A stretch of DNA of 64,000 nucleotides, taken from NCBI RefSeq assembly GCF_001545075.1, contig NZ_FCOB02000006.1, positions 1 through 64,000 of the forward strand, given 5' to 3'. The translations under genes and the position numbers were made by a program. The number at the start of each line of letters is the position of its first letter. Position 1 is the stretch's first letter. This document shows positions 1-64,000 of this stretch, piece after piece. The DNA comes from Caballeronia ptereochthonis. Lineage in GTDB: Bacteria; Pseudomonadota; Gammaproteobacteria; Burkholderiales; Burkholderiaceae. The notes beneath the pieces were generated by a model, which was not told the origin of the DNA, did no database searches, and worked only from the letters and a program-made list of their open reading frames with translations.

Positions 1-67
1 CTTCGTGCTGACTTGCCAGTGTCATCCGGTGAGCGAGCGGGTGGTCGTGAGTTTCGACGAGCGCTGA
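1..67 (+). CDS. paaE: Phenylacetyl-CoA epoxidase reductase subunit PaaE, C-terminal end only
   Basis: Only the last 21 codons are inside the window, read from base 2, ending in TGA at 65-67. They give FVLTCQCHPVSERVVVSFDE plus a final Arg. This matches the usual C-terminus of PaaE, where a Cys-containing LTCQ segment belongs to the plant-type 2Fe-2S ferredoxin domain. PaaE passes electrons from NADPH to the PaaABCD epoxidase that activates phenylacetyl-CoA. The identification rests on this short tail plus the phenylacetate genes that follow, so it is probable rather than certain. Confidence 0.72.
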   Translation, partial: FVLTCQCHPVSERVVVSFDER

Positions 68-211
68 GCGCCACGCATTTCCCGCGTCATGCGCATCGCA
101 ACGATGCGCGCGAAGCCGAAGCATTCAAACCAATCCATTCGCGAAGTCGTTAGCAATGCAAGCATTGCGCGACTTCGCCGCAATCAATCATTCTCCACAT
201 CGGGACTTGTC

Positions 212-1414
212 ATGACAGCAGCCTTCATCTGCGATGCGATTCGTACGCCCATCGGCCGCTACGGTGGCGTCTTCAAGGACGTCCGCGCCGACGATCTCGG
301 CGCCGTGCCGATCACCGCGCTCATGAAGCGCAACGCATCGGTGGACTGGTCGCAAGTCGATGACGTGCTCTACGGCTGCGCAAATCAGGCTGGCGAGGAC
401 AACCGCAACGTCGCACGCATGTCGAGCCTGCTGGCGGGCTTGCCCATCGACGTGCCCGGCTCGACGATCAACCGCCTGTGCGGCTCCGGCATGGACGCGG
501 TCGGCAGCGCCGCGCGCGCCATCAAGGCGGGCGACGGCTCGCTCTATATCGCCGGCGGCGTCGAAAGCATGACGCGCGCGCCTTTCGTGATGAGCAAGGC
601 GTCGAGCGCATTCTCGCGTTCCGCCGAGATCTTCGATACGACCATCGGCTGGCGCTTCATCAATCGCACGATGCGCGAGCGATACGGCGTCGACTCGATG
701 CCCGAAACGGCGGAGAACGTCGCTGTCGATTTCGGCATCTCGCGCGACGCCCAGGACCGCTTCGCCCTGCGCAGCCAGCAGCGCGCGGCGCGTGCACAGG
801 CAGACGGCACGCTCGCGCAGGAAATCGTCGCAGTGAACGTGCCGCAAAAGAAGGGCGAAACGATTTCGATCGATCGCGATGAACATCCGCGCGAAACCTC
901 GCTCGAAGCGCTTGCGAAACTGAAGGGCGTCGTGCGTCCCGATGGCAGCGTGACGGCCGGCAATGCATCGGGCGTGAACGACGGCGCGTGCGCGCTCATC
1001 ATCGCCAGCGAGGAGGCGGTCAGACGCAACGGCCTCACGCCGCGCGCGCGCATCATCGGCATGGCGACGGCAGGTGTCGAGCCGCGCATCATGGGCATCG
1101 GTCCCGCGCCGGCGACGCGGAAGCTTCTCGCGCGCACGGGCCTGACGCTCGATCAGTTCGACGTGATCGAGCTCAACGAAGCCTTCGCATCGCAGGGCAT
1201 CGCGGTGCTGCGCCAGCTCGGACTCGCCGAGGACGATCCGCGCGTGAATCCGAACGGCGGCGCCATTGCGCTCGGGCATCCGCTCGGCGCATCGGGTGCG
1301 CGTCTCGTGACGACCGCGATGTACGAACTCGAGCGCCGCAACGGCCGCCTTGCGCTGTGCACGATGTGCATCGGTGTGGGCCAGGGCATTGCGATCGCGA
1401 TCGAGCGCGTCTGA
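212..1414 (+). CDS. paaJ: 3-oxoadipyl-CoA / 3-oxo-5,6-dehydrosuberyl-CoA thiolase
   Basis: A 400-residue thiolase of the acetyl-CoA acyltransferase family. It performs CoA-dependent cleavage of beta-ketoadipyl-CoA to succinyl-CoA and acetyl-CoA, the last step of phenylacetate breakdown; PcaF does the same in the protocatechuate branch. The active-site nucleophile is Cys90 in NRLCGSG, with His356 in GHPLGASGAR and the second catalytic Cys386 in CTMCIGVGQG. The open frame extends 41 codons upstream to base 89, but the family starts with the MTAAFICDAIRTP segment, so the ATG at 212 is preferred. It lies 144 bases after paaE and 12 bases before paaH, consistent with one operon. The name could equally be pcaF; sequence alone does not separate them. 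Confidence 0.9.
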   Translation: MTAAFICDAIRTPIGRYGGVFKDVRADDLGAVPITALMKRNASVDWSQVDDVLYGCANQAGEDNRNVARMSSLLAGLPIDVPGSTINRLCGSGMDAVGSAARAIKAGDGSLYIAGGVESMTRAPFVMSKASSAFSRSAEIFDTTIGWRFINRTMRERYGVDSMPETAENVAVDFGISRDAQDRFALRSQQRAARAQADGTLAQEIVAVNVPQKKGETISIDRDEHPRETSLEALAKLKGVVRPDGSVTAGNASGVNDGACALIIASEEAVRRNGLTPRARIIGMATAGVEPRIMGIGPAPATRKLLARTGLTLDQFDVIELNEAFASQGIAVLRQLGLAEDDPRVNPNGGAIALGHPLGASGARLVTTAMYELERRNGRLALCTMCIGVGQGIAIAIERV

Positions 1415-1426
1415 GGGCCACGAATC

Positions 1427-2947
1427 ATGACGCAGCCTATTCAGACATCGGCGCTCGTCGGCGTGATCGGCGCCGGCGCGATGGGCGCGGGCATCGCGCA
1501 GGTCGCGGCGCTAGCGGGCCATACCGTGCTGCTCCACGACCTCGACGCCAAAGCACTCGACAAGGCGCGTACGGGCATCGCGGCGAACGTGCAGCGTTTG
1601 ATCGACAAGAAGAAGCTCGATGCAATCGCGGGTCACGCCGCGATCGAACGCGTGCGGCCCGTCACGAATCTGGCGGACATGCGCACGGCATCGCTCGTCA
1701 TCGAAGCCGTCGCCGAACGGCTCGACGTCAAGCGTGCGCTGTTCACGGAGCTCGAGAGCATCGTCGCGCCCGAATGCATTCTCGCGACCAACACGTCGTC
1801 CATTTCGATCACCGCTATTGCCGCGCCATTGAAGCATCCTTCGCGCGTGGTCGGCATGCACTTCTTCAACCCTGCGCCGCTGATGGCGCTCGTCGAAGTG
1901 GTCAGCGGGCTCGCCACGTCCGAAGCGGTTGCGCAAACGGTGTATGCGACATCGGCCGCATGGGGCAAGAAGCCGGTCTTTGCGAAGTCGACGCCGGGCT
2001 TCATCGTCAATCGCGTGGCGCGGCCGTTCTATGCGGAAGCCCTGCGCGTGCTCAACGAGCAGGGCGCCGACGCTGCTTCCATCGATGCGGTCATGCGCGA
2101 CGCCGGCGGCTTCAGGATGGGTCCGTTCGAATTGATGGATCTGATCGGCCATGACGTGAACTTCGCCGTGACGCAATCGGTGTTCAACGCCTATTTCAAT
2201 GATCCGCGATTCACGCCTTCGCTGATTCAGCAGGAGTTGGTGAACGCAGGCTTCCTCGGCCGCAAGACCGGCCGTGGCTTCTATGACTACGCCGCCGATG
2301 CCGCGAAGCCGGCAGCGCACATCGAGACGAACACGCGCCCGCCTTCGAGGATCGTGCTCGGTGAAAGCGCACCGCTCCATGAGGGGCTGCAATCCCGCAT
2401 TGCGCAGAACATCGCGAGCGCGCGCCGCGGCGATCCGTCCGGCCTGATCGCGCAGATCGACGATGCCTACCTCTTCCTCACCGATGGCCGCACCGCGACC
2501 GAACGCGCGCATGCGCTCGGCATCGACAATGTCGTGCTCATCGATCTCGCGCTCGACTATGCGAATGCGCGCAGCGTGGCCATCACGCGCGCGCGTCAGT
2601 GCGCCGACGATGCGTACGCGGCCGCAGCCGGCGCGCTGACGAAGAGCGGGTACGCAGTGGTCCCGTTCAGGGATGTCGCGGGCATGGCCGTGATGTGCAC
2701 GGTGGCGATGCTCGTCAACGAAGCGGCGGACGCGGTGAATCAGGGTGTCTGTACGAGCGCCGATCTCGATCTGGCGATGGAGAAGGGCGTGAACTATCCG
2801 CTCGGGCCGCTGGCCTGGGGCGAGCGCATCGGCATCGAGCGCATTCACGACGTGCTGCTCCATCTGGCGGCGCATTACGGCGAGGACCGTTATCGCGCAT
2901 CGCCGCTCATTTCGGCCTTGCGTTACTCGGGCCAGCGCTTTCACTGA
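1427..2947 (+). CDS. paaH: 3-hydroxyadipyl-CoA dehydrogenase (3-hydroxyacyl-CoA dehydrogenase)
   Basis: A 506-residue NAD-dependent 3-hydroxyacyl-CoA dehydrogenase. It oxidises 3-hydroxyadipyl-CoA to 3-oxoadipyl-CoA, the substrate of the upstream thiolase. The N-terminal Rossmann fold shows GAGAMG at residues 15-20. The central HCDH domain carries the family segment GMHFFNPAPLMALVEVV. A second C-terminal HCDH-like repeat with EKGVNYPLGPLAW ends the protein, as in PaaH enzymes, which are longer than single-domain dehydrogenases. It starts 12 bases after the thiolase stop and belongs to the same operon. Confidence 0.93.
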   Translation: MTQPIQTSALVGVIGAGAMGAGIAQVAALAGHTVLLHDLDAKALDKARTGIAANVQRLIDKKKLDAIAGHAAIERVRPVTNLADMRTASLVIEAVAERLDVKRALFTELESIVAPECILATNTSSISITAIAAPLKHPSRVVGMHFFNPAPLMALVEVVSGLATSEAVAQTVYATSAAWGKKPVFAKSTPGFIVNRVARPFYAEALRVLNEQGADAASIDAVMRDAGGFRMGPFELMDLIGHDVNFAVTQSVFNAYFNDPRFTPSLIQQELVNAGFLGRKTGRGFYDYAADAAKPAAHIETNTRPPSRIVLGESAPLHEGLQSRIAQNIASARRGDPSGLIAQIDDAYLFLTDGRTATERAHALGIDNVVLIDLALDYANARSVAITRARQCADDAYAAAAGALTKSGYAVVPFRDVAGMAVMCTVAMLVNEAADAVNQGVCTSADLDLAMEKGVNYPLGPLAWGERIGIERIHDVLLHLAAHYGEDRYRASPLISALRYSGQRFH

Positions 2948-2994
2948 AGCGATTTCCGTCATCCATTTTTTGAGCCTTCATGCAGGAGACAACC

Positions 2995-4320
2995 GTGGTT
3001 CAATCCATTGCACAGCAAAGCGAACTGGAGCCGATCGAACGCGCGAGCCGGGACGAGCTTCAGGCGTTGCAACTCGAGCGCCTCAAATGGACGCTGCGTC
3101 ACGCCTATGAAAACGTTCCGCACTATCGCCGCGCGTTCGACGCTGCCGGCGTGCATCCCGACGACCTGCGCGAACTCTCGGATCTCGCGCGCTTTCCGAC
3201 CACGTCGAAAACCGATCTGCGCGACAACTATCCCTTCGGGCTGTTCGCGGTGCCGCGCGATCAGGTGGTGCGCGTGCACGCATCGAGCGGCACGACTGGC
3301 AAGCCGACGGTGGTCGGCTACACGGCGAAGGACATCGACACCTGGGCCAACGTCACCGCGCGCTCGATCCGCGCAGCGGGCGGCCGCAAGGGCGACACGC
3401 TGCACAACGCCTTCGGCTATGGCCTCTTCACGGGCGGCCTCGGCATTCACTACGGCGCGGAACGCCTGGGCTGCATGGTCGTGCCGATGTCGGGCGGCCA
3501 GACCGAAAAGCAGGTGCAATTGATCCGCGACTTCGAGCCGTCGATCATTCTCGTCACACCGTCGTACATGCTGAACCTGATCGACGAGATGACGCGTCAG
3601 GGCATGGACCCGGCGAAGACGTCCCTCAGGATCGGCATCTTCGGCGCGGAGCCGTGGAGCCAGGGTCTGCGCAGCGAGATCGAAACGCGCGCGGGCATTC
3701 AGGCGCTCGATATCTACGGGCTTTCGGAGATCATGGGTCCGGGCGTCGCATGCGAATGCATCGAGACGAAGGACGGTCCGACGATCTGGGAAGACCATTT
3801 CTATCCGGAGATCATCGATCCGGTGACGGGGGAAGTGCTTCCCGAAGGCAGCACGGGTGAACTCGTCTTCACGTCGCTCACGAAGGAGGCAATGCCGATG
3901 ATCCGCTACCGCACGCGCGATCTCACTTCGCTCCTGCCGCCCAGCGCGCGCTCGATGCGCCGCCTCGCGAAGATCACGGGCCGCTCGGATGACATGCTCA
4001 TCATTCGCGGCGTGAACGTGTTCCCGAGTCAGATCGAGGAGTTGGTTCTCGCGATTCCGCAATTGAGCGGCCAATATCAGTTGTGCGTGTCGCGCGAGGG
4101 CCACATGGATTCGCTGTCCGTTTCCGTGGAAGCGCGCGCGGAAATCTGCGCCGCCCTGACCGACGGCGAGCGCTCCGGACTCTCGCGGGAACTTCAGCAC
4201 CGCGTCAAGACGATGGTCGGCGTCTCGACGCAAGTGCGCGTGCTCGATTCGGGTGAACTGCCGACGACCGCGACCGGCAAGGCGAAACGCGTGCTCGACC
4301 TGCGTCCCGCGGCGGCCTGA
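2995..4320 (+). CDS. paaK: Phenylacetate-CoA ligase
   Basis: An adenylate-forming ligase that converts phenylacetate, ATP and CoA to phenylacetyl-CoA, the entry step of the aerobic hybrid pathway. The phosphate-binding motif SSGTTGKPT is at residues 97-105, followed by the AMP-binding core (IYGLSEIMGPGVACEC) and the C-terminal AMP-binding domain with GRSDDMLIIRGVNVFP. The frame is open from an ATG at 2980, but GGAG at 2984-2987 lies 7 bases before a GTG at 2995, so GTG 2995 is chosen. Using the ATG would add five residues and leave no good ribosome site. Length (441 aa) is normal for PaaK. It lies 47 bases after paaH. Confidence 0.92.
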   Translation: MVQSIAQQSELEPIERASRDELQALQLERLKWTLRHAYENVPHYRRAFDAAGVHPDDLRELSDLARFPTTSKTDLRDNYPFGLFAVPRDQVVRVHASSGTTGKPTVVGYTAKDIDTWANVTARSIRAAGGRKGDTLHNAFGYGLFTGGLGIHYGAERLGCMVVPMSGGQTEKQVQLIRDFEPSIILVTPSYMLNLIDEMTRQGMDPAKTSLRIGIFGAEPWSQGLRSEIETRAGIQALDIYGLSEIMGPGVACECIETKDGPTIWEDHFYPEIIDPVTGEVLPEGSTGELVFTSLTKEAMPMIRYRTRDLTSLLPPSARSMRRLAKITGRSDDMLIIRGVNVFPSQIEELVLAIPQLSGQYQLCVSREGHMDSLSVSVEARAEICAALTDGERSGLSRELQHRVKTMVGVSTQVRVLDSGELPTTATGKAKRVLDLRPAAA

Positions 4321-4336
4321 ATCTCCCCTTCGTCAA

Positions 4337-4359
4337 GCGCCCCGCAATCCGCGGGGCGC
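4337..4359 (+). terminator. Perfect GC-rich hairpin after paaK
   Basis: Arms of 9 bp (4337-4345 and 4351-4359) pair perfectly around a 5-base loop, 17 bases after the paaK stop. No T-run follows, so this is a weak or factor-assisted terminator rather than a textbook intrinsic one. The rest of the 243-base gap up to 4563 shows no gene. Confidence 0.5.
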
Positions 4360-4563
4360 AACTCGCTTCCCACCATTTGGAGCGCGCGTTCCATTTCCGG
4401 TGCGGCCTTGCATTCTTCAGCGGAATTTCTTCCGCATAAACCCTCGCAACCGTTTGCGCAAATTGTTTTGTAAGCTTCAGTTGTGTCATCGTAGCGGATG
4501 CATTCGTGCAGCAATCGAACAGTATTCGAATAACGAACACCAAACGGGGCAGGCGGGACTTCG

Positions 4564-7500
4564 ATGTGGATTGTCAGACTCGCGCTCAAGCGCCCGTACA
4601 CATTCATCGTTCTGTCGCTGCTTCTGCTGATCATCGGTCCGCTCGTCATCCTGCGCACGCCGACGGACATCTTTCCCAACATCGACATTCCGGTGGTGAG
4701 CGTCATCTGGTCGTACACGGGTTTGCCTCCGGACCAGATGGAGCGCCGCATCACGCTCAATTACGAGCGCGGCCTGTCGGTGGCGGTGAACGACATCGAG
4801 CACATCGAGTCGGAATCGCTGCCGGGCATCGCGGTGATCCGCATCTTCTTCCAGCCGAACGCGAACGTCGATGAAGCGATCGCCGAGATCACGGCGCTCT
4901 CGCAGACGCAATTGCGCTCGCTGCCGCCGGGCATCACGCCGCCGAACATCCTGCGTTTCAATGCGTCGACGGTGCCGATCCTGCGGCTCGCGCTGTCGTC
5001 GGCGGAACTCACCGAGCAGCAGCTCTACGACTTCGGCAACAGCTTCCTGAAGACGCAGCTCGCGACCGTGCAGGGCGCGTCGGTGCCGCTGCCGTATGGC
5101 GGCAAGCAGCGGCAGATCATGGTCGATATCGATTCGCGCAAGCTGCAGGCGAAGAACCTCGCGCCGACCGATGTCGTCAATGCGATCAGCGCGCAGAACC
5201 TGATCCTGCCGACGGGCACGGCCAAGATCGGCTCGACGGAATATTCGGTCGGCCTCAACGCGAGCCCGAACACGATCGAAGGGCTCAACGACATCCCGAT
5301 CCGCACGGGTCCCGGGGGCACGATCTATATCAAGGACGTTGCGCATGTGCGCGACGGCTTTCAGCCGCAGACCAACATCGTGCGCGTGGACGGCACGCGT
5401 GCTTCGCTACTCACGATCAACAAGAGCGGCAATGCGTCGACGCTCGATATCGTCGCGCGCGTGAAGAACCTGTTGCCCACGTTGCGCGGCATGGTGCCCG
5501 AGTCGCTGAAGATCGAGCCGGTGGCGGATCAATCGCTCTTCGTCCGCGCATCGGTGTCGGGCGTATTGCGTGAAGCGGTGATCGCCGCGGGCCTGACCGC
5601 GCTCATGGTGCTGCTCTTTCTCGGCAGCTGGCGCGCGACGCTCATCATCGCGATCTCGATACCGCTCTCGATGCTCACGTCGATCGTCGCGCTCTCCGCG
5701 ATCGGGCAGACCATCAACATCATGACGCTGGGCGGCCTGGCGCTTGCGGTCGGCATTCTGGTCGACGATGCGACCGTCGCCATCGAGAACATCAGCCAGA
5801 ACCTGGAGCAGGGCAAGGAGCTGGAGCACGCGATTCTCGACGGCGCGCAGCAGATCGCCGTGCCGACGCTCGTGTCGACGCTCTCCATCTGCATCGTGTT
5901 CATTCCGATGTTCCTCCTTACCGGCGTCGCGCACTATCTCTTCGTGCCGATGGCCGAGGCGGTGGTCTTCGCGATGCTCGCGTCGTACTTCTTCTCGCGT
6001 ACGCTGATCCCGACGCTTGCGAAGTATCTGCTGCGTCATCACGAGCACATGGGCGGCGATGTCGAATCGATGAAAGGTTCGCGCAATCCGTTCGTGCGCA
6101 TCCATCTCGCGTTCGAGCGTCATTTCGAGGCCGTGCGTAATCGCTATCGAGGTTTTCTTGAAACACAGCTCGCGCATCCGGGGCGCTTCGCGTCGTTGTT
6201 CCTGCTGTGCTGCCTGCTGTCGCTCGCGCTCGCGCCGTTCCTCGGACGCGACTTCTTTCCCTCGGTCGATTCGGGCGTGATCGCGCTGCACATGCGCACG
6301 AAAACCGGCACGCGCATCGAGGAGACGGCGGCCCTCACCGATCGTGTCGATGCGCGCATCAGGCAACTGATACCGCGCGGCGAGATTCGCTCGATCATCG
6401 ACAACATGGGCTTGCCCGTGTCGGGCATCAATCTCTCGTACAACAACACGGGCACGATCAGTTCCGCAGACGCGGACGTGCTCATCAGCCTGAACGAGGA
6501 TCATGCGCCGACGGAAGGCTATATCCACGCGTTGCGCAAGCGCCTGCCGCAAGAGTTTCCCGGCGTGACGTTCTCGTTCCTCCCGGCGGATATCGTCAGC
6601 CAGATTCTCAACTTCGGCGTGCCCGCGCCGCTCGATATCGCGATCACCGGGCGCGACGTGCGCGGCAATCGCGTGCTCGCGAATCGCGTGCTGGAGAAGA
6701 TTCGCCGCGTGCCGGGGCTCGTCGATGCGCGCATCCAGCAGCCGTCCGATCTGCCTTCGATCAACGTGGAAGTCGATCGAACGAAGGCGCTGCAGGCGGG
6801 CTTCACGCAGCGCGATGTCGCGAACAATCTGCTCATCACGCTGTCAGGCAGCCAGCAGACGACGCCCACGTTCTGGCTCAATCCGGTGAACGGCGTGAGC
6901 TACAACGTCATCACGTCCGCGCCCCAGTACGACATGAACTCGCTGCAATCGGTCGCGAACATTCCGGTCACGTCGGCGAGCGGCAAGACCAATATCCTCG
7001 GCGCGCTCGCATCGCTCTCGCGCGGGGCGCGCGATGCGGTCGTCTATCACTACAACGCGCAGACCACCATCAACCTCTATGCGACCACCGAGCGGCGCGA
7101 TCTGGGCGCGACGTCCGACGACGTGCAGCGCATCCTCGACGAAGCGCGCGGCGAGCTGCCCAAAGGCTCGTCGATCGAGATGCGCGGCCAGGTCGAGACG
7201 ATGAACGGCTCGTTCTCGGGCTTGGCGTTCGGGCTGATTCTCGCGGTCGTGCTGGTGTACCTGCTGATCGTCGTGAATTTCCAGTCGTGGCTCGATCCGT
7301 TCATCATCATCACCGCATTGCCGGGCGCGCTCGCGGGCATCGTGTGGATGCTGTTCCTCACGCACACGACGCTGTCGATTCCCGCGTTGACGGGGGCGAT
7401 CATGTGCATCGGCATCGCGACGGCGAACAGCATTCTCGTGGTGAGCTTCGCGCGCACGGCGCTCGCCGAGCACGGCGATGCGGTGCGCTCCGCGCTCGAA

Positions 7501-7752
7501 GCGGGCTATTCGCGTTTCCGCCCGGTGCTGATGACCGCGCTGGCGATGATGATCGGCATGGTGCCGATGGCGATCGGCCTGGGCGAAGGCGGCGAGCAGA
7601 ACGCGCCGCTCGGCCGCGCGGTGATCGGCGGCCTCATGGTCGGCACGATCGCGACGCTGTTCTTCGTGCCGGTCGTGTTCTCGATCATCTATCGGCGCAT
7701 GGAAGCGCGCGGCAAGGGTCCGGGCGCGATGGTCAACGAGGCGACGCACTAA
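4564..7752 (+). CDS. RND-family efflux pump inner-membrane permease (AcrB/MdtB-like)
   Basis: A 1062-residue resistance-nodulation-division permease, the proton-driven pump of a tripartite efflux system. It shows the typical layout: TM1 at residues 12-30, a large periplasmic porter/docking loop, TM2-6, a second loop and TM7-12. The TM4 acidic pair of the proton relay is present as D401-D402 in GILVDDATVAIENI. The lysine normally found in TM10 (AcrB K940) is Ala954 here (GIATANSILVV), a feature of some RND subgroups. The pump is encoded first, 27 bases ahead of its adaptor gene. Substrate cannot be told from sequence. Confidence 0.93.
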   Translation: MWIVRLALKRPYTFIVLSLLLLIIGPLVILRTPTDIFPNIDIPVVSVIWSYTGLPPDQMERRITLNYERGLSVAVNDIEHIESESLPGIAVIRIFFQPNANVDEAIAEITALSQTQLRSLPPGITPPNILRFNASTVPILRLALSSAELTEQQLYDFGNSFLKTQLATVQGASVPLPYGGKQRQIMVDIDSRKLQAKNLAPTDVVNAISAQNLILPTGTAKIGSTEYSVGLNASPNTIEGLNDIPIRTGPGGTIYIKDVAHVRDGFQPQTNIVRVDGTRASLLTINKSGNASTLDIVARVKNLLPTLRGMVPESLKIEPVADQSLFVRASVSGVLREAVIAAGLTALMVLLFLGSWRATLIIAISIPLSMLTSIVALSAIGQTINIMTLGGLALAVGILVDDATVAIENISQNLEQGKELEHAILDGAQQIAVPTLVSTLSICIVFIPMFLLTGVAHYLFVPMAEAVVFAMLASYFFSRTLIPTLAKYLLRHHEHMGGDVESMKGSRNPFVRIHLAFERHFEAVRNRYRGFLETQLAHPGRFASLFLLCCLLSLALAPFLGRDFFPSVDSGVIALHMRTKTGTRIEETAALTDRVDARIRQLIPRGEIRSIIDNMGLPVSGINLSYNNTGTISSADADVLISLNEDHAPTEGYIHALRKRLPQEFPGVTFSFLPADIVSQILNFGVPAPLDIAITGRDVRGNRVLANRVLEKIRRVPGLVDARIQQPSDLPSINVEVDRTKALQAGFTQRDVANNLLITLSGSQQTTPTFWLNPVNGVSYNVITSAPQYDMNSLQSVANIPVTSASGKTNILGALASLSRGARDAVVYHYNAQTTINLYATTERRDLGATSDDVQRILDEARGELPKGSSIEMRGQVETMNGSFSGLAFGLILAVVLVYLLIVVNFQSWLDPFIIITALPGALAGIVWMLFLTHTTLSIPALTGAIMCIGIATANSILVVSFARTALAEHGDAVRSALEAGYSRFRPVLMTALAMMIGMVPMAIGLGEGGEQNAPLGRAVIGGLMVGTIATLFFVPVVFSIIYRRMEARGKGPGAMVNEATH

Positions 7753-7779
7753 AACAATCGATCAGCAGGCGGAGTCAGA

Positions 7780-9000
7780 ATGGAAGAGCAGTTGTCCCAA
7801 CGATCGGGCAGCACGAAGCGCGGGCGCCTGTGGCTCGTGATCGCGCTCGTGGTGGTCGTGGCGCTCGTCGCGCAAGGGATACTTTCACGGCGCGCGGCGC
7901 ATGCGGAGCTCGAGCGCGATGCGAACGAGCACGGCGTGCAGACGGTCGAGGTGATCAAGCCGGCGCGCATGAAGGCATCGCAGGATCTGGTGCTCGCGGG
8001 CGATATCCGCGCGTTCTCCGATGCGCCCATCTTCGCGCGCACCAACGGTTATCTGAAGCGCTGGACCGTGGACATCGGCACGAAGGTGAAGAAGGGCCAG
8101 TTGCTCGCGGAGATCGATGCGCCCGAAATCAACGATCAACTGCGACAGGCGCGCGCCGATGCGCAGACCGCGCGCGCGAACTATCTGCTTGCGAAGACGA
8201 CTGCCGAGCGCTGGGCGCTGATGCTGAAGAACAATTCGGTATCGCGCCAGGAAACGGATGAGAAAAACGGCGACATGCTCGCCAAGGAAGCCGCGTTGAA
8301 TGCGGCGCAGGCGAACGTGTCGCGGCTCGAACAGCTCGTGTCGTTCCAGAAGATCTATGCGCCGTTCGACGGCGTCGTGACCGCGCGCAATACCGATGTC
8401 GGCCAACTGATCGACGCGGGCAGCGGCGCCGCCGGCCGCGAGCTCTTCCACATCCAGGATGCTTCGACGCTGCGGGTGTTCGTCGACGTGCCGCAGGCGT
8501 ACGCGCGGATGGTCACGGTCGGTTTGCCCGCCGAGCTGCTGCTCAACGAGGAGCGCAATCGCAAGTTCGAAGGCGTCACGGTGCGCACGGCCGGCGCCGT
8601 CGATCCCGTCGCGCGCACGATGCGCGTCGAGGTCGATGTCAAGAACCCGACCGGCGAGCTGCTCGCGGGCGCGTATGCGCAGGTGCGCTTCCAGCTCACG
8701 AGCGCGAATCCTTCATACACGCTGCCCGGTAATGCACTTCTATTCCGGCCCGATGGCGTGCATGCGGCAAGCGTCGATGCGAACAATCGCGTGAAGCTTT
8801 TGCCGATCACGCTCGGCACGGACTACGGCACGCGGGTGTCCGTGGTTTCCGGTCTGAATGGCGATGAGCGCGTGATCGTCAATCCGCCGGACTCGATCAT
8901 CGATGGCGCCGAGGTGCGCATCGGCCGTGCGGCGCCGAGTGGGGGCGCGAGTCAGGGCGCGCGCGGCGGAGCAGGGAAGGCAGAGGGAAGCGAGTCGTGA
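7780..9000 (+). CDS. RND efflux periplasmic adaptor (membrane fusion protein, HlyD/AcrA-type)
   Basis: A 406-residue adaptor linking the inner-membrane pump to the outer-membrane channel. An N-terminal membrane anchor (about residues 16-34, LWLVIALVVVVALVAQGIL) precedes a lipoyl-like half-motif (APIFARTNGYLKRWTVDIGT), an alpha-hairpin around residues 115-190 with alternating Ala/Gln/Arg heptads, and a beta-barrel domain. No lipobox Cys is seen, so it is anchored by a transmembrane segment rather than a lipid. GGAG sits ahead of the ATG at 7780. Its stop overlaps the start of the next gene, indicating translational coupling. Confidence 0.92.
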   Translation: MEEQLSQRSGSTKRGRLWLVIALVVVVALVAQGILSRRAAHAELERDANEHGVQTVEVIKPARMKASQDLVLAGDIRAFSDAPIFARTNGYLKRWTVDIGTKVKKGQLLAEIDAPEINDQLRQARADAQTARANYLLAKTTAERWALMLKNNSVSRQETDEKNGDMLAKEAALNAAQANVSRLEQLVSFQKIYAPFDGVVTARNTDVGQLIDAGSGAAGRELFHIQDASTLRVFVDVPQAYARMVTVGLPAELLLNEERNRKFEGVTVRTAGAVDPVARTMRVEVDVKNPTGELLAGAYAQVRFQLTSANPSYTLPGNALLFRPDGVHAASVDANNRVKLLPITLGTDYGTRVSVVSGLNGDERVIVNPPDSIIDGAEVRIGRAAPSGGASQGARGGAGKAEGSES

Positions 9001-10559
9001 TGATGCGTGCGCCTCTTTCCCGGCAAGCGAAGCGGGTTGCATTGCTAACTGCCGCGACGATGGCGACTTTGGCGACTTTGGCGACTTTGGCGACGATGGC
9101 GGGCTGCGCAGTCGGACCGGACTATGTGCGGCCCGAAGTGGCGCTGCCCGCTGCGTACAAGTCGCAGACGCCGCTCGATGCGCCTGCCCCTGCATCGGCA
9201 CCGGCTTCGCAAGACTGGAAGCCCGCCCAACCCGCCGACGCGAAGCCGCGCTCGCCCTGGTGGGAAGTCTATGGCGATCCGCAACTGAACGCGCTCGAGG
9301 AACGCGTCGCGACGTCGAACCAGACCGTAGCCGCGGCCGCCGCGCGTTTTCGTGGCGCTCGCGCGGCGGTGGCGCAAGCGCGCTCGGCTTACTTCCCGAC
9401 GATCACCGCGAACGCGGCATTCAATCAGTCGCGGATATCGTCGAACGTGTTGTACAAGTCGAGCGCGGGCGTCACCGTGCCCGACTATCTGATCGATGCG
9501 CAGATCTCCTGGGAGCCGGACCTGTGGGGCCGCATCTCGCGCGCGGTGGAAGGCGGGCGGGCCGAGGCACAGGCCAGCGCGGCGGACCTGCAAAGCGCCA
9601 TTCTCTCGATGCAGGCGGAACTTGCGACCAGCTATTTCGATCTGCGCGGCACGGTGGAGGAAGAGCGGCTGCTGCAAGCGACGCTGCAGGCCTATGAGAA
9701 GGCGCTCGCACTCACGCGCGACCGCTTCGCGGGAGGCGTCGCCGCGGAATCGGACGTCGCGCAGGCGGAAGAGCAATTGCGCGCCACGCAGGCGCAACTA
9801 ATCGATCTCGAGACCACGCGCACGAGCCTCGTCAACGCGATCGCGATTCTCGTCGGCGAGACGCCGTCGAACTTCACGCTCGATGCCGCGCCGCTCAACG
9901 AGGCGCATGCGCCGCATCCTTCGGCCGCGCTTGGCGCGTTGCCGCTCAGCGTGCCGTCCGCGTTGCTCGAGCGGCGGCCGGACATCGCGGCGGCTGAGCG
10001 GCGCGTCGCCGAGGCGAATGCGCGCGTTGGCGTGGCGACGGCGGCATTTTTCCCGAACCTGCTGCTGGCCGCGACAGGCGGCCTGGAAGCCACGCGTTTC
10101 AGTTCGTGGCTGGAGGCGCCGAGCCGCTTCTGGTCGCTCGGACCACAGCTCGCATTCACGGTGCTCGACTTCGGCGGCCGCGCCGCGGCCCGCGATGCCG
10201 CGCGCGCCGCCTACGACGAGAGCGTCGCCGATTACCGGCAAACCGTGCTGACGGCGTTCGGGCAGGTCGAGGACAACCTGAACGCGCTGGAAGTGCTGCG
10301 CCGCGAGAGCGAGGCGCAACGCGATGCGGTCGACGCCGCCCAGCGCGCGCTCGGCAAGGTGAGCAACCGCTACGAGAATGGCGCAATCACGTATCTGAGC
10401 GTGGTGGTGACGCAGGCGATCGTGCTTTCGGATCAGCGCACGGCGGTGCGCATCGAGCGCCGGCGGATGGCGGCGAGCGTCGCGCTCGTGAAGGCGCTCG
10501 GCGGGGGCTGGACCACGGTCGAACTGCCGAGTGCGGAAGAGGTTTCGCGGCGGGATTGA
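9000..10559 (+). CDS. RND efflux outer-membrane channel lipoprotein (NodT/OprM family)
   Basis: A 519-residue TolC-type outer-membrane factor of the NodT group. A lipoprotein signal ends in the lipobox MAGC with Cys36, followed by the family start AVGPDYVRPEV. Two OEP repeats follow, each with a long coiled-coil rich in Ala, Gln and Arg, and the conserved segment LLERRPDIAAAERRVAEANA about residue 320. GTG at 8997 and ATGs at 9000 and 9003 are all in frame; 9000 is used because it directly overlaps the adaptor stop. The signal peptide contains a tandem LAT repeat encoded by a 9-bp DNA repeat. Confidence 0.92.
   Translation: MMRAPLSRQAKRVALLTAATMATLATLATLATMAGCAVGPDYVRPEVALPAAYKSQTPLDAPAPASAPASQDWKPAQPADAKPRSPWWEVYGDPQLNALEERVATSNQTVAAAAARFRGARAAVAQARSAYFPTITANAAFNQSRISSNVLYKSSAGVTVPDYLIDAQISWEPDLWGRISRAVEGGRAEAQASAADLQSAILSMQAELATSYFDLRGTVEEERLLQATLQAYEKALALTRDRFAGGVAAESDVAQAEEQLRATQAQLIDLETTRTSLVNAIAILVGETPSNFTLDAAPLNEAHAPHPSAALGALPLSVPSALLERRPDIAAAERRVAEANARVGVATAAFFPNLLLAATGGLEATRFSSWLEAPSRFWSLGPQLAFTVLDFGGRAAARDAARAAYDESVADYRQTVLTAFGQVEDNLNALEVLRRESEAQRDAVDAAQRALGKVSNRYENGAITYLSVVVTQAIVLSDQRTAVRIERRRMAASVALVKALGGGWTTVELPSAEEVSRRD
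9061..9094 (+). repeat. 9-bp tandem repeat inside a signal peptide
   Basis: The unit TTGGCGACT occurs nearly four times in a row (the first copy lacks its leading T and the last lacks its trailing T). Because the unit is 9 bp, each copy adds Leu-Ala-Thr or a circular permutation without shifting frame. It lies in the hydrophobic core of the channel lipoprotein's signal peptide. Confidence 0.9.
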
Positions 10560-10568
10560 GCTTGCGTC

Positions 10569-10604
10569 TTGCATGCGTGATACCGGATGGGATAACGCAT
10601 GCAA
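10569..10604 (+). terminator. Long-stem inverted repeat after the efflux operon
   Basis: Ten-base arms TTGCATGCGT and ACGCATGCAA (10569-10578 and 10595-10604) pair perfectly around a 16-base loop, starting 9 bases after the channel gene stop. No T-run follows. A terminator or mRNA end stabiliser is the natural reading. Confidence 0.45.
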
Positions 10605-10746
10605 AAGACAAAATGCGAAGGCGGAGGAGCGGGCTTCGAAAAGACCCGGCTCATGAGGCACCAGGCGCCCGCCTTATGCAGACAAAAGGGCATGCAAAAC
10701 GCCATCCCGCATAACGCATGCAGAATGCCGCATGAAAAGCACCAAC

Positions 10747-10771
10747 GCCGGTCAACTTGCCATTGACCGGC
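10747..10771. terminator. Inverted repeat between convergent genes
   Basis: Arms of 9 bp (10747-10755 and 10763-10771, GCCGGTCAA and its complement) flank a 7-base loop in the gap between the efflux operon and the convergent methyltransferase gene. On the minus strand a short T-rich tract follows about 13 bases later. It probably serves one or both transcripts. Confidence 0.4.
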
Positions 10772-10823
10772 GCGGTGTCATCACGTCATCCTGCACCTGC
10801 CGAAACCATCAACCATTACCCGT

Positions 10824-11513
10824 TCAAGCCTTGGGTTTCGGCCGGCAGATCATGAAGTACTGCGAGCTCATCCACCACGGCGCGATCGGCAGCGGGCTCA
10901 GATGCGTGGCATCGATCACGAAGCGCTCGCTCACGACGTCGCGCAACTGGCGGAAATCGAAACCCTTGTGCGTCGTGCGCGGATTCGCCGGCCGGCTCAC
11001 TCGAATGCCGACCATCGCCTTGAACAGTTCGGAAGGCGAGTACTCGGACTTGAACGAGCGGCTGCGGATCATCCAGTTCGATACTTTCGGCCCGATCGCG
11101 AGGCCGTACATGATCGGCACCGAGATGACGAATGCGCCGTTCGGCTTCAGGATGCGCGCCGCGTCCGAGAGCAGCGCATCGAGCTCGTCATCATAGAGAT
11201 GCTCGCAGACCTCGAACGCGGTCAGCACGTCCACGCTTTCCGATGCCACGGAATCGAGCGACTCCGCGTACTTCACTTCGTCGAACGCCGGCGCCATGAA
11301 CCTGTCGTGGCCGATCAGCGTCACGTCGGGCCGCGCCCCGCCGAGCGTGTGCAGAAAGAGACCCGGTCCCGCGCCGAAGTCCACGACCGTGCCGCGGTTC
11401 GCGCACAGTTTGCTGACGAGATGGATTGCCATCGTCATGCGGGTGCGATGCGCGAAGCGTGCGAGCGGATTGCCGGAATTGACTGTTTGTTCTTCGTATG
11501 AAATTTCGCGCAT
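10824..11513 (-). CDS. SAM-dependent class I methyltransferase
   Basis: A 229-residue methyltransferase. Motif I is VVDFGAGPGLFL at residues 43-54, binding S-adenosylmethionine. The acidic strand-2 residue is in LIGHD, and the post-core segment LDALLSDAARILKPNGAFVISVP is typical of the Methyltransf_11/23 group that modifies small molecules or lipids. The frame opens with a GTG five codons upstream, but GGGGAG sits 9 bases before the ATG at 11513, which is therefore chosen. No neighbour points to a substrate. Nothing is seen in the 203 bases between it and the next gene. Confidence 0.82.
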   Translation of the reverse strand: MREISYEEQTVNSGNPLARFAHRTRMTMAIHLVSKLCANRGTVVDFGAGPGLFLHTLGGARPDVTLIGHDRFMAPAFDEVKYAESLDSVASESVDVLTAFEVCEHLYDDELDALLSDAARILKPNGAFVISVPIMYGLAIGPKVSNWMIRSRSFKSEYSPSELFKAMVGIRVSRPANPRTTHKGFDFRQLRDVVSERFVIDATHLSPLPIAPWWMSSQYFMICRPKPKA

Positions 11514-11716
11514 CGAAAAGCTCCCCACGTTGTTATCAGCCTGATGGTTCGGTGGTGCGCAGCGTTATTCGTGTTCTTATCGGGCGATATTGCCGGGAGT
11601 GGAAAGCCTGCGCAATCGGCGCCGGTAGGCTTTACCCGCCGAACTTCTGCCGACTTCCGCCATGCCTTGCGCCGCGATTCAGGCATCGCGCGGACGCGCC
11701 CTGAAACGGCTCGAGA

Positions 11717-12340
11717 CTACACGAAGAGGACCGCGCCGCATGCGATGAGCGCCACACTCCAGAGCCAATCGACGTTGATCCAGCCGCTGCGCAAAAAGCC
11801 GAGTCCGCCGCGTTCCTGGATGGACATCGCGAGCATCGAGATCGCGGCGATCACCGCGAGCATGGCGCCCGTATGCACCGTCAGCGCGAGCGCGCTCGCC
11901 TCGAAGGCGCCGTCCGACACCTTGCCGGTGCACAGCGGAAGCAGGGCGGGCACGAGCATGAGGCCCGCGCCATGCGCGCTCGACATCACGAAGGACCATA
12001 GCGCGAGCCCGGCGAGGCCGGTGCGCATGCCGACGGTCGGCCGTCCGCGATGTCCGCGCCAGGCGCGCCAGACGCCCCAGCCGATCAGCAGCGCGCCGCA
12101 AGCGCGCGCAAGGGCGTCGTGGCCGACGACCACGCCGAGCGCGAGCGCGCCGCCGAGCACGAGCGCGACCGACGCCGCGTGACCGAGCGCGATCGGCACG
12201 AGCGAGACGAGCGCGACGCGGCGGCTGCGCGCATAGAGGCCGAGCGCGACGGCGAAGAGCCATCCCATCGCGGGATTGAGGCCATGAAACGCGCCCAAGC
12301 CCGCGGCCGTGAGGAGCAGCGCGGGCGACGCGGCGTCCAT
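11717..12340 (-). CDS. Polytopic membrane protein paired with the SBP56 homologue
   Basis: A 207-residue protein with about six hydrophobic segments. It carries conspicuous small-residue/His motifs: FHGLNPAMGW near the N-terminus, GHAASVALVLGG in the second helix and SSAHGAGLMLVP in the middle. The repeated helix-embedded His pattern recalls metal or metalloid transporters of the HupE/NicO type, but no characteristic HxxxxD metal motif is visible, so the role is open. It begins 18 bases after the stop of the selenium-binding-protein gene and is almost surely co-transcribed with it. Confidence 0.8.
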   Translation of the reverse strand: MDAASPALLLTAAGLGAFHGLNPAMGWLFAVALGLYARSRRVALVSLVPIALGHAASVALVLGGALALGVVVGHDALARACGALLIGWGVWRAWRGHRGRPTVGMRTGLAGLALWSFVMSSAHGAGLMLVPALLPLCTGKVSDGAFEASALALTVHTGAMLAVIAAISMLAMSIQERGGLGFLRSGWINVDWLWSVALIACGAVLFV

Positions 12341-12358
12341 GCGGGCGGCTCGCGGGTG

Positions 12359-13753
12359 TCAGGGAAAGCAGTACGAATCCGACGAGCAATCGCCGCCTTG
12401 CAGCCGGATCTGATGCGGCCGATGTCCCTTCGGCCAGTCGATGAAGAAGTCCTTGTCGACGGCAAGCCCGCCGTTCGGATCGGTGTCGAGCTTGACCATC
12501 CAGCCGTCGATGCCGTCGGGATAGAACTGCGCATCCACCGCGCCGTAGAGCGAATTCGTGAAGTAGACGCGGCGGCCGTCGCGGCTCACCTCGACCATCT
12601 GCGGGCCGCCGTTCAGCGCGCCATTCCTTGCGCCGGGATGCGTCGCGCGCGACACCACGCCGCCGATGCGCACCTGGCCGGTCAGCTTCGGCGCGAACGG
12701 GTCGGCGACATCGTATTGCAGCATGTCGCCCGTGCCCCAGCACGAGACGTAGAGAAAGCGGTCGTCCATCGAGAGGTCGATGTCGGAGACGAGCGGCGGC
12801 ACCGCGCCGAAGCCCTTCAGCAGCGGGGGCAGCGCATCGGCATCGGCGGGCTCGGCGGGAATGTCGATGATCTTCTTCACCGCCCATTTGTCCTTGTCGC
12901 GATACCAGGTCCAGATCGACGAGGACAGGTCCTTCAGGCTGATCACGCAGTTGACGAAGCCATACGCCTTGGTCGGATCGTGCGCGGGACGCAGCTCGAA
13001 CACGAGCTGATATTCGTCGCCGAAATCGATCTCCTGCACGTGCTTGCGTTTCGTGAAGTCCCAGAAGTGCAGTTTGCGCCCGTACTTCGCGCCGAGCAGG
13101 ATCTCGGGCACGAGGCCGTTTTCGAAGGTGTCGGGCGTGCCCCATTCGCTCGTGACCATCGTGTCGTAGCCGAGATGCCACCAGCCGTCATAGGCGAGAC
13201 GTTGCGGGCCGCGATCCACTTCCCATTGGCCGAGCGGATCGAAGCTCTGCTGATCGAGCATCAGCACGCCGCCGGGCGCCTTGCCTTCGGCATTGCCGAG
13301 CGCCGTGATGTAGATGCCGCCCGGCCCGCAATGTACGGTATGCGGGCGCGTATAGCCGGTTTTTTCGGCGAGCTCCTCCGGCTCGATCGTCTTCACGATG
13401 ACGGGCTGCTTCGGATCGGGCTTCGTATCGAGGATATGAATGCGCGAGGAGCGCAGCCCCGGCACGACGAGATAGCGCCGCTCCACATGCGGATGCGGCG
13501 CATTCGGGCACAGGCACGACGAGCACGCGTTCCAGCCGAAGTGATGCAGCTCGTCGCCGGTATCGGGCATGGAAATCTCGCCGACGATCTTCGTGTAGCT
13601 GGCCGAATCGGGATCCACATCGACTACCGCGATCTTGTCCGGCGTCTTGCGCTCCGGATCGAATGTCGCGACGTACGCGAGCGTTTCGCGGGGTGCCTTC
13701 GCGGCGAGCCGCGGGGAAGGGTAGAAGCTCGGATCCGGTTTCCACGTGGCCAT
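12359..13753 (-). CDS. Selenium-binding protein SBP56 family / methanethiol oxidase homologue
   Basis: A 464-residue member of the SELENBP1/SBP56 beta-propeller family. The bacterial and human proteins studied act as copper-dependent methanethiol oxidases, turning methanethiol into formaldehyde, hydrogen sulfide and hydrogen peroxide. Family marks present are HHFGWNACSSC (residues 70-80, Cys77 and Cys80), RPHTVHCGPGGIYI, MVTSEWGTP and the C-terminal GGDCSSDSYCFP. No signal peptide is apparent, so the enzyme looks cytoplasmic, unlike the Hyphomicrobium enzyme. GGGAG precedes the ATG. The SCO1/SenC and MauG-type genes known beside some bacterial methanethiol oxidases are absent; the partner here is the membrane protein downstream. 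Confidence 0.9.
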   Translation of the reverse strand: MATWKPDPSFYPSPRLAAKAPRETLAYVATFDPERKTPDKIAVVDVDPDSASYTKIVGEISMPDTGDELHHFGWNACSSCLCPNAPHPHVERRYLVVPGLRSSRIHILDTKPDPKQPVIVKTIEPEELAEKTGYTRPHTVHCGPGGIYITALGNAEGKAPGGVLMLDQQSFDPLGQWEVDRGPQRLAYDGWWHLGYDTMVTSEWGTPDTFENGLVPEILLGAKYGRKLHFWDFTKRKHVQEIDFGDEYQLVFELRPAHDPTKAYGFVNCVISLKDLSSSIWTWYRDKDKWAVKKIIDIPAEPADADALPPLLKGFGAVPPLVSDIDLSMDDRFLYVSCWGTGDMLQYDVADPFAPKLTGQVRIGGVVSRATHPGARNGALNGGPQMVEVSRDGRRVYFTNSLYGAVDAQFYPDGIDGWMVKLDTDPNGGLAVDKDFFIDWPKGHRPHQIRLQGGDCSSDSYCFP

Positions 13754-13936
13754 GTTGTATCTCCCGGTTGCGTGATCGTCGGCTGATTCGCTTGCAAAGC
13801 ACTATAGGACACAAGGGCGCCGCATGCTTTCGATGGCTCCGGAGCGCTTCGATGGATTCGTGCTTTGCATTTGCGCGAGCCGGGTGAATCAGCGCCTAAA
13901 ATATATGCATCGTCCCTTTACCGACAGGAGGTAGCG

Positions 13937-14092
13937 ATGACCGAGCCGATGATCAGCCTGATGGCGGGAGTCATCCTGGTGTTGTGCATCGCGGTGGTTC
14001 TCGTGATGCACCACCGGCACCCGCATATCCACACTCCGAAGGCGCGCTGGCTGGACACGCATCCGCCGCGCGACTGGATGCACAGGCGCTGA
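13937..14092 (+). CDS. Small single-pass membrane protein (51 aa)
   Basis: A very short gene supported by a near-perfect ribosome site (AGGAGGT ending 5 bases before the ATG) and a strong terminator 42 bases after the stop. The protein has an N-terminal hydrophobic helix (about residues 6-24, SLMAGVILVLCIAVVLVM), then a His/Arg-rich tail (HHRHPHIHTP...) with potential to bind metal or lipid head groups. The frame extends upstream to 13865 but without a ribosome site. Function is unknown. Confidence 0.72.
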   Translation: MTEPMISLMAGVILVLCIAVVLVMHHRHPHIHTPKARWLDTHPPRDWMHRR

Positions 14093-14133
14093 ACGTGCAG
14101 CGCAGCATGTGAAGTAAGCAGGGGACACATCCG

Positions 14134-14164
14134 GCGCCGGCATCGACCGGCGCATTTTTTTTTT
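14134..14164 (+). terminator. Strong intrinsic terminator
   Basis: GCGCCGG (14134-14140) pairs with CCGGCGC (14147-14153) around a 6-base loop and is followed by a run of ten T at 14155-14164. It ends the transcript of the small membrane protein gene. Confidence 0.93.
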
Positions 14165-14181
14165 GCGCGATGCCGCATTTT

Positions 14182-14502
14182 TTAGCGTCTTGGCCCTTTC
14201 ATGGCTTCGGCTTCCATTGCCGCATGCCATTCCTCGCTGTTCTCGATCGGGTCCATGCCTTCGTCGATGAATGCCGATGCGCGCTCGGCCGCCGAGCGCG
14301 TTTCCTCGTCGGTTTCCTCGTCGACGACGCCGTCTTCGTCGACGGGCGGCTCCAGCATGTCCTGCAGCATCGCCTCCAGTTCGGGCGTGTCCCACGGCTC
14401 GCCGCGCTGCTTTTTCTTCTTGATGTAATGCCGCACTTCGGCATCCTGCTCGGGCGTCAGCGGAAGCCCGCGGAAGGTGCGGTTGGCGTCGAAGTCACTC
14501 AT
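14182..14502 (-). CDS. Acidic hypothetical protein (106 aa)
   Basis: The start is set at ATG 14502, where GAGAGGAG lies 6-7 bases upstream; the open frame runs 13 codons further without a ribosome site. The protein begins MSDFDANRTFRGLPLTPEQ, has a basic KKKKQRGEP patch, then a long acidic stretch (EPPVDEDGVVDEETDEETR) and a helical C-terminus. I do not recognise a family. It is soluble and probably cytoplasmic. Confidence 0.72.
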   Translation of the reverse strand: MSDFDANRTFRGLPLTPEQDAEVRHYIKKKKQRGEPWDTPELEAMLQDMLEPPVDEDGVVDEETDEETRSAAERASAFIDEGMDPIENSEEWHAAMEAEAMKGPRR

Positions 14503-14587
14503 GTTCGCTCCTCTCGCGCATAGCCTGTCATGCGTTTTCAAGCGCCCTTAGTGTAACGCCGTTCCTCTGCACGAAAAACCGTGCGAT

Positions 14588-15058
14588 TCAGCCGAGCGGC
14601 GGCAGCCGTCTCTCGATCGGCGTCGCCTTCACGAGGGCCGTGCTCGTCGCCGCGCGTTCCGTCACTTTGGAGAGGATGTCGTCGAGATGCTCGATCGAGC
14701 GCAGGTAGAGCCGGCACACGTAGCAGTCGTCGCCCGTCACCTTGACGCACTCGACGCACTCGGGAATGCGCCGGATCGCTTCCTCGACGAGATGCAACTG
14801 CCCGGGCAGCGGCTGCACGCGCACGATGGCCTGCAGCGTGTAGCCGAGCGCGCGCGGATCGATGTCCACGGTGAAGCCGCGAATCACGCCTTGCGTTTCC
14901 AGCCGCCGCACGCGCTCCGCGGTGCTCGGCGCGGACAGGCCGATGCGCTTGGCGAGCTCGCTGATCGCGATGCGCCCGTCGCTCGCGAGCACGGCGATGA
15001 GTTCGCGGTCGATTGCATCGATGTCCGCTTGCGGCGGGCTGCTTAAGTTCTTTGTCAT
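14588..15058 (-). CDS. Lrp/AsnC-family transcriptional regulator
   Basis: A 156-residue regulator with the N-terminal winged helix-turn-helix (DRELIAVLASDGRIAISELA through ERVRRLETQGVI) and the C-terminal RAM/AsnC ligand-binding domain (FTVDIDPRALGYTLQAIVRV to CVKVTGDDCYVCRLYL). AAGGA lies ahead of the ATG at 15058; 17 more codons are open upstream but lack a site. It is divergent from the EamA exporter at 15172 with a 113-base gap, and Lrp regulators commonly control such neighbouring amino-acid exporters. Confidence 0.9.
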   Translation of the reverse strand: MTKNLSSPPQADIDAIDRELIAVLASDGRIAISELAKRIGLSAPSTAERVRRLETQGVIRGFTVDIDPRALGYTLQAIVRVQPLPGQLHLVEEAIRRIPECVECVKVTGDDCYVCRLYLRSIEHLDDILSKVTERAATSTALVKATPIERRLPPLG

Positions 15059-15171
15059 GATGTCCTTCGATTCAAAGGTCGAACGACCGATACGCCTTAT
15101 TTTAGGCATGGTTTTGCACAGAGCGCATCGCTAGACTTGAACGCATCGAAACTCTTCCTGCGTGGATCGAG

Positions 15172-16110
15172 ATGAACACGGAAAGAATCAATGCGCGCTT
15201 CGCGGGCGCATCGCAGGTCAATGACTTGCGCCGCGGCGCGATCGAGATGTCGCTTGCGATGCTGATGTCGGGCACGATCGGCTGGCTCGTCGTGTCGTCG
15301 GGGCAGGCACCGTGGAACGTGGTGTTCTTTCGCTGTGTGTTCGGCGCAGCGACGCTCATCGCCGTGTGCGCGGCGCTGGGCTTTCTGAAGAGGCGCTATT
15401 TCTCGTGGCGCATGATCGGGCTCGTCCTGATCGGCAGCGTGGCGATCGTCGGCAACTGGCTGCTGCTGTTCGCCGCGTATTCGCGCGCATCGATCTCGAT
15501 GGCGACGACGGTCTACAACACGCAGCCTTTCATGCTCGTCGCGCTCGGCGTGATCGTCCTGCGCGAGCGCGTGACGGCCTCGACGCTCGCGTGGCTGGGC
15601 ATCGCGTTCGTCGGGCTCGTGATGGTGGTGCGCGTCGAGCCCGCCGTGCTCGCGCTGCCGGGACAGTATCTCGAAGGCATCGCGTATGCGCTCGGCGCGG
15701 CTTTCCTGTACGCGATATCGTCGATCGTCACGAAGCGCCTGAAAGGCACGCCGCCGCATCTGATCGCGATGCTGCACGTGCTGTTCGGCATCGTCATGCT
15801 CGCGCCGTTCGCGCGCTTCGATCAGGCGCCCGCGTCGCTCGCGGGCTGGACCGATCTCACCGTGCTCGGCATCGTGAACACGGGGCTCATGTACGTGCTG
15901 CTCTATGGCGCGATCCAGCGGCTGCCGACCGCGACTACCGGCGCGCTGTCGTTCATCTATCCGGTGGTGGCGATCGTCGTCGACTGGCTCGCGTTCGGGC
16001 AACGGCTCGCGTGGCTGCAAGTCGCCGGGGCCGTGCTCATCCTGCTGGCTGCGGCAGGGGTGAATCTGCAGTGGCGGATCGTGCCGCAACGGCTGCGCGC
16101 GAACGATTGA
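15172..16110 (+). CDS. EamA-family (DMT) transporter
   Basis: A 312-residue drug/metabolite transporter with about ten hydrophobic helices in two EamA halves. The second half ends with the typical [15 protein letters not shown] segment. Related proteins export amino acids or other metabolites. Divergence from an Lrp-type regulator suggests an amino-acid-related substrate under that regulator's control, which is inference only. Confidence 0.88.
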
Positions 16111-16163
16111 CGCCAGCTCGTATAGAATGGCGCCCCTTTCCGACTACATCGAAATCCCGCGCC

Positions 16164-17075
16164 ATGTGGTTCAAGAATCTCCAGCTTCATCGTCTTCCCG
16201 CGCACTGGTCCGTGACGCCCAATCAAATGCAGCAATGGCTCGAGCCGCTCGCGTTCAGCGCGGCGTCGAGCGTCGAGAACGAGCGGCGCGGCTGGGTCGC
16301 GCCGCGCGGTGACGATGCGCTCGTCTACACCGCGAACCGTCAGATGCTCATCGTTTATCGCGCGGAGAAGAAGCTCCTGCCCGCTTCGGTCGTCACGCAG
16401 TTCGTGAAGGAACGCGCGGCCGAACTCGAGGAGCAGCAAGGCTTCAAGCCGGGCCGCAAGCAGCTGCGCGAACTGAAGGAGCAAGTCGTCGACGAGCTGT
16501 TGCCGCGGGCCTTCAGCATTCGCCGCGACACGCGCGTATGGATCGATCCGGTCAACGGCTGGCTCGCAATCGATTCGTCGTCGGCGAACCTGTGCGACGA
16601 CATCATCGGCCTGCTCGTGAAGTCGGTCACCGATCTGCCGCTCGCGAGCGTGCGCACGGCGCGCTCGCCGGTTTCCGCGATGACCGAGTGGCTGCTGTCG
16701 GGCGATGCTCCCGCGGGCTTCACGCTCGATCGCGACACCGAGCTGCGCTCGGCGGGCGAGGGCAACGCGACGGTCCGCTACGTCGGCCACGCGCTCGAAG
16801 CCGAGGACATGCGCCGTCATATCGAAGCGGGCAAGCAGTGCATGCGTCTCGCGATGACGTGGGACGACCGCGTGTCGTTCGTGCTCACGCCTTCGCTGAG
16901 CTTGAAGCGCGTGAGCCCGCTCGACGTCATCAAGGAAGCGGCCGACCCCACGGCGGCGAACGACGACGAGCGCTTCGAATCCGATTTCATCCTGATGACG
17001 GGCGAACTCGCGCGCATGCTCCCGGACCTGACCGAGGCGCTGGGCGGCGAAGAGGACTTGCGCGCGGCGGCGTAG
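16164..17075 (+). CDS. rdgC: Recombination-associated protein RdgC
   Basis: A 303-residue RdgC, the ring-shaped non-specific DNA-binding protein that restrains RecA loading and strand exchange. The N-terminus [12 protein letters not shown], the segment [32 protein letters not shown] and the C-terminal [18 protein letters not shown] are all characteristic, and the length is normal for the family. The ATG at 16164 is fixed by the conserved MWFKN start; the longer frame from 15312 is not used. Confidence 0.96.
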
Positions 17076-17085
17076 CGAACGCGCT

Positions 17086-18228
17086 TCAGGCAGACGCCGA
17101 CGCGAACGCGTAGCCGTTCTTGCCGTTGCGCTTGACGGTGTACATGGTGTCGTCGGCGGCGGCCACGAGCCGCCAGTAATCGTTGACGCGATCCGGGAAG
17201 CTCGCAATGCCGATGCTCGCGCGCACGAGCGAGAGTCCCATCTGCGCATCGGTTTCGCTGACGCTCGCGATGATCCGCTGCGCGATCGCGGCAAGCTCGC
17301 CGTCGCTCGAAAACTCGCACACGAGCAGCGCAAATTCGTCGCCGCCGATGCGCGCGACCATGTCGCCGCTGCGCACCGTCTGGCGGAAGCGCCGCGACAC
17401 CGCGATCAGGAATTCATCGCCGATGCGGTGGCCGTGCGTGTCGTTCACGCGCTTGAAGCCGTCGAGATCGATATACAGCACCGCGATGCGCGCCGACCCG
17501 CGCCCGCTGCTCACGAGCGCGTTCGCCGCTTCCTCCAGCGCTGCGAAGAGCTTGCGGCGGTTGGGCAGGCCGGTCATGGGATCGTGCAGCGAGGCATGCT
17601 CGAACTCGTTCGAGATGCCCACGAGCTGCCGGTTGCGCTTCGCGTACATGCCGAGCGCCGTGATGAGCACGCCGAAGACGATTGCCGACAGCGCGATCAG
17701 CGTATGCGACACGCTCAGGATCCGCGCGCGCACGTCCGCGCTCGCGCGATCACGCTCGGTGTGCCAATAGGCGTAGGCGGAGTCGAGCGCGGAGCTCGCC
17801 TCGCCGAGCGCGGTGGCGGGCGAGAGCACGGCCATCGGCAAGGCGGGAGCCGCCATCGGGCTCGACGAAATCAGCGCGTGCAAAGCCGCGAGCCGCGCGG
17901 CCAGCTCGATGCGCGTTTCGCGATACGCGGCCCGATGCTGCGTATCGTCGGCGGGCATGCCCTGCAGGGAAATCGCCGCCGCACGGGCCGCATCGGCGCG
18001 TTCGACCGCCTCGAGCACGAGGCCGACGTACTCCTGCTGCAATTGCGCCGAGAAGATCGCGCGTACCTGAAACGCGAGGAAAAGCAGGCCGAGCAGGAGA
18101 CACAGCAAGGCCGCGCCCGCGAGCGGCGCCGGGCCCGGCACGCGCACGCGTCCGAGCGCGCGCAGCACGCGGCTCGGGAGCGTCTCCTCAGGGGCGTGAA
18201 TACTCCTCTCGCTGACGGTTCGGGACAT
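17086..18228 (-). CDS. Membrane-bound GGDEF diguanylate cyclase
   Basis: A 380-residue protein with two membrane helices (about 36-55 and 173-195) enclosing a periplasmic helical sensor region, then a GGDEF domain. The catalytic motif GGDEF is at residues 295-299. An RxxD product-inhibition site (R286 to D289) stands five residues upstream, so it should make cyclic-di-GMP under feedback control. The conserved LHDPMTGLPNRR entry and the DGFKRVNDTHGH metal site are intact. Its ATG lies inside the 3' end of the next gene upstream on the same strand (41-base overlap), and no ribosome site is obvious, so translation is probably coupled. Confidence 0.93.
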   Translation of the reverse strand: MSRTVSERSIHAPEETLPSRVLRALGRVRVPGPAPLAGAALLCLLLGLLFLAFQVRAIFSAQLQQEYVGLVLEAVERADAARAAAISLQGMPADDTQHRAAYRETRIELAARLAALHALISSSPMAAPALPMAVLSPATALGEASSALDSAYAYWHTERDRASADVRARILSVSHTLIALSAIVFGVLITALGMYAKRNRQLVGISNEFEHASLHDPMTGLPNRRKLFAALEEAANALVSSGRGSARIAVLYIDLDGFKRVNDTHGHRIGDEFLIAVSRRFRQTVRSGDMVARIGGDEFALLVCEFSSDGELAAIAQRIIASVSETDAQMGLSLVRASIGIASFPDRVNDYWRLVAAADDTMYTVKRNGKNGYAFASASA

Positions 18229-18982
18229 TGTGTCGATAGCTCACTCGATGAAAGAACGCGCCCACGCGGGCAAACAGCCCGCCTTCGGGCTTGGCGCGCG
18301 CCACGCGCCTGCGTGCCTGCGCAGCCTGGTTGCCGCGGCTGGCGGCAGCCTGCTGCGTCGCCGAACCATTCGCGCGGTGTTGCGCGGCGGTCTGAGCGGG
18401 CGGGGCAGCTTGCGGTCCGTCGGCCGCTTGTGCCGCTTGTGCAGATTGTCCTGCTCGTGCCGAGGCAGCGGCCACGGTGGCGGTCGCGAGCGCGGATGCG
18501 TCGGAACCGTCGGACGAATCCGCAACCGTGCCTTCGTCGGTGGCGTCGGACGTGGGGGCGTTGTTCGCGAGCGACGCGGTGTCCAGCGGCGTCGGCCCGT
18601 CCGACGACGCATACGTGCCCGCGTAGACCGGCGCCGAAGTCGTGGGCGTCTCCACCACGCCCGCCGACTGCGTTCGCGCCGCGATGACGGGCTGGTCGAT
18701 GCCCAGGGTCTTGCGCGCGCCCGCCATCGCCTCGGCGTACACGCGCTGGTCATGGTTGAACCACATGCTGTAGGCAACGGTGCCGAGCACGCCGATGCCG
18801 AGCGCGCTCGCCGACGCCATCCACAGTGCGAGACGCCCGAAGCGCAGTGGCGCGCGCGCGGGCGGGGGTTCGTCGTCGAAATCGAGCGCGGGTTGCGGCA
18901 GGTTGATGACGTTGGGATCATTCGCAGGGCCCGCATGGCCCGCGATGCTCTCATCGGGTGGTAGCTCAGCTTGGTGAGGCAT
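18188..18982 (-). CDS. Membrane-anchored low-complexity protein upstream of the GGDEF gene
   Basis: A 264-residue protein of unknown family. From ATG 18982 (GGAG upstream) it has a Pro/Asp-rich cytoplasmic head of about 50 residues, one membrane helix (LALWMASASALGIGVLGTVAYSMW, given in part) and a long Ala/Ser/Thr/Gln-rich periplasmic linker. It ends in a basic patch (QARRRVARAKPEGGLFARVG). The layout resembles envelope-spanning linker or cell-wall-contact proteins. It overlaps the diguanylate cyclase gene by 41 bases, so the two are likely made together and may work together. Confidence 0.72.
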   Translation of the reverse strand: MPHQAELPPDESIAGHAGPANDPNVINLPQPALDFDDEPPPARAPLRFGRLALWMASASALGIGVLGTVAYSMWFNHDQRVYAEAMAGARKTLGIDQPVIAARTQSAGVVETPTTSAPVYAGTYASSDGPTPLDTASLANNAPTSDATDEGTVADSSDGSDASALATATVAAASARAGQSAQAAQAADGPQAAPPAQTAAQHRANGSATQQAAASRGNQAAQARRRVARAKPEGGLFARVGAFFHRVSYRHNVPNRQREEYSRP

Positions 18983-19429
18983 GACAGCGCTCTCCAGAAC
19001 GTATTCGTCAGACGGCGGACAGGCGCGCGGACATGGCGCGCGCTTGCCCAGGAAAGCCGGATGGCGCGGAAGGCAGGAATGCAGCGCATATGCGCGCATG
19101 CCATTCGCGCTGCTTCTCGTCGCGCGTCCCATCATATGAACGCATGAGCCGGTGAACGCGACGCGGCTTCGTCAGACGTAACAGCCGGATGCCAGTCCGG
19201 TACATGCCGGCTGGCTCTCTTTGCCGAAACAATGTAACTCCCACCTGATGCCGCCACAATTCGGGCGCCAATCAGGCGAGGAAGCTGGACGCGGATTTCC
19301 GCGCAACGGCCGGCGCGTCGGTTCTGGCGGCGCCCGACGGGCCGATGCGCGGTGAGTGCCGCATCGCGTGACATGATGGCGAAGCACGTCCGGAAATACC
19401 GTAGCATGCTTCGTTCCCGCCCCTATTTA

Positions 19430-19453
19430 AAGAATCACGCATGCGTCATTCTT
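19430..19453. promoter_or_regulatory. Near-perfect 24-bp palindrome
   Basis: AAGAATCACGCATGCGTCAT followed by TCTT reads the same on both strands except for one symmetric mismatch pair. It lies just after a TATTTAAA tract. Its size suits a dimeric regulator operator. No matching protein can be named. Confidence 0.45.
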
Positions 19454-19470
19454 CAGAGGAACCCGCTGCG

Positions 19471-19494
19471 CGTATGTGAGCTAGCGCACATACG
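19471..19494. promoter_or_regulatory. 8-bp inverted repeat with 8-base spacer
   Basis: CGTATGTG and CACATACG pair perfectly around AGCTAGCG. It lies 17 bases after the 24-bp palindrome, so the two may form one regulatory block or a hairpin. There is no T-run to make it a terminator. Confidence 0.4.
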
Positions 19495-19608
19495 AAACAC
19501 ACCGGGCGGGGGGCGGAGTCCGGGTTCACACGTTATCTGCCTTCGTGAACAGCGGCAGGAAAAAGTTCACATGGATTTTCGTTTTTTCGCCATCCGGGAT
19601 GGAGCGCG

Positions 19609-20502
19609 TCAGCTCACGCGCCTCGACAGTACGACGAGCGCGATGCCGCCGAGTATCGCGACCGAACTGACGACGAGCCGCGCGGTGGGCGCCTCGCCGA
19701 GCAGCAGCACGCCGCCCGCCGCCGTGATGACGGGCACGCTCAGTTGCACGGTGGCCGCCGTCGCGGGCTTCAGGCCCTTGAGCGCCGAATACCAGATGAC
19801 GTAGCCCATGCCTGACGTCAGCGCGCCGGAGGCGACTGCGTAACCGAAGCCCGCGGCATCGAGGCGTGCGTGCATGAACGCCAGCGCCGAGACCGCGATC
19901 GCGAAGGGCAGTGCGCGCAGAAAATTTCCCGCGGTGGCCGCGACCGGATCGGCGAGGCCGCGTCCGCGCAGCGAATACACGCCCCAGCCGATGCCCGCGG
20001 CGATCATCAGCGCCGACGAGAGCGGCTCGGGCGCGGCGAGCCCCGGCAGCACGAGCCACACGAGGCCGGTGAGCGCGAGCAGCAGGCCGAGCCACTGGGC
20101 AGGTGCGAGGCGCTCGCCGGTCGCGAGCGAGCAGCCGATCATCGTCGCCTGCACGGCGCCGAAGAGCAGCAGCGCGCCGGTTCCGGCCGCGAGCCGCAGG
20201 TACGCGTACGAGAACGTGACCGCGTACACGACCAGCGCGAGCGCCGACGTCCAGCTTCCGGCACGAGGCAGGCCGCTCCGGCGCTCGCCGCCGCGAGCGA
20301 GAAGAATCGCCTGGAGCACGAGCGCCGCCGCCGCGATGCGCACCAGCGTGAATGTGGCCGCGTCGATCTGCGTGCCCTTCAGCGCGAGACGGCAGAGCAG
20401 CGAGTTGCCGGCGAACGCGAGCATCGCGACGACGGTCAGCATGGCGACGCGCCCGTCGTGCGGGCGAGGCGCGGGCAAGGCGCCGGGAGTGAGCTTGGAC
20501 AT
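19609..20502 (-). CDS. EamA-family (DMT) transporter
   Basis: A 297-residue exporter with ten predicted helices in two EamA repeats, including the glycine-rich IAAGIGWGVYSLRGRG and the end segment ILGGIALVVLSRRVS. It is distinct in sequence from the other two EamA proteins in this window. The gene follows the YihY gene on the same strand with a 66-base gap. Substrate unknown. Confidence 0.87.
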   Translation of the reverse strand: MSKLTPGALPAPRPHDGRVAMLTVVAMLAFAGNSLLCRLALKGTQIDAATFTLVRIAAAALVLQAILLARGGERRSGLPRAGSWTSALALVVYAVTFSYAYLRLAAGTGALLLFGAVQATMIGCSLATGERLAPAQWLGLLLALTGLVWLVLPGLAAPEPLSSALMIAAGIGWGVYSLRGRGLADPVAATAGNFLRALPFAIAVSALAFMHARLDAAGFGYAVASGALTSGMGYVIWYSALKGLKPATAATVQLSVPVITAAGGVLLLGEAPTARLVVSSVAILGGIALVVLSRRVS

Positions 20503-20568
20503 CGGCAGCGCGCTGAACGGGGCGCATCACTCTATCGCACGCGCGTCGCGAAGGCATGCTGCGCCGCT

Positions 20569-21480
20569 TCAATCCGTGGTGAACGGCTGCGGCGGCGCAT
20601 TCCCGTCGATGCCGAAGCGCTCGAACTCGGAGATGACCTGCGCGCCGAAGAGCAGCAGCGTCGCGAGCGCTTCGAGGCTGAACAGTACGACGATCGAGGT
20701 CGTCAGCGAGCCGTAGACCACGCTGACTTGCGAGAGCGTCGCGAAGTACCACACGAGCACGTGGCGCGTGATTTCCCAGAGCACGGCGGCGGTCACGCTG
20801 CCGAGGAGCGCGAGCCGCACGGACGGCCGTCCGACCGGCATCACGAGATAGATGGACGTCAGCACGAAGATCTCGCCCGCGACGCCGAGCAGATAGAGCA
20901 GCAGCCGCGACACGCCCTTCAGCGACACGTCGATGCCGAGCAGATCGACGCTGCTGCTGCCCATTGCCTGCAACCCGTTCGACACGAACGTGACGATCAG
21001 CATGCCGACGCCGAGAAACAGGATGTAGCAGTAAGGCAGCAGCGCGGAGAGCAGAAAGTGCCGGCGGCGGATCGCGACGCGATGCACGAAGATCACCGAC
21101 ATCGCGTTTTCGAGCACGGTGAAGGCGAGCGAGCTGAAGAAAATCATCGTGACGAGCAGCAGCCAGCCGAGCACCGCGCGATGCGCGAGAAAGTTCGCGA
21201 GCTCGCGCACGATCGCGCGCGCCTGGCCCGGCACGAGCCATTCGAGCAGATGCGCGAGCGTATCGAGCAATTCCTGCTGTCCGACGAATTTCGACAGCAC
21301 GATCACGATCAGGATCAGCAGCGGGACGATCGACAGAAGCGCGTAGTACGCCACCGCGCCCGCGAGCAGCATGCCCTGGTTCGCGCGAAAGGCCTTCAGC
21401 GTGCGCCGCGCGAAGCCGAGCGGATTGCGCGCGACACTGCGCACTTGCGGGCCCAGCACGGGGCCGAGAATCTTGGACAT
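20569..21480 (-). CDS. YihY/BrkB-family inner-membrane protein
   Basis: A 303-residue polytopic protein of the YihY (formerly BrkB-like) family. It shows the family start FRANQGMLLAGAVAYYALLS and the later segments SVVYGSLTTSIVVLFSLEA and GAQVISEFER. About six helices are present. The family was once annotated as ribonuclease BN, which is incorrect; its function remains unsettled. GGAGG lies 4 bases before the ATG at 21480, fixing the start far downstream of the longest open frame. Confidence 0.9.
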   Translation of the reverse strand: MSKILGPVLGPQVRSVARNPLGFARRTLKAFRANQGMLLAGAVAYYALLSIVPLLILIVIVLSKFVGQQELLDTLAHLLEWLVPGQARAIVRELANFLAHRAVLGWLLLVTMIFFSSLAFTVLENAMSVIFVHRVAIRRRHFLLSALLPYCYILFLGVGMLIVTFVSNGLQAMGSSSVDLLGIDVSLKGVSRLLLYLLGVAGEIFVLTSIYLVMPVGRPSVRLALLGSVTAAVLWEITRHVLVWYFATLSQVSVVYGSLTTSIVVLFSLEALATLLLFGAQVISEFERFGIDGNAPPQPFTTD

Positions 21481-21575
21481 GGGACCTCCGCGGCGCGAAC
21501 GCTGCCCATCCCGTATGGACGAGCAAATTCCGCACCAGTGTCCGCGCGCGGCACGGACGCTCCGGAGCCGGCGCG

Positions 21576-21776
21576 TCAGCCGGGGCGGCGGGCCTCGCTG
21601 CGCGCGGCGCCCAGCCGGGCGGCTTCCTCGAACGCGAGATCGAGAATGATATCGACTTCCTCTGCGGGCAGGTCCGCGGCATCGAGGTTGCGCAGGCGGC
21701 AGAAGAGCGCCAGCGCCTCGGCCGCGGCGGCGAAGGCGACGTTCATGTCGCGGGCGTTCAGGCGGTTTTTTCTCAT
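21576..21776 (-). CDS. Small Ala/Glu-rich hypothetical protein (66 aa)
   Basis: A short frame beginning MRKNRLNARDMNVAFAAAAE, predicted almost wholly helical (ALALFCRLRNLD, EEVDIILDLAFEEAARLG). A GGGA is 3-6 bases before ATG 21776. It sits between the divergent NCS1 and YihY genes and follows the same strand as yihY. Composition looks coding, but I recognise no family. Confidence 0.5.
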   Translation of the reverse strand: MRKNRLNARDMNVAFAAAAEALALFCRLRNLDAADLPAEEVDIILDLAFEEAARLGAARSEARRPG

Positions 21777-21910
21777 GGTTCCCATATCGGCAGCGGCACG
21801 GCCGGACTTTAATGTGCGGCGCCGCAACGAACGACGCCGTTTCACCTTCCGTTTCCGATGGATTACTCTTGGTGCATGACGCGAGCCCCGCGCCGGCCAA
21901 GGAGGAAACC

Positions 21911-23392
21911 ATGTCTGCTTCCCACGCCACCTCCGCCGCCGATTCCGCCGCGCTGGGCGCCGACGCCGAGATCGTCGACGCCGACGAGCGCCTCTACAAT
22001 CACGACCTCGCCCCCGTGCCGCGCGCGCGGCGCACCTGGACCGGCTACAGCATCTTCGCGATGTGGATGTCGGACGTGCACAGCGTCGGCGGCTATACCT
22101 TCGCCGCGAGCCTCTTTCTGCTCGGCATCTCCGGCTGGCAGGTGCTGCTCGCGCTCACCATCGGCATTCTCGTCGTGTACGTGCTGATGAACTGGGTCGG
22201 CAAGCCGAGCCTCGTCCACGGCATTCCGTTTCCCGTCATGGCGCGGGTCTCCATGGGCGTGATGGGCGCGAACATCGCGGCGCTCATTCGCGGCGTGGTG
22301 GGCATCGTGTGGTATGGCGTGCAGACGTATTTCGCGTCGAAGGCCGTCGCCACGCTCCTGCTGCTGTTCGTGCCGTCCGTCATCACATGGCGCGATTCCA
22401 GCTTCCTCAGGCTCGACATGCTCGGCTGGGTGAGCTTTCTTTTCATGTGGCTCCTGCAGCTCATCATCTTCCAGCGCGGCATGGAGATCATCCGCAAGTT
22501 CATCGATTTCTGCGGGCCGGCCGTGTATGTCGTGATGTTCTTCCTGATGGGCTGGATTCTGTACCGCGCGGGGCTCTCAAGCCTCAATCTCACGCTGTCG
22601 GGCAAGGTGCTTTCCAGCGACGAGCAACTGCACGCGATGATCAACGCAACCCTGCTCGTCGTGAGCTATTTCGCCGCGCTGCTTCTGAACTTCGGCGACT
22701 TCTCGCGCTTCGCAAAGAGCGAGCGGCAGATGAAGATCGGCAATTTTCTCGGGCTGCCGTTCAACTTCGTCGCGTTTGCCATCATCACCGTGATCGTGAC
22801 GGCGGGCAGCGAGAAGGTGTTCGGCACGATGATCATGGACCCGGTCGAGATCGTCTCGCGCATCGAGAACAAGTTCGCGGTGGCGATCGGCAGCATCACG
22901 TTCATCGTCGCGACGATGGGCATCAACATCGTCGCGAACTTCGTCTCGCCGGCCTACGACATCGCCAATCTCTTCCCGAAGCATGTGGACTTCAAGAAAG
23001 GCGGGCTCATCGCGTCGATCCTCGCGGTGATCGTATGTCCGTGGATCTTCGTCGACAGCCCGAAGGCGATCACCATCTTCGTGTCCGTGTTCGGCGCCGT
23101 GCTCGCGCCGATGTACGGCGTGATGATGTCCGACTACTACCTCGTCAAGCGCCAGCAGGTGAAGACCGCCGAGCTCTACACGATGCAGCCCGGCGGCCGC
23201 TTCTATTACGACGGCGGCTGGAACAAGATCGGGCTCGCGGCGCTCGTGGTGTCGGGGATCATCTCGGTCGGCTGGGAGCTCTCGACGCAGATGCTCAAGC
23301 TCCTGCCGGCCAACAATCTCGGCTGGCTGATCGGCGCGGCGGCCGGCGCCTTGCTCTACGTCGTGTTCATGCGCATGGCGAATCGCAGATGA
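21911..23392 (+). CDS. NCS1-family nucleobase/hydantoin/thiamine permease
   Basis: A 493-residue cation symporter of the nucleobase-cation-symport-1 group (cytosine, allantoin, hydantoin or thiamine type) with about twelve helices. Family segments are the N-terminal NHDLAPVPRARRTWTGYSIF, the helix MWMSDVHSVGGYTFAASLFLL, LLNFGDFSRFAKS and FVSPAYDIANLFPKHVDFKK. The strong site AAGGAGGAAACC immediately before ATG 21911 replaces the longer frame from 21812. No purine or pyrimidine enzyme is adjacent, so the substrate cannot be assigned. Confidence 0.9.
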   Translation: MSASHATSAADSAALGADAEIVDADERLYNHDLAPVPRARRTWTGYSIFAMWMSDVHSVGGYTFAASLFLLGISGWQVLLALTIGILVVYVLMNWVGKPSLVHGIPFPVMARVSMGVMGANIAALIRGVVGIVWYGVQTYFASKAVATLLLLFVPSVITWRDSSFLRLDMLGWVSFLFMWLLQLIIFQRGMEIIRKFIDFCGPAVYVVMFFLMGWILYRAGLSSLNLTLSGKVLSSDEQLHAMINATLLVVSYFAALLLNFGDFSRFAKSERQMKIGNFLGLPFNFVAFAIITVIVTAGSEKVFGTMIMDPVEIVSRIENKFAVAIGSITFIVATMGINIVANFVSPAYDIANLFPKHVDFKKGGLIASILAVIVCPWIFVDSPKAITIFVSVFGAVLAPMYGVMMSDYYLVKRQQVKTAELYTMQPGGRFYYDGGWNKIGLAALVVSGIISVGWELSTQMLKLLPANNLGWLIGAAAGALLYVVFMRMANRR

Positions 23393-23399
23393 AAGCCGC

Positions 23400-23717
23400 T
23401 CATTTCAGCCACTTGCGCACGTCCTGCTCCCATTCGGGCTGGCCGCAGTTCGGCGGATTCTCCGGGCCGAGCACGGTGATGTAGCCCTTGTCCTTCATGC
23501 ATGCCTCGTAGGCGCGCACCTGTGTGCAGCGGCCCGCGCCGGCTTTCTTCGCGGCGGCCTTGCACGCGGACATGGCGTCGTCCATGCCGCTGAAATCGGC
23601 GTCGCCGTCGTTGAAGGAGGGCGGGTTCGCGCTCGCCGAGAATTCGACCGGAGTGGAACAGGCGGCAAGGGCGAGCGCGGCGGCGGGAAGAAGGCACGAG
23701 CGGAAGAGTCGATTCAT
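23400..23717 (-). CDS. Small periplasmic lipoprotein (105 aa)
   Basis: A lipoprotein signal (MNRLFRSCLLPAAALALAAC) ends in the lipobox LAAC with Cys20 as the lipidation site. The mature part has paired Cys residues (CKAAAKKAGAGRC, CMKDKGY, NCGQPEW) that could form disulfides. AAGGAG precedes the ATG. It is convergent with the NCS1 gene, leaving 7 bases between stops. Family unknown. The 273 bases upstream hold no clear gene. Confidence 0.78.
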   Translation of the reverse strand: MNRLFRSCLLPAAALALAACSTPVEFSASANPPSFNDGDADFSGMDDAMSACKAAAKKAGAGRCTQVRAYEACMKDKGYITVLGPENPPNCGQPEWEQDVRKWLK

Positions 23718-23990
23718 CTGTTGAAGCTCCTTTTCTTGACCTCTTGTTGAAGGCGCGTGAGCCGCCGCCTATTATTCCTCGCGGTTATGGCGCGTGTCGT
23801 GTTCTTGCGCCGATTTGTCTCGAATGCGCACGCCGCCCCTGCACGACTTTCTCCCATCTGTCTGCGCCGGAGTTCGGCAAGATCATGGCCGTGCTGTTTC
23901 CCGCCGATGCGCTCGCGGATGCGTCGAAGTGCTTCGTCGGCGACATGTTCTGCCGCCGGGTCAGTCGCGCCGCGCTTGCATCGATGCCGT

Positions 23991-24443
23991 CTACAGATGC
24001 AGGCGCACCCAGTGCCACGCGAGCGGCCCGCAGATCACGCCCCATGCGATCGCGGCGATGACGAGCGCAACCGCGACCGCCGCGCTGCCGCAATCCTTGG
24101 CGCGTCCCGAGAGCTCGTGATGTTCGAGCGAGATGCGGTCGACGGCGGCCTCGATGCTCGAATTGATGAGCTCCGCGAGCAGAACCAGCAGGATCGAGCC
24201 CGCAAGCAGAACGTGCTCGGCAGCGCTCACCCGAACCAACGCGGCGATCGGCAGGAGGACGGCCGCGACGCACACTTCCTGACGAAACGCGCTTTCCTCG
24301 CGCCAGGTCGCAACGATGCCCGCCCATGAATGACGCAGCGCGAAGACCACGTGCAGGAGGCCGCGGTGCTTGCGGTCCGCGGCGTTCGAGGACGCCGGCG
24401 AAGACCGCGAGGTGGAGGACGTGGACCGGTTCATGAAAGTCAT
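23991..24443 (-). CDS. dgkA: Diacylglycerol kinase DgkA
   Basis: A 150-residue prokaryotic diacylglycerol kinase that phosphorylates diacylglycerol in the inner membrane to recycle it to phosphatidic acid. After a Ser-rich cytoplasmic head come three membrane helices. The signature is intact: E91, N94, E98 and D102 in ELINSSIEAAVD, followed by SGRAKDCGSAAV. A second ATG three codons in (24434) is an alternative start. The head is about 25 residues longer than in E. coli DgkA. Confidence 0.94.
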   Translation of the reverse strand: MTFMNRSTSSTSRSSPASSNAADRKHRGLLHVVFALRHSWAGIVATWREESAFRQEVCVAAVLLPIAALVRVSAAEHVLLAGSILLVLLAELINSSIEAAVDRISLEHHELSGRAKDCGSAAVAVALVIAAIAWGVICGPLAWHWVRLHL

Positions 24444-24590
24444 GTTACCGCTTCGGCGGCCGACGCTGACACGGACCGAATCGAAAACAGTCGCGCGCGG
24501 CGTTTTCCACGGCCTTCAGGGAGAAGGGCAATGAAGAGCGACAATGGTACGAACAATCGCGCCTCTCACGATGCGGCCCGCCCGATGAAA

Positions 24591-26834
24591 TCACTTCGTA
24601 TCGAACGCGCTCACACAGTCCCAGTCCTCGGGCAGTTCGACGCCGCGCAACGCATCGATGCGCTTGCGATAGAGCGCATACAGCTGCCGCTCGGGATACT
24701 GCGTGGCGAGCGCATCGAGCAGCGCCTGGGCCTCGTCCCACTCGCGCGCGCGATAGTGCGAGAGCGCCGCATGCCAGCGCGCGAGCTCGTCGGTGTTCTG
24801 GCGTGACGACTGCGGCTCGAACACCGCGATCGGCGCGGCGCGTCCCTTGACGCGCACCCGGTCGATCTCGCGGAACACCACATCCGGCGCTTGCTCGCGC
24901 GTCGCCTCGCCGACGATGATGTCGATATCGAAGCGCCGCGTGAGGCCTTCGAGGCGCGCGGCGACGTTCACCGCATCGCCCATCACCGTGTACGCCTTGC
25001 GCACGGAGGAGCCCATGTCGCCGACGGTCATCGGCCCGGTGTTGATGCCGATGCCGACCCACAAGGTCGGCCAGCCGTGCGCCGTGAGCGTACGGTTCAG
25101 CTCGACGAGCGCCGCGCGCATGCCGAGCGCGGCGGCGAGCGCATGGCGCGCATGATCCGGATCGTCGACGGGCGCGCCCCAGAAGCCCATGATCGCATCG
25201 CCGATGTACTTGTCGAGCGTGCCGCGATGCGCGCGGATCACCTTGGTCATCGTGCCGAGATACTCGTTCATCAGGCGCGCGAGCGCTTCCGGTTCGAGCG
25301 TTTCGGCGATCGCCGTGAAGCCGAGCACGTCGCAGAAGAGCACCGTCAGCTCCGCACGACGCCCCGCCATGCTGTAGTCCTCGGGATGACGGCTCATCTC
25401 CTCGACGAGCTCGGGCGGCACGTATTGCCCGAACAGGGCGGCGAAGTGGCGCTTGGCGCGCGCCTCGACGAAATAGCCGTACGACATGTTGAGCACGTAG
25501 AGCGCGAGCACCGCGAGCAGCAGCGAGGCCACGGGAATCGACCAGCCGGGCCGCGCGAAGGCGAGGAGGTCGGCTGCGACGATCGCGCCGAGCAGGATCG
25601 CGGTGAAAAGCGTCGCGCGGGCGGGGAGGCGCCACGGCCAGAGGAAGATCATCGCGAGACCGGCGAGCAGGAGCGCGAGCGCCTGCAGCGTCGCGGCGAA
25701 GGGCGGCTGGAAGCGGATCGCGTCATCGAGCATGCCGCTCACGAGGTTCGCGTTCACCTCGACGCCCGGATACACCTCGCCGACGGGCGCCGTGCGCTGA
25801 TCCATGAGGCCCGGCGCGGTCGTGCCGACGAGCACGATCTTGCCCGCGAGCGCGCCCGCCGGGATGCGCCGCGCGAGAACATCGGCGATCGAGTAGTAGG
25901 GGAAGCTGCCGGCCACGCCGCGATAGGGAACGAGCGCCGCGCCGTTGGCATCGACGGGAATGACGCGCACGCCGCGCGGCGTCGCGAGCGCGAGGCCGGA
26001 GAGCGGTGCGGCCGGATCGGCCGGATCGTCGAACAGCGGCGTTATCGTGGCGTCGCCGTAGAGCGCGCGGATGACTTCGAGCGAAAGCGCGCCAAATACG
26101 CCGTCGCGGTAAGCGGTGACGAGCGGCACGCGGCGCACGGAGCCGTCGAAATCGATCACTGGATTGAAGCAGCCCGCGCGCCGCGCGGCCTTTTGCAGCG
26201 CCGGCAGGTTGCCGCCGTAGCTCGTCCAGTCGAAGAGCGTGAACGGATGGGTGCCGAACGCGCTCGCGCTCATCAGCGGTGCGGGGATCGCGCCGCTCGA
26301 TGCGTCCTGATTCGAGAAGTAGTAGCCGAGCACCACGGGATGGCCCGCGAGGGCATCCGCGAAGCGCTGGTCGTAGTCGAGGCGCGGCGCGAGTTGCGCG
26401 AGCGCGTGCCGGTAATCGGCGTCGTTCGCGAGCGCGCCGCGCGCGAGTTCGTCGAGGACGGCCAGGCCCGAGCTCGCGTCGGGCTCCGCGAACACCATGT
26501 CGAAGCCGAGCACCGCGATGCGCTCGCGTCCGAACAGCGCGTTCACCAGTTCCGCCATGCGCGCGCGGTCCCAGGGCCAGCGGCCGAGCTCCGCGAGGCT
26601 TTTCTCGTCGATGTCGAGTATCGCGATGCGCTGGTCCGTCACGCGCGGCATGAAAAGGCGCACCTTGGCGTCGTAGATCATCGCGTCGAGCGTATCGACG
26701 AAGCGAATGTCGTAGCGCGAGAGCGCGTGTCCGGCAAGCGCAAGCAGGATCGCGAGCCCGGCGGCCCAGCGCGCGCCCGAGCGCTTCATCACGAACGCGA
26801 CGGGCTCGCGATGCGCGCGCGGGCGCCTGCTCAT
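24591..26834 (-). CDS. CHASE2-domain class III adenylate/guanylate cyclase
   Basis: A 747-residue receptor cyclase. Its short N-terminal helix (ARWAAGLAILLALAGHALS) is followed by a periplasmic CHASE2 sensor domain of about 300 residues (RIAILDIDEKSLAELGRWPW through VLVGTTAPGLMDQRTAPVGE). Three membrane helices then lead to the cyclase domain. Metal-binding aspartates are in VLFCDVLGFT and KYIGDAIMGFWG, and the transition-state Arg in GDAVNVAARLEG. A short helical tail ends the protein. The specificity residues suggest ATP (Lys in DKYIGD) but do not prove it. Its ATG overlaps the stop of the cNMP-binding gene by four bases (ATGA), and it is the last gene of the five-gene TPS operon. Confidence 0.93.
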   Translation of the reverse strand: MSRRPRAHREPVAFVMKRSGARWAAGLAILLALAGHALSRYDIRFVDTLDAMIYDAKVRLFMPRVTDQRIAILDIDEKSLAELGRWPWDRARMAELVNALFGRERIAVLGFDMVFAEPDASSGLAVLDELARGALANDADYRHALAQLAPRLDYDQRFADALAGHPVVLGYYFSNQDASSGAIPAPLMSASAFGTHPFTLFDWTSYGGNLPALQKAARRAGCFNPVIDFDGSVRRVPLVTAYRDGVFGALSLEVIRALYGDATITPLFDDPADPAAPLSGLALATPRGVRVIPVDANGAALVPYRGVAGSFPYYSIADVLARRIPAGALAGKIVLVGTTAPGLMDQRTAPVGEVYPGVEVNANLVSGMLDDAIRFQPPFAATLQALALLLAGLAMIFLWPWRLPARATLFTAILLGAIVAADLLAFARPGWSIPVASLLLAVLALYVLNMSYGYFVEARAKRHFAALFGQYVPPELVEEMSRHPEDYSMAGRRAELTVLFCDVLGFTAIAETLEPEALARLMNEYLGTMTKVIRAHRGTLDKYIGDAIMGFWGAPVDDPDHARHALAAALGMRAALVELNRTLTAHGWPTLWVGIGINTGPMTVGDMGSSVRKAYTVMGDAVNVAARLEGLTRRFDIDIIVGEATREQAPDVVFREIDRVRVKGRAAPIAVFEPQSSRQNTDELARWHAALSHYRAREWDEAQALLDALATQYPERQLYALYRKRIDALRGVELPEDWDCVSAFDTK

Positions 26835-27529
26835 TGCGCCGTCCGGATCTGCTCGTTCGCGGCGACGAGCCGCGCCGCCAGCACGCGCGCGACGAACTTG
26901 TGCATGCGCGCGGCGAGCGCCGGATCGTCGGTTTCCAGGCGCTTCAGCATCGAAACGGCGAGCCGCAGCACGACGGTCGGCTCGTCGGCGACGACATCCG
27001 CGCTGCGCCGCGCGCCGGTGTACACGGCCATCTCGCCGACGATCGTGCCCGCGCCGAAGCTCCTCAGGCGCAGCGTGCGTCCCTCGCCGACGGACAACGC
27101 CACGGTCACGCGTCCGGTCTCGACGAAGCAGATCGAATCGCCGGGATCGGCCTGGCGGAACACGTACTCGCCAGGCGCGAGCGTGAGCGTTTCCAGATGC
27201 GGGCGCAGCGCGTCGAGCGTCTCGGGCAGGGTCGATGCGAACGCGCCGGCGTTCGCCGCAAGCGCCGGATGCGCCGCGCGCGCCGCGTTCAGCAGCCGCG
27301 TTTCGATCCATTCGAGCTCGTTGTCCAGATCGGCAAAAACATGCGGGCCGCTCGGGTTCTTCGTGAAGATCATCGCGCCGTAGCCCGCGGCGTACGAAAG
27401 CGCGATCAGCGCGGCGACCAGGCCCGCGAGCGCATCGAGGCCGAGCGATGACAGCGCCGCATGGACATGCGGCGCGCCCGCGGGCGACGCCCGGCTGAAC
27501 TTCGGTTCGCGGCTGGCGTTCTCGCTCAT
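26831..27529 (-). CDS. Membrane-anchored cyclic-nucleotide-binding protein
   Basis: A 232-residue protein with one N-terminal membrane helix (LDALAGLVAALIALSYAAGY) and a C-terminal cNMP-binding domain (TLAPGEYVFRQADPGDSICF onward). The phosphate-binding cassette GEMAVYTGARRSADV keeps the Glu and Arg that hold the cyclic phosphate and ribose. No DNA-binding domain follows, so it is not a Crp-type transcription factor. It lies directly before the cyclase gene with a 4-base overlap, which suggests a membrane effector that responds to the local cyclase product. The ATG at 27529 is 11 bases after the FecR-gene stop; the longer frame to 28264 is a shadow of that gene. Confidence 0.9.
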   Translation of the reverse strand: MSENASREPKFSRASPAGAPHVHAALSSLGLDALAGLVAALIALSYAAGYGAMIFTKNPSGPHVFADLDNELEWIETRLLNAARAAHPALAANAGAFASTLPETLDALRPHLETLTLAPGEYVFRQADPGDSICFVETGRVTVALSVGEGRTLRLRSFGAGTIVGEMAVYTGARRSADVVADEPTVVLRLAVSMLKRLETDDPALAARMHKFVARVLAARLVAANEQIRTAQ

Positions 27530-27540
27530 GATGATTCCGG

Positions 27541-28188
27541 CTAGCGGCACGCCGCGGACGGCACGACCGGCGTGACGCGCGTCGCGGGCAGCACGCGAAA
27601 GGGCAGCCGCGGGCTCACCACGATCGCGCCTTCGCCCGCGCGCACGATGCGCCTGTCGACCTGATTGATCACGACGATCTGCCCGTCGTAGACCACGATC
27701 TGATCGCCCTTGCAATCCGCATTGCCGCCGGGCTCGAGATTCGCGCAATCGGTCACGGAATACTCGGTGCCGCGTATGCCGATGGTCGAGGTCGGCGTCC
27801 TCACGCGGTAGTTCTCGGGCTTGCCCTCCTTCGCGACGAGTCCATCCACCGCGCGCAGGCCGCCCTTCACGAGCGAGAGCAGGCTGCGGTCTTCCTGCGG
27901 CGCGTTCGCGGCGTAATGAAACTCGTCGACGCGAAACACCGAGCCCGGCTTGAGATACACGCGCTGCCTGTCGGTGAAGATCATCACGATCTCGGATGCG
28001 ATGCCGGTCTGCACGGTGTCGCCGTTGTCGATGCCGCCGCCCACGGCCGCCACGCGCTGCGCGCCGCTCGCCGACTGGATCGCGACATTGCCGACGAGCG
28101 CGGTGATCGTCGCGACCGGCTCGGCGCACACGACGCGCGCGGTCATCGCCAGCATGAGCAGCAGCAGGAAATGTCGGGCGCGCGTCAT
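27541..28188 (-). CDS. FecR-domain periplasmic protein
   Basis: A 215-residue secreted protein with a clear signal peptide (ARHFLLLLMLAMTARVVCAE, cleavage near residue 22). A FecR domain follows, with the typical IDNGDTVQTGIASEIVMIFT, GSVFRVDEFHY and VRTPTSTIGIRGTEYSV segments. FecR domains of this type occur in envelope sensors and are often encoded beside CHASE2 cyclases. There is no membrane helix or anti-sigma region, so it is not a classical FecR sigma regulator. It sits 8 bases after TpsB and 11 bases before the cNMP-binding gene. Confidence 0.9.
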   Translation of the reverse strand: MTRARHFLLLLMLAMTARVVCAEPVATITALVGNVAIQSASGAQRVAAVGGGIDNGDTVQTGIASEIVMIFTDRQRVYLKPGSVFRVDEFHYAANAPQEDRSLLSLVKGGLRAVDGLVAKEGKPENYRVRTPTSTIGIRGTEYSVTDCANLEPGGNADCKGDQIVVYDGQIVVINQVDRRIVRAGEGAIVVSPRLPFRVLPATRVTPVVPSAACR

Positions 28189-28196
28189 GTCCGGTC

Positions 28197-29960
28197 TCAG
28201 AAGGACTTCGTGAGCGCGACCCAGAAGCGGTTCGCGTGGCCAGTGCCGAGCGTCGCCGGGACATAGCCCAGCGTGTGCGCGTAGGACATCGAGAGCAGGA
28301 AGTCGTGCGGCGCGGCGAAGCTCGCGCCGACGCCCAGTCCCGACAGCCGCACGTGATTGCTGCCCGGCACGACCGGGTGCGCCGCGATCTTGCCGTCGGC
28401 CGTGTCGACGAAGCCCGTCAGCGTGACGAGCACCGGCACGAGCGATTGCTTCAAGGCCTGACGCACTTCGAAGGTGGCGACATAGGCTTCGTCGACGGGC
28501 GCGTCGCCGGTCGCGTAGGCGCGCACCGCATAGGGGCCGCCGAGCGAGATCTGCTCGGACGAGTCGAGATTGCGCGATGCGGCCTGGCCGTTGAGCGAGA
28601 AGTACAGCTGCGTGCCGTTCGCCTGGTCGCCGATCACCTGCGTGTGGGTCAGGGCGAACACGAACTTCGTGAACGAGCCCGCGATCTGCGCGGCCGCCTG
28701 CTCGACCTGCGGCGACTTGAAGCGCAGGTTGCCTTGCTGGATGCTCGTGTCGAAGGTCGTGATGCTCTGTTCCAGCGTCAGATTGCCCGACAGCGCGAGG
28801 CGCCCGACATCGCTGCTCTTGTCGTCGACGGAATCGAACGCGCCCAGATGGTCGGACAGGAGCTTATGGTCGTAGCCGAGCGTCGCGTACACGTTCGCCG
28901 CGGGCGAGCGCAGCAGCGCGTAGCTCACGAATGTGGACCAGACGTTCGCGCTGCCGTAGGCGTCGAGGTCGTCGAACTGGCCGCCGACCGAGTATGTCGA
29001 GCGCGTGTAGCCGACGCCCCACGCGAGCCCGCTTCCGCCGAGCGGCACCGTGTAGCCGAGGTTGCCGTAGAACTGCCCGGTGATCGAGCCCAGCAGCCGC
29101 GCGACCAGCTGATCGCCGATGCCGAGCGGATTGTTCCATTGCAGCGCGCCGATCAGACGCGCCGTGCCGGTCGTCGTCTGGCCGTAGTTGTCCGCCTGCA
29201 CGCTGCCGGAAAGCGGCCGCGCCTTCGGCATCTGCAGCGTCATGTTCGACGTGCCCGGCAGAACGCCCGGCGAGATCGTCGCGTTCGCGCCCGTCGTGCC
29301 GGCCGCGTCCTGCGCGAGCAGCGTCGCGCGGGTGAGGGCGTGTTCGTCGATCACGTCGCCCGCATGCAGGGAGCCGAGAAAGCCCGCGACGACCGCATCG
29401 CGCGTGCGCGACTGATTGTCGATGTCGATGCGCCCGTAGCGCCCCTCGCTCACGGCGATGCGCACGACGCCGTCGTCGATCTGCTGCGGCGGCACCCAGG
29501 CGCGCGCGACCAGATAGCCGCGCCGGCGGTAGTACGCGCTCACGCGGTCCGCCGCGCCTTCCAGATCGTCGAGCGAGCGATCGGGACCGATGACGGGGCG
29601 CACGGCGTCCAGCAACTCCGCCGCCGGGAAGATCGTGTTGCCGGTGAATTCGAAGCCTTTCACCGCGAAGCGGATGCCGCCCGGTGCGCTCGCCGCCGGC
29701 GGCTCCGGCGCGGGCGTCACGTTCAGGCGCAGGTCGGAGGGCGGCGGCGGGGCGGGGGTCTGCTGTTGCTGCTCGCGCAGGATGCTGCCCGCGTTCGGGA
29801 GCGTCTGAGCGCGGGCATCGCGCACGTCGCGGGCGGATGCCGCGGCCAGCGCCGCGAAGAGCGCGATCAGCCGTCGCGATGCGGTGCGGCTGTATCGTGC
29901 GGGGGGCCGTGAGCGACGCACGCGCCCGGGCCTCACATGCGGCATACGTGACCGGGCCAT
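28197..29960 (-). CDS. TpsB outer-membrane transporter of a two-partner secretion system (ShlB/FhaC/HecB family)
   Basis: A 587-residue Omp85-superfamily pore that secretes its partner TpsA. After an N-terminal signal region and a Pro/Gln-rich linker (REQQQQTPAPPPPSDLRLNV) come POTRA domains (FAVKGFEFTGNTIFPAAELL and the following VVAGFLGSLHAGDVIDEHAL). A 16-strand barrel follows, ending in the outer-membrane terminal Phe (VALTKSF). The L6 plug motif VRAY, essential in FhaC, is present in GGPYAVRAYATGDAPVDEAY. The start overlaps the end of tpsA by 28 bases; a second ATG at 29945 is possible. The arrangement tpsA then tpsB is common. Confidence 0.93.
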   Translation of the reverse strand: MARSRMPHVRPGRVRRSRPPARYSRTASRRLIALFAALAAASARDVRDARAQTLPNAGSILREQQQQTPAPPPPSDLRLNVTPAPEPPAASAPGGIRFAVKGFEFTGNTIFPAAELLDAVRPVIGPDRSLDDLEGAADRVSAYYRRRGYLVARAWVPPQQIDDGVVRIAVSEGRYGRIDIDNQSRTRDAVVAGFLGSLHAGDVIDEHALTRATLLAQDAAGTTGANATISPGVLPGTSNMTLQMPKARPLSGSVQADNYGQTTTGTARLIGALQWNNPLGIGDQLVARLLGSITGQFYGNLGYTVPLGGSGLAWGVGYTRSTYSVGGQFDDLDAYGSANVWSTFVSYALLRSPAANVYATLGYDHKLLSDHLGAFDSVDDKSSDVGRLALSGNLTLEQSITTFDTSIQQGNLRFKSPQVEQAAAQIAGSFTKFVFALTHTQVIGDQANGTQLYFSLNGQAASRNLDSSEQISLGGPYAVRAYATGDAPVDEAYVATFEVRQALKQSLVPVLVTLTGFVDTADGKIAAHPVVPGSNHVRLSGLGVGASFAAPHDFLLSMSYAHTLGYVPATLGTGHANRFWVALTKSF

Positions 29961-32296
29961 GCGTCGTCCGGCAGGCGGCTGCCGTCGCTCGACGAATCGG
30001 TGCGCTGTCGCACGAGCGGCGCCGATCCCGGCTCGAGTCCCGGTGTCGCGTCGCTCAGGTGCGCGGGATTGGCCGCATCGGTGCGCACGGAATCGAGTAT
30101 GCCGGGCAGCGTTGTCGCGGTCGTCACGAGCGGTTCCGGGGCCGTCGTCGGCTGCGTCGGCTGTAGCGGCGATGTTGGCGTTTCCGGCGTCACCGGTGTG
30201 GTCGGCACGTTCGGCGTGTTCGGCGGCGGCTGCGTCGGCGCGGCCGCGATCCGCAGCGTGCCGCTTTGCGTCGTGATCCGGTAGCCGGTCGGGCCGCCGG
30301 TCGCGGTGATGGTGATGATGTACTCCCCGCTCGCCGCGCCCGGTGCGGCGCCCGTGCTCGTCACCGTGAAGACGAACGGTTCGTGGACCGTGGGGCTGTC
30401 GGCGAAGGCCTTGCCGTAATTCGAGCCGTCGTAGCGCAATGCGATGGTCACGTCGTTAGGCCCGAGCGTGCGCGGCGTGTCGAACGGCACGTCGATGTTC
30501 ACGGCCGTGAGCGTGACCTGCTGGAGCGCCGTGAAGGCGAAGCGATTGCCGCCGGACGAAGCGGCGCGCGCATCCGCGCCGCCGGTGTACGAGTCGCCCC
30601 AGAGCGCGAGATTGCCGCTTTGCAGGCCGCCGAAGCCATCGGCGTCCGGGGAATCGGAGTAGACGAGCCAGCGGCCGTTGGGCGCGGCGAGTGCCTGCGC
30701 CCCCGCGCGGTTATCGAAGGAGGCGGACGCGAGCGTGATCGCGGTGCCGCTCGCGCGGCTCGCCACCGGCGCGGCGAGCGTCAGCGACGGCGCTGCGAGC
30801 GTCACTGCGCCGCTCGCGGAGACGCCCGCCAGTCCCGCGACGCTGCCGATCGTGAGCGGCGCCGCGTCGTTGACGACGATCGACGCAGCATCGGCGGCGA
30901 GCGTGCCGATGCGGTTCGCCGTGTTCGCGAGCGTGTAGGTTCCCGCGCCGCCTTGCAGCGCGACATTGGCCGCTTCGACGGGCGCGCGCTGGGCCACACC
31001 GCCCCCGGTCGACATGGCGAGCGTGCCGTTCGGCGCGGTAATGGGCGCATCGAGCACGATGCCGCTTTGCGCGGCGAGCGACAGCGTGTTCGCGCCGCGC
31101 CACGCGACGGGGCCGTCGATCAGCACGAAACCGAACGGCTGCGAGCCGGACGGCGCCGCCGCGCTGATGCTGACACTGGTCGATTCGAGCACGCGCGAGA
31201 GCGTCGCGCCCTGGATCGTGCCGAAGCGTCGTCCGAAGCGGTTTCCCGAGCCCACGAGCGCGGCGAAGTCGCTTGCGATGCGCCACGTCCCGGTTTGTCC
31301 CGCTGCCGCCGCCGTCGTGATCCGCGCATCCGACGCGACGCGCACCTGCGTTCCTGTCGTCTCGATGATGCCGCCGTTGCCGCCGCCGGGCGCCGACGCG
31401 TCGAGCGTGCCGCCCACGCGCGCGACGCCGCCTTCCGCGACGAGCCGGATCACGCCGTTCTCGCTGACGGCGCTGCGCGCGCGAATGATGCCCGTGTTGT
31501 TGACGACGCTCGCGAAGAGCGCGTCTTCCGCGTTCGCGGTGAGCCATGCCTGGCCGCCGTCGGCCTGAATCAGCCCGCGATTCGCGACCAGCGCGCGGAG
31601 CGTGCCGCGCTCGACCGAGAGGCCGATCATGCCGTGATCGCCGAGCGTGACCGCGACGCGTTCGCCCGCCGCGAGCGCGGCGACGCCGTTGGGCGTGTCG
31701 ATCGTGCCGGCGTTGATCGCGCGCGCGCCGATCAGTGCGACGTACCCGCCCGGCGCGCTAGTGAGCGAGCCGAGATTGACGACCGCCGCGCCGTCGTCGT
31801 GGTCGTGATGCCAGTGGCGCTCGCGCCAGTCCTTGCGGCCGCTGTCGGCGAAGGCGTAATGGCCGCTCATGAAATCGCTCGTGGAGAGGCCGAGCGTCGA
31901 CGCGAGCAAGCCGCCGACATTCACCTGCGCGCCCGGCCCGAAGATCACGCCGTTCGGATTGACGATGAAGACCTGCCCGTTCGCGTTCAGCTTGCCGAAA
32001 AGTGCCGAAGGACGCGGCCCGACGACGCGGTTGAGCGCGATTGCGTTCGCGCCGGGCTGATTGAACGTGACCGATTCGCCGGGCCGCGTGCTGAACGAAT
32101 TCCAGTCGATGGCGAGCCGATTGCTGTTCTGCTGGATAGTCGTGCCCGGGCCGCTCGTCGCGACGGAGCCTGACCCCGCGACGACGCGCCCGCCTGTCGG
32201 CTCCGCGTGCGCATGCGCGAAGGCCGCCCCCAGAAGCGTGGCGGCGCACAGCCGCACCGCAGGGGACGCGGCGCCCGCGCGCAGAGTCTTGATCAT
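29933..32296 (-). CDS. TpsA exoprotein with TPS/filamentous-haemagglutinin N-terminal domain
   Basis: A 787-residue secreted protein. AAGGAG upstream of ATG 32296 fixes the start. The signal peptide (residues 1-31, ending FAHAHAEP) precedes the TPS recognition domain, which has QQNSNRLAIDWNSFSTRPGE, NQPGANAIALNRV and the NPNG motif at 113-116. A His/Asp cluster HWHHDHDD sits at 161-168. A beta-helical middle follows, then one Ig-like MBG-type domain (YGKAFADS ... GEYIITITATGGPTGYRITT) and a Pro/Thr-rich tail. It is short compared with haemagglutinins and lacks long repeats and a toxin tip. It is more likely an adhesin or surface structure than a contact-dependent toxin. Confidence 0.92.
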   Translation of the reverse strand: MIKTLRAGAASPAVRLCAATLLGAAFAHAHAEPTGGRVVAGSGSVATSGPGTTIQQNSNRLAIDWNSFSTRPGESVTFNQPGANAIALNRVVGPRPSALFGKLNANGQVFIVNPNGVIFGPGAQVNVGGLLASTLGLSTSDFMSGHYAFADSGRKDWRERHWHHDHDDGAAVVNLGSLTSAPGGYVALIGARAINAGTIDTPNGVAALAAGERVAVTLGDHGMIGLSVERGTLRALVANRGLIQADGGQAWLTANAEDALFASVVNNTGIIRARSAVSENGVIRLVAEGGVARVGGTLDASAPGGGNGGIIETTGTQVRVASDARITTAAAAGQTGTWRIASDFAALVGSGNRFGRRFGTIQGATLSRVLESTSVSISAAAPSGSQPFGFVLIDGPVAWRGANTLSLAAQSGIVLDAPITAPNGTLAMSTGGGVAQRAPVEAANVALQGGAGTYTLANTANRIGTLAADAASIVVNDAAPLTIGSVAGLAGVSASGAVTLAAPSLTLAAPVASRASGTAITLASASFDNRAGAQALAAPNGRWLVYSDSPDADGFGGLQSGNLALWGDSYTGGADARAASSGGNRFAFTALQQVTLTAVNIDVPFDTPRTLGPNDVTIALRYDGSNYGKAFADSPTVHEPFVFTVTSTGAAPGAASGEYIITITATGGPTGYRITTQSGTLRIAAAPTQPPPNTPNVPTTPVTPETPTSPLQPTQPTTAPEPLVTTATTLPGILDSVRTDAANPAHLSDATPGLEPGSAPLVRQRTDSSSDGSRLPDDAWPGHVCRM

Positions 32297-32484
32297 GTCG
32301 GCCGACTCCTTTCTGCTGCGCTGCATCGACGTGAAGCGATGCGGGCGCACCATCAAGCAGTTTAGTGTTCCGAATCATGCCTGCAATATGCGTCTAGAAA
32401 ATGCGCGCAAGCGCGGGCTGTGTGCGCTCGACCACGCACGCGCACGCTTCATTCGTCTTAGGGATGCGATGGTTCGTCGAGTGT

Positions 32485-33402
32485 TCAGGCCGGCTCGCTC
32501 GCGAGCGTGTTTTCGACGAATTCCCGCAGGAATGCGACCCAGGTCCGGATCTTCGCGTCGAGGTACTGGCGGGATGCGTACATCGCGTAGATCGTCATGG
32601 TCTGGAGTTCCCACTCGGGCAGGACGCGCACGAGCGCGCCGCTCTGCAACCACGGCAGCGCCGCGAGCATCGGCAAGGGTGCGATGCCCAGACCGTTCGC
32701 CAGCGCGACGGCGAGCGCGTCGGCCGAATTCACGCGCAGCCGGCCGGGATCCAGCTCGACCTCGACCTGCCCGCGCGCGCCTTCGAAGACCCACCGGTCC
32801 ATCGGGAAGAACGCCGTCACCAGTTGCAGGCACGCGTGCTTCGGCAGCTGTTCGAGGTTTTGCGGCGTGCCCGCCCGCTTCAGATACGCGGCCGAGGCGC
32901 ACAGCACGCTCGGCATCGAGCAGATCTTCGTGGAGACGAGCGCGGAATCGGGCAGGGTGGACGTGGTGACCTGCAGAAAGACATCGAAGCCTTCGTCGAG
33001 CATGTCGGGCACTTGCTGCGAGAGCGTCAGCTCGACGCGGACCTGCGGATACTCCTCAAGATAGCGCGCGAGCGCGGGGGCCACGTAGTGCTGGCCGAAC
33101 GTGATGGGCGCATGCATGCGCAGCACGCCGCTCGGCGAGATTTGCGCATTGCTCGCCTCGGCTTCGGACAGATCGACGAGCTCCAGCACTTCCTTGCAGC
33201 GCGCGAGGTAGCGGTTGCCGGCGTCGGTGAGCGCGACGCGGCGTGTCGTGCGATTCAGGAGGCGCGTGCGCAGATGCGTCTCGAGCTCGGTCACCGCGCG
33301 CGACGCCTGCGCCGTGGTGATGTCCATTTGGTGCGCCGCGATCGTGAAGCTTGCCGCTTCCGCCACGCGCGCGAAGATCCTCATGCTCCGCAACAGGTCC
33401 AT
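32485..33402 (-). CDS. LysR-family transcriptional regulator
   Basis: A 305-residue LysR regulator. The N-terminal helix-turn-helix (MRIFARVAEAASFTIAAHQM to RTRLLNRTTRRVALTDAG) is of the PerR/DsdC-like group with the TTRRVALT motif. The C-terminal LysR substrate domain spans about residues 90-295. It lies upstream of tpsA on the same strand with a 188-base gap, and its far side faces the gene at 33624. Which of these it controls is not evident. Confidence 0.92.
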   Translation of the reverse strand: MDLLRSMRIFARVAEAASFTIAAHQMDITTAQASRAVTELETHLRTRLLNRTTRRVALTDAGNRYLARCKEVLELVDLSEAEASNAQISPSGVLRMHAPITFGQHYVAPALARYLEEYPQVRVELTLSQQVPDMLDEGFDVFLQVTTSTLPDSALVSTKICSMPSVLCASAAYLKRAGTPQNLEQLPKHACLQLVTAFFPMDRWVFEGARGQVEVELDPGRLRVNSADALAVALANGLGIAPLPMLAALPWLQSGALVRVLPEWELQTMTIYAMYASRQYLDAKIRTWVAFLREFVENTLASEPA

Positions 33403-33623
33403 CGTCCCGCCATCCGTTTGACGAAGCCGGAACTATCCCACGGCGGCGCACGGGCGCGCAACCCGCGCGCGGCGCGCCAGACGCGCCGCGTTTGCGCACA
33501 TTCGTTTCAGTATTCACATCTGTTACACGGCTTGTAATTCGCCGCCAAAACGGTGCGGCTAACATGAATTCATGGCCGTATGGCGGCCTACATCGCAGCC
33601 TTACCAGAACAGAAGAGGAAGAA

Positions 33624-33947
33624 ATGAACGTCAAGGGCTTGATCGGGATCGGCATTGCCGTGTGCGCGGGATTCGCCTGCGAGGCGGCGATGGCGCGCGT
33701 GAGCGTCGGCATCAATCTCGGGGTTCCAGTCTATGCCGCGCCGCCCGTGTACGTGGCGCCGGCGCCGGTCTATGTCGCGCCGCCTCCGCCGCCCGCCGTC
33801 GTGTATCAGCCGGCGCCGGTCGTCGTCGCGCCGGGGCCCGCCATCGTCGTGGGCTGGCATGGCGACCGCTATTGGGACGGCTACCGCTACTGGGGACGTC
33901 GCGACTGGTATGCGCACCACGGTGGCTACGGCTATCGCCACTGGTAA
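33624..33947 (+). CDS. PXPV-repeat exported protein (107 aa)
   Basis: A small secreted protein with a signal peptide (residues 1-24, ending AAMA-RVSVG). A run of VYVAPAPVYVAPPPPP-type repeats follows, then a Tyr/Trp/Arg-rich tail (YWDGYRYWGRRDWYAHHG). AGAGGAAG is just before the ATG. Proteins with this PXPV repeat are common in Burkholderiaceae; their function is unknown and they are probably envelope-associated. The next small gene has the same style and is probably co-transcribed (29-base gap). Confidence 0.82.
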   Translation: MNVKGLIGIGIAVCAGFACEAAMARVSVGINLGVPVYAAPPVYVAPAPVYVAPPPPPAVVYQPAPVVVAPGPAIVVGWHGDRYWDGYRYWGRRDWYAHHGGYGYRHW

Positions 33948-33976
33948 GAACTGAACAATCGGGGAGCGGCACCATC

Positions 33977-34222
33977 ATGGAAAACTCGTCTCGAACCGGC
34001 AGCAAGGCGCGCGCCGCACGCGCGCTGATCGTGCCCGTCGCGCTCGTGCTGGCGGCAGGTCTCGGCGGCTGCGTCTACGCACCGCCCTACGGCTATGCGC
34101 CCGCGCCGGCGTATGGCTACGCACCAGCCTACGGCTATGCGTATGGCCCGGGGTATTACGCGGCGCCGTCGGTATCGCTGGGCATCGGCTTTGGCGGCGG
34201 CGGGCACTGGCACGGCCACTGA
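33977..34222 (+). CDS. Small Tyr/Gly-repeat lipoprotein (81 aa)
   Basis: An N-terminal charged head, hydrophobic stretch (ALIVPVALVLAAGLGGC) and lipobox LGGC identify a lipoprotein. The mature chain is a YGYAPAPA/YGYAPAY repeat followed by a Gly/His tail (GIGFGGGGHWHGH). GGGGAG lies 10 bases upstream of the ATG. It belongs with the preceding PXPV protein gene. No family function is known. Confidence 0.8.
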   Translation: MENSSRTGSKARAARALIVPVALVLAAGLGGCVYAPPYGYAPAPAYGYAPAYGYAYGPGYYAAPSVSLGIGFGGGGHWHGH

Positions 34223-34310
34223 GCCGGTTTCGTCCGGCGCGCCATCCCGAGACCTCATACGGGAACGCCTGTTGCTGCGCTTTCCTCGACTCTCCCGGAG
34301 AAAGCGCAAG

Positions 34311-34844
34311 ATGGCTGAACAAACCGTGAGCTCGCTCACGCAGAACGCGCGCTGCGAGCATTTCATGCTGCCGCCCAACGGCTGGGTGCCGAATAATTCA
34401 CGCCTGCCGGTGCTCGTGTGGCGGGGCGCGATCGACCCCCATGCGCACGACGGCGCCGGCCGTTTCGAAGCCCTGTTCGAGCAGAACGGCTGGCCGGCGC
34501 AATGGCGCGACAGCGTCTTCGACTATCACCACTTCCATTCGACCGCGCACGAGGCGCTCGGCATCGCCGCCGGCGAGGCCGAACTGATTCTCGGCGGCCC
34601 GCATGGCCGCGTGTTCGCCGTCGGCGCGGGCGACGCGCTCGTGCTGCCCGCCGGAACCGGCCACTGCCTGCTGAGGGCCGGACGCCGCTTTCAGGTGGTC
34701 GGCGCGTATCCGCCGGGCCAGCAGTGGGATATCCGCCGCGAAGCCATCAGCGAGGCCGAGCGCGCCGCGATGGAGGAACTGCCGTTTCCGAGGAGCGATC
34801 CCGTCGCGGGCGAGGACGGGCCGCTCGTGCGCCACTGGCACTGA
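34311..34844 (+). CDS. Cupin-domain protein
   Basis: A 177-residue single-domain cupin. The barrel motif includes HFHSTAHEALGIAAGEAELI and DALVLPAGTGHCLLRAGRRF, with His and Glu residues suited to a divalent metal. The family contains isomerases, dioxygenases and sugar-binding proteins; nothing here narrows it. The start at 34311 (GGAG upstream) trims a long out-of-context extension. It is convergent with the EamA gene that follows. Confidence 0.82.
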   Translation: MAEQTVSSLTQNARCEHFMLPPNGWVPNNSRLPVLVWRGAIDPHAHDGAGRFEALFEQNGWPAQWRDSVFDYHHFHSTAHEALGIAAGEAELILGGPHGRVFAVGAGDALVLPAGTGHCLLRAGRRFQVVGAYPPGQQWDIRREAISEAERAAMEELPFPRSDPVAGEDGPLVRHWH

Positions 34845-34859
34845 GCGGGATCGGCGTCG

Positions 34860-35810
34860 TCACGCCTTGCTTTCCTTCGCACACTGGCTCCGGCGGGCGC
34901 CGGCTAGCGGCACGCGCTTGACGACGCCGGTCGCGAGCGCGGTGCCGACGAGCACGATCGCGCATGCCGCCGCCATGCCCGCCGAGACGCGCTCGGCGAG
35001 AAACAGCGCGCCCCACAGAATGCCGAAGATCGGAATCACGAACGTGACGGTGATCGCGCGCGCGGGGCCGGCCACCGCGATGAGATGAAAGAACAGCATA
35101 TAGGCAACACCCGTGCACGCCACGCCGAGCCCGAGGACCGCGCCCCACGCCTGCATCGACACCGCCGCGCCCGGCCACCAGACGAGCGCGAACGGCGCAA
35201 GCACGAGGGTCGCCGCGCTCATCGTGCCCGCCGCGATCGTGAGCGAATCGACGCCCATCAGATGCCGCTTCGTGTAGCTGGCGGCGATTCCGTAGCAGAG
35301 CGTCGCGCCGAGCGCGGCGAGTGCGGCCAGGGCCGTCGTCATCGGCGAGACGGGCGCGGCCGCGGCGTCGTGCATGAGCATCTGATCCCAGACGAGCGCG
35401 AGCACGCCCGCGAAGCCGATCGCGAGGCCGGCGACGCGCATGCGCGTGAGGCGATCGTTGAGCCACAGGAAGGCGACGAGCGCGCCCCACAACGGCGTCG
35501 TCGCGTTGATCACCGAGGTGACGCCCGCCGACAACGTGAGTTCGGCATAGGCGAACAGACAGAACGGCGCGGCCGAGTTCAGCATGCCGACGACGAGAAG
35601 CGGCCACGCGCGCTCGCGCATCGTGGCCAGGGCCGCGCGGACCGCGCCGCGCAGCACGAGCATCGACAGCAGGAAAAGCGCGCCGATGCCGACGCGCAGC
35701 GCCATCAGCGGCGCAACGCCGAGATCGGTCACGCCGACGCGGATGAAGAGGAAGGAGCCGCCCCACAGCGCGGCGAGCACGAACAGTTGAGCGAGATTGA
35801 CGGGATTCAT
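34860..35810 (-). CDS. EamA-family (DMT) transporter
   Basis: A 316-residue ten-helix transporter of the EamA family, starting MNPVNLAQLFVLAALWGGSF at ATG 35810. The frame is open 12 codons further but the LAALWGGSFLFIRVGV start is typical. The second EamA repeat contains FHLIAVAGPARAITVTFVIP and ILWGALFLAERVS, matching the YdcZ/RhtA-like exporters. The substrate is not predictable. Confidence 0.88.
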   Translation of the reverse strand: MNPVNLAQLFVLAALWGGSFLFIRVGVTDLGVAPLMALRVGIGALFLLSMLVLRGAVRAALATMRERAWPLLVVGMLNSAAPFCLFAYAELTLSAGVTSVINATTPLWGALVAFLWLNDRLTRMRVAGLAIGFAGVLALVWDQMLMHDAAAAPVSPMTTALAALAALGATLCYGIAASYTKRHLMGVDSLTIAAGTMSAATLVLAPFALVWWPGAAVSMQAWGAVLGLGVACTGVAYMLFFHLIAVAGPARAITVTFVIPIFGILWGALFLAERVSAGMAAACAIVLVGTALATGVVKRVPLAGARRSQCAKESKA

Positions 35811-36169
35811 GGCGGGCTTCGTATCAGGAGTGGATCGCGAAGCCATCGTATCGGTGCGCGGCGGGCCGACGTTTCGGCGCGGCGTGAAACGAAAGATGCG
35901 GTTCTGGCGCGCGGCTCGCGGTGCGCCGCTTGTTGCGGGTCGCTCGCCCGGCTTCGCTCTACGCCCGCATCGTAAGGCGCGTGCGCGCGCCGCGACAAAC
36001 GAGCAATTCTCTCCGTTATGTGAAAAAAATTGCCATATGCCGCGCGGCCCGGCGGCGAGCAGGCGGACGGGTTGCCGGCGGAATGATTCGGTGCGACTCT
36101 TGCATCATCGGTCGAAGAAGATCGCTTTTTGCAGTGCGATGGACGCGGTGAACTCTGGAGAGAACAGCC
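35811..36169. other. 359-base intergenic region, nothing identified
   Basis: Divergent promoter region between the EamA gene and the DUF883 gene. It contains an A-rich tract near 36020-36030 and, at its end, GGAG about 8 bases before the DUF883 ATG. No gene, repeat or hairpin stood out. Confidence 0.5.
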
Positions 36170-36625
36170 ATGGACAATGCAAACGGCAGCACATCCACGA
36201 TGCAGCCCGATGAAGCTCCGCTCGCGCGCCGCACGGTGGCGAGCGCGATGGAAGCGGCGCTTGCGCCGGGCATGACGCAGACAAGGGAGGCGAGCGTGAC
36301 GCCGCTTGCGCCCGGCGAGGCGCACAGGCCGGCGATGTACGCGCCGTATCACGTGCACGGCAGCGTGCTCGAGGGCGGCGACAGTCCCGCCGTGCTCGCG
36401 CAGCCCGCCGCCGCGACGGCCGAGCGGCAGGGCAGCCAGCTCCATCCGCCGAGGCCCGCCGCACGGCGTGCTCGGGACGTGCTCGCCGACGCGCAGGACG
36501 TGCTCGTCGCGCGCTATCGCGACGTGACCGAAGGCACGGACGACTACGTGCACGAGAATCCCTGGAAATCGATCGCGCTGGCGGCGGTCGGCGGCTTGAT
36601 CGTCGGATTGCTGGCCGCCCGCTGA
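36170..36625 (+). CDS. DUF883 (ElaB/YqjD-like) membrane-anchored protein
   Basis: A 151-residue protein whose C-terminal half is a DUF883 domain: helix RRARDVLADAQDVLVARYRD, then the signature HENPWKSIALAAVGGLIVGL with one membrane helix. E. coli relatives ElaB and YqjD tie stationary-phase ribosomes to the inner membrane. Here the N-terminal 90 residues are an extra low-complexity Ala/Pro region not found in the E. coli proteins. Soluble head outside the membrane helix is expected to be cytoplasmic. Confidence 0.85.
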   Translation: MDNANGSTSTMQPDEAPLARRTVASAMEAALAPGMTQTREASVTPLAPGEAHRPAMYAPYHVHGSVLEGGDSPAVLAQPAAATAERQGSQLHPPRPAARRARDVLADAQDVLVARYRDVTEGTDDYVHENPWKSIALAAVGGLIVGLLAAR

Positions 36626-36719
36626 AGGCAGCGCACCGCCGATTCGCGCGCCGAAAGCGGGCCTCGTCCTTGCTGATTGACGGTTATCGGCACGGTGTTT
36701 GCCACCGTGTCGTGCCGCC

Positions 36720-37175
36720 ATGGACAAACGATCGCACGACATGCGCACCGAGCGGTGCGAAATATGGAATTCGCGGACGGCGGCGCTTGCCGGTCCGCGG
36801 CGCGTGCTGATCGTACATTCGGAGTCGAGCGTCGGGGAATCCTTCGCGCTGCTGCTGGCCATGCGCGGTTTCGAGGCCGTGCAGGTCGGCGATGCTCGAC
36901 GCGCGTTGCAGATGGCGGCCCGGTGGCGGCCGCAGGTGCTGTTCGTCGATACGCTCATCGGCGATACGCGCGATCACGCGCTTGCGCGCCAGTTGCGCGA
37001 GGCTTTGGCTCAGGATGGAAGCGAAGTCGATGCCGCGCTCCTGGTCGCCCTGGCCGCCGATGCGCGGCGCGATCCGCGCGACGTCCTGTACGAGGCGGGC
37101 TACGACGGCTTTTGCCGGAGGCCGTGCCCGGTCTGGTGGATATATGACGTGCTGAAGTGCTTCTATACCCCTTGA
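36720..37175 (+). CDS. Degenerate receiver-like (CheY-type) domain protein
   Basis: A 151-residue orphan with a receiver-like fold: strand RRVLIVHSESSVGESFALLL, then QVLFVDTLIGD at the phospho-Asp strand. The acidic pair that normally follows strand 1 (VDDE) is HSE here, and the conserved Lys near the C-terminus is replaced (CRRPCPVWW). Phosphorylation is therefore doubtful, and the domain may act by binding only. No output domain is attached. The start (36720 or 36741) is uncertain as no ribosome site is clear. Confidence 0.65.
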   Translation: MDKRSHDMRTERCEIWNSRTAALAGPRRVLIVHSESSVGESFALLLAMRGFEAVQVGDARRALQMAARWRPQVLFVDTLIGDTRDHALARQLREALAQDGSEVDAALLVALAADARRDPRDVLYEAGYDGFCRRPCPVWWIYDVLKCFYTP

Positions 37176-37233
37176 CGCGGGCGGCACGGCGCATCGGGAA
37201 GAAGAGCCGTGCGACGCCGCCCGCTGCGAAGCG

Positions 37234-37509
37234 TTACATGCTTCGGGAAGTCTTGAAATCGCTGCTTTCCAGCTCGACCGACTGGCCGTGGTTGCGCTCG
37301 AGCGCGCGCCGGGCCGCATCTTCGATTTGCACGCGTCCTCCCTCGAACGCGGACAGCAGATCGTGCGAAGACGTCCCGTTGTTGCCGAAGTGATCGTTGA
37401 GCGCATCGAGAGAGACGCTGCACCAGACCTCGCGGCCGTCGACCTTCGCCTCGAATGCGACACGCGCTGCCGCCACGACATGACGCCGCCCGCTGAACTC
37501 TATCGCCAT
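37234..37509 (-). CDS. DUF1488-family protein (91 aa)
   Basis: A small cytoplasmic protein starting MAIEFSGRRHVVAAARVAFE with the DUF1488 core (VDGREVWCSVSLDALNDHFG, and IEDAARRALERN). AGGAGG lies 8 bases before the ATG at 37509, firmly setting the start. The biochemical role of the family is unknown; it is common in Burkholderia. Confidence 0.85.
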   Translation of the reverse strand: MAIEFSGRRHVVAAARVAFEAKVDGREVWCSVSLDALNDHFGNNGTSSHDLLSAFEGGRVQIEDAARRALERNHGQSVELESSDFKTSRSM

Positions 37510-37707
37510 CCTTATCACCTCCTGTTGTTCGTTTGGAACACGCGGAACGTGCTCATCGCGTTGCGCAGGAACGACCGCACGCCTCGCGATGACGATGCAC
37601 TCGACGGCGCGCTTCGCCTCGCGCGACACACCGCCGTTCTGCATGATACGCCCGCCATGCCGGGCGGGCGCGTCCCGGTGACTTTGCAACGGCCGTGCCC
37701 GGGCGCG

Positions 37708-37932
37708 CTAGCGGCAGCAGAGGCAGCCGCCGCGATGGCGCATGCCGTAGCTGCCGGCGTCATCGGCGCCGGAGGGCGGGGCGCTGGCACCGCCGACGCT
37801 AGGCGCGCCGATGGTCACGCGTGTGGCCGTCGCGCCGCATAGCGGGCAGGCCGCGGGTTCGTCGCGTTCGGCGATGCGGCGGACGGCTTCGAATGCGCCG
37901 CAGGACGCGCACTCGTAATCGTAGACAGGCAT
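37708..37932 (-). CDS. FmdB-family zinc-ribbon protein (74 aa)
   Basis: The N-terminal MPVYDYECASCGAFEAVRRI and PAACPLCGATATRV form a zinc ribbon with ligands C8, C11, C29 and C32. The tail is Gly/Ser-rich and ends GGCLCCR, giving a second Cys cluster. FmdB-type proteins are putative regulators or metal carriers; function is not established. Confidence 0.85.
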   Translation of the reverse strand: MPVYDYECASCGAFEAVRRIAERDEPAACPLCGATATRVTIGAPSVGGASAPPSGADDAGSYGMRHRGGCLCCR

Positions 37933-38096
37933 GGCAATTCCGTTCGAAAGAAGCTCGCTTGATCGTCGAGTTTAACAAGCATGTAGCAAGCGGTTAATCG
38001 CTTCGTCGCCGCACACCGTTTCACCATAGGAAGCGATGCGCCGTGGCATCGCCATTGCTGAAAGAAAGGCCGACACGACTGGCTCAAGGAGGCCCC

Positions 38097-38645
38097 ATGA
38101 AACGCACAGCAATGCTGCTGGCGGCGCTCGCATCGACCGTCATCGCCGCCATCCCGGCCGGCGCGCCCGCGCAGACCCAAGCGGCCAGCACGACGATCGC
38201 CAACGATCTGCCGCCCGTCGACAAGGCGTTCGTGCAGGCGGCGTCTGCGGCGGGATCGACGGAAATCGACGCCGCCAGGCTCGCGACCAGGCAGTCGCAG
38301 GACAAGGACGTGAAGAGCTTCGCGCATCACATGATGCTCGATCACACGAAGCTCGCGATGCAGTTGAAGATGGCGGCGCCGCATGGCGTGACCGTGCCGA
38401 TGGACAATTCGGACCCTTCGGTGCTCGAATCGCTCAAGGCGCTGCACGGCAAGGAGTTCGATGCCGCATATATCCAGAAGGTCGGCGTGCAGGGACATCA
38501 GGAGGCGGTGCAGGTATTTCAGAAGGAAGCGCAGGAAGGGCAGAACGCCAAGCTGAAGCAGGCCGCGCAGAAGGCGTTGCCGACGATCGAGCAGCATTTG
38601 AAGATGGCGCAGCAACTCGCCGCCAAAAAGGGCGTGCAGCAGTGA
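38097..38645 (+). CDS. DUF4142 periplasmic protein
   Basis: A 182-residue secreted protein with a signal peptide (to about APAQTQA, residue 28) and a DUF4142 four-helix, ferritin-like domain (DKAFVQAASAAGSTEIDAAR, FAHHMMLDHTKLAMQLKMAA, HQEAVQVFQKEAQEGQ). AAGGAGG stands just before the ATG. Members of this family are exported and often induced by stress. It is convergent with the carbonic anhydrase gene, with a perfect hairpin between them. Confidence 0.88.
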   Translation: MKRTAMLLAALASTVIAAIPAGAPAQTQAASTTIANDLPPVDKAFVQAASAAGSTEIDAARLATRQSQDKDVKSFAHHMMLDHTKLAMQLKMAAPHGVTVPMDNSDPSVLESLKALHGKEFDAAYIQKVGVQGHQEAVQVFQKEAQEGQNAKLKQAAQKALPTIEQHLKMAQQLAAKKGVQQ

Positions 38646-38655
38646 TGACGTCACT

Positions 38656-38682
38656 CGCCGCGCGCGTGTGATGCGCGCGGCG
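38656..38682. terminator. Bidirectional hairpin between convergent genes
   Basis: Ten-base arms CGCCGCGCGC and GCGCGCGGCG pair perfectly around the 7-base loop GTGTGAT. It lies between the DUF4142 stop (38645) and the carbonic anhydrase stop (38691). No T-run on either side. Confidence 0.5.
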
Positions 38683-38690
38683 CGGTTGCG

Positions 38691-39392
38691 CTATCGCGCT
38701 TCCTTGCGAAGCATGCGCAGGCGCGCTTCCTCCAGCGACTCGAACTTGCCGTCGGCTTCATCGAAGACGGACACCTTCCCCCGCCCGATGTCGTACACCC
38801 AGCCCTGAACCTGCAGCTTGCCGAGCGCGAGGTGTCCCGCGACCGCCGGATGCGTGCGCAAATGCGTCAGTTGCAGGCGGATGTTCTCCTCGACCATCGC
38901 CTGGACGATGCGCTCCTCCTCCAGCTTTCTCGCCATCACGACGCTGCGCGCGGCTTCAGCGTTGCGCAGCCACGCGTGAACGGTCGGCATTTCATCCGCG
39001 ATGGTCGCGCCGGACGCGAGGCCTTTCATCGCGCCGCAGTCCGAGTGTCCGCAAATGACGATCTGCCGCACGTTGAGCGCGAGCACCGCGTATTCGACCA
39101 CCGCCGACACGCCGCCCAGCATCTCGCCATAGGCCGGCACGATATTGCCGATGTTGCGGCACACGAAGAGCTCGCCGGGGCGCGTCTGCGTGATCATCTC
39201 CGGTGACACGCGCGAATCCGCGCAGGTGATGAAGAGCGTATGCGGCGTCTGCCGCCGCGCGAGACTCTTGAAGAGCGCTTCGCTGTCGGGAAAGACAAAG
39301 CGGCTGAAATCATCGGCGCCCTGCAGGAGATAGAGGAGATCGGGCGTGCCGGAGCCCTTGCGTTCTTCGCTCATCGCGGATCTGTCTGACAT
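38691..39392 (-). CDS. can: Beta-class carbonic anhydrase
   Basis: A 233-residue zinc enzyme interconverting carbon dioxide and bicarbonate. Zinc ligands are Cys57 and Asp59 in ITCADSR, and His116 and Cys119 in ICGHSDCGA. Arg61 pairs with Asp59 as in active beta-class enzymes. The core LFVCRNIGNIVP and GGVSAVVEYAVLALNV is complete and the length is normal. It is transcribed away from the zf-TFIIB gene. Confidence 0.95.
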   Translation of the reverse strand: MSDRSAMSEERKGSGTPDLLYLLQGADDFSRFVFPDSEALFKSLARRQTPHTLFITCADSRVSPEMITQTRPGELFVCRNIGNIVPAYGEMLGGVSAVVEYAVLALNVRQIVICGHSDCGAMKGLASGATIADEMPTVHAWLRNAEAARSVVMARKLEEERIVQAMVEENIRLQLTHLRTHPAVAGHLALGKLQVQGWVYDIGRGKVSVFDEADGKFESLEEARLRMLRKEAR

Positions 39393-39666
39393 GAGGTGGC
39401 CTTTATTGTGCGCTGTCGACGCGCGGTGCGCGCCGCTTCAGACCGAAAGCTTGCGGACTTTTGAGATGGATCGCAAGTCACGTTCCCGTCTTCCTCTCAT
39501 CGTGCAATTCCAATGCCGGCAGATGCACTGTCGTGGTGCAAATAGACCCGTTTACCTCTCTGCCTGGTTCGGTTTTTACGAACTGAAGCCCTCGAAATCT
39601 CGCATTTTTCAAGACTGATTCTTTCGTTAAATTGTTTTCATTGAAAGCAAACAGAAAGGATGTCAT

Positions 39667-39978
39667 ATGAAATGCCCTGCATGTCCCGCGACTGAACTCC
39701 TGATGAGCGTGCGCGAAGGCATCGAAATCGACTATTGCCCGCAATGCCGCGGCGTCTGGCTGGATCGGGGCGAGCTCGATCAGCTCATCCGCCGGGCGGA
39801 GCAGGCCTCGCTTGCCGAAGCAAAGGCCGGGCGCGACGAGTGGCGCGAGCACGAGCGACGGCCGCATCGTCACGAGGACTATCGCCACGAGGATTATCGC
39901 TACGGCGATCCGCGAGGCCGGCGCGAGCATCCGCGTCGCAAGAAATCCTTCCTCGGCGATCTGTTCGATTTCGACTGA
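39667..39978 (+). CDS. zf-TFIIB zinc-ribbon protein (103 aa)
   Basis: A small protein whose N-terminus is a zf-TFIIB zinc ribbon: C3-x2-C6 (CPAC) and C24-x2-C27 (CPQC) followed by GVWLDRGELDQLI. The rest is a highly charged His/Arg/Asp/Tyr region with a repeated HEDYRHEDYRYGD unit and a basic KK patch, then SFLGDLFDFD. Similar proteins are common in proteobacteria with no proven role. The 274 bases upstream contain no other gene. Confidence 0.87.
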   Translation: MKCPACPATELLMSVREGIEIDYCPQCRGVWLDRGELDQLIRRAEQASLAEAKAGRDEWREHERRPHRHEDYRHEDYRYGDPRGRREHPRRKKSFLGDLFDFD

Positions 39979-40057
39979 GCGCGCGGGCGGCGAACTCATC
40001 GGCGAAACCCTTTCATGCAGCACGGACCGCACGACGCGGGAAACACGGAGAACGGCA

Positions 40058-40564
40058 ATGGCAACGGTGAAGCAGGTTCTGAAAGCGAAGTCCGACGCAT
40101 CGGTACACACGATCGATGCCGAAGCGAGCGTCCATGAAGCGGTCGCGCTGATGTCGAAGGCGGAGGTGGGCGCGCTCGTGGTGACGGTGGGCGATACGGT
40201 GTGCGGCATCGTCACCGAGCGCGACTATGCGCGCAAGGTGATCCTGCAGGACAAGGCCTCGCGGACGACCACGGTGTGCGAAATCATGACCGCGCCCGTG
40301 ATGTCCGCGAGCCTGTGGACCCCCACCGACGAATGCATGATGCTGATGACGCAGCACCGCATCCGTCATCTTCCGGTGATCGAGGGCGGCAGGCTCGTCG
40401 GCATGGTGTCGATCGGCGACATGGTGCGGCATCTGATCGAGGAGCAGGAGTTCGCCATCGATCAGCTGGAGAACTACGTGCGCGGCCCGCGCCCCGACAT
40501 GCCGACGTGCGCGCTCACGCGACGCAGCCCGATACCGCAGACGCTCGCAGCGCGCTTCGTCTGA
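40058..40564 (+). CDS. Paired-CBS-domain protein
   Basis: A 168-residue protein built of two CBS motifs (a Bateman module): VHTIDAEASVHEAVALMSKA with GIVTERDYARKVI, then MTAPVMSASLWTPTDECMML with HLPVIEGGRLVGMVSIGD. Such modules bind adenosine nucleotides. No catalytic domain is attached. GGAG lies upstream of ATG 40058. It converges on the oxygenase-like gene with adjacent stops (40564/40565). Confidence 0.92.
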   Translation: MATVKQVLKAKSDASVHTIDAEASVHEAVALMSKAEVGALVVTVGDTVCGIVTERDYARKVILQDKASRTTTVCEIMTAPVMSASLWTPTDECMMLMTQHRIRHLPVIEGGRLVGMVSIGDMVRHLIEEQEFAIDQLENYVRGPRPDMPTCALTRRSPIPQTLAARFV

Positions 40565-41338
40565 TCAGGTCGCATCGATGCCCGCGACCGGCTCGACGGG
40601 GCGCGCCGGATCGGTCGGGGCGGCGAAATCCCGCCGGAACCGGTTGACGGCCGAGAGTCCCATCGAGAGGCCCGGATCGAGGTAGTGGATGATGAGACTG
40701 CGGCGCTGGCCGGCGAGCACGTCGAGATTGCAGTGCTGCATCAGAAAGCCGTTGAACACGTAGACGCTGCCCGGCTTGCCCTTGATGCGCGTGCAGATGC
40801 CCTTGTCGAGATGGCGCTGCGTGCGCGCCGCGCGCAGCGGGAAGGGCATGTTGCGTTCGGTCCATTGCACGCTCTTCGCGACTAGATTGCTGCTGCGCCC
40901 GGGCAGACGGCGCGGCTTCGTGTACGCGACGAGATCGCCCGCGCGGTCGTCGTCCACGGCGGCCTGAAGCAGAATCACGAGCGTGAGCACGTGCGAATCG
41001 AAGTGACGGCAGTGGCTGCCCGACGTCGACGTGCTGCTGCCCACGCGCAGGCCGAACCACGGCCCCACGGTGCCTTTCGCCTTCATCGCCGAGTCGAGCC
41101 AGTCGGAGGCGAGCCGCACCGACTCACTTTCCAGTTCCCCGAACGCGGGAATGTCCCGCAACGTATGCACGACGTCCTTCGCGCTGCCATAGAACTGCTT
41201 GTGGTCGGGCGTCGCGTCGTATGCGGGGTCGAGCCTGGCCTTGATTTCAGCGAGCGTTTCCAGCGGCACGATCGATTCGAAGATGGCCAGATCTCCCCGG
41301 CACGCCCGTTGCAGCGCCGCATGATCTTGTTTGTTCAT
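40565..41338 (-). CDS. Probable 2-oxoglutarate/Fe(II)-type oxygenase (hypothetical)
   Basis: A 257-residue protein with no closely recognised name. The pattern fits a double-stranded beta-helix oxygenase: an HxD pair (H112, D114 in CRHFDSH), a distal His (H202 in FLMQHCNLD) and a following Arg pair (R212-R213 in GQRRSLIIHY) that could bind 2-oxoglutarate. The order and spacing resemble PhyH/AlkB-like enzymes, but this is inference from three short motifs. The start at 41338 trims an upstream extension. Substrate unknown. Confidence 0.65.
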   Translation of the reverse strand: MNKQDHAALQRACRGDLAIFESIVPLETLAEIKARLDPAYDATPDHKQFYGSAKDVVHTLRDIPAFGELESESVRLASDWLDSAMKAKGTVGPWFGLRVGSSTSTSGSHCRHFDSHVLTLVILLQAAVDDDRAGDLVAYTKPRRLPGRSSNLVAKSVQWTERNMPFPLRAARTQRHLDKGICTRIKGKPGSVYVFNGFLMQHCNLDVLAGQRRSLIIHYLDPGLSMGLSAVNRFRRDFAAPTDPARPVEPVAGIDAT

Positions 41339-42197
41339 ACGTACCCCGAAATATAACGGCAATTGAACCGCGCTTCGTTGCGGCACCGCAGACGCGTCAG
41401 AGGCGGGCATTTTCGTAAATTTCGTTATGTCCGTGCGAGGGTGCGCGGCGCCGGGCATTCTCCCGATCGCGACGAGAGGTCTGTCGCTCGCGATGAGCGT
41501 GGGCGTTCATGTCGGTCTTCCGGGCAACGGCACCGGCCTGCACGGGGCGCCCGGCCGGAGTAGCAGGAATGGGTTCAAGCGTCGCGGCATGCCCGCGCGC
41601 GGGCATGCCGCGCCCACGGGCGTGCTCTGGATTCGCGCCGTTCATGGTGGTCTGTCCATCCAGCGGCGATGCTGCTGTCCACGGTACTTGTCGGTCTCGC
41701 TCATGGCGATTTCTTGTTTTGAGTACTTGGTCCGTGCCGCCTTCCGGTCTCTGCCGACCGTCCTGCCGCCCCGACGCCGGTCTTCGCCGGCACTAACCAG
41801 TGAGTACATCTCTCGGATTTTGTTCGCAATCCTATCGGTAAGCGTTCTTGCGGAATGTACGACTGCGCACGTGATGAGTGCCGCGTCGCCCATCGGATAA
41901 ACCCCTAGCGGTACGACAAATGACGTGCTTGCAAGGCGCGCGCGGCGCGGCGCCGAACGTTTCGCGCGCCCGCGCTATGAGTGCCAGCCGACACAGCAAA
42001 CGTTCGCATGTGCCGCCGGCTGGGCGATACGTGCGTCCGCGCACGGAGCGCGATTAAGCAGGCGAGTAATTTCCGAACATCAAACGAGCTCGGCCAGGCT
42101 CGATTCGCACACCGCGCGACGCTTGCAAAGACCATAGATGATGCGACGGTGACTGCGGCAAACGACGATCCGAAAACGGACATTCGACGGGGTTTCA
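41339..42197. other. 859-base region without a confident gene
   Basis: Codon use in all frames differs from the neighbours. Two short minus-strand frames (41642-41893 and 41397-41645) join by an ATGA overlap and might be a small two-frame gene, but evidence is weak. A perfect 30-bp palindrome lies at 41583-41612. The right end is the upstream region of the exopolysaccharide genes. Confidence 0.55.
41583..41612. repeat. Perfect 30-bp palindrome
   Basis: Bases 41583-41612 read identically on both strands (half-site CGCGGCATGCCCGCG). As RNA it would form a long hairpin with no loop larger than a few bases. As DNA it could be a regulator site or the scar of an element. Confidence 0.9.
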
Positions 42198-43529
42198 ATG
42201 AACAGGGCATCGCTGGAAGACAGACTCTGGGTGGTGACTTTTATCGTCGCCGTGGCGAGCGACGTGCTCTCGGGCGTGATCCGTTATTTCACGTCGATGA
42301 TCGGTGCGGCCCCCGCCACCTATCTGCCCAAGGTGCTGATGCTCGCCTGGGTGCTCCTCATCCTCATCAAGCGGCCGAAGGCGAGCCACGCGCTCATCGC
42401 GCTCTATCTGCTCGCGCAATCGTTCGTGTCGCTGTCTCACGGCGTCGCGCTGGAGGCCGTCGGCTTCTGGGTGTGGACCGTCATGCCGATGCTCTTCGCG
42501 CTCACCGCTTCGCCGCAGGCGCTCGAGCTGCTCAACGGCGGTGCGGCGCGCGCGGCGTTCCTCGTGCTGGCCGCGCTGTGCTTCGCCGGCCTGCTGCTGA
42601 ACAGCTTCTCGCCGATGCCGTGGGTCGGGCAGAGCGTATCGGTCGGCGGCCATAACGTCTCGGTGGCGACGTCGTCGTATGTGGGCGTCGCCTCGCGGCT
42701 GACCGGATTCGGGCGCGACAGCGCGTCCACCGGCCTGATGGTCGGGCTGCTCACGACCTGGCTCCTCACGCGCACGCGCTCGAAACTGCTGCAGTGCGCG
42801 TTGCTCGGATGCGCGGGCGCGGCGGTCTACGCGACCACCAACAAGACGGCGCCGGTCGCGCTCGCGCTCGTCGTCGGTGCGCACTGCTTGCTCTCCACGT
42901 CGACGGTCAGGCGGGCCTGCCTGTGGGCGGCGGGCGTCGCGGTGGGCCTCCCGATCGCGACGTTCGTCGCGACGTCGGCGCTCAATCTCGCAGGCGGCGG
43001 TTATGTCATGCTGGCGTCGTTCCAGGATCGCATGTGGAACACCTGGCCGCTCCTGATCGAAGGCCTGCTCAAGGACAATCGCATCTGGCTCGGTCTCGGG
43101 CCGGGCGGCTTCGGCTCGGCGGCGACCTATTACGAGAGCGCGTTCGGCTTTAACGTCGCGTATGCGGACAACACGGTGCTGTACGCGGTCGCGAGCTTCG
43201 GCTTCTTCGGCGCGCTCGTGCTGGTCTGGGCGCTCGTGCGTCTCATGCTGCGGGCCGAGCCGACCGACCGCGCTTCGTGGATGATGCTGCTCTATCTGCT
43301 CTTCGCCTGCGCGAGCACGGACATCTGCGAATCGATCGGCTGCCTGCTGTTCCTCGGCATCACGATCCGCCAGCTGCGCGAAAGCGTGCCCGAGACATAC
43401 GGCCAGTTGAGCCGCATGCCGGGTCATACGGGCGCGCATGGCGCCGTCGACGAGCGAATCGCGGAGCGCCATCATCACGATGCGCTGCTGCAGGTCTCGC
43501 GCGGCGCCTTCGGGAGGCATCTGACGTGA
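42198..43529 (+). CDS. O-antigen ligase / Wzy-like polysaccharide polymerase
   Basis: A 443-residue polytopic membrane protein with about ten to twelve helices and a large periplasmic loop between late helices containing NRIWLGLGPGGFGSAATYYE. This pattern is typical of the Wzy/WaaL superfamily, which joins repeat units on the periplasmic face. The C-terminal tail is His/Arg-rich and cytoplasmic. It is the first gene of a three-gene exopolysaccharide set, and its stop overlaps the start of the following hydrolase gene. Confidence 0.78.
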   Translation: MNRASLEDRLWVVTFIVAVASDVLSGVIRYFTSMIGAAPATYLPKVLMLAWVLLILIKRPKASHALIALYLLAQSFVSLSHGVALEAVGFWVWTVMPMLFALTASPQALELLNGGAARAAFLVLAALCFAGLLLNSFSPMPWVGQSVSVGGHNVSVATSSYVGVASRLTGFGRDSASTGLMVGLLTTWLLTRTRSKLLQCALLGCAGAAVYATTNKTAPVALALVVGAHCLLSTSTVRRACLWAAGVAVGLPIATFVATSALNLAGGGYVMLASFQDRMWNTWPLLIEGLLKDNRIWLGLGPGGFGSAATYYESAFGFNVAYADNTVLYAVASFGFFGALVLVWALVRLMLRAEPTDRASWMMLLYLLFACASTDICESIGCLLFLGITIRQLRESVPETYGQLSRMPGHTGAHGAVDERIAERHHHDALLQVSRGAFGRHLT

Positions 43530-44845
43530 AGCGTCCCGGTCCACGCCTTGCGCGGCGCGTGACACTTGCCGCGCTCCTCGCGTTTTGCGGCGCGCTGCTG
43601 GCGGCGTCGCCCGCGCCGACGATCACGCTCGACGGCGCGCCGGGTTCCGCCGAAAAGCCGTATGTCGCGGCGCCCGGCTTCGCGGCCTCGCGTGCGAATA
43701 CGGGCGTCGCGATTCACGAGATCAACGATACGCGCCTGCTCGATGCCGTGAAGGACGTCGGCTTCTCGTTCGTGCGTACCGACCTGTTCTGGGAGGCGGT
43801 GCAGGCGCCCGACGGCTGGCACTTCGGTGCCTTCGACGGCCTCGTGTCGAACCTGTCCGCGCGCGGCCTGGGGGCGCTTTTCATCCTCGGCTACAAGCAT
43901 TACATGTTCAACCCGGATCGGCCGCCGACATCCGCGCCGCAGCTCGCCGCCTTCCGCACTTATGTCTATCAGGCGGCGTTTCGATATCGCAGCGCGCCGG
44001 TGCGCTTCGAGGTGTGGAACGAGCAGGACCACAAGGATTACTGGCTCGCGGAGCCGTCGCCGCGCGCGTATCGCGCGTTGCTCGAGTCGGCGGTGAGCGC
44101 GGCGCGGTCGGCGAACCCGGACGTGACGATCGCAACGGGCGGCGTGCAGCAGGTCGATCGCGATTTCATTCGCGCGGTCGGCGACATGAGCGCCACGAAG
44201 TCGCGCACCGGGCCGGACGCGGTGAGCGTGCATCCGTATCGCCAGCAATACCCGGAGACCGTGCTCGACGACTACGGCGCGTTGCGCGAAGACCTCTCGA
44301 CGTATGCGAAGCGCCCGCAAGTGTGGGCCACCGAATGGTCATACCCGAGCTTCGGATACGAATATGTAGCGGACATCGCCAATGGTCACTCGCCCGAAGC
44401 GCGCGCGCGCCAGGCGAAGTACGCGGTGCGGCTCCTCCTGATGAACTGGATCGCGCAGGTCGGCCTCACCTCGTACTACGACATGCGCAATGACGGCACG
44501 AACCCGCGGGAGATGGAGCACAACTTCGGGTTGCTCGATGCGGACAACGCGAAGCTGCCGGCCTATCACGCGGTGAAGCATCTCTTCGGGTTCACGACGG
44601 GCGCGAAGCACGCGCGTTACTTCATCGACGAGAACGAAAAGTACGCCGTGCTCAAGTTCGAGGCGGGGCGCGCGACGAAGTATGTGGTGTGGTGCTACGG
44701 CGCCGGCAATGTGATGAATCTCGATGTATCGCGCCTGCCCGCGCGCGCGGTCGTCACCGATCTGTACGGCAGGCAGCGTTCGGAGCGCGGCACGCTGGCA
44801 GTCACCGAAGCGCTGGGTCCGGTGTTCATTACCGTGGCCTCGTGA
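43526..44845 (+). CDS. Secreted glycoside hydrolase, clan GH-A type
   Basis: A 439-residue protein starting at GTG 43526 (GTGA overlap with the previous stop, GGGAGG 8 bases upstream). A signal peptide (RRVTLAALLAFCGALLAASP) is followed by a TIM-barrel domain. The acid/base Glu166 is in FEVWNEQD and the nucleophile Glu270 in VWATEWSYP, the two-Glu layout of clan GH-A (GH5/GH39 relatives). A small beta domain ends the chain. Placed between the polymerase and kinase genes, it probably trims or releases the polysaccharide in the periplasm. Confidence 0.85.
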   Translation: MKRPGPRLARRVTLAALLAFCGALLAASPAPTITLDGAPGSAEKPYVAAPGFAASRANTGVAIHEINDTRLLDAVKDVGFSFVRTDLFWEAVQAPDGWHFGAFDGLVSNLSARGLGALFILGYKHYMFNPDRPPTSAPQLAAFRTYVYQAAFRYRSAPVRFEVWNEQDHKDYWLAEPSPRAYRALLESAVSAARSANPDVTIATGGVQQVDRDFIRAVGDMSATKSRTGPDAVSVHPYRQQYPETVLDDYGALREDLSTYAKRPQVWATEWSYPSFGYEYVADIANGHSPEARARQAKYAVRLLLMNWIAQVGLTSYYDMRNDGTNPREMEHNFGLLDADNAKLPAYHAVKHLFGFTTGAKHARYFIDENEKYAVLKFEAGRATKYVVWCYGAGNVMNLDVSRLPARAVVTDLYGRQRSERGTLAVTEALGPVFITVAS

Positions 44846-44863
44846 GAGTTGCAGTGAGGGGAA

Positions 44864-44899
44864 GGGCGGGGTGCGTACGGGGAAGACGCACCCCTGCCC
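44864..44899 (+). terminator. Stable hairpin after the hydrolase gene
   Basis: GGGGTGCG (44868-44875) pairs with CGCACCCC (44887-44894), and the stem extends four more pairs (to 44864 and 44899) past a one-base bulge. It starts 19 bases after the stop. No T-run follows, so it may be a partial terminator, consistent with the kinase gene having its own promoter. Confidence 0.5.
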
Positions 44900-44990
44900 G
44901 TATATCGGTTCGGATGACGTAATTGTTTTGCTGACGATGGCCAGTCGCGGCTGACGTGTTTGGTCTTCTCTTCTTTGTTAGGGATATAAC

Positions 44991-47378
44991 ATGCTTTCAT
45001 ACAACATGCGCCCCAGCTTGACGCCAGTTCCGCATCGCGGCGACGGAATCGTCGACCTCTGGCGCAGCGTCGTGCGCCACAAGACCTTGCTCGGCGCCGT
45101 CACCGGCACGTGCTGTGCGGCGGGCGTGCTCTACATCCTGCTCGCGACGCCGCAATATCGCGCGGAGGCGCTCCTGCGCGTGCAAAGCAAGGCAGGCGTG
45201 TCGATCAGCTCGCTGTCGGACGTATCCGGATCGATTGCCGCCGATGGCTCCGCCAGCGACGAAAGCGACGTGCTCACGTCGCGCTCGGTCGTGAGCACGG
45301 CGATCGCGCAAACGGGTGCCGAGACGGTCGTCGAGACCGAGAGCTACTTCCCGCTGGTCGGCCGCTGGATGGCCACGCGCCACGCCATCGACCGCGAGCT
45401 CGCGCCGGCGCCGTTCGGGCTCGACCAATATGCGTGGGGCGGCGAGCGCCTCACGCCGGGCGTCTTCGACCTGCCGAAAGCCGCGCTGAGGATGAAGTTC
45501 CGCGTCGTCGCGGGCGAGAGCGGACGCTGGACGCTCTACGACAGGAACGACACGCGCCTCGCGGAAGGCCGCGTCGGCGAGACCGTGCCGTTCCAGGTCG
45601 CGACGCCCGAGGGCCAGGCGCCCGGCGAGCTGCGCATCGACGCGCTGCGCGCGCGGCCCGGCGTGAGCTTCCAGATCACGAAGTATTCGCAGCAGATGAC
45701 CTTCGACAACGTGCTGCAGCGGCTGCGCACCTCGATTCCGCCGCGCGAGTCGTCGCTGCGCGATCCGGCGCTGATCCATCTGAGCTACCAGGCCGATTCG
45801 CCTTTCGAGGCGCAGGCGATGGTCAACGCGATCATCAAGACCTATCAGCAGCGCGACATCGAGCGCCGCGCCGCGCAGGCGCAGACGAGCCTCGACTTCC
45901 TGAGGCAGCGCCTGCCCGCGCTCAAGCAGGACCTCGAACGCGCAGAAGGCCGCCTGAATGCGTTCCGCACGCAGACCGGCACGGTCGACATGCAGCAGCA
46001 GAACGTCGCGCTGATCGCGCGCATGAGCAGCCTCGAGGAACGGCAGACGACGCTGCAGCTCGCGCTCGACGCCGCGCAGCATCGTTATCGCCCGGAAAGC
46101 GACCAGTATCAGAGCGCGCTCACGCAGCTGAACCAGGTGAAGCGCGAGATCGGCGAGGCGTCGAAGACGGCGGCGGCGCTGCCGACCATCCAGCGGCAGT
46201 ATGTCGAGCTCGCGCGCGACGTCGCCGTGACGACGCAGCTCTACACGAGCGTGCTCACCAACGCGCAGCAGCTCGAAGTGGCCGCGGCGAGCACGCCGCC
46301 GGGCATCGCGGTGGTGGACTGGGCCGTCGCGCCCGAGAAGCAGTCGTGGCCGCGCCAGTGGATCGTGCTGCTCGGCTCGATCTTCGGCGGGTTGTTCCTC
46401 AGCACGGTGTCGATCTATCTGATCGCGCTGCATCGCCGCGAGCTGCGCAGTCCCGAGGAGATCGATCACTTCTCGCAAGTGCCGCGCCTCGCCGTGATCG
46501 CGCGCTCGACCGCGCAACTGCGCCAGGACGTGCGCGCGCTCACACATAACGCCGCGCCCGCCAAGCTGCTCGCGATGACGAGCCCGACGGACCCGAGCGT
46601 CGAGGCGCTGCGCTCGCTGCGCAGCAGCGTACGCGCCATGCTCTCCGGCGTGCCGATCGCGAATCATCCGGGTTTTCACGGTCTGAATCCGATCAACCCG
46701 CTCAATCCGATGAACCCGATGGCGTTGAGCCACGCGGTCGGCAACACGGTGACCGTGATGAACCCGGGCTACGTCGCCGATGCGACCGACGCCAGCGGCC
46801 GCGTGATCCTCTTCACCGGCCCGACGCAGGGCGTGGGCAAGAGTTTCGTGTCGTCGAACTTCGCGTATCTGCTCGCGGAGACGCGCGCCTCGGTGCTGCT
46901 GATCGACGCCGACATGCGCCAGGGCCGCCTGCGTCATCTCGTCGACGGACGCGAAGGCCCGGGCCTCGCGGAAGTGCTCGCAGGCACCGCGCACGTGGAG
47001 GATGCGATCGTGCCGCTCGGTAACGGCGGCCTGTCGATGATGGACGCGGGCGCGGAGTATCCGGAAAACCCCGCGGAACTGCTCACCCGCCCGGCGTTCC
47101 AGGACATGATGGCGATGCTGCGCGACATCTACGACTACATCGTGATCGATTCGCCGCCGGTGCTGCCGGTGAGCGATGCGCTCTCCATCGCGATGCAGAA
47201 CTGCGATCTCGTGCTGCTCGTGTCGCGCGCGGATCGCACGGGTGCGAGGCAACTGGAGGAGACGCTGCGCCGTCTGGAGAATGTCGGCGCGAAAGTGGGC
47301 GGACACGTGTTCAACGGCTTCGCACCGGGACGCTATGGTGCGCGCGAGGAATACGGCATCAGGACGTCCGCGCGATAA
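44991..47378 (+). CDS. Wzc/BceF-type polysaccharide co-polymerase and tyrosine kinase
   Basis: A 795-residue bacterial tyrosine autokinase that controls chain length and export of exopolysaccharide. It begins with a Wzz domain and first membrane helix (LLGAVTGTCCAAGVLYILLA), a long periplasmic coiled coil (about 280-420) and a GNVR-type region. The second helix is WIVLLGSIFGGLFLSTVSIY. The cytoplasmic kinase has a P-loop at 610-618 (GPTQGVGKS), Walker A' LLIDADMRQG and Walker B IVIDSPPVLPVSD. The C-terminus has only two Tyr (GRYGAREEYG) instead of a dense cluster. No Wza or phosphatase gene is adjacent. Confidence 0.93.
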   Translation: MLSYNMRPSLTPVPHRGDGIVDLWRSVVRHKTLLGAVTGTCCAAGVLYILLATPQYRAEALLRVQSKAGVSISSLSDVSGSIAADGSASDESDVLTSRSVVSTAIAQTGAETVVETESYFPLVGRWMATRHAIDRELAPAPFGLDQYAWGGERLTPGVFDLPKAALRMKFRVVAGESGRWTLYDRNDTRLAEGRVGETVPFQVATPEGQAPGELRIDALRARPGVSFQITKYSQQMTFDNVLQRLRTSIPPRESSLRDPALIHLSYQADSPFEAQAMVNAIIKTYQQRDIERRAAQAQTSLDFLRQRLPALKQDLERAEGRLNAFRTQTGTVDMQQQNVALIARMSSLEERQTTLQLALDAAQHRYRPESDQYQSALTQLNQVKREIGEASKTAAALPTIQRQYVELARDVAVTTQLYTSVLTNAQQLEVAAASTPPGIAVVDWAVAPEKQSWPRQWIVLLGSIFGGLFLSTVSIYLIALHRRELRSPEEIDHFSQVPRLAVIARSTAQLRQDVRALTHNAAPAKLLAMTSPTDPSVEALRSLRSSVRAMLSGVPIANHPGFHGLNPINPLNPMNPMALSHAVGNTVTVMNPGYVADATDASGRVILFTGPTQGVGKSFVSSNFAYLLAETRASVLLIDADMRQGRLRHLVDGREGPGLAEVLAGTAHVEDAIVPLGNGGLSMMDAGAEYPENPAELLTRPAFQDMMAMLRDIYDYIVIDSPPVLPVSDALSIAMQNCDLVLLVSRADRTGARQLEETLRRLENVGAKVGGHVFNGFAPGRYGAREEYGIRTSAR

Positions 47379-47401
47379 GAAGAGCGGCAAGTGGTGTTCG
47401 G

Positions 47402-47436
47402 GCCGGAGCGCTGGGTTGCCAGTCTCCGGCTTTTTT
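47402..47436 (+). terminator. Intrinsic terminator after the tyrosine kinase gene
   Basis: GCCGGAG (47402-47408) pairs with CTCCGGC (47424-47430), followed by six T (47431-47436). It lies 23 bases after the stop and ends the exopolysaccharide transcript, facing the convergent SDR operon. Confidence 0.88.
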
Positions 47437-47443
47437 CATGCCG

Positions 47444-48205
47444 TCATGTCATGAGCCAGCCGCCGGCGACATCGATCACCTGTCCCGTGATGAACGACGC
47501 CTCCTGCGATGTGAGAAAGAGGCACGCGGACGCCACTTCGTCCGGCATGCCGAGGCGCTGCAGCGGCGTCTCCCGCGCGACCTTCTCGTTCGCCTCGCGC
47601 GCGACGCCGCGCACGAGCGGCGTGTCGATGCGTCCCGGCGCGAGCGCGTTCACCGTGATGCCATGCGGCCCGAGCTCTCCCGCGAGATGCCGCGTCATGC
47701 CGATCAATGCCGCCTTGGTCGTGCTGTAGTGGGCGGCGACGATGTCGAGATACGCCTTGCCCGCCACCGACGACATCGACACGATGCGCCCGAAGCGCCG
47801 CTCCACCATGCCGGGCGTGACGACGCGGCAGAAGTTGAAGACGCTGTTGAGATTCACGTCGACCACGCGGCGCCATTCGGCGGGATCCATCTGCCAGATC
47901 GGCATCGGCTTGCCCGCGTGCTTCGGCGAAATGCCCGCGTTGTTGACGAGCGTATCGATGGGCCCAAGCGCCGCTTCGACCGACCTGCACGCGGCCTCGC
48001 ACGCGGCGAAATCGCCGACGTCGGCGCGGGTGAAATGCGCCCGCAGGCCGGCATCGGTCAGGCGCCCGGCGAGCGCCGCACCGGTGTCCTCGTTCGCATC
48101 GACGATGCCGACCGCCGCGCCGTCGCGTGCATAGCGTTCGACGATCGCCTCGCCGATGCCGCCGCCACCGCCCGTGACCACAACCACACGTTGTCGGTGC
48201 TGCAC
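47444..48205 (-). CDS. Short-chain dehydrogenase/reductase
   Basis: A 253-residue classical SDR. The cofactor motif is TGGGGGIG (residues 11-18), the structural NNAG is at 88-91, and the catalytic Ser (about 146), Tyr160 and Lys164 are in place (HYSTTK). The acidic residue after strand 2 (GIVDAN) suggests NAD(H). It is the last gene of a three-gene operon, one base after the quinone-reductase stop, so it probably acts in the same catabolic route on an alcohol or ketone. Confidence 0.93.
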   Translation of the reverse strand: MQHRQRVVVVTGGGGGIGEAIVERYARDGAAVGIVDANEDTGAALAGRLTDAGLRAHFTRADVGDFAACEAACRSVEAALGPIDTLVNNAGISPKHAGKPMPIWQMDPAEWRRVVDVNLNSVFNFCRVVTPGMVERRFGRIVSMSSVAGKAYLDIVAAHYSTTKAALIGMTRHLAGELGPHGITVNALAPGRIDTPLVRGVAREANEKVARETPLQRLGMPDEVASACLFLTSQEASFITGQVIDVAGGWLMT

Positions 48206-48206
48206 G

Positions 48207-49217
48207 TCAGTCGTCCCCCAGCTTCAACATGATCTTGCCGATGTGCCTGCTCGATTCCATCAGTTCGTGCGCCGCGCGCACTTCGGCGAGCGGCAGCACG
48301 CTGTGAATCACCGGCAGCGCGCGGCCCGCCTCGAGCAGCGGCCACACTTTCTCCCGCAGCGCGTCGGCGATGGCGGCCTTCTGCTCGACGCTGCGTGCGC
48401 GCAAGGTCGAGCCGGTGAAGGTGAGGCGCTTGAGCATGATGGGCATCGTGTCGATGGTGACGCGGCTGCCTTCGAGGAACGCGATCTGCACGAGCCGGCC
48501 TTCGAGCGCGAGCGCCTTCAGATTGCGTTCGATGTAGCCGCCGCCCACCATGTCGAGAATGACGTTCACGCCGCGGCCGTCGGTGAGCTCGCCCGTCACG
48601 GCGACGAAATCCTCCTTGTGGTAGTCGATCGCGCGCTCGGCGCCCGCCGCGATGCACGCCTGCGCTTTCTCCGCATTGCCGACGGTCGTGAAGACGCGTG
48701 CGCCGAACGCATGCGCGAGCTGGATCGCCGTCAGGCCGATGCCGCTCGAGCCGCCGTGCACGAGGAAGGTTTCGCCTGCAACCAGCCGGCCGCGCTCGAA
48801 GACGTTGGTCCACACGGTGAAGTACGTCTCGGGCAGCGCGGCCGCCTGTAACAAGGTGAGACCACGCGGCACGGGCAGGCAAAGCGAGGCGTCGGTGACG
48901 CAGTACTGCGCGTAGCCGCCGCCCGGCACGAGCGCGCAGACTTCGTCGCCCACCCGCCAGCGCGTCACGCGTTCACCCGTCGCCGCGATGCGTCCGGACA
49001 CTTCGAGACCGAGATGCGGCGATGCGCCCGGCGGCGGCGGATACGAGCCCGCGCGCTGCAATACGTCCGGACGATTCACACCGGCGTAGGCGACTTCGAT
49101 CAGCACGTCGTCGGGACCCGGCGTGGGCAGTGGGCACGTTGCGAGCCGCATGCAGTCGGGCGGGCCGCCCGCGCCGTGCTCGACATAGGTCATCGAAGCA
49201 GGAAGGGTAGAGGCCAT
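48207..49217 (-). CDS. NAD(P)H-quinone oxidoreductase (zinc-independent MDR, PIG3/QOR type)
   Basis: A 336-residue medium-chain reductase starting at ATG 49217 with GAGGAG upstream. The GroES-like N-terminal domain has GVNRPDVLQRAGSYPPPPGA, and the Rossmann domain FLVHGGSSGIGLTAIQLAHA. It lacks the zinc-binding His/Cys set of alcohol dehydrogenases, as expected for quinone oxidoreductases. It lies 11 bases after the cupin gene and 1 base before the SDR gene, clearly one operon. Confidence 0.92.
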   Translation of the reverse strand: MASTLPASMTYVEHGAGGPPDCMRLATCPLPTPGPDDVLIEVAYAGVNRPDVLQRAGSYPPPPGASPHLGLEVSGRIAATGERVTRWRVGDEVCALVPGGGYAQYCVTDASLCLPVPRGLTLLQAAALPETYFTVWTNVFERGRLVAGETFLVHGGSSGIGLTAIQLAHAFGARVFTTVGNAEKAQACIAAGAERAIDYHKEDFVAVTGELTDGRGVNVILDMVGGGYIERNLKALALEGRLVQIAFLEGSRVTIDTMPIMLKRLTFTGSTLRARSVEQKAAIADALREKVWPLLEAGRALPVIHSVLPLAEVRAAHELMESSRHIGKIMLKLGDD

Positions 49218-49228
49218 TTGCGAACTCC

Positions 49229-49774
49229 TCACCGGATGATGGCTTCGAGGCGCTCAGCCGGCAGGCCAAGCGACGCGTAATGCTTGCGGGTTGCTTCGAT
49301 CTTGGTGAAGACGTCCTCGTAGCCCTGTGCGATGCCCTGGGGATCGACATATGTATAGCCGCCGGTCACGTGGAACCACGTGACCATTTCGGGCACGTCG
49401 TCGGGCACATAGAGCGTGTGCGTTTCGCCCGCGGGCTCGAACGCGTAGCCGCCTTGCTCGGCGACCCAGTCGTGCTCGAGGTAGTACCAGCGGCCCTTGA
49501 GGACCATCGCGTGAACGGCGCCGCTATGGCGATGACGCGACACGACGCCGCTGCCGCGCACGCGCAGCAGGTTGACGTAGTAGCCCTGGCTCGCATTCAG
49601 GATCAGCGGCTTGAAGGACACGGTGGACGTGGCGGGCACCCAGAGATCGTCGTCGGCGAGCCAGTCGGTCATCACGCCGCCGTGCACGAGATCCTTCGAC
49701 ATGAACGGGGCCTGCGGCAACTGATAAGCGACGACCTGCTCGTCGGGCCTGACGCGTGCGGCTACGGTGTGCAT
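49229..49774 (-). CDS. Cupin dioxygenase-like protein (2,4'-dihydroxyacetophenone dioxygenase family)
   Basis: A 181-residue cupin, first gene of the operon. Metal-ligand candidates are H81, H83 and H88 in SRHRHSGAVH and the later His119 in EPAGETHTL. The block GRWYYLEHDWVAEQGGYAFE matches the family named for 2,4'-dihydroxyacetophenone dioxygenase, which cleaves the C-C bond of an aryl ketone with iron and oxygen. GGAG precedes ATG 49774. With the reductase and SDR it suggests a small aromatic or keto-acid route, but the real substrate is unknown. Confidence 0.82.
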   Translation of the reverse strand: MHTVAARVRPDEQVVAYQLPQAPFMSKDLVHGGVMTDWLADDDLWVPATSTVSFKPLILNASQGYYVNLLRVRGSGVVSRHRHSGAVHAMVLKGRWYYLEHDWVAEQGGYAFEPAGETHTLYVPDDVPEMVTWFHVTGGYTYVDPQGIAQGYEDVFTKIEATRKHYASLGLPAERLEAIIR

Positions 49775-50101
49775 GTGGGGTCTCCGATATTGGAAAGCAT
49801 TGCGCAAGTGAGATGAAGTGCTTCGTTCCTCGGGGCAAGTATGAACGAATTGCGTGCGGCTCGCCGATCGTTGCGAACCATGCAATGTGCTCACGCAATG
49901 ATCGGCCGGTTCATGACGGATGACGGCGTAATGCACCGGCGGCGGCATGAGCGTTGCCGAAGCTGGCGCGGTGCATTCATGGAATTCGACAAATTGCGTC
50001 TGGCCAGCATTTACACTGTCCAGAAGCAACGTGTCTGCATAGCGTGTGGGTACGGCGCATCGAAACACGACACCATTCGAACAATCAATTCGGATATCGA
50101 A
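49775..50101. other. 327-base intergenic region between divergent genes
   Basis: Separates the cupin operon (minus) from the methyltransferase gene (plus). An extension of the methyltransferase frame covers part of it, but no ribosome site or family similarity supports translation there. No hairpin or repeat was noticed. Confidence 0.5.
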
Positions 50102-51667
50102 ATGAAAAAAAGCACCCGGCAGATTCGCGAGAGCTATGACGATTTTCCGTATCACTCTTTTGCCTACAGCAACAGTGCGCCTGAGAATCTCGCGGCCGTG
50201 GCGCATCTGTTCGGTCTCGATACGCCGGATATGCGCAATGCGCGTGTGCTCGAACTCGGCTGCGCATCGGGCGGCAACGCGATTCCCTTCGCCGTGCGCA
50301 ATCCGAAGGCGCATGTCGTGGGCATCGACCTGTCCGAGGTGCAGATCGAGGAAGGGCGCCGGCGCATCGCGGCGTTGAAGCTCAAGAACATCGAGCTGCG
50401 CGCGCTGGACCTGACGTCGGTCACGAAGGCGTTCGGCCAGTTCGACTACATCGTCTGTCACGGCCTCTTCAGCTGGGTGCCGGAAGACGTTCGGCAGGCC
50501 ATTCTGCGCATCTGCCGGGAGAATCTCTCGGCTACGGGCGTCGCGTACGTCTCGTATAAAACCTATCCCGGCTGGAAGGCGCACGAGATCGTGCGCGATG
50601 CCATGCTGCTGCGCGCGGGCCGCGACGGCGACATCAGGAATCGGCTCGCGCTCGGGCGCGGCATGATCGACTTCCTGCGCGCGCATGCGCGGGGCGGCAG
50701 CGTGCTCGCGAAGGCGATCGAGCAGGATCACGCGACGATCGCCCGCGCCGACGCGAACTACGTCGCCCACGACTATCTCGCCAGCGTCAACACGCCTTGC
50801 TATTTCCTGGATTTCGTCGGGCGCGCCGACGCTCAAGGCATGACATACGTCGCGGAAGCCGATCCCATGGCAATGTTCGTCGTCAACTACGGCGACGAGG
50901 TCGCGCGGCCCTTGCTCGCCGAGTGCGACGGCAATCAGGTGCTGCTCGAGCAGTATCTGGATTTCGTCGGCGACCGTTCGTTTCGCTCGACCCTGCTCGT
51001 GCACAACGAGCGCAAGGCCGACATCCGGTATCGCATGGACGAGACGCGTCTGCGCAAGCTGCACATCGCCGCGTCGCTCGTCTGTGCGGACGGCGAAGCG
51101 CGCTTCGATCAATCGCCTCAGCGGTTCGGCACGCCGGCGGGTGGCGTCATCGTGCTCGATCACGCGGTGTCGAAGGCCGCGGCGCTTGCCCTGATGCATG
51201 CCGCACCTTTCACGATGAGCTTCGGCCAGCTGCGCGATGCGGCGCGCGAGCGTATCGGGGATGCCGGCGCCGTGAGCGACGACGTGCTCGACTCGGTGCT
51301 GACCGCGCTCATCGAGGCCATCGTGATTCAGGGGCTCGGACGCTATCGTCTCGCTCCGGTCGAGCGGCTCAGGGAGAATCCGTTCCTGACGGATGCCGCT
51401 CGCAGCTATCCCGCGCATCGTTCGGAAGGTCAGATTTCGCACACGTTCAACGTATGGCACGAGCCCGTCGTCCTGGATGCGGCCGGCCAGCTGCTGCTGC
51501 CTTATATCGATGGCAAGCGCACGCGCGCGGACTTGCTCGTCATGCTGGAGCAAGCCGTGAAGCAGGGCCTGGCGCTCGACGCCAAGCAGGCCGTGCAGGG
51601 CGGGCAGGGCGGCCCGGGCGATGTCGAGGCCGTGCTGGGTCGGGTATTGCGCGAACTGTGCGCATGA
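50102..51667 (+). CDS. SAM-dependent methyltransferase with regulatory domain
   Basis: A 521-residue protein. The N-terminal class I methyltransferase has motif I at 51-59 (ELGCASGGN), strand 2 GIDLSEVQIEEG and post-motif HGLFSWVPEDVRQAIL. This exact style (ESYDDFPYHSFAYSNSAPEN start) belongs to proteins carrying a methyltransferase regulatory domain, seen here about 215-300, with a C-terminal PqqD-like/winged region. Substrates of the family are not established. A more upstream start (49841) is open but unsupported. Confidence 0.88.
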   Translation: MKKSTRQIRESYDDFPYHSFAYSNSAPENLAAVAHLFGLDTPDMRNARVLELGCASGGNAIPFAVRNPKAHVVGIDLSEVQIEEGRRRIAALKLKNIELRALDLTSVTKAFGQFDYIVCHGLFSWVPEDVRQAILRICRENLSATGVAYVSYKTYPGWKAHEIVRDAMLLRAGRDGDIRNRLALGRGMIDFLRAHARGGSVLAKAIEQDHATIARADANYVAHDYLASVNTPCYFLDFVGRADAQGMTYVAEADPMAMFVVNYGDEVARPLLAECDGNQVLLEQYLDFVGDRSFRSTLLVHNERKADIRYRMDETRLRKLHIAASLVCADGEARFDQSPQRFGTPAGGVIVLDHAVSKAAALALMHAAPFTMSFGQLRDAARERIGDAGAVSDDVLDSVLTALIEAIVIQGLGRYRLAPVERLRENPFLTDAARSYPAHRSEGQISHTFNVWHEPVVLDAAGQLLLPYIDGKRTRADLLVMLEQAVKQGLALDAKQAVQGGQGGPGDVEAVLGRVLRELCA

Positions 51668-52011
51668 GCGGGTTTCGTGGGGACATCGCTCGGAAGGGGC
51701 TGATTCGCAGCGGTCGCCTCATCACGCCAGCGTGCACTCCGGAGACTGCGATCGGACATTTATGGGCTGCAGAACCCGCAGCAGGCCTCGCTGGATCAGC
51801 CGGTCCGCCTTCCTGAGCATTTTCAGGGTTTTTACCGATTAACCACAGCCATCTTGCCGCCGTCATCCTGACAAGGCGCGACCGAATGGTAACGCCGCTT
51901 GTGACCGCGCTAACGTTTGCGGCGAGAAAGCAATAGACCATGCCTTTTCGCTCCGTCGGAATGGACAATGCGGCTCGCGGTCTTCGAAAAGCTCGTCAAG
52001 GAGGGGGAAAC
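51668..52011. other. 344-base intergenic region, nothing identified
   Basis: No reading frame, repeat or terminator hairpin was recognised between the methyltransferase stop and the small gene at 52012. Confidence 0.45.
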
Positions 52012-52215
52012 GTGAATTCGATCAAGATCGAGATAGGCCAACTGGAGAAAACGCTGAGCGTACTGGCGCTGCGCCCGCGCCTGATTCGGTTCGACTACTG
52101 GGTCTCGCAAATTGAACGACTGTTGGAGCGTTCCGGCTTGTCGGCTCAGGATAAGCAACGGTTAGGAACATTGCACGACTTGCTGGCGGAGGCTGGTGGC
52201 CGAGCCAATTCCTAG
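52012..52215 (+). CDS. Small helical protein (67 aa)
   Basis: A GTG start with a very strong ribosome site (AAGGAGGGGG, 3-4 bases upstream) and a protein with heptad-like charge pattern (VNSIKIEIGQLEKTLSVLAL, FDYWVSQIERLLERSGLSAQ). It is cytoplasmic and of unknown family. A structured nested hairpin begins at its stop codon. Confidence 0.65.
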   Translation: MNSIKIEIGQLEKTLSVLALRPRLIRFDYWVSQIERLLERSGLSAQDKQRLGTLHDLLAEAGGRANS

Positions 52216-52258
52216 CACGAGGCTATGCAAGCCGAAAGAAGGGCTTGCTTCATCGTGC
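52215..52258 (+). other. Nested hairpin after the 67-aa gene
   Basis: An outer pair GCACGA/TCGTGC (52215-52220 and 52253-52258) encloses an inner stem GCAAGCC/GGCTTGC (52227-52233 and 52242-52248). No T-run follows. It may stabilise or terminate the small gene's transcript. Confidence 0.55.
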
Positions 52259-52368
52259 GCCTGGCACCAGATGGAAGTCGAAGCCGATCGAGGTGAGCAG
52301 GCAGTGGACCGCGCCGGCGCAGTCGACCTCGCGTGCTGTCGTGGCGTATCAGGAATTCAGCGATTCTT

Positions 52369-53097
52369 CTACGGTCTTCGACGTTCAAGCCGGTTGTGCA
52401 ATTGGCCTGCGATGAACGCGCTGACGATCAGAGCCAGGTAGAGGGCGACGAGGTCGTGACGCCACGCGGCCAGAGCGAGTTGATGGGCAAGCAGCTTTGG
52501 ATCGGGAGCCGGGAGCGGAAAGTTCTTCGTCTCGACGGCTCGCATCATCCGGATAAAGCCGCCCGCGGACAGCAGTGGCAACAGGGCCGCGAATGCAAGC
52601 AGCGCGGGCTTCATGCGCCACGCCAGCGGATAGTGGCGCAAGCGGAACCACAGTCCGAGGCATCCGTGCACCCAGCCGGGGGCGAGCAGCGCAAGTTGCA
52701 GGCCCTGCGTGCCGCTGGTGAGCAGCATGATGACGACGCGTTCATAGTTCGGCTCGAAGCCGTAGAGCGCGGACGCGAGCCGCGTTGTCACCGCGTGGCG
52801 GATGAGCAGAAGCGGCAGGCTGAGACCTGCCCAGAGGCGGATCCATTCGGCGGGCGGCAGCGCCCAGTGGCGGCGCCCGTATATGGTGTGCAACGCCAAT
52901 GCGAAATGCACCGAAGCCGCACCGTACAGTGCGATCGTTCCGGGTGTGCTACGCCAGAGCCGAAGCGCCACTGCGAGACCGCGCCCCGCAAGCTCGAGTG
53001 ACCAGATTCCCAGTGCGTGATTGGCGAGGTGCATAAAGAGATAAGTCAACAGCACCACGCCCGACCCGAACTGAAAACGGCGCAGAACGGATTGCAC
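52369..53097 (-). pseudogene. Truncated membrane domain of a ferredoxin-type adenylate/guanylate cyclase
   Basis: The 242 residues (LRRFQFGSGVVLLTYLFMHL, NHALGIWSLELAGRG, LYGAASVHFALALHTIYGRR) match the six-helix N-terminal domain of a rhizobial/Burkholderia cyclase family. In that family the domain is followed by a 2Fe-2S ferredoxin and a class III cyclase domain. Here the frame stops after NRLERRRP, where the ferredoxin should begin, and no cyclase sequence is found in the next 150 bases. The conserved membrane His residues (HLANHAL, HFALAL, WVHG) remain. It is either a remnant, or a shortened protein still made; proximity to an IS remnant favours decay. Confidence 0.7.
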
Positions 53098-53143
53098 CCG
53101 AAGCCTCAGCTCGTGGGTATGACGGACGTATCGCCGGAGCTTC

Positions 53144-53443
53144 TCACTTCAGGCTCCAATGACTGTTGCGCGGCATGCATCGAGCAGGCGCCGCCGTGGC
53201 GCCGGCCATTCCCGCATGATCGCTATTGCGCCGGCGTAACCGGCCGGACGGGCTGGCTGCTGATGACCGATGCGGCGCGCAGCTATTCTGATTCGCCGTG
53301 CACTGACGTAGCGTCTCGGCGAACCGCTGTAACGCCGATACCGGGCCGCATACGCTCTGGTATTCCTCGCGGCCGATTCTGCCATCGAGGATGACTGTCA
53401 ATCCCGATGCCCGGGCCATGTCGATGATGTCCATTTCGCTCAC
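53144..53443 (-). CDS. Small hypothetical protein, C-terminus doubtful
   Basis: From GTG 53443 (or ATG 53434) the first 45 residues (MSEMDIIDMARASGLTVILD through VSALQRFAETLR) look like a small family seen in Burkholderia phages and islands. The remaining 50 residues are Ser/Arg/Ala-rich and unlike coding sequence, so the frame has probably shifted or been cut. Function unknown. Confidence 0.42.
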   Translation of the reverse strand: MSEMDIIDMARASGLTVILDGRIGREEYQSVCGPVSALQRFAETLRQCTANQNSCAPHRSSAASPSGRLRRRNSDHAGMAGATAAPARCMPRNSHWSLK

Positions 53444-53589
53444 CCATTAAGTGCGCCTCATCTACAAGACCGTGAGCAGGCGCCGGTTATTCCTTGGCTC
53501 GACGGCTGCGGGTGATGGACGGGCAATGCGGCGGGGCCGTGGGATGGCGTCCGCGCCAGGCAACATCATCGCCGCGCATGCGATCGAAA

Positions 53590-54242
53590 ACTTCCCGCGC
53601 TACGACAATGTTCGGTGGCTTCGCGAAACGCGGGTTATAGGTCGCCATGAAGGTGAGGGCATACGCATTGGTTGCGCTACCGTATTGATGCCGCGCAGCC
53701 GCAGCTCCTTGACCAGGCGGTCCTGCAGTGTCGGATGAGCACGCTCGACACGTCGCTTGGCCGAGCTGCTGTTCGCGCAGAACGTGTCGATGGTCAGCTC
53801 GTACATCGCACGGCCGAAATGGGTCATGCCGTTGCCGGTCTTGCTGGCTGCCGCTGCGAAACACGCTGGCCTTGTCGCTGCAAAAGGCACATGAGCTTCG
53901 TCACCGTTTCCTTTGCCAGCCGGATGCCGTGGCATTCCGCAGCTTCTCGGCAGCCAGCGTCAGGCCAAAGTCAGCGTAGCGGTCTCGGATAATCGTCAGC
54001 GCCCGTCGGGCCAACTCGACATCCAGTCGCCGATTCCCGGGGCGACCGCGCTTGCGCGACGTCAGCCCAGCCGCGCCGTCTGCCCGATAACGCAATACGA
54101 GCCTCTGGATCTGCCGCACGCTCAAGCGCAGCCGTTCAGCGGCACAGCCTGGCTTGAGTTGGCGCCCGGCCACGGCCTGAATTACTCTGAGTCGGTCCAG
54201 TTCGCCCGTCGTCATTGTTATCCGTTCTCTTGCGTCTGCCAT
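53590..54242 (-). pseudogene. Remnant of an ISNCY (IS1202-like) transposase
   Basis: Fragments in several frames match one transposase family in order. The helix-turn-helix N-terminus comes first (TMTTGELDRLRVIQAVAGRQ, LTSRKRGRPGNRRLDVE, RDRYADFGLTLAAEKLR). After a frameshift comes a HGIRLAKETVTKLM-type piece, then a piece around SDKASVFR. Then, in another frame, FGRAMYELTIDTFCANSS and VERAHPTLQDRLVKELR, and finally NAYALTFMATYNPRFAKPP. At least three frameshifts and an internal deletion of roughly 100 codons, which removes the first catalytic Asp region, make it inactive. Confidence 0.85.
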
Positions 54243-54295
54243 CGAAGCTCCTGAAGCTGGACCTCCAGCGGGCTGGCAAGCTTACGATGAACGCG

Positions 54296-54347
54296 AAGCG
54301 GACATTTGAACTTGGCTAAAAGCGGACATTACAACTTAGCCGCTACA
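54296..54347 (-). mobile_element. Terminal region of the ISNCY-like element with two 22-bp direct repeats
   Basis: Two related repeats, 54296-54317 and 54320-54341, each carry AAGCGGACATT, then AACTT(G/A)GC. They have a period of 24 bases and sit at the upstream edge of the transposase remnant, as transposase-binding repeats at IS ends do. The element end is placed near 54347 (CGCTACA). The opposite end was not found. Confidence 0.7.
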
Positions 54348-54419
54348 TAACTAAAATGCGCTAATTTGTCTTATGTAAAATATCAAACGCATGCAACCAA
54401 CCCCCACCAATCAACCCCC

Positions 54420-55727
54420 TCAACCCATCTCCCCAGCCCGCTCCAGCAAAAACTCCCGCTCCCGCGCATTCTTCGCAAGCGACGCCGCGCGCTCGAACTC
54501 CGCGCGCGCCTCGTCCTTGCGTCCGAGCTTCGCCAGCAAATCCGCGCGCACGCTCGGCAGCCAGTGATAGTTCCTGAGCGCGGGCGCGTCGCGCAATGCG
54601 TCGACGACCGGCAGCGCCTCCTCAGGCCCGTACGCCATGCTCACCGCGACCGCCCGATTCAGCTCGACCACCGGTGTCGGCGCGGTCTGCATCAGCGCGT
54701 CGTAGAGCGCGACAATCATCGGCCAGTCGGTGTCGGCGGCGCTCGGCGCGCGCGCATGACACGCCGCCAGCGCCGCCTGCAGCGCGTATACGCCGCGGGC
54801 GCCGCCCAGCGCCTCGGAACGCCGCAAGGCCGCGAGCCCGCGCCGGATCAGGAGCGGATCCCAGCGGCTGCGGTCCTGATCCGGCAACAGCACCGGCCGG
54901 CCCTGTCGGTCGACGCGCGCCTTCGTGCGCGACGCCTGAATCTCCATCAGCGCGACCAGCCCGTGAACCTCGCTTTCGTCGGGCATCAGTTCGGCGAGAA
55001 TGCGCCCGAGCCGCAACGCGTCTTCGCACAATGCCGGGCGCATCCAGTCGTCGCCGGCGGTCGCCGAATAGCCTTCGTTGAAAATCAGGTAGATGACTTC
55101 GAGCACCGACCCGAGCCGCGCCGCGCGCGCGTCGGCTTTCGGCACCGCGAACGGCACGCGGGCCGCCGACAGCGTGCGCTTCGCCCGCACGATGCGCTGC
55201 GCGATGGTCGGCTCCGGCACGAGAAACGCGCGCGCGATTTCGTCGGTCGTCAGGCCGCCGATCAGCCGCAGCGTCAGCGCGGCGCGCGCATCGACGGACA
55301 GCACCGGATGACACGCCGTGAAGATGAGCCGCAAAAGATCGTCGCCGATATCGTCCTCGCGCGCGGCATCGAGCGCATCGACGAAATCGGGCGTGACGTG
55401 CGCTTCCTGCGCATCGAGATCGCGTCCGTACTCCTCGTGCTTCCTCGCGTGCAGCGCATGCTGCCGCAGACGGTCGAGCGCCTTGTTCTTAGCTGTCGTC
55501 ATGAGCCACGCTCCAGGCTTCTCGGGCACGCCCGTCTCGCTCCAGTGTTCCAGCGCGGCGACGAACGTATCCTGCGCCAACTCCTCGGCGAGCGCGACGT
55601 CGCGCACGACCCGCGCCACGCTCGCGATCACCTTCGCGGACTCGATCCGCCATACCGCGTCGATGGCGCGCCGGGCGGCATCGTCCGCGGCTCCGGTCTC
55701 GCCGATCCTGTCCTGGCGCCCGCTCAC
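54420..55727 (-). CDS. ECF sigma factor of the YCII-associated (ECF42-like) type
   Basis: A 435-residue RNA polymerase sigma factor. Region 2 is ARVVRDVALAEELAQDTFVA and ALEHWSETGVPEKPGAWLMT, region 4 TLRLIGGLTTDEIARAFLVP with EPTIAQRIVRAKR. A long C-terminal extension of helical repeats (VIYLIFNEGYSATAGDDWMR onward, about 235 residues) replaces the usual anti-sigma control. It starts with GTG 55727, overlapping the VOC stop (GTGA). Such ECF factors are encoded beside YCII/DGPF proteins, as here, and are thought to be governed through their own extension. Confidence 0.93.
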   Translation of the reverse strand: MSGRQDRIGETGAADDAARRAIDAVWRIESAKVIASVARVVRDVALAEELAQDTFVAALEHWSETGVPEKPGAWLMTTAKNKALDRLRQHALHARKHEEYGRDLDAQEAHVTPDFVDALDAAREDDIGDDLLRLIFTACHPVLSVDARAALTLRLIGGLTTDEIARAFLVPEPTIAQRIVRAKRTLSAARVPFAVPKADARAARLGSVLEVIYLIFNEGYSATAGDDWMRPALCEDALRLGRILAELMPDESEVHGLVALMEIQASRTKARVDRQGRPVLLPDQDRSRWDPLLIRRGLAALRRSEALGGARGVYALQAALAACHARAPSAADTDWPMIVALYDALMQTAPTPVVELNRAVAVSMAYGPEEALPVVDALRDAPALRNYHWLPSVRADLLAKLGRKDEARAEFERAASLAKNAREREFLLERAGEMG

Positions 55728-56122
55728 GCCGCTTCCGGGTTCATGTGCACGAGCTCCCAGATATGGCCGTCCGGATCCTCGAAGCCGTGGCCGTACATGA
55801 AGCCGTGATCCTGCGGCTCGCGCGGCGCCCGCCCGCCAGCGGCGACGGCCTTCGCGACGAGCTCGTCGACCTCCGCCCGGCTCTCGCACGACAGGCACAC
55901 GAGCGTTTCGGTGCTGCCGTGCGCATCGGCGATCGGCTTTTCGGTGAAGGTCTGGAAGAACTTCTCGACGAGCAGCATCGCGTAGATGTTTTCGCCGATG
56001 ACGAGGCACGCGGCGTCGTCGTTCGTAAAGGCCGGGTCGAAGCTCATGTCGAGCGCCTTGAAAAACGTCATCGAGCGTTTGAGGTCGCGAACCGGCAGGT
56101 TCACGAAAATCTGCTTGTGCAT
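55724..56122 (-). CDS. VOC-superfamily protein (glyoxalase-like)
   Basis: A 132-residue vicinal-oxygen-chelate fold protein of the PhnB/BLMT-like group, starting MHKQIFVNLPVRDLKRSMTF. It ends with FMYGHGFEDPDGHIWELVHM, where Glu and His lie in the metal-binding position. Lactoylglutathione lyase activity is not indicated. It sits between the YCII gene and the sigma gene, overlapping the latter by four bases. GGAG precedes ATG 56122. Confidence 0.9.
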   Translation of the reverse strand: MHKQIFVNLPVRDLKRSMTFFKALDMSFDPAFTNDDAACLVIGENIYAMLLVEKFFQTFTEKPIADAHGSTETLVCLSCESRAEVDELVAKAVAAGGRAPREPQDHGFMYGHGFEDPDGHIWELVHMNPEAA

Positions 56123-56258
56123 GGCGCATGTCTCCAGAGTGGAAGGCGGCGTCTGCGATGCGAGGCTCGATCGCAGCCGTCAATTGCACGACGAACGGCG
56201 GGCGAGGAAATCGACACGACAAGCGGCGCGAATTTACCGATTCAGGGAAACTACCCGG

Positions 56259-56612
56259 TCAGGAATAGCAAGGGCCCACTTTGCGGACTTCGATCGTGCA
56301 CCACGCCGCGGCCGGGCATTCGGCGGCAATTGCGACCGCTTCCGCGTGCGTTTCGCAGTCGATGAGGAAGAAACCGCCAATCATCTCCTTGGCTTCGGCG
56401 AACGGTCCGTCGATGATCCTGGCGTTGCCGTCGGCGCCCGTGACGCGCGCCGCGTCCTTCAGCGACGTCAACGATTCGCACGCCCGCAGCACCCCGCGCG
56501 CCTTTAATCCATCGGCAAACTGCGCCATCCGACGATAGGCCTCGCGCCCCTCTTCCTGCGTGCGCTGACCGCGCTGTTCGACCGGTTCGATCACGAGTAG
56601 CAGATAAGCCAC
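56259..56612 (-). CDS. YCII-related (DGPF) protein
   Basis: A 117-residue YCII-family protein with the DGPF motif (RIIDGPFAEAKEMIGGFFLI) and the usual start AYLLLVIEPVEQRGQRTQEE. The start codon is GTG 56612 with GGAGG 7 bases upstream. Its consistent neighbour in many genomes is an ECF sigma factor of the type found downstream; the pair with VOC makes one three-gene operon. Confidence 0.92.
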   Translation of the reverse strand: MAYLLLVIEPVEQRGQRTQEEGREAYRRMAQFADGLKARGVLRACESLTSLKDAARVTGADGNARIIDGPFAEAKEMIGGFFLIDCETHAEAVAIAAECPAAAWCTIEVRKVGPCYS

Positions 56613-57104
56613 GACGACCTCCGAAAAATTTTTTTAACGCCGTTCAAGTTAAACCGTCAGGCGCGCATCGGCAATACTGACGGGGTTTTGCAAATTCTTA
56701 TGATAATTTCCGAATTTATCATACGTTACAAGTACTTACGCGCTATTACTTACCGTTACGGCTCTTTCCTAGTAGGATTCGCCTCCGAAGCTTGTCTTAA
56801 CACAACGTTCGCGCGCGCACTGTGTCGCGTGTGCGTAGCTGCTAGCGATTTTCGCGGTACGCCGGCAGCGCCCGACACCCCCGGTGGTCTCGACCCGCAG
56901 CAATTCTCCGTCTTTCTTGCGAATGACGGGGCGAACGTTTGCGCCCTCATTTTCCGGCTCGATGAGTCGAACATCGCGGGGCGCGCGCGAAAAAGCCTGG
57001 CCGGATGGCTTCCGCCGTTCCCTGCCTGTCCGTCAAAAACCCTCGATGCCCGATGGCGTCGCCGGGCGTTGCTTTACGCGTCCGGTTCATGTGCGTATGA
57101 CACG
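56613..57104. other. 492-base intergenic region, partly AT-rich, with inverted repeats
   Basis: Divergent control region between the YCII operon and the GH lipoprotein gene. Inverted repeats CCGTCAG/CTGACGG (56654-56660 and 56677-56683) and ATGATAA/TTATCAT (56700-56706 and 56716-56722) lie in it. The second is in an unusually AT-rich tract (56690-56770) for this genome and may be a promoter or operator region. The frame that opens at 56688 is not used because it has no ribosome site. Confidence 0.55.
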
Positions 57105-59141
57105 ATGAAGAAGAATCCTTTCCTGCTTTCGACGCTCGCGCTGGCTCTCGCTGCTTGCGGCGGCGGCGGCGACGGCACGTCGCCCTCCTCGGCCACGAAC
57201 GCGGCGAGTGCATCCAGCCCGTCGAACGCCAGCGCCTCAGGCAACACGTCCGGCACGACATCCGGCAGCGCGTCGAACGCCGGCGGCTCGACGTCCGCGC
57301 CTTCGTCACAGACTTCCGCCGCGCTGGCGAACGATGCCGCCGCGACCACGCAGGCGGTCGCCAACTCGACCGCGAACCTGCGTCTCACGTGCTCGTCGCC
57401 CGCAGGGTCGTCGGCTTCGGGCGGTGACGGCCAGATCACCGTCGATACGCCGAGCGACGACGGCTCGCGCATGTTCCCGACCAACACCAAGTTCAAGGTG
57501 GCGATCACGACGCGCGCCGGCTCCGCCGACACGCTCAAGTGGAGCATCGCCGATGCGCTCGGCAAGACCGTCGCGAGCGGCAGCTTCGCCGCGCCCGCCG
57601 TCGCCACGACGACCACCCTCACCTGCTCGTCGACCCTCGCCGGCTACTTCGCGGTGTCGGCCACGCTCGCCAACGGCGGCGGCCAGGTGCAGACCGCGGG
57701 CACGCGCCCCAACGGCATCGCGACCTTCGGCGTGATGCCAAACGTGTCGAGCGCGATTCCCGCGGTCACGTATTCGAAGCAGGAGCAGCATCGCTTCGGC
57801 ATGCAGGGCTTCAACGAGAACGGCACCATGCTCGCGGCGCTCGGCATCACGTCGACGATCGACGACCGGCAAATGTCCGTGATGGAGCCGAACGGCCGCA
57901 ACACGTTCAACCCGAGCGCGAACAACCTCGACCCGTTCTACACGTCGGGCAAGGTGATGCGCCTCGTGCGCCTCGACGGCATTCCCGGCTGGGCGAGCGG
58001 CCACGGCCTGAATCCGGACTACGCGTACGCGCCCGCCGACCTGAGCTACTTCACGAACTACATGTCCCGTGTCGGCCAGGAAACGGAAGCGATCCGCGCG
58101 AAGTACTACCCGACGATGTCGGCGAACTACTACCAGGTGACGTGGGAGCCGTACATCCAGTGGAAGGACACGGACGCGAACTTCGTCGCGCTCTACAAGG
58201 CCGCGTATCAGGGCCTGCATTCGAAGGATCCGCGCGCGGTGGTGATGGGTCCGGCCGAGCCGTTCCCGTCGCTCACGACGGACCGCCTCAAGCGTCTCGC
58301 GCCGCTCGGTCTCGCGCAGTATCTCGACGGCATCGCGACGCACGGCTATTACGACGCGGGCACCTCGCCCTCGCATCCGCCCGAGCGTCATCACACCGAT
58401 CCGGATCCGGCCGACGCCGCCAACTCGCTGCTGAACGAGATGCGCAACCTGCGCGCCGAGATGGCGAAGGACTACAAGCCGAACATGAAGCTGTTCGTCA
58501 CGGAAACGGGCATCAGCTATGACGTCGGCTCGAGCTACGGCCCGAACTATCCGACGCCGAACATTCTCTTCGCGCAGGGCGCGGTGGTGGCGCGCACGCA
58601 CATCATCCTGCTCGGCGAAGGCGCGGATCAGACCTACGTCTTCTTTGGTCCGGACTTCCCGGGCGAAGCGGGCTACGGCACGTTCTTCGACCTCGACCAT
58701 CCGCAGGCGGAATTCGGCACGACCAACATCAGCCCGAAGCCGGCCGCGATGGAGGTCGCCGCGATGACGCGCGTGCTCGACGGCACGACGACGCTCGGCC
58801 CCGTGAAGAACCTGCCCTCGGGCGTGTATGCGTACTCGTTCCAGCAGTTGAACAACGGCCGCGTGATCACCGCGCTGTGGACGCACAACAACTCGGTGTG
58901 GCCCGCTTCGAACGGCACCTTCAGCACGACGTACAGCACGAACTACAAGCTCAACGTTGACGCGGCAGGCACGAGCGGCACGGTGCAGCTGATCGACGCG
59001 ATGGGCAACGTCTCGAGCGTGCCGTACACGAACGGCGCGATCACGCTCAAGCTGACCGAGTCGCCGCAATACATCGTGTCGACCAACGCGGACGTCGCGA
59101 AGAACAACGCGACCAAGCCGCAGGGTTATACGGGCATCTAA
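57105..59141 (+). CDS. Glycoside-hydrolase-like lipoprotein, clan GH-A type
   Basis: A 678-residue exported lipoprotein. The signal MKKNPFLLSTLALALAAC ends in the lipobox with Cys18. A Ser/Ala/Thr/Gly linker (about 24-90) and a beta-sandwich segment (about 90-210) follow, then a TIM-barrel hydrolase domain. Candidate catalytic residues are Glu348 in QVTWEPYIQW and Glu467 in FVTETGISYD. A small beta domain closes the chain. Resemblance in layout to the hydrolase at 43526 suggests polysaccharide processing outside the cell. The ATG at 57105 is supported by the signal peptide. Confidence 0.86.
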   Translation: MKKNPFLLSTLALALAACGGGGDGTSPSSATNAASASSPSNASASGNTSGTTSGSASNAGGSTSAPSSQTSAALANDAAATTQAVANSTANLRLTCSSPAGSSASGGDGQITVDTPSDDGSRMFPTNTKFKVAITTRAGSADTLKWSIADALGKTVASGSFAAPAVATTTTLTCSSTLAGYFAVSATLANGGGQVQTAGTRPNGIATFGVMPNVSSAIPAVTYSKQEQHRFGMQGFNENGTMLAALGITSTIDDRQMSVMEPNGRNTFNPSANNLDPFYTSGKVMRLVRLDGIPGWASGHGLNPDYAYAPADLSYFTNYMSRVGQETEAIRAKYYPTMSANYYQVTWEPYIQWKDTDANFVALYKAAYQGLHSKDPRAVVMGPAEPFPSLTTDRLKRLAPLGLAQYLDGIATHGYYDAGTSPSHPPERHHTDPDPADAANSLLNEMRNLRAEMAKDYKPNMKLFVTETGISYDVGSSYGPNYPTPNILFAQGAVVARTHIILLGEGADQTYVFFGPDFPGEAGYGTFFDLDHPQAEFGTTNISPKPAAMEVAAMTRVLDGTTTLGPVKNLPSGVYAYSFQQLNNGRVITALWTHNNSVWPASNGTFSTTYSTNYKLNVDAAGTSGTVQLIDAMGNVSSVPYTNGAITLKLTESPQYIVSTNADVAKNNATKPQGYTGI

Positions 59142-59171
59142 GCGTCCGCTTCGCACATGGCGGCACGAACG

Positions 59172-59206
59172 AACCCGGCGCAGGCCTGCCCTGCGCCGGG
59201 TTTTTT
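59172..59206 (+). terminator. Strong intrinsic terminator of the lipoprotein gene
   Basis: AACCCGGCGCAG (59172-59183) pairs with CTGCGCCGGGTT (59191-59202) around a 7-base loop, and T continues to 59206. It lies 30 bases after the stop. Confidence 0.95.
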
Positions 59207-59228
59207 GCATCGCGCCTCTATCTCGATA

Positions 59229-59258
59229 TTGACAAACAGAGACTCGCCACACGATACT
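59229..59258 (+). promoter_or_regulatory. Near-consensus sigma-70 promoter
   Basis: TTGACA at 59229-59234 and GATACT at 59253-59258 are separated by 18 bases. This is one of the best housekeeping-promoter matches in the window. It stands in the gap after the terminator of the lipoprotein gene. Confidence 0.7.
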
Positions 59259-59264
59259 GCGACA

Positions 59265-59412
59265 CATGCACGCAGCCCTCATTCTCCCCATCGCCGCGAT
59301 TAAAAACCGTATGCACGCCATGTTTGGCGGGTCATCGGGACTGCGTGTGCGCTAGCGAGACAGGCAAGCAATCGATTCCGAAGGCCCCGCCGCAAGACGG
59401 GGCCTTCTTGTT
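59265..59412 (+). ncRNA. Candidate small RNA of about 150 nt
   Basis: The promoter at 59229-59258 would start RNA near 59265, and a strong terminator ends at about 59412. Nothing between is an obvious protein gene; the only frame is a 14-codon ATG (59311-59355) without a ribosome site. The alternative is a leader of the DUF2917 gene at 59460, with the hairpin acting as an attenuator. No known RNA family was recognised. Confidence 0.45.
59381..59412 (+). terminator. Intrinsic terminator
   Basis: AAGGCCCCG (59381-59389) pairs with CGGGGCCTT (59398-59406) around an 8-base loop and is followed by a T-rich CTTGTTTTT tail. It lies upstream, not downstream, of the DUF2917 gene. Confidence 0.9.
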
Positions 59413-59459
59413 TTTGCGTGCCCAGCTTCCGTCTTCGGCTCACAACATGGAGAGCAAGG

Positions 59460-59837
59460 ATGGAAGAGGTGTCGCAAGTATTCGCGCGTCATGGCGTGGC
59501 GTCGGGCCGCCTGAGTGGATTGGGCGCGCGCGTCGTGGTCTATGTCGAGGTGCATCCGCATCAGACGGTGTCGTGGCGGCTCGCGCGCGATGCCGAGCTG
59601 CGCATCGCCGATGCATCGGTGTGGCTCACGCGTCATCAGGATCCCTACGACTACTGGATGAAGCCCGGCGATGTCGTGCGCCTGTCGCGCGGCGAGCGCG
59701 TGTGGCTGTCGTCGGAGAGCGATCACGCGATCGAGGTGTCGCTCACGTCGTACCGTGACGAGCCGCGCGGCATGATCGGGCGCTGGCTCGCGAGGCACTG
59801 GCCGCGCATCGCAAACCGGCATGCGAACGCGCTCTAG
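59460..59837 (+). CDS. DUF2917-family protein (125 aa)
   Basis: A small cytoplasmic protein, mostly beta, starting at ATG 59460 with GGAG 7 bases upstream. The DUF2917 core is VEVHPHQTVSWRLARDAELR, VWLTRHQDPYDYWMKPGDVV and LSRGERVWLSSESDHAIEVS, resembling a cupin-like sandwich. Family function is unknown. It is convergent with the esterase gene (22 bases between stops). Confidence 0.85.
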   Translation: MEEVSQVFARHGVASGRLSGLGARVVVYVEVHPHQTVSWRLARDAELRIADASVWLTRHQDPYDYWMKPGDVVRLSRGERVWLSSESDHAIEVSLTSYRDEPRGMIGRWLARHWPRIANRHANAL

Positions 59838-59859
59838 CTTTCGCGGCGGGACGGCTCGT

Positions 59860-61518
59860 TCAAGGCTCCACGCAACGGAAGTTCGCCGCGACATTGATGC
59901 TGCCCTTGCCGATGTAGCGAGGATAGTTCGGATAACGGCATATCGGCCGGGTGCGTCCGTTGGTGGCGGGTGCGATGTCGCTGCCGACGAGCGTCTCCGG
60001 CGCGACGCCGTTGCTCACCCATTCGTCGAGCGCGCCGAGTTCGTCCCATGCCGGGATGAACACGCCGTTGCCGTGCTGAAAACCCGGCACCATGTAGAGC
60101 CGCATGAACGACTCGACGGTGTCCTTGCCGTAGCGCTCGATGAGTCCGCGATAGAACGCGATCGTCTGGTTCGGGCTGATGACTTCGTCGGCCAGGCCGT
60201 GCATCGCGATGAGCTTGCCGCCGTGCGCGATGAACGCGGAGAAATCCGGATTCATCGCGCCGACGGTGTACGCGAGCGTGGTGAGGCGCTGCCGGAAGCG
60301 GCCGGGATTGCCGATATCGAACGAGAGCGAGCTGAACGTGAGATCGCGCGTGACGAAATGGCGGATATACGCATCGCCTTGCGCGAAGAGGTAGCCGTTC
60401 GCGGCAAAGGTCGGCGGATTGAGGAGCGTCGGAGAATCGCCGAGGCCGAGCGTGCCGGAGAAGTCCACGCCCTGGAACACGTTGTAGCCGGGATATCGTT
60501 CCACGCCGTACGCGAGCGGGTACGGCATATCGAGGCCGTCGCGCAGCGTTTCGAGGGTGTCGAGCTGCGCGTCCGACAGGCAGCTGTCGCGCAGTGACGG
60601 ACGCTGCCCGTTCGCGCAGCGCAGCGACGCGATGATCTGCGGCTCCAGCTTCCTGCACGCCTCCACGTTGCCCACGATGCCGTCGGCCGCGCCGTCGAGC
60701 CGGTCGCATTCGTGCACGACGGTCTCGAATACGCGCCGCTGCTGCGCGACCCCGACGAAGCCGCCCGGCTTCGCATACGACGACTGCCCGACTTTCACGC
60801 CCATCAGCCGCACGCCGGAGAAGTTGATCGCGGGCGCGTTGGCGATCACGCCGTCGTAGTCGTTCGGAAAGCGTTCGATCACCGTGAAGCCCTCGCGCCC
60901 GCCCGTCGAGCCGCCCGCGAAGTAGGTTTTCTCGGGCGCGCGTCCGTAGCCCATCTGAATGAGCGCGAGCGCCACGTCGCGCGTTTTCTTCAGATGGCCG
61001 AAGCCGAAATTGACGATGGCTTCGTCGTTCACCGCGAAGTCCGCGCGCCCCGCGTTGCCGACGTGGCCGGAATCGGAGCCGAAGGTCGCGTAGCCGCGCG
61101 CGAGCGGCGTGGAGTCCGGCGCGAAGGGCATCGGATCGGTGCCGGAGACGATCGTGCCGTTGTAGCCGCCGCCGCCCATCTGCAGCGCGCGGCCGTTCCA
61201 GCGGCTCGGCAGGTTCACTTCGAAGCGGATGTCGGGCGTCGTGTCCTGCAGCGCCTTGATGAAGCCGGTGATGCGGCAATACTCGCCGTTGCGGTTGCCG
61301 GACGCGGCCGCCTTCACGACCCACGCGGAGACGATCGTCGCGCCGCGCGTCGGCAGGCCGATGATCGAAGCGGGCAGCATCTTGCCTTCGAGGTCGTCGC
61401 AGTGTTTGGTCACGTAGGAAGCGGCGTGCGCGTGCGGGAACACCGCGAGCGCGATCACCGCGACGAGCGCGCGGAAGCGGAACAGATCGGAGGAAAGCAG
61501 GCGGAGGAGGCGAAGCAC
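59860..61518 (-). CDS. Tannase/feruloyl-esterase-family hydrolase lacking the CS-HC cysteines
   Basis: A 552-residue secreted alpha/beta-hydrolase of the tannase and feruloyl esterase family, cutting ester links to hydroxycinnamic or gallic acids. A signal peptide covers residues 1-32. The nucleophile is Ser204 (AGGSTGGREG), the acid Asp444 (GLADEVISP) and the His482 (PGFQHGNG). In characterised relatives a Cys stands directly before Ser and another directly after His, and they bond (CS-D-HC motif). Here both are Gly (203 and 483). The lid domain with its Ca-site-like CDRLDGAADGIVGNVEAC is present. Confidence 0.88.
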   Translation of the reverse strand: MLRLLRLLSSDLFRFRALVAVIALAVFPHAHAASYVTKHCDDLEGKMLPASIIGLPTRGATIVSAWVVKAAASGNRNGEYCRITGFIKALQDTTPDIRFEVNLPSRWNGRALQMGGGGYNGTIVSGTDPMPFAPDSTPLARGYATFGSDSGHVGNAGRADFAVNDEAIVNFGFGHLKKTRDVALALIQMGYGRAPEKTYFAGGSTGGREGFTVIERFPNDYDGVIANAPAINFSGVRLMGVKVGQSSYAKPGGFVGVAQQRRVFETVVHECDRLDGAADGIVGNVEACRKLEPQIIASLRCANGQRPSLRDSCLSDAQLDTLETLRDGLDMPYPLAYGVERYPGYNVFQGVDFSGTLGLGDSPTLLNPPTFAANGYLFAQGDAYIRHFVTRDLTFSSLSFDIGNPGRFRQRLTTLAYTVGAMNPDFSAFIAHGGKLIAMHGLADEVISPNQTIAFYRGLIERYGKDTVESFMRLYMVPGFQHGNGVFIPAWDELGALDEWVSNGVAPETLVGSDIAPATNGRTRPICRYPNYPRYIGKGSINVAANFRCVEP

Positions 61519-61630
61519 GTCTTGAAAGTGGCTACTTCAAACGCCGCACAATATATAAGAACAGATTGGCGATCGCCATTCGGGACTGCCGGCCGTTGCA
61601 GCGGCACAACCGGGTCTCTGCGACGGGCGT

Positions 61631-62491
61631 CTACTCCCCGTCCCATTCGCCGCGCAAGTCGCTGTTTTCCAGCAGCTGCAGCAAGGTTTCGGCCGGCCGG
61701 CTCGGATGCTTCGACGCAAACGCGATGAATTCCACTTCCGGCAGGTCCGGCAGCTCTGACCGGTTCACGGGCGGCGCAAGGCCGCGCGCCGCCAGAAAAT
61801 GCGAACGAACGGTCAGCCCGAGCCCGCCGCGCGCCGCCGCGATGCAGCCCGCGTGACTGCTGCTCGTGCAGACCATCTGCCAGCTCGCGCCCGTCATCGC
61901 GAGCGTATCGAGCACCACGCCGCGCGTGACGCTCGGCTCCGCGACGAGGATGAGCGGCAGCGGCTGACTCGTATCGACGACGATGCCGGGCTTCGCGAGC
62001 CACTCGAGCCGGCCGGAGAAGAGCCGCGTGCCGCGCGCATCGCCCAGGCGCCGCTTGCCGACGGCGAGATCGAGCTCGCCCGCGTCGACCATCTGATAGA
62101 GCCGCCCCGTCATGCCGATGGTGATTTCCAGCTCCACGTCCGGGTGCGTGTCGCGAAAGGCCGCGAGCACGCTCGGCAGCGGCCCGAGCGCGAGATCGTC
62201 CGACGAGCCCAGCCGCACCCGCCCGCGCAGGCGCGGCGAACTGAACTGCGACTGCGCGTGCGCCATCGCCTCGAGAATCACGCGGGCGTGCACGAGCATC
62301 GCCTCGCCGTCGGCGGTGAGCGCGAGCGAATGCGTGTCGCGCACGAACAGCCGCCGCCCGACGCTCTCCTCCAGGCGCCGGATATGCTCGGAGACGCTCG
62401 ATTGCCTGAGCCCGAGTTGCCGCCCGGCGTCGGTGAAGCTGCGCGACGCGGCCACCGTCGCGAAGGTGTTCAGCCAGACTGGATTGAGCAT
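61631..62491 (-). CDS. LysR-family transcriptional regulator
   Basis: A 286-residue LysR regulator, starting MLNPVWLNTFATVAASRSFT at 62491 (the frame runs on upstream to 62620 without support). The helix-turn-helix (SFTDAGRQLGLRQSSVSEHI) is followed by the ligand domain (RVRLGSSDDLALGPLPSVLA, ...). It is divergent from the MdtD-like exporter gene with a 161-base gap, so it probably controls that gene. Confidence 0.92.
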   Translation of the reverse strand: MLNPVWLNTFATVAASRSFTDAGRQLGLRQSSVSEHIRRLEESVGRRLFVRDTHSLALTADGEAMLVHARVILEAMAHAQSQFSSPRLRGRVRLGSSDDLALGPLPSVLAAFRDTHPDVELEITIGMTGRLYQMVDAGELDLAVGKRRLGDARGTRLFSGRLEWLAKPGIVVDTSQPLPLILVAEPSVTRGVVLDTLAMTGASWQMVCTSSSHAGCIAAARGGLGLTVRSHFLAARGLAPPVNRSELPDLPEVEFIAFASKHPSRPAETLLQLLENSDLRGEWDGE

Positions 62492-62652
62492 GCGCCATTG
62501 TGATCGGCTAACGCGATGACAGTCAATGCGGCTAGCGGTCTTCCCGATGACGCGTCGAGTCACTATCATTTCACAATCGCGCGAGAAACCGGTTTCAAAC
62601 CACTTTCCGCAGGCTTCCAATCACGCGCGTCCGCACGCACCCCACCCTTCAC

Positions 62653-64000
62653 ATGACCAGACAGTCTTCGCACACGGCACTTCTATGGATCGTCGCCGTG
62701 GGCTTTTTCATGCAGGCGCTCGACACGACCATCGTGAACACGGCGCTGCCTTCGATCGCCCGCAGCCTCCACGCCGCGCCGCTCGCGCTGCAGTCGATCG
62801 TCGTCGCCTACACGCTAACGATGGCGCTGCTCACGCCCGCCTCCGGCTGGCTCGCCGATCGCTTCGGCACGCGCTGCGTCTACGCCGTGTCGATTTCGCT
62901 CTTCGTGATCGGTTCGCTCGCCTGCGCGAGCGCGCACACGCTCGATCAACTCGTGCTCGCGCGCGTGCTGCAGGGCGTCGGCGGCTCGATGCTGCTGCCG
63001 ATCGGGCGTCTCGCCGTGCTGCGCGCGGTCTCCGGCGAAGCCTATGTGTCCGCGCTCGCGATGATCTCCGTCGCCGGCCAGGTCGGCCCGATTCTCGGGC
63101 CGACGCTCGGCGGCTGGTTCGTCGAGTCTTTCTCGTGGCACTGGATCTTCCTCATCAACGTGCCGATCGGCGCGCTCAGCCTCTACGCCGTGCAACGCTA
63201 CCTGCCGAACGACACGATCCATGACGCCCCGCCCTTCGACTTCGTCGGCTGCGGTTTGCTGTCGATGTGCATGGTGTCGTTCTCGCTCGCGCTCGACTCG
63301 CCGGTCGAGACGCATCGCGGCGCGGTGTCCGCGGCGCTCTTCGCGCTCGCCGCGGCGTCCGCCTTCGCCTACATCCCCTACGCGCGTCACAAGCGCAATC
63401 CGCTCTTTCATCTCGCCCTGTTCAGCGAGCCGAATTTCAGCGTCGGGCTGATCGGAAATCTCCTCTGCCGTATCGGCTCGAGCGCGGTGCCCTTCCTGCT
63501 GCCGCTCCTGATGCAGCTCGAACTCGGCTACAGCCCGCTGCATTCCGGTTTGATGATGCTGCCCATCGCGATCGCCGGCACCATCAGCAAGCGCTGGATC
63601 GCGGGGCTCGTCAAGCGCCATGGCTACGACATGTTCCTGCTCGTGAACACGGCGCTCGTGGGCGCGTCGATCGTCGCGTTCGCGGCGTTCTCGCCGTCGC
63701 TGCCGCTCGTCGTCGAGATCGCGATTCTCGCCGTGTTCGGCACATGCAACTCGATGCAGTTCGCCGCGATGAACAGCGTCACGCTCAAAGGCCTGTCGAT
63801 CAAGGATGCGGGCAGCGGCAACAGCCTCTTCTCGATGGTGCAGATGCTCGCGATCGGGCTCGGCGTGTCGATCGGCGGCTCGCTCGTGCAGCTGTTCCAG
63901 GGGCCGTTCTCGACGTCGACCGGCTTCAAGCTGAGCTTCGTATGCATGGGCGTGGTGACGCTGCTGTCGGGCGTCGTGTTCCGCCGGCTCGATGCGGCGC
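62653..64000 (+). CDS. mdtD: MdtD-like MFS multidrug transporter, 3' end cut by window edge
   Basis: At least 449 codons of a 14-helix DHA2 transporter begin at ATG 62653 and run off the edge. The start MTRQSSHTALLWIVAVGFFM, LDTTIVNTALPSIARSLHA, the motif A GWLADRFGTR and motif C GQVGPILGPTLGGWFVE match MdtD of E. coli closely. Later segments RIGSSAVPFLLPLLMQLELG and GYSPLHSGLMMLPIAIAG also match. It exports drugs or metabolites with proton exchange. The LysR gene upstream is its likely regulator. The end is missing, so the C-terminus cannot be judged. Confidence 0.9.
   Translation, partial: MTRQSSHTALLWIVAVGFFMQALDTTIVNTALPSIARSLHAAPLALQSIVVAYTLTMALLTPASGWLADRFGTRCVYAVSISLFVIGSLACASAHTLDQLVLARVLQGVGGSMLLPIGRLAVLRAVSGEAYVSALAMISVAGQVGPILGPTLGGWFVESFSWHWIFLINVPIGALSLYAVQRYLPNDTIHDAPPFDFVGCGLLSMCMVSFSLALDSPVETHRGAVSAALFALAAASAFAYIPYARHKRNPLFHLALFSEPNFSVGLIGNLLCRIGSSAVPFLLPLLMQLELGYSPLHSGLMMLPIAIAGTISKRWIAGLVKRHGYDMFLLVNTALVGASIVAFAAFSPSLPLVVEIAILAVFGTCNSMQFAAMNSVTLKGLSIKDAGSGNSLFSMVQMLAIGLGVSIGGSLVQLFQGPFSTSTGFKLSFVCMGVVTLLSGVVFRRLDAA

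Follow-up and report, generated by a model that had tools for sequence, protein, structure and literature searches.

Classical FhaB/FhaC-type loci for two-partner secretion (TPS) usually hold tpsA and tpsB alone, with no gene for a cAMP writer, reader, or eraser. A study on P. aeruginosa reportedly deals with both cell-surface signalling and two-partner secretion. How a surface exoprotein could report to the cell interior, and what roles CHASE2 and stand-alone FecR domains play, are the questions addressed here. In S. meliloti, CHASE2 cyclases raise cAMP in response to a protein signal sensed via outer-membrane NsrA, as stated in two reports (PMC7529298, PMC13001267). The BiofilmReg operon of Burkholderia and Achromobacter codes for a response regulator, a LysM-FecR protein, and a CHASE2 histidine kinase (PMC5192318).

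The window, as we call the whole 64,000-nucleotide stretch of Caballeronia ptereochthonis DNA that was analyzed, carries the eroded form of an operon of six genes, in which a TPS pair is joined to a predicted cAMP circuit. Intact copies place the exoprotein, its exporter, a FecR protein, the presumed cAMP writer, a transporter-borne reader, and an eraser in one compact operon, making the arrangement testable within a single genetic unit. A search of the open-access literature, in which some queries were too broad to inform, returned no description of this gene combination.

The locus in Caballeronia ptereochthonis

The window genome is a 7.7 Mb draft of 117 contigs, with the locus on a 255-kb contig. 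It codes for one CHASE2 protein over the Pfam cut-off and has four TPS-domain places. Between positions 24591 and 32296 lie five genes, all on the minus strand and in the order and direction first described (Table 1). From tpsA to the cyclase gene the intergenic distances are -28, +8, +11, and -4 bases, the values given when the run was first described. In the five products Pfam recognizes, in turn, TPS; POTRA_2 and ShlB; FecR; cNMP_binding; and CHASE2 with Guanylate_cyc.

Table 1. Features of the locus in the window
Feature	Position	Strand	Description
tpsA	29933..32296	-	TPS-domain exoprotein, 787 aa; PF05860, 127 bits
tpsB	28197..29960	-	POTRA and ShlB/FhaC-type outer-membrane exporter, 587 aa; PF08479, PF03865
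FecR-domain exported protein	27541..28188	-	215 aa; PF04773, 35.2 bits
sulP:cNMP remnant	26831..27529	-	232 aa; cNMP_binding (Pfam); alignment to intact relatives
CHASE2 class III cyclase, presumed adenylate cyclase	24591..26834	-	747 aa; PF05226, PF00211
ATGA overlap of remnant stop and cyclase start	26831..26834	-	
Usual site of class-II phosphodiesterase gene	24444..24590	-	Empty in the window
dgkA-like gene	23991-24443		Next after the cyclase gene, 147 bases between
Promoter-like conserved block 5' of tpsA	32347..32386	-	TTGCAG-N16-TAAACT; putative, by eye

The tpsA product (P0005) has an N-terminal TPS domain, with PF05860 spanning residues 32-287 and TIGR01901 also over its cut-off at 87.9 bits. 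The adjacent gene encodes its POTRA/ShlB-FhaC barrel partner (P0004), as in two-partner secretion. A composition-based gene caller agreed on all five genes but placed the start of tpsB later, at 29825, and the 28-base tpsA/tpsB overlap is therefore conditional on the start chosen; tblastn alignments of relatives begin at residue 1 of the long form. The FecR protein has an N-terminus that looks like a signal peptide by eye, and PF04773 is its sole domain. Fec-type cell-surface signalling would pair an ECF sigma factor gene with a membrane-spanning FecR; inspection by eye of the called genes from 20 to 37 kb showed no such sigma factor gene.

A CHASE2 sensor and a class III cyclase domain are joined in P0002, whose homologs include cyclases of solved structure. 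Its residues D502, K542, D546, T616, N623, and R627 are invariant in 11 of 11 aligned homologs. We take them to be the metal-binding Asp pair, the substrate Lys and Thr, and the transition-state Asn and Arg. From its sequence, the presumed product of the enzyme is cAMP.

A promoter or terminator dividing tpsAB from the last three genes was named in the original prediction as an argument against a single operon. A simple scan placed no terminator-like site between the five genes, though on this question the scan is uninformative. The single promoter-like site it returned lies within the cyclase gene (0.7 expected), and of two terminator-like sites (4.5 expected) one is in tpsA and the other on the opposite strand. 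The block upstream of tpsA is conserved in an alignment of 17 upstream regions and falls below the promoter-scan threshold. Within 300 bp upstream of tpsA in the same number of loci, the best CRP-type site has 3 mismatches of 10, and a cAMP-CRP loop onto tpsA was dropped for lack of a better one.

The fourth gene was first taken for a one-helix cNMP protein built as a reader. In intact relatives, the gene between those for FecR and CHASE2 codes for 733-759 aa. A tblastn comparison with 20-kb loci from these relatives aligns the window protein with the start of this 733-759-codon gene up to about residue 56 and with its end from about residue 57 to 232. What is left is the SulP N-terminus with the first membrane segment, fused in frame to the last part of STAS and a complete cNMP domain. 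Relative to C. peredens (G050), a net 1575 bases are absent, with the junction near 27362-27340. The 232-aa protein is, on the evidence of these alignments, the in-frame internal-deletion product of a SulP-STAS-cNMP transporter, and an origin as a purpose-built reader is not supported.

Pfam finds Sulfate_transp, STAS, and cNMP_binding in one protein in G050, G069, G877, and G1172, while STAS in the G226 protein is just below the cut-off (20.9 of 22.6 bits). Against the curated sulP, DauA, and BicA models, the intact SulP, a putative anion transporter, scores 113.5 of 380.45, 55.5 of 614, and 52.6 of 880 bits, far under the cut-offs. The window genome also encodes, elsewhere, a second and intact SulP-STAS-cNMP protein. 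With an identity of 46-48%, it is not simply a second copy of what was deleted.

A sixth gene follows the cyclase gene in relatives. The Caballeronia loci form two clades, clade 1 with 18 species including the window and clade 2 with five loci. Directly after the CHASE2 cyclase, 17 of the 18 clade-1 loci encode a 255-265-aa protein of the metallo-beta-lactamase fold. Over the PF02112 (PDEase_II) cut-off of 23.7 bits, the proteins of G050, G226, G877, and G1172 score 46.3, 51.2, 51.4, and 55.8; the NCBIfam equivalog cut-offs are not reached, and cAMP as the substrate is on these grounds an assignment. The window is the only clade-1 locus without the phosphodiesterase gene, and its genome holds no credible homolog (best E 0.017). 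The gene is missing from the operon in all five clade-2 loci and present in G069. Neither the origin of the fourth gene by deletion nor the absence of a sixth could be seen from a single genome.

The six-part unit in Burkholderiales

To survey the genus, we searched 58 genomes with the CHASE2 protein, and 25 matched at E<=1e-50. Two matches were left out, G002 as a different gene (32% identity) and G035 as a decayed fragment. Decay of the whole locus was seen in G035 only, outside the loci counted here. In 24 of 24 loci, 23 from Caballeronia including the window plus G069 from another genus, tpsA, tpsB, FecR, and CHASE2 genes share strand and order. The tpsA gene is kept in 22 further loci of the genus, the copy in G017 being interrupted by a contig end. 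Across Burkholderiaceae, 33 of 398 genomes have the cyclase at E<=1e-100. The 23 Caballeronia and six from four other genera account for 29 of them, and every one of these adjoins TPS and FecR genes. The remaining four are small g12 genomes with no TPS, FecR, or SulP matches in the 15-20 kb read.

The intact operon reads tpsA-tpsB-fecR-sulP:cNMP-CHASE2 cyclase-phosphodiesterase. All six parts occur together in 19 loci (11 Caballeronia, six other Burkholderiaceae, and two from family f28) spanning six genera, two families, and four gene orders; in G1137, tpsB comes last. A SulP relative is encoded in four of 61 f28 genomes, each time with a CHASE2 cyclase within a few kb. The order in G226 is FecR-tpsB-tpsA-cyclase-PDE-SulP, with all six parts on one strand; neighboring genes overlap there by 16 bases at FecR/tpsB, 10 at tpsA/cyclase, and 20 at cyclase/PDE. 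G877 has all six as cyclase-PDE-SulP-FecR-tpsB-tpsA. The other two f28 loci are partial, with two SulP genes and a cyclase in G857 and SulP, a cNMP protein, a cyclase, and TPS in G855.

How often do CHASE2 cyclases sit beside TPS genes farther afield? Among 399 Burkholderiales genomes, 160 encode the cyclase. From outside Burkholderiaceae we took 40 loci, selected by their family and by rank among the matches listed, before their neighbors were seen; the choice was not random and several loci are cut by contig ends. At 32 of them a PDE is encoded within 8 kb of the cyclase, and within that distance 10 have a cNMP domain, six FecR, and four TPS. The usual partners of the cyclase are a CHASE2 Ser/Thr kinase, PP2C, and an FHA protein, as in L098. 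The four TPS cases differ in their cNMP reader. G351 codes for a 234-aa, three-helix Popeye-like cNMP protein (PF04831, 34.1 bits against a 28.1 cut-off) directly before the CHASE2 cyclase, beside a TPS-FecR operon. In G304, a CRP-family protein and a cNMP-rhodanese protein are encoded between tpsB and tpsA. No cNMP reader was seen at the G247 and G278 loci, and G247 has a SulP relative elsewhere in its genome.

SulP as a general partner of CHASE2 cyclases was rejected. Outside Burkholderiaceae, 11 of 15 SulP-cNMP loci lack both CHASE2 and TPS in the stretch read, a set in which L153 covers 6.2 kb only and the second SulP place of G123 was left out. Plasmid records gave no cyclase match and five weak SulP matches, all under 60% identity.

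It could be that the TPS and cyclase modules are passengers, inherited together without functional coupling. Most cyclase loci of the order are without TPS, which is absent within 8 kb at 36 of the 40 read outside the family, and 23 of the 40 genomes hold 53 TPS places of which four are near the cyclase. Those four exceed the 0.26 expected (Poisson P = 1.5e-4, taking TPS places as uniform along genomes), the order is kept throughout the 24 loci of the first survey, and the six parts come together in different orders in two families, all of which makes mere co-inheritance improbable. We therefore read the TPS-cAMP link as conserved, given its 19 six-part loci in four gene orders. The surveys support TPS, FecR, and the CHASE2 cyclase as a conserved operon-like unit and not as chance neighbors. 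Random occurrence of the signalling genes next to tpsB, named in the original prediction as grounds for refutation, is not what these loci show. The wider proposal of that prediction, an operon coupling TPS to a cyclic nucleotide module, finds support in the conserved unit, whose parts are regrouped elsewhere, and none as to the origin of the cNMP protein in the window.

Transporter loss and the frame into the cyclase

Of the 23 Caballeronia loci, 14 encode SulP-STAS-cNMP at full length, as does G069. In the other nine, the window included, SulP is lost or reduced. Besides the 232 aa of the window, remnants of 124 aa are found in C. catudaia (G029), 110 aa in C. temeraria (G021), 48 aa in C. 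zhejiangensis (G017), 28 aa in C. glebae (G048), and 15 aa in C. calidae (G042). C. cordobensis (G022) lacks SulP wholly and keeps the cyclase, and G032 and G010 have only tail traces with the start lost. In the eight species besides the window, what is left is accordingly 15-124 aa, an out-of-frame trace, or nothing. Deletion break points vary from species to species. Parsimony, assuming no regain, gives at least eight losses of SulP in Caballeronia. The tree used (tpsB, FecR, and CHASE2; 24 taxa, 4818 columns) has support of 53-83 at several nodes, so the count also leans on the distinct break points. With this many losses, SulP is dispensable.

What is retained is the reading frame. In each of the 17 clade-1 loci that retain SulP or a remnant, the stop of that gene shares an ATGA with the start of the cyclase gene. 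The six clade-1 remnants all stay in frame from the SulP start to ATGA, for which random frames would give (1/3)^6 = 1/729 = 0.0014, or 0.004 without the window. G022, with neither SulP nor remnant, has a GTG cyclase start at the former SulP start position. In clade 2, intact SulP is followed by a 15-nt gap before the cyclase in G027 and G055, and by a 4-base TTGA overlap in G020. The six in-frame remnants with ATGA point to selection for cyclase translation coupled to the upstream gene, and translation of the cyclase is probably what selection protects in them.

Pairwise dN/dS is 0.06-0.23 for tpsB, 0.07-0.28 for FecR, 0.10-0.23 for CHASE2, and 0.11-0.29 for full SulP. These values indicate that the transporter is constrained where present. 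The 172-codon tail of the window remnant has no stop and a dN/dS of 0.21-0.36 (0.21 against G050), and every gene and pair compared falls within 0.06-0.36. On the window branch the tail has 8 non-synonymous and 8 synonymous changes, against 8 and 13 on the G050 side; relaxed selection on the remnant was not seen with these small counts. Judged by sequence, the TPS genes, FecR, and the cyclase of the window are open and appear to be under purifying selection. The cNMP domain was either freed by the deletion only recently or is still used.

The window protein could, after the transporter was lost, have been kept as a minimal reader that works in its own right. It would then be a cAMP receptor of Popeye-like build, tethered to the membrane by one helix, much as the original prediction pictured it. 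Its cNMP domain is whole by Pfam, which finds no SulP membrane domain and no other family over the cut-off in P0001. A model of the protein is confident over residues 111-200 (pLDDT 82-96), with CRP-type and other cyclic-nucleotide-binding domains as top fold matches, and the invariant residues G165, E166, R175, S176, and A177 presumably form the phosphate-binding stretch. The remnant may thus still bind cAMP, the stop-free tail has a low dN/dS, and the short protein in G351 offers a Popeye-like parallel before a CHASE2 cyclase, whereas P0001 itself has no PF04831 match at E<=1. Against a dedicated reader, the first 61 residues, with the membrane segment, are modelled unreliably, a recent deletion would leave equally mild dN/dS with counts this small, and five related species have far shorter remnants of the gene, while G022 has lost it and still has its cyclase. 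We consider such a reader unlikely. That the deletion is an artefact of a many-contig draft assembly is scarcely credible, as the junction is in frame and inside a long contig, and the assemblies of other species show deletions of their own that end at different points.

Alternatively, the remnant may serve only as a translational leader. The gene would then be on its way out, its frame maintained to bring ribosomes to the overlapping cyclase start. Every remnant in the ATGA clade keeps the frame from start to stop, and remnants of no more than 15 codons are enough. The remnants of G032 and G010 have no start; they belong to clade 2, in which G027 and G055 have a gap after the intact gene. A leader needs no folded domain, though, and the cNMP domain of the window is not yet decayed. 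We give the purely leader role an even chance; carrying translation into the cyclase start is in any case the best-supported present role of the remnant. The 23 Caballeronia species amount to a natural deletion series: all retain the writer and TPS, only some have the transporter, and the frame into the cyclase is protected. They also caution that what looks in one genome like a small 'novel' signalling protein may be left over from a larger one.

A surface-to-cAMP reading and related systems

The reading we prefer, with a probability of roughly 0.6, is that the state of the surface or of TPS passes through FecR to CHASE2, and through cAMP to gating of the SulP transporter, with the window as a reduced copy of that operon. 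TpsB would export TpsA to the cell surface. In the periplasm, the FecR protein, possibly in contact with TpsB or CHASE2, would report either ligand contact or the TpsA/TpsB state to the CHASE2 domain on that side of the inner membrane. The inner-membrane cyclase would then make cAMP in the cytoplasm, where it would bind the cNMP domain of the SulP-STAS transporter and alter anion transport. A class-II phosphodiesterase would clear the signal. The window lineage has lost the transporter body to an internal in-frame deletion and lacks the phosphodiesterase gene, but retains TPS, FecR, and the cyclase. With neither transport arm nor eraser, any cAMP made there must act via other receptors or the stub. 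The conserved gene content, the excess of TPS beside other Burkholderiales cyclases, the low dN/dS, and the in-frame remnants speak for this reading. Against it count the repeated loss of SulP, the clade-2 operons without a phosphodiesterase, the g12 cyclases apart from TPS and FecR, the many SulP-cNMP and cyclase loci elsewhere that have no TPS nearby, and the poor matches to a CRP-type site.

This surface-to-cAMP-to-transport reading is favored because the parts would span the envelope in natural order, from TpsA on the outside through TpsB in the outer membrane and a periplasmic FecR to CHASE2 on the periplasmic face, the cyclase and phosphodiesterase in the cytoplasm, and the cNMP domain on a transporter, and because NsrA and BiofilmReg offer precedents. 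Co-transcription, the direction of the signal, cAMP as the product, its binding, transporter gating, and transport itself are what we infer from that arrangement. Secretion that monitors itself and a TpsA that senses an outside ligand or contact are two versions of it, neither preferred by the data here. It is possible, at somewhat under even odds, that the intact operon is an undescribed form of trans-envelope signalling, from a TPS surface sensor through FecR and the CHASE2 cyclase to a transporter directly controlled by cAMP, with its own phosphodiesterase. If so, a bacterial cAMP-gated SLC26-type transporter would be ruled by a secreted exoprotein, and the lineages that repeatedly lost the transporter but not the cyclase would point to a second, separable cAMP output.

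Each part of the unit has relatives in known systems. As in classical FhaB/FhaC-type TPS, a TPS-domain exoprotein and a POTRA-barrel exporter are encoded in adjacent genes. The intact fourth gene has the SulP membrane domain and STAS of SulP/SLC26 transporters, and unlike the sulP, DauA, and BicA models it carries a C-terminal cNMP domain. The cyclase-phosphodiesterase pair is also found in the L098 cluster of other Burkholderiales (CHASE2 kinase-PP2C-FHA-CHASE2 cyclase-class-II PDE), which is tied to protein phosphorylation and not to TPS-FecR-SulP. A cluster of the L098 type is a likely source of the writer-eraser half.

The periplasmic FecR-domain protein encoded beside a CHASE2 membrane sensor recalls BiofilmReg, although that operon has a two-component relay as output and neither a cyclase nor secretion genes (PMC5192318). 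In S. meliloti, NsrA with CyaD1, CyaD2, and CyaK likewise combines an outer-membrane protein, a predicted beta-barrel, with inner-membrane CHASE2 cyclases, and an external protein signal requires NsrA to raise cAMP through them. The reader there is the transcription factor Clr, and the accessible text describes that system without a TPS exoprotein, a SulP transporter, or a linked phosphodiesterase (PMC7529298, PMC13001267). The unit described here is a new combination of known parts, and it is kin to signalling from an outer-membrane receptor to a CHASE2 cyclase.

Block upstream of tpsA and additional SulP-cNMP genes

A block of about 40 bases 5' of the window tpsA is near-invariant across 17 loci and, from its sequence, reads like a putative promoter. 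The window genome also encodes an intact SulP-STAS-cNMP paralog of 749 aa on contig C35. Two of the Caballeronia genomes carrying the operon with a full-length SulP gene (G027 and G055) encode a second SulP-cNMP gene immediately after the cyclase and convergent to it. In G857, from family f28, a tandem pair of such genes is convergent with a CHASE2 cyclase.

Feature coordinates
Feature	Genome	Locus	Coordinates	Strand
Block 5' of tpsA	Window	Window	32347-32386	
SulP-STAS-cNMP paralog	Window genome (contig C35)	L068	4081-6330	+
Second SulP-cNMP gene	G027, G055	L058; matching place in L059	14785-16956 (operon on +)	
SulP-cNMP tandem pair	G857	L151	7901-12104	+
Kinase-to-PDE row	G316	L098	4554-11857	
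Popeye-like gene	G351	L130	7992-8696	+
CRP-family regulator and cNMP-rhodanese protein	G304	L120	13086-14961	+
FecR-CHASE2 cyclase pair	G002	L149	7765-10982	+

Loci in other Burkholderiales

Outside the Burkholderiaceae, G351 encodes a bacterial Popeye-like, three-helix cNMP protein (PF04831 over the cut-off), with a CHASE2 cyclase directly downstream and a tpsB-tpsA-FecR run divergent from it. The G304 pair lies between tpsB and tpsA. The row in G316 comprises a CHASE2 Ser/Thr kinase, PP2C, FHA, CHASE2 cyclase and class-II PDE. In many of the 40 CHASE2 cyclase loci, picked by family and rank, the cyclase is preceded by another CHASE2 ORF, some 840-1010 codons long.

Other Caballeronia cyclase loci

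The entire locus is present as a decayed copy in G035 (L061; a 3.7-Mb genome in 520 contigs), where the cyclase fragment has an internal stop. G002 encodes a distinct FecR-CHASE2 cyclase pair, its cyclase sharing 32% identity with that of the window.
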